This document shows, piece by piece, positions 1 through 8,179 of a stretch of DNA of 8,179 bases (positions are counted from its first letter, which is position 1; the number at the start of each line of letters is the position of its first letter). A model generated the notes under the pieces. That model was given only the letters and a program-made list of their open reading frames with translations. It was not told the DNA's origin and ran no database searches. This DNA is from Candidatus Cloacimonadota bacterium. Lineage in GTDB: Bacteria > Cloacimonadota > Cloacimonadia > JGIOTU-2 > B8-G9. The DNA lies in NCBI GenBank assembly GCA_003647765.1, contig QMNM01000049.1:1-8179 (forward strand). Direction: 5' to 3'. A program made the translations under genes and the position numbers.

Positions 1-617
1 ACTATCTCCTCTTTACCTGCTTCCCGGCAAATAATAAGTCCAATAGTATCCTTCTCGTGTTCATACTGCCTGTTACGCCTATAGTAACCAATATATTTAT
101 TCACTGGTGGCAGTTTTGCTTTGAATATTTCTTCAATCTCTTTTTGAGATGTATTTTCATAAAGATTATTTTTAATCTGTCCTTGTAATTTCCTATAACT
201 CCAGGAGTTCAAAATTGCTTGATTTTGATAAAAAGACCGTTCTTTATCATCTGTTATTTTAATTAAACAAAGATAATGATACCAACTTAATTGTCCGTGC
301 AATGCACGGACAATTGGATAAGCTCTATAAAATTGAATAAATTCATATAACCTTTGTCTTTTAATACCTAAATCAACAGTCAGATTATCAATCAAATATT
401 TACCATAATCCGCTCTGTTCTTATATTTTAATTCCTCTCTGACAATTCTTTCACCTATTTGCCAATAGGTTTGAACTTTAATATTATCTACTGCTTTGTA
501 GGCTCTTAACTGTCCTTTAGCAATAATACTTTTCAGCTCTTGTAAAAGATTTTTATAATTTTTATCTGTTCTTATTAGTCCCTTGGTTTGGACTAAATGC
601 ATGGTATTTTTTGACAT
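1..617 (-). CDS. DUF1016/YhcG-family protein, partial at the window edge, with PDDEXK core apparently deleted
   Basis: An open frame of 205 codons runs from ATG at 617 to the left edge with no stop, so the C-terminus is outside the window. Residues about 20-165 match the DUF1016 N-terminal domain as I know it: LRAYKAVDN, YWQIGERIV, a KRQRLYEFIQFY helix, QLSWYHYLCL, and NSWSYRKLQGQI. Residues about 173-205 (YIGYYRRNRQYEHEKDTIGL then IICREAGKEE) match the end of the C-terminal PDDEXK nuclease domain. In full-length relatives about 100 residues lie between these parts, including the D...(D/E)xK catalytic strand. Here LPPV at residues 169-172 joins directly to NKYIGYY. The frame is intact across the junction, so this is an internal deletion, not a frameshift. 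Intact relatives are implicated in DNA cleavage and defence; this copy is probably catalytically dead. No SD precedes ATG 617, and a second ATG lies at 602. It follows the HEPN gene after 74 bp. Confidence 0.82.
   Translation of the reverse strand, partial: MSKNTMHLVQTKGLIRTDKNYKNLLQELKSIIAKGQLRAYKAVDNIKVQTYWQIGERIVREELKYKNRADYGKYLIDNLTVDLGIKRQRLYEFIQFYRAYPIVRALHGQLSWYHYLCLIKITDDKERSFYQNQAILNSWSYRKLQGQIKNNLYENTSQKEIEEIFKAKLPPVNKYIGYYRRNRQYEHEKDTIGLIICREAGKEEI
289..315. repeat. Perfect 12-bp inverted repeat inside the DUF1016 gene
   Basis: Arms AATTGTCCGTGC (289-300) and GCACGGACAATT (304-315) are exact reverse complements around a 3-bp AAT spacer. The GC-rich core stands out in AT-rich coding DNA. 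On the minus strand it encodes part of PIVRALHGQLSW, a conserved region of the DUF1016 N-terminal domain, so it sits in frame without an obvious insertion. It would form a strong RNA hairpin. Its function is unknown. Confidence 0.85.
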
Positions 618-691
618 AGTTCTATGATTATATAGTAATCCACAAAAAGAATCTCACGAATCCCGATGTATCGAGATGGATTAAATCTGTG
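618..691. other. 74-bp spacer between HEPN and DUF1016 genes, repeat-derived
   Basis: On the minus strand the spacer continues a repeat-like phrase that begins inside the HEPN stop region (ACTGATTAACACAGATTTAA). It then carries a hairpin at 660-677 and a T-rich run near 645-650. A TATAAT box at 627-632 lies only 9 bp before ATG 617. If it is a promoter, the transcript would be nearly leaderless, and no convincing -35 box accompanies it. Confidence 0.4.
660..677 (-). terminator. Hairpin, possible weak terminator after the HEPN gene
   Basis: On the minus strand ATCTCGAT and ATCGGGAT pair (one G-U wobble), best drawn as a 7-bp stem with a TACA loop. It lies 14 bp past the HEPN stop. The following T run (TTCTTTTT) starts about 10 bases after the stem, so intrinsic termination is doubtful. 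It could equally be the central hairpin of a dispersed intergenic repeat. Confidence 0.3.
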
Positions 692-712
692 TTAATCAGT
701 AAAATCAGTGGC
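680..712 (-). repeat. Dispersed-repeat-like 'CACTGATTTTACTGATTAACACAGAT' segment overlapping the HEPN 3' end
   Basis: The minus strand reads GCCACTGATTTTACTGATT, then AACACAGATTTAATC. It is a run of near-repeats of the unit (A)CTGATTnnAC, resembling a repeat phrase I recall as common between genes in many uncultured bacteria. Its first 21 bases are coding: they supply the last residues (ATDFTD) and the stop codon of the HEPN protein. Membership in a genome-wide repeat family cannot be shown from this window. Confidence 0.45.
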
Positions 713-1135
713 TTCCTTCTCTTCAAACTTAATTCTATCCTTAACAAATTTAGCAATTTTATTCGCAGCATCAATTGCCTCTTTTGCATCTTTCTCTCCA
801 ATTGATTCAAACGGTAAATCACCAGGATAGCGACCTTCTGTAATATATTTATTTAACAGTTTGCATTCCTGTCTAAGTTTTTCAAACTCAGAATTAAAAT
901 CAATAGCATAAGTAAGTATATCCTCCATATCGTGAATTTTTTCTAAAATCCAACCTTTCCAGATTAAATATGCTTTAAGATACTTTTCTGCACTTCCCTG
1001 ACACATAAAACTAATGGTATGATATGGAACATAATCTTCCTGATTTTCATTTGAAAATAATCTTTTTGCAGAAACTAAATTATCGTAGGCATACATTAAC
1101 CATTCTCTAACATACTCATCATTGTTTCTTTTCAT
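692..1135 (-). CDS. HEPN-domain protein, partner of an MNT nucleotidyltransferase
   Basis: This is a 147-aa all-helical protein of the HEPN type (Pfam PF05168-like). The pattern is EWLMYAYDNLVSAKRLF at residues 11-27, CQGSAEKYLKAYLIWKG at 45-61, KIHDMEDIL at 67-75, then LNKYITEGRYPGD at 94-106. In MNT-HEPN pairs HEPN is usually the toxin (an RNase or RNA-binding protein) and MNT the antitoxin. Here I find no Rx4-6H motif, the usual HEPN RNase signature; the conserved RYP stretch is what this subfamily has instead. I chose ATG 1135 because AAGGTG sits 4 bases upstream. The frame stays open to a TTG at 1192 and an ATG at 1150, but those extensions read through the nucleotidyltransferase 3' end and lack an SD. 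The 17-bp overlap with that gene suggests translational coupling. The last residues come from repeat-like DNA. Confidence 0.85.
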   Translation of the reverse strand: MKRNNDEYVREWLMYAYDNLVSAKRLFSNENQEDYVPYHTISFMCQGSAEKYLKAYLIWKGWILEKIHDMEDILTYAIDFNSEFEKLRQECKLLNKYITEGRYPGDLPFESIGEKDAKEAIDAANKIAKFVKDRIKFEEKEATDFTD

Positions 1136-1466
1136 AAAGCACCTTTCCATCTTTAAAAATATGATATAGATAAAAATGGTCACCAATTTCAAACCTTCTT
1201 TTTACTTCTTCGTTTTTTCTCACAAATAAATCCACTGGAAACCTTCTGCCCCAAAGTAGGTCATAAACTTCTCCTGTCATCGCTCGACTATTATGGTCAC
1301 CATCTTTAATAATAAATAAATCTAAATCGCTACTATTAGTATAATCACCTCTGGCATAAGAACCAAAGAGTATTATCTTTTCAGGGTCAATTGCTTTGAC
1401 TATTTTTTTGACAATATAATCTATCAGCTCTGGCGTAATCTTTGAAGTAGCTAATTTTTTGTCCAT
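1119..1466 (-). CDS. MNT-type minimal nucleotidyltransferase (probable antitoxin of the HEPN pair)
   Basis: This is a small nucleotidyltransferase of the Pol-beta superfamily. The glycine-serine motif and two acidic residues fit GSx10DxD exactly (GSYARGDYTNSSDLDL). A third acidic residue, in the strand FPVDLFV, completes the catalytic triad. The active site therefore looks intact. In characterised MNT-HEPN pairs the MNT protein adds AMP to the HEPN toxin and silences it; that role here is inferred from the pairing. Three in-frame ATGs occur, at 1496, 1481 and 1466. AAAAGGA abuts the 1481 ATG and lies 15 bases before 1466, so the start is uncertain. I give 1466 (115 aa) because the extra N-terminal residues look like translated leader. 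The gene follows the 114-aa unknown gene closely and overlaps HEPN by 17 bp. Confidence 0.87.
   Translation of the reverse strand: MDKKLATSKITPELIDYIVKKIVKAIDPEKIILFGSYARGDYTNSSDLDLFIIKDGDHNSRAMTGEVYDLLWGRRFPVDLFVRKNEEVKRRFEIGDHFYLYHIFKDGKVLYEKKQ
1136..1148 (-). promoter_or_regulatory. Ribosome binding site that decides the HEPN start
   Basis: GGAAAGGTG lies at 1148-1140 on the minus strand, 4 bases before ATG 1135. It sits inside the last codons of the nucleotidyltransferase gene. The upstream alternative starts (1150 ATG, 1192 TTG) have no comparable site. Confidence 0.6.
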
Positions 1467-1513
1467 TGTTATAGAGTTCATTCCTTTTAAAAACATTTGC
1501 CAACAATGTAAAA

Positions 1514-1858
1514 TTAGGGATTTAAAAGATTATAAGCATCTTTATCCAAAAAGATAATCGCTTTTGTTAATGCAGTAATATGAGAAACATCCTTTTGCTT
1601 TTTCAGATAGTCAAAACCCAATACTTCTCTAAATCTTATTAATTCTTTCCTCTTGTTCCTATTATGAGATACACTTATAGTAAGGTCTAACAGTTCAAAT
1701 GCTCTTTCGTAACATTCTTTAGTTTCTTCATCATCTTCTCGTAAAAAAGCGTTCTTTGCTCGATTGAGTTCATTAGCAATCATCAAAATCTGCTGTGAGC
1801 TACTAAATCTTGACCATTTTTCCGGAGTCAGGGTTTTATGAAATTTTAATTTATACAT
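1514..1858 (-). CDS. Small predicted all-helical protein of unknown function, coupled to a DUF5674-like gene
   Basis: I do not recognise a named family. The 114-aa product begins MYKLKFHKTLTPEKW. It is predicted to be mostly helical: SSQQILMIANELNRAKNAF (residues about 20-38), an acidic ETKECYERAFELLDLTISV stretch (45-63), a basic NRNKRKELIRFREVL stretch (66-80), and a hydrophobic C-terminal helix ending DAYNLLNP. There is no signal peptide or membrane segment, so it is probably cytoplasmic. I chose ATG 1858, which overlaps the upstream DUF5674-like stop codon by one base (TGATG), an arrangement typical of translational coupling. A TTG one codon earlier is possible but less likely. The tight pairing suggests that the two proteins act together. 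An antitoxin, toxin or accessory role is open; there is no Rx4-6H motif to support a HEPN assignment. Confidence 0.7.
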   Translation of the reverse strand: MYKLKFHKTLTPEKWSRFSSSQQILMIANELNRAKNAFLREDDEETKECYERAFELLDLTISVSHNRNKRKELIRFREVLGFDYLKKQKDVSHITALTKAIIFLDKDAYNLLNP

Positions 1859-2196
1859 CAATCTAGGATAAGCCTCTCAATAATTTTCTGTATTTTTTTG
1901 CGTATCCTTTCATCAAGTATTTCCATAGATGGATTTTTTAATGAAGGTCGTATATTTATTAGGGCTGTGTATTCAATCCGATTTTTTTCATCATTAAGGT
2001 ACAAATTTACTCCCCATAAATTTTTTTGCTTACTCCCTTTATCTAAAAGAATCGCTTCCAAGTCAGAATGTAATTCAGCATCAAGAGCTATTACCTCTCT
2101 TTCTATATCTACAACAGCTTTTATTACCCGTGTAAAAAAGTGATTATAATTCTTAATGATTTCCAATCTTTTTATAGGTGAGTCAATTATTTTCAT
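1858..2196 (-). CDS. DUF5674-like protein
   Basis: This 112-aa protein resembles the small DUF5674 family as I recall it. The features are an N-terminal MKII..PI stretch, then VKAVVDIEKE-like VIKAVVDIEREVIALDAELH (residues about 24-43), the pattern LLDKGSKQKNLWGVNLY (50-66), a strand TALINIRPS (77-85), and a C-terminal helix RKKIQKIIERLI. The conserved D/E and H residues in DIERE...AELHSDLEA could bind metal or phosphate, but no biochemical role is known to me. It is a soluble protein with no signal peptide. Its ATG lies 113 bp after the PorV/PorQ-type gene and has no clear SD. It overlaps the following helical gene by TGATG. Downstream are MNT-HEPN and DUF1016 genes, so it heads an accessory cassette rather than belonging to the envelope genes before it. 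Confidence 0.72.
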   Translation of the reverse strand: MKIIDSPIKRLEIIKNYNHFFTRVIKAVVDIEREVIALDAELHSDLEAILLDKGSKQKNLWGVNLYLNDEKNRIEYTALINIRPSLKNPSMEILDERIRKKIQKIIERLILD

Positions 2197-2309
2197 AAGC
2201 GGAGCATATTGTTTATAATGTGAATTATCAAAGAAAAATTCAGTATGATTGGTAAAATCTGTCTTTTGGCTATTAACGACCTTGAAAGGTCATTCTACTT
2301 CTTGAATTA
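2197..2309. other. 113-bp spacer that may hold the promoter of the accessory cassette
   Basis: It separates the PorV/PorQ-type gene from the DUF5674-like gene. It holds a GACCTT...AAGGTC palindrome (2278-2291) and, on the minus strand, a TTATAAAC sequence near 2211-2218, about 15-20 bp before ATG 2196. That could be a -10 element, but I see no matching -35 box. I see no T-tract terminator and no small ORF in it. Confidence 0.35.
2278..2291. repeat. Short palindrome GACCTTGAAAGGTC
   Basis: GACCTT and AAGGTC are perfect reverse complements around GA, 82-95 bp upstream of the DUF5674-like start and 19 bp past the PorV/PorQ-type stop. It is not followed by a T-tract in the minus direction, so it is not a convincing terminator. 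It could be an operator half-site pair or part of an intergenic repeat. Confidence 0.5.
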
Positions 2310-3242
2310 TTAAAGCCGGTATCCTATTGATATTTGATGAATCAGTCCTAATTCGCCAAAAGAAGCAGTTGCATAATCAAACTGATAATTCTTCCAATAT
2401 ATGCCAAATCCTATTGACATTCCAGCTACAATATCCCAATTTGAGCCGACTTTCCAATCACTTGCATTTGACTTATACCCAGCTCTTAAAGCAAAAAATG
2501 GATATATCTGCCTTTCATAGCCAACTTTAAAAATAAAATTATAATCAAAGGGCTTAACAAGTTCAGCAGTAACAGTATGCACTGATTTTCTCCAGCCAAA
2601 ACCAGCAGACGCAGTAATTGGTAAATCCTCTTCTTTATCAATAAAAGGTGAAAGTTGTTTGCCTAAATTTTTCAAAGTGATGCCTAATTTCAAATTCTTA
2701 TTTGTTGTCTGATGCATAATACCAATGTCTGCTGCTATTGCTTGTGAGGAATATTCCTCAATGGACTCCGTTATAAATTTAATATTTATACCCCAGTTAA
2801 GCACTTCTGAACGATATTGCCCAAATGATACACCCAAAAGAATATCATAAGCACCAAATGTGCCATCTTCTTTATAACCACCATCATCTATCGTTTTTAT
2901 CATTTCTCCACTTGTAATGAACTTTGAGAATGCGGCAACACCAATCTTGTCAGTAAGTGGCATAACATAGCTAGCAGAGCCACCATTAAAGCCCTCAAAA
3001 TAGTTTAAATATGTAATATTCAATTCTTTATTTTCCACTTGTGGAAGTCCAGCAGGATTCCAAAATGGTGCTAAAGCATCATTAGCTAATCCAGTATATG
3101 CCCCTGCCAAAGCAGTTGCTCTTGCACCATACGATACTTTCATAAAATTAAAAGATGTTGTTCCTGCATTGTCATTACTCGCAAGTAATGATGATATGAG
3201 CCACAAAAACACACAACAGTACACGAAAAATGCTTTTTTCAT
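2310..3242 (-). CDS. PorV/PorQ-type outer-membrane beta-barrel protein
   Basis: This 310-aa exported protein begins with a signal peptide (MKKAFFVY... hydrophobic core to about residue 21, LLA-SND). The mature N-terminus has the hallmark of the PorV/PorQ family within the FadL-like barrel superfamily: F-MKVSYGARATALAGAYTG (residues 33-51), then ANDALAPFWNPAGL (53-66). The rest alternates short beta strands and loops, with repeated patterns such as KIGVAAF, LGITLKNLGKQ and LRAGYKS, and ends in a terminal barrel strand LIHQISIGYRL. It should form a barrel in the outer membrane. PorV itself works in type IX secretion, but no other such genes are here, so export or transport of another substrate is equally possible. 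ATGA overlap with the upstream EIIA gene, and an SD (AGGG) inside that gene's last codons, indicate coupled translation. The signal-peptide DNA is almost identical to that of the 820-aa barrel gene. Confidence 0.88.
   Translation of the reverse strand: MKKAFFVYCCVFLWLISSLLASNDNAGTTSFNFMKVSYGARATALAGAYTGLANDALAPFWNPAGLPQVENKELNITYLNYFEGFNGGSASYVMPLTDKIGVAAFSKFITSGEMIKTIDDGGYKEDGTFGAYDILLGVSFGQYRSEVLNWGINIKFITESIEEYSSQAIAADIGIMHQTTNKNLKLGITLKNLGKQLSPFIDKEEDLPITASAGFGWRKSVHTVTAELVKPFDYNFIFKVGYERQIYPFFALRAGYKSNASDWKVGSNWDIVAGMSIGFGIYWKNYQFDYATASFGELGLIHQISIGYRL
3198..3242 (-). repeat. Signal-peptide segment shared with the 820-aa barrel gene (copy 1)
   Basis: The first 45 bases of the PorV/PorQ-type gene match the first 45 of the 820-aa gene (6323-6279) at 40 positions. 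The shared core reads TTTTTyGTGTACTkTTGTG then TTTTGTGGCT. Its end also resembles the minus-strand arm TTGTGTTTCTTCGTGGCT of the dispersed repeat at 3752-3817. The two mature proteins are otherwise unrelated. Confidence 0.7.
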
Positions 3243-3709
3243 TTTTCCCTCTCATTATCAAATTTTTGAAAAATACTCATTACTTTATCTCTATCTTTTG
3301 CCTGATTAAGCAATTGTCTATTTTGTTCAATTGCAGAAAGACGGGAAATAGCACCTAACAGCTGATTATAAATCTTATCTCTTGTTTCAGGAATAGCAAT
3401 GAGAAAAACTAAAGACACTGGCTTGTCATCAATAGAATCAAAATCAATTGGGTCTGAAAGAGTAAGAAAAGAAAATTTCAACTCTTTTACTGCTGAACTA
3501 CTACCGTGTGGAATGGCAACTCCATAACCAATGCCTGTACTCATAATATTTTCCCTCTCCTGCACTGCATTATAATACTCATCAGCATTACTGACATAAT
3601 TTGCATTAACAAGCATGTGTAAAGAACGAATAATTGCCTCATTCTTATCTTTAACTTTCTGTTGGACATCTATCAATTGCCTTGATACATAATTACAGAT
3701 TTTTACCAT
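3239..3709 (-). CDS. PTS EIIA type-2 domain protein (PtsN-like)
   Basis: This 156-aa protein is a single fructose/mannitol-type PTS IIA domain. Residues 51-69 carry the family motif ERENIMSTGIGYGVAIPHG, in which His68 is the expected phospho-acceptor. PVSLVFLIAIPE (about 97-108) and LLGAISRLSA (about 117-126) are the later conserved strands and helix. It has no fused EIIB or EIIC domain and no sugar permease is near, so a regulatory role of the PtsN (EIIA-Ntr) kind is more likely than sugar uptake; that is inference. It is cytoplasmic. ATG 3709 fits the family length. An AAGG lies 11 bases upstream, a weak site. Its stop overlaps the start of the PorV/PorQ-type gene by ATGA, which ties a phospho-relay protein to an outer-membrane protein. 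The motif GTTTGCTATA lies 20 bp upstream. Confidence 0.9.
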   Translation of the reverse strand: MVKICNYVSRQLIDVQQKVKDKNEAIIRSLHMLVNANYVSNADEYYNAVQERENIMSTGIGYGVAIPHGSSSAVKELKFSFLTLSDPIDFDSIDDKPVSLVFLIAIPETRDKIYNQLLGAISRLSAIEQNRQLLNQAKDRDKVMSIFQKFDNEREK

Positions 3710-3728
3710 CAGATTGAGACCTTATTTC

Positions 3729-3738
3729 TATAGCAAAC
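3729..3738 (-). promoter_or_regulatory. GTTTGCTATA motif upstream of the EIIA gene (copy 1)
   Basis: GTTTGCTATA ends 20 bp before ATG 3709. The same 10-mer sits 27 bp before the first gene of the three-gene envelope operon, and 12 of 13 bases match when extended (GTkGTTTGCTATA). The distance fits a -10 region (TGCTATA resembling an extended -10). No clear -35 box accompanies it. Confidence 0.35.
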
Positions 3739-3751
3739 CACAAAAAATTTT

Positions 3752-3817
3752 TAGCCACGAAGAAACACAAGGCGTAGAGCATAAAGGAACACCAAGATTA
3801 TTTTTCTCTCTGTGGCA
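3752..3817. repeat. Degenerate dispersed inverted repeat (GCCACGAAGAAACAC...TCTGTGGCA)
   Basis: The ends TAGCCACGAAGAAA (3752-3765) and TTTCTCTCTGTGGCA (3803-3817) are imperfect reverse complements and enclose about 37 bp. The phrase is like a family of intergenic repeats I recall from many uncultured bacterial genomes, but the copy number cannot be judged here. On the minus strand it is followed within a few bases by AAAAATTTTTT, so the folded repeat might also terminate transcription of the 820-aa gene. Confidence 0.55.
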
Positions 3818-3860
3818 ATGAAAAATATTGTGTGGAATGCTTGAACAATAACAAAGAATT

Positions 3861-6323
3861 CTAAAATTTTTGACTAATCTTTAATCTAAATTCTGTTTGA
3901 TTATAATTCCTTTCTGCAAGAGTACTATTCTTATATAATAAATAAGCCAATTCTCCGCTTATATATGTTTCGGTTCTAAATAAATTGAATTTATGATTAC
4001 CACCTAAAGTAAAACAATTCTTTGTCTGCTTCTCATCTCCACCATAATTGAGCAAATGATAATCAAAGTAAGTATTTAACTTGTCTGGAATAAAACTATA
4101 TTCCTCACGAAAAGAGAAACTCAGATAATCATTGCTTGTTTTATCAATATAAGTCCTCTGGGAATCTGTATCAGCATTTTCAATGATTTTAGGTTTATCC
4201 TCTGTTTTCATATAACCAATTGAAAATTTAGATGATAAAGGGATGTCATTAAAATTAGAATTTATACTGAATAGATAATTCTGGGAATTAGAATCAAAAG
4301 ATTTCTTTTCATTATCCACTGAATTAGAATTAGATATGCTTATAGAAAATCGTGTTTTGGCATATCTTGTAGTTGGCATTTCATAAGAAGTGCTAAAACC
4401 AATTGTATTATTAAACTGGTCAATTGAATATTCCGAGTATGAAGTATCAGCAACTGACTTTTTTCTTGTAGATTGTTGATAATTTATATTTACACAAGGC
4501 AAATATACGTCTTTTACTAATGGGAAATAGTTCATACTACAATAAAAACCTTTGGAATTAGTAGTCCCAAACTTGTTATCATTCAAATTATCCTGATAGC
4601 TGTTATAGCCAGCTGTCAGAGAAAGTTGGTTATTTAGCAAACGATAAGTATTACTAATATTTATACCAGCAATATCCTTTTGTAAATAAGGATTAGCTAA
4701 TGAATTATAACTGCCGCCAACATAAGAGTATCTTATATTTAGCAAATTGTTATAGAAGAAAGCACGAGTATAAATTTCACCTGCTATAGAATTTAAACTC
4801 GGTATTAACGGCACCATATGCTCATTTATCACAAATATATCTTCTACACTGGAAGGAGTAAATGGCAATTCAACATCTAAAGTATCCAAATCTTGTTCGC
4901 TGATAGCACCTGTGCTAATATCATTATTAAGTATGCTTGTGGAAATCTCTGCTCCAAAGACCAATTTCTGTCTAAATAATGCTAATTTACTGTCAATGCT
5001 AAAAATAATATTATCTTTTGGATTAGTAGCAAATTTTTCCGAAGACACATCATCTTTTACTTTAAGGAATGCCAATCCAAAAGCCAATTTCCTTTCATTG
5101 CCCAATTGTAATCTCAAACCAAAGCAATTTCTTTTATATGAACCTTCAATGATAGTTGTATCAACTGGAACAGTATCATAGGGAACCGAAGTTGTATCCA
5201 CGCCATATATAATTTCGTCTCTGCCTTTGATATTCCTTTTGATTTGTCCATAGAAAGAATGCAATTTGATTATTCCATAATCAAAAACGCCGCTGATTCC
5301 ACGCACATTTTTGCCATTTATAGTTGTATTGTTAAATGTCTGAGTATGGTCCCCCAGATGCATACTAAAATGTGGGATATGCATTTCAAAAGCGTATCTA
5401 TTGACAGGTTGTCTGGTCTTACTTTCGTCAGATGAGAGATAAATACGTCCATTATATCTGAACCAATCCTTGCTACCATAGAGATTTAGTCGTCCAAAAT
5501 TTTTCCAATCATTTTGTTCATCATAGTAGTAAGAGCTATCTTGTGCTGATGTAGAGCGGAATCTTGATACAGCATAAAAATCACCATTAACAGAAATTGG
5601 TAGTTTTTGCGTTATCTTTTCGCTCTTAACTTCTACTATCCATTTTTGTGAATCATACACAGAGCCATCATTATTATAAATTATAATTTCAATAGTATGG
5701 ATACCAGGTATTATCCTATCAGGTTTATATACAAGTAGATTACTTGTAATTGTTGCATATCCAGATACATCCATTCCATCAAAGAAAAGTTTGATTGTTT
5801 TTCCTTCTATTTCATCTTCAATTGCAAAGTATGAAATTGCTACAAGAAAATCCCGAGTAGTAAAATTGAACTCATCAGTTGGACTTAGCTTTTTGAATGC
5901 GGATACTGTTGATTTTATTATTACTGGTTTTAATTCTACCTGATATGGATTATTCATAGCATCGTTTTTTGGCAGCGTAAATTCCTCTCCATTTATTAAA
6001 TGTATTCGGAAATAATATTCTATTCTCTGGTCAATAAAATCTCCTGGAATTTCTGCCTTATAATAAGGATTCATTTCACTACCATTCAGCATTTCTATTT
6101 GTATGTAGCCCAGATTGGCTTTTTTATAAAATAGATATACTTCTTTTATCTGGTCTAATCCACTAAATACATTTAATTCTACATAAAACGACTTAGCTTT
6201 TTCTATAGATTCAGGAGGAATATGATTAAGTTGTGGAAGTTCATCCGCTTGTAACATTATACTCGTAATTATAGAAGTAAGCCACAAAATCGCACAAAAG
6301 TACACAAAAAATGCTTTTTTCAT
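3861..6323 (-). CDS. Large outer-membrane beta-barrel protein with N-terminal Ig-like domains
   Basis: This 820-aa exported protein has a signal peptide (hydrophobic to about residue 24, LQA-DE). Residues about 30-135 look like a beta-sandwich (FYVELNVFSG, EVYLFYKK, IEYYFRIHLINGEEFTLP). Residues about 145-233 form a second Ig-like unit (FLVAISYFAIED, IKLFFDGMDVSG, GIHTIEIIIYNNDGSVYDSQ). From about residue 247 to the end it alternates aromatic-rich beta strands and polar loops. Examples are FGRLNLYGSKDWFRYNGRIY, an FSMHLGDHTQTFNNTTINGK turn at 319-338, and FYGQIKRN. It ends EFRLKISQKF with a terminal phenylalanine, as outer-membrane barrels do. I infer a barrel with periplasmic sandwich domains; the cargo is unknown. 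It follows the FecR-domain gene after 9 bp, with SD GAGG 4 bases before the ATG. It is the last gene of the three-gene operon. Confidence 0.8.
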   Translation of the reverse strand: MKKAFFVYFCAILWLTSIITSIMLQADELPQLNHIPPESIEKAKSFYVELNVFSGLDQIKEVYLFYKKANLGYIQIEMLNGSEMNPYYKAEIPGDFIDQRIEYYFRIHLINGEEFTLPKNDAMNNPYQVELKPVIIKSTVSAFKKLSPTDEFNFTTRDFLVAISYFAIEDEIEGKTIKLFFDGMDVSGYATITSNLLVYKPDRIIPGIHTIEIIIYNNDGSVYDSQKWIVEVKSEKITQKLPISVNGDFYAVSRFRSTSAQDSSYYYDEQNDWKNFGRLNLYGSKDWFRYNGRIYLSSDESKTRQPVNRYAFEMHIPHFSMHLGDHTQTFNNTTINGKNVRGISGVFDYGIIKLHSFYGQIKRNIKGRDEIIYGVDTTSVPYDTVPVDTTIIEGSYKRNCFGLRLQLGNERKLAFGLAFLKVKDDVSSEKFATNPKDNIIFSIDSKLALFRQKLVFGAEISTSILNNDISTGAISEQDLDTLDVELPFTPSSVEDIFVINEHMVPLIPSLNSIAGEIYTRAFFYNNLLNIRYSYVGGSYNSLANPYLQKDIAGINISNTYRLLNNQLSLTAGYNSYQDNLNDNKFGTTNSKGFYCSMNYFPLVKDVYLPCVNINYQQSTRKKSVADTSYSEYSIDQFNNTIGFSTSYEMPTTRYAKTRFSISISNSNSVDNEKKSFDSNSQNYLFSINSNFNDIPLSSKFSIGYMKTEDKPKIIENADTDSQRTYIDKTSNDYLSFSFREEYSFIPDKLNTYFDYHLLNYGGDEKQTKNCFTLGGNHKFNLFRTETYISGELAYLLYKNSTLAERNYNQTEFRLKISQKF
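6279..6323 (-). repeat. Signal-peptide segment shared with the PorV/PorQ-type gene (copy 2)
   Basis: This is the counterpart of 3198-3242: 40 of 45 bases match, encoding MKKAFFVYFCAILWL against MKKAFFVYCCVFLWL. The similarity is of DNA, including third positions, and stops after the hydrophobic core, so it looks like shared repeat or conversion-derived sequence rather than common ancestry of the whole genes. Confidence 0.7.
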
Positions 6324-6332
6324 TTATCCTCA

Positions 6333-7010
6333 CTATTTATAATAGATTCTCAATTTTTTCAATTCTCCATTTTCATCTTCTAATTCAATTTCCAAAATAT
6401 TAAGATTTCCTTTTTCAATTTCCTTTTTGATTTCTGGTTTTATCTGTTTAGGCTTTGTATCGGTTATAGTTGGCACTTTGTTTTTTTTGGCAATACCTGT
6501 TTTTCCTTTTGTAATAGTTTTGGCACCAATATCTGTCCTTAATTCCACAATTCCTGATAGAGTAACCACAGTAGTTGTGCCGTCTTCTTTCACATTGGTA
6601 AAGAAGTCAGTTCCTTTTACTGTAGCTACAGAAGTAGGTGTTTCAATTTGGTATGCTCCTTTTTCTCTCTTGACCTTTGACCAGACATCGCCAATTTCTA
6701 AATAGATTTTTTTATCTAATTTTCGTACTTTCTTTTCTGTATTGATAGTTAGTATAGAATTAGAAAACAGCTTTATGATTGCTCCACTATCAACAAAACG
6801 GATAGCTGCTATGGATTGCTCCTTTGATATAAGTTCATCTCCGGAATAAAGTGGTGTCCCACTCTCTATTCTTTGATTATTATCTCCACGCTTCAAAATT
6901 ATCTCGCCTTTAGCAGTTAATACCAAAGCCGAAGGAGAGTTCTCTTTAGCAAGACAGGACAGAAACGATAATAAAAGAAAAACAAACAATAATATGGAAA
7001 ATTTTTTCAT
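6333..7010 (-). CDS. Periplasmic FecR-domain protein
   Basis: This 225-aa exported protein starts with MKKFSILLFVFLLLSFLSC; the cysteine at 19 gives a weak lipobox (FLSC), so it may be a lipoprotein. Residues about 28-160 form a FecR fold: AKGEIILKRG, a GTPLYSGDEL turn, SIAAIRFVDSGAIIKLFSNS (66-85), KIYLEIGDVWSKVKREKG (101-118), then the strongest family signature, QIETPTSVATVKGTDFF (121-137), and TVVTLSGIVELRT. In Fe-uptake systems FecR relays a signal from an outer-membrane transporter to a sigma factor. This copy has no cytoplasmic N-domain or internal membrane helix, so it is a stand-alone periplasmic sensor or scaffold. Its lysine-rich tail (about 180-225) is unlike FecR proper. GGAG lies 5 bases before ATG 7010. 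It sits between a secreted protein and the outer-membrane barrel gene. Confidence 0.85.
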   Translation of the reverse strand: MKKFSILLFVFLLLSFLSCLAKENSPSALVLTAKGEIILKRGDNNQRIESGTPLYSGDELISKEQSIAAIRFVDSGAIIKLFSNSILTINTEKKVRKLDKKIYLEIGDVWSKVKREKGAYQIETPTSVATVKGTDFFTNVKEDGTTTVVTLSGIVELRTDIGAKTITKGKTGIAKKNKVPTITDTKPKQIKPEIKKEIEKGNLNILEIELEDENGELKKLRIYYK

Positions 7011-7056
7011 AACTACTCCAGATGTTAGTAAAAAATATTAACTAATGATTAAAAGT

Positions 7057-8112
7057 TCATTCAGTTTCTATTCTCTCTATTTCATACTTACCACTAAGTA
7101 TATCATTAAGAAGATTTACCAATTTTTCAATACTAATTATTTCTCCGTTAAGATAGACATCGCCAGTAGGCGTGAAATCGCCAATAGCAAATTTTTCTTT
7201 ATCAATCATTCCAAGATTTTCCAGATTTTCAATAAAATTAGAGATATTGGCAGATTCTGGACTAATGCCTTCGCTACTTGCAATTTTGAAATTCCACAAA
7301 TTACTTTCAACAGAATTTTCTCCTTGGGTAGTATATATAATACCTTTAATTCGCCATGCATAAGTTCTGTTCACTTTTAATAAAGGAGCATCTGCTGGAT
7401 AGATAAAAATATTAGCATGGATCTGTTCTTTCGTATAAAATGGATTCTTATTTCTAATATCATCAATGGATTCGCCTGACTCAACTTTGAAAACTTCTAA
7501 TGTAAATTCTTGAATATTAGAGAACCAAGAGAATACAGGAAGATTTCCGACAATTTCAGTAGGATTACTACTAAAAGGTGAGCCAGGTGAGATTTGCACT
7601 ATATTAGTGGGATTTATCACCTCAATCTCTGCTGTTATCTGGTCGTAATCTTGACTTTCATCAATTGACATAGCGTATAAAGTAAAACGATAAATACCAG
7701 CAGGGAGCATTCCTGTTTCTAATGCCTGATCTTGCAAATCTTTCCTCAAAATATCATTCCAATCGCCTGCTATTTCAACATTTGAACTTATTATATCACG
7801 ATTAGAAATTATAATACTATTTCCAGAATTGAAAGAATATACTTTCTGAATTGTCCCATTTTCCTTTGTTAGCAGTTCTCCATATTTATCAGAGTTTATT
7901 TCCAATGCTAATTTAAAATCATTTATTGTACCCTTTTTCGTGATTTTGATTTTGAATAGCAATGGTTGTGATAACGGATGGTCAGGGTCAAAACTTGCAG
8001 TATAGAATACTTGATATGGACCCTGATATAGAATACTAAGTTTAATTGGTTTTTCGCCATAAACTAAATGAAAGGAAAAAATCAGTAATATTAACACGAT
8101 TATTTTTTTCAT
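7057..8112 (-). CDS. Secreted or periplasmic beta-rich protein of unknown function
   Basis: This 351-aa protein has a clear signal peptide (MKKIIVLILLIFSFHLVYG, cleavage near residue 19). Residues about 22-170 look like a beta-sandwich, with PLLFKIKITKKGTINDFKLA and GMLPAGIYRFTLYAMSIDES. Residues about 188-277 form a fibronectin-III-like unit: LPVFSWFSN, FTLEVFKVESGESIDDIR, FIYPADAPLLKVNRTYAWRI and NLWNFKI. The C-terminal 60 residues carry a compact GDFTPTGDVYLNGEIISIEK segment before a short helix and an acidic tail. I do not recognise a named family. By position it opens the operon with FecR-domain and barrel genes, so a role in an envelope complex is likely. A strong SD (AAGGAG, 5 bases before ATG 8112) supports the start, and GTTTGCTATA lies 27 bp upstream. 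Confidence 0.8.
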   Translation of the reverse strand: MKKIIVLILLIFSFHLVYGEKPIKLSILYQGPYQVFYTASFDPDHPLSQPLLFKIKITKKGTINDFKLALEINSDKYGELLTKENGTIQKVYSFNSGNSIIISNRDIISSNVEIAGDWNDILRKDLQDQALETGMLPAGIYRFTLYAMSIDESQDYDQITAEIEVINPTNIVQISPGSPFSSNPTEIVGNLPVFSWFSNIQEFTLEVFKVESGESIDDIRNKNPFYTKEQIHANIFIYPADAPLLKVNRTYAWRIKGIIYTTQGENSVESNLWNFKIASSEGISPESANISNFIENLENLGMIDKEKFAIGDFTPTGDVYLNGEIISIEKLVNLLNDILSGKYEIERIETE

Positions 8113-8179
8113 TATTGCTCCTTGTTATGCTTTTAATATATAGCAAACAACGAATATAATATACTCAATAATTTCTGAA
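8113..8179. other. Upstream leader of the envelope operon
   Basis: AT-rich DNA to the window edge. On the minus strand it reads TTGAGTATATTATATTCGTT, then GTTTGCTATATATTA, then the SD. TTGAGT is too far from TATATT (about 20 bp or more) for a good sigma-70 promoter, so no -35 element is assigned. No ORF of its own. Confidence 0.35.
8139..8148 (-). promoter_or_regulatory. GTTTGCTATA motif upstream of the envelope operon (copy 2)
   Basis: Identical to the 10-mer before the EIIA gene, here 27 bp before ATG 8112 and immediately followed by TATTA. The position suits a -10 region or an operator shared by the two envelope transcription units. Confidence 0.35.

Follow-up and report, generated by a model that had tools for sequence, protein, structure and literature searches.

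A short dispersed repeat has very probably come to lie in frame after the start codons of two neighbouring envelope genes of an uncultured Cloacimonadota bacterium, where it replaced part of the hydrophobic core of each signal peptide. A stray intergenic repeat would thereby have been turned into protein code, namely into the part of both export signals that targets the membrane. Signal peptides change rapidly in evolution, and it is seldom possible to trace where they came from. In this case, the replacement of a signal core by repeat DNA can be tested, since the donor DNA, the ancestral signals and the unchanged gene context are all visible. The window, that is, the whole stretch of 8,179 nucleotides that was analyzed, belongs to a fragmented assembly (1.97 Mb in 360 contigs, 88.8% complete), which represents the sole species of its family among the genomes compared.

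The two genes encode a PorV-like protein and an 820-aa exported protein (Table 1). Orthologues of the PorV-like protein were found in all 40 genomes searched. The 820-aa protein matched no family in any library searched; its C-terminal F and its gene neighbours suggest that it may reside at the outer membrane. The order of the 351-aa, FecR-domain and 820-aa genes is kept in most relatives, and the adjacency of the EIIA and PorV-like genes was observed in 15 relatives across the wider class. Elsewhere in the window, at 692-1496, a HEPN domain gene adjoins a nucleotidyltransferase (MNT) gene, which together form a typical toxin-antitoxin-like pair. The window had no match in Rfam, and no description of the repeat was found in the literature, whether by name or by sequence string.

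Table 1. Genes, repeat-derived segments and related elements of the window
Feature	Position	Strand	Evidence or remark
PorV/PorQ-family protein, 310 aa, start MKKAFFVYCCVFLWLISSLLAS	2310..3242	-	NCBIfam NF033709, 149 bits (cutoff 90)
Repeat-derived segment, PorV-like signal peptide (FFVYCCVFLWLISS)	3189..3230	-	41/42 nt identical to intergenic copy G002:C2 (L221), E=1.4e-14
30-nt repeat core, PorV-like gene	3199..3228	-	2 mismatches
PTS EIIA gene	3239..3709	-	Pfam PF00359; stop codon overlaps PorV-like ATG
Longer related dispersed element, between 820-aa and EIIA genes, TATAGCAAACCACAAAAAATTTTTAGCCAC ... GTGGCAATGAAAAATATTGTGTGGAATGCT	3729..3842	.	Best other copy 84% over 115 nt
820-aa exported protein, probable outer-membrane protein, start MKKAFFVYFCAILWLTSIITSIMLQA	3861..6323	-	Orthologues in 27/40 genomes searched; adjoins FecR gene
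Repeat-derived segment, 820-aa signal peptide (FFVYFCAILWL)	6277..6313	-	34/37 nt identical to intergenic copy C314 (L241), E=3.8e-9
30-nt repeat core, 820-aa gene	6280..6309	-	1 mismatch
FecR-domain protein, directly upstream of 820-aa gene, conserved neighbour	6333..7010	-	Pfam PF04773
351-aa exported protein, conserved neighbour, ordinary signal peptide MKKIIVLILLIFSFHLVYG	7057..8112	-	

An initial annotation of this DNA reported that the first 45 coding bases of the two genes agree at 40 positions, and recounting gave the same number. Among the direct-repeat families of the window, the pair 3199-3248 and 6280-6329 is the strongest, with 90% identity over 50 nt. As had also been claimed, the identity includes synonymous sites: where both genes encode the same residue with a degenerate codon, 8 of 10 codons are identical, compared to 5.0 expected (P=0.04). 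The clear match stops at GTGGCT, and gapped extension past this point was marginal (P=0.017). With codons drawn independently for these two peptides, 34.6 ± 1.9 positions were identical, and 40 or more at P=0.004, indicating that the observed 40 are unusual, not overwhelming. When synonymous codons were resampled, the repeat core described below was matched equally well or better in 5% of cases for the PorV-like gene (P=0.05) and in 0.4% for the 820-aa gene (P=0.004). Because T-rich hydrophobic codons belong to any signal peptide, such codon-level tests alone are moderately significant. The codon test alone would not decide the question, which is settled by comparing the segment with the remainder of the genome and with related genomes.

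The core sequence TTTTGTGTnnTTTTGTGTnnTTTTGTGGCT was searched in the window's own genome with up to three mismatches, and the reversed pattern served as the control. This gave 60 matches, distributed 33 to 27 over the two strands and including both gene starts, compared to 0 for the control. Many dispersed, near-identical copies, a trait of MITEs, are therefore present, and the resemblance to a dispersed repeat that had been proposed for the shared segment was borne out. In a census with a stricter pattern, 13 of the 18 genomes from the window's order contained the repeat, whereas the 106 genomes searched from the rest of the phylum gave no match. By these matches, the repeat is a dispersed sequence of ~36 bp, apparently specific to this order of Cloacimonadota, and the segment shared by the gene starts belongs to it. 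An inverted partner arm lies near 7 of the 59 copies scored, and several copies in relatives are palindromic. Target-site duplications of at least 8 nt flank 3 of 55 copies against a null of 0.9%, which is barely above chance; none was seen by eye at either signal-peptide copy. By these two traits, the repeat is at best a candidate MITE.

The genomic context was scored for 44 own-genome copies. A gene start lies on the GGCT side of 26 of these, including 17 within 54 nt, indicating that copies often sit where an N-terminal change is possible. With GTGGCT facing the gene, that is, in sense orientation, these 26 starts compare with 12 gene ends on that side, and the bias was absent in the loci of relatives (17 starts versus 17 ends). 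Three intergenic copies, L066 (C94), L067 (C149) and L068 (C160), carry ATGAAAAATAGAACA before the core; AATGAGTG-type tandem units precede ATGAAAAATAGAACA in L066 and L068, and L067 contains a gene-less MKNRTFFVFFCVILWL reading. Behind the intergenic copies of C94, C149 and C160 with ATGAAAAAT before the core, no gene was found in that frame.

The identity of both signal-peptide segments with intergenic copies of the repeat was observed directly (Table 1). For the PorV-like gene, the match extends beyond the segment common to both genes and includes CATATCATCA after GTGGCT. Its partner belongs to G002, a genome of another family, where it lies between membrane-fusion-protein and RND-type genes (named by eye). 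The partner of the 820-aa gene is an own-genome copy and the best match of this gene outside the window. On the T-rich strand of 55 own-genome copies, two of the three frames are open in 51-52, reading FCVFLCNFVA or FVYFCVILWL with a mean Kyte-Doolittle hydropathy of 2.2-2.4, and both genes use the second of these. The captured cores have a hydropathy of 2.1-2.4, compared to 2.4-2.6 for the cores of orthologues. Both signal peptides further show the traits of Sec signals, in which a positive n-region, MKKA, is followed by the hydrophobic core and then by LLAS or MLQA, with a small residue at -1. Since an uncharged hydrophobic run is encoded in the frame used, directly after MKK, the repeat would be tolerated at this position, and the repeat-derived segments probably act as export signals.

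Next, the two starts were compared with those of orthologues. Among the orthologues fetched, starts were readable for 25 of the 820-aa protein and 28 of the PorV-like protein. All of them have ordinary signal peptides, with neither repeat DNA nor the FFVYFC peptide, and differ from the window's genes in protein as well as in DNA; the signal-peptide change is thus lineage-specific. In a peptide search through the 18 genomes of the order, only the two window genes begin with MKKAFFVY, and no long gene outside the window opens with this sequence. Other repeat-built signal peptides were sought in the order and none was found; the G002 copy, whose 15-aa reading is 100% identical, is intergenic.

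The orthologues keep the same gene neighbours despite their unrelated signal peptides, and the c-regions of the window's genes are still similar to those of relatives (SSLLAS versus SSLFAIS; SIMLQA versus TTMLIA). The EIIA gene ends in a stop codon that overlaps the PorV-like ATG, the FecR stop and the 820-aa ATG are spaced just like those of the nearest relative, and the neighbours are conserved, indicating that starts and mature proteins are ancestral and that only the stretch between them has changed. Overall length stays nearly constant, indicating that the old core was not merely extended but replaced, or trimmed at a later stage; a simple insertion alone is insufficient as an explanation. 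Furthermore, the dispersal of the repeat, together with orthologues that have the same neighbours and unrelated signals, gives the direction of change as from repeat to signal peptide. The suggestion that an intergenic repeat was captured as export-signal codons is thus supported by the many other copies and by orthologue signals that differ at both levels.

We propose that, in this lineage, the ~36 bp repeat would have come to lie in frame just 3′ of two start codons through an insertion or recombination step. In both signal peptides, it would have taken the place of the N-terminal half of the hydrophobic core, the old core being lost, whereas ribosome-binding sites, start codons, cleavage regions and mature proteins would have remained ancestral and both proteins would presumably still be exported. 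An intermediate state was not seen in this comparison, as the assembly is fragmented and 89% complete and the family is represented by one species. A contig search with the 820-aa protein returned no close relatives, and the alignment matches of PorV came only from Cloacimonadota of other families and from more distant phyla.

Whether the repeat was captured twice or once is a question within this explanation. The repeat may have entered one gene only, after which codons 1-15 would have been copied into the second by gene conversion, which was the other possibility raised in the initial annotation. We give this sub-variant slightly less than an even chance. The two segments share the codon position, the frame, an MKKA start with identical codons and the same AC dinucleotide in a variable position, and the 40/45 identity and the marginal similarity of the tails point the same way. 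However, over 32 nt, the gene starts differ from their nearest intergenic copies by 1 and 2 nt and from each other by 4. Moreover, the 3′ extensions differ, with CATATCATCA of the PorV-like gene agreeing with one repeat subfamily and TTACTTC of the 820-aa gene resembling another.

Three further readings would deny the capture itself. Many copies of the repeat sit just upstream of gene starts, and the segment might accordingly be untranslated leader DNA with the true starts lying downstream. This is very unlikely given the overlap of the EIIA stop with the PorV-like ATG and the conserved FecR spacing; in addition, neither protein would keep a signal peptide without the segment. Convergence would mean that T-rich hydrophobic codons are favoured in signals and that the match to the repeat is due to chance. 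The synonymous resampling leaves some room for it, particularly at the PorV-like gene, but 41/42 identity to an intergenic copy with 0 control matches, the lack of any such signal peptide among the orthologues and the occurrence of two cases in one gene cluster make it extremely unlikely. The least probable reading reverses the direction, taking the intergenic copies as remnants of a signal-peptide gene that was mobile or duplicated. A few intergenic copies do carry ATGAAAAATAGAACA or ATGAAAAATAAC before the core, as this would predict; however, the repeat occurs across an order whose orthologues lack it, some copies have inverted partner arms, and nothing of the mature genes follows the repeat. 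We therefore retain capture of the repeat by the two signal peptides as the preferred explanation.

The initial annotation had compared the shared core with the minus strand of a repeat arm at 3752-3770. This likeness is real (13/19 and 15/19 identical, counted by eye), but the short repeat matches the gene starts much more closely. The stretch 3752-3817 is part of the longer related element between the 820-aa and EIIA genes, which has 54 own-genome matches at E<=10, inverted ends (TATAGCA..CCACA / TGTGG..TGCTATA) and a variable interior with GCATTACGC-type runs. Because its match to the gene starts is weaker than that of the short repeat, it was rejected as the direct donor.

The same repeat was also observed inside other proteins, where its A-rich strand reads SHKITQKNTK or LATKLHKKTQ. 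One in-frame copy (L137; G000:C17:7076-7105) lies within an AddB/PD-(D/E)XK-like nuclease, named by eye, as ...MLENGV-SHKITQKTTK-RDYGVK-IDEI.... This insert of 15 aa (45 nt) is flanked by the 9-bp direct repeat TTACTCCAT, and six orthologues are gapped there. Another copy (L134; G000:C258:1001-1030) reads ...LATKLHKKTQK... in a nucleotide-cyclase/ATPase-like protein, also named by eye, which has ~22-24 extra residues compared to one orthologue and one paralogue. Weaker in-frame cases were seen in long ORFs at L150 (C95:5397-5426) and L172 (C29:8006-8035), and at L140 (C19:7753-7782), where the copy forms the C-terminal tail of a protein that by eye looks like a 2-oxoacid oxidoreductase beta subunit. 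A broader scheme would have a mobile repeat of ~36 bp that, with a 9-bp target duplication, adds 45 nt, a multiple of three. Its peptides would be usable from both strands, as a hydrophobic membrane signal or a lysine-rich loop, and it would have entered conserved proteins on several occasions, including two independent insertions, both as a signal core, in one cluster. We regard this scheme as conceivable and rather doubtful.

The kind of event described here is already known, since the Rickettsia palindromic elements (RPE) and the Yersinia RU-2 element provide precedents; MITE-like elements lying in frame in bacterial protein genes, above all RPE, have been reviewed (PMC2229807). In Yersinia, the YPAL/RU-2 element makes up a portion of the signal peptide predicted for YPO1552 (Delihas 2007, PMC2229807). 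The present repeat and RU-2 are both small and dispersed, and in both an open hydrophobic frame supplies part of a predicted signal peptide. However, RU-2 is ~168 bp long and gave rise to a new 144-aa orphan protein (PMC2229807), whereas a repeat core of ~36 bp would here have replaced the hydrophobic core in two conserved genes whose orthologues can be compared. Like RPE (Ogata 2000, reviewed in PMC2229807), the repeat is dispersed between genes and also lies in frame inside conserved genes whose orthologues lack the insert, as observed for the AddB-like and cyclase-type proteins and for the two signal peptides. In contrast to RPE, which are stem-loops of 105-146 bp, the Cloacimonadota repeat is shorter, mostly single-armed and from an unrelated host, the two being likened by description, and its two strands give peptides of opposite character. 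The in-frame fusions of ERIC/IRU elements (reviewed in PMC2229807) resemble the present case in that element codons supply a membrane segment; they differ in element and host, and they make putative inner-membrane proteins. New here are a family of short repeats from Cloacimonadota, two conserved genes whose signal cores were replaced while orthologues still display the ancestral form, and the opposite character of the peptides read from the two strands. These strand-dependent peptides suggest a rule of tolerance for such elements, with the hydrophobic reading accepted in signals and the hydrophilic reading inside soluble domains.
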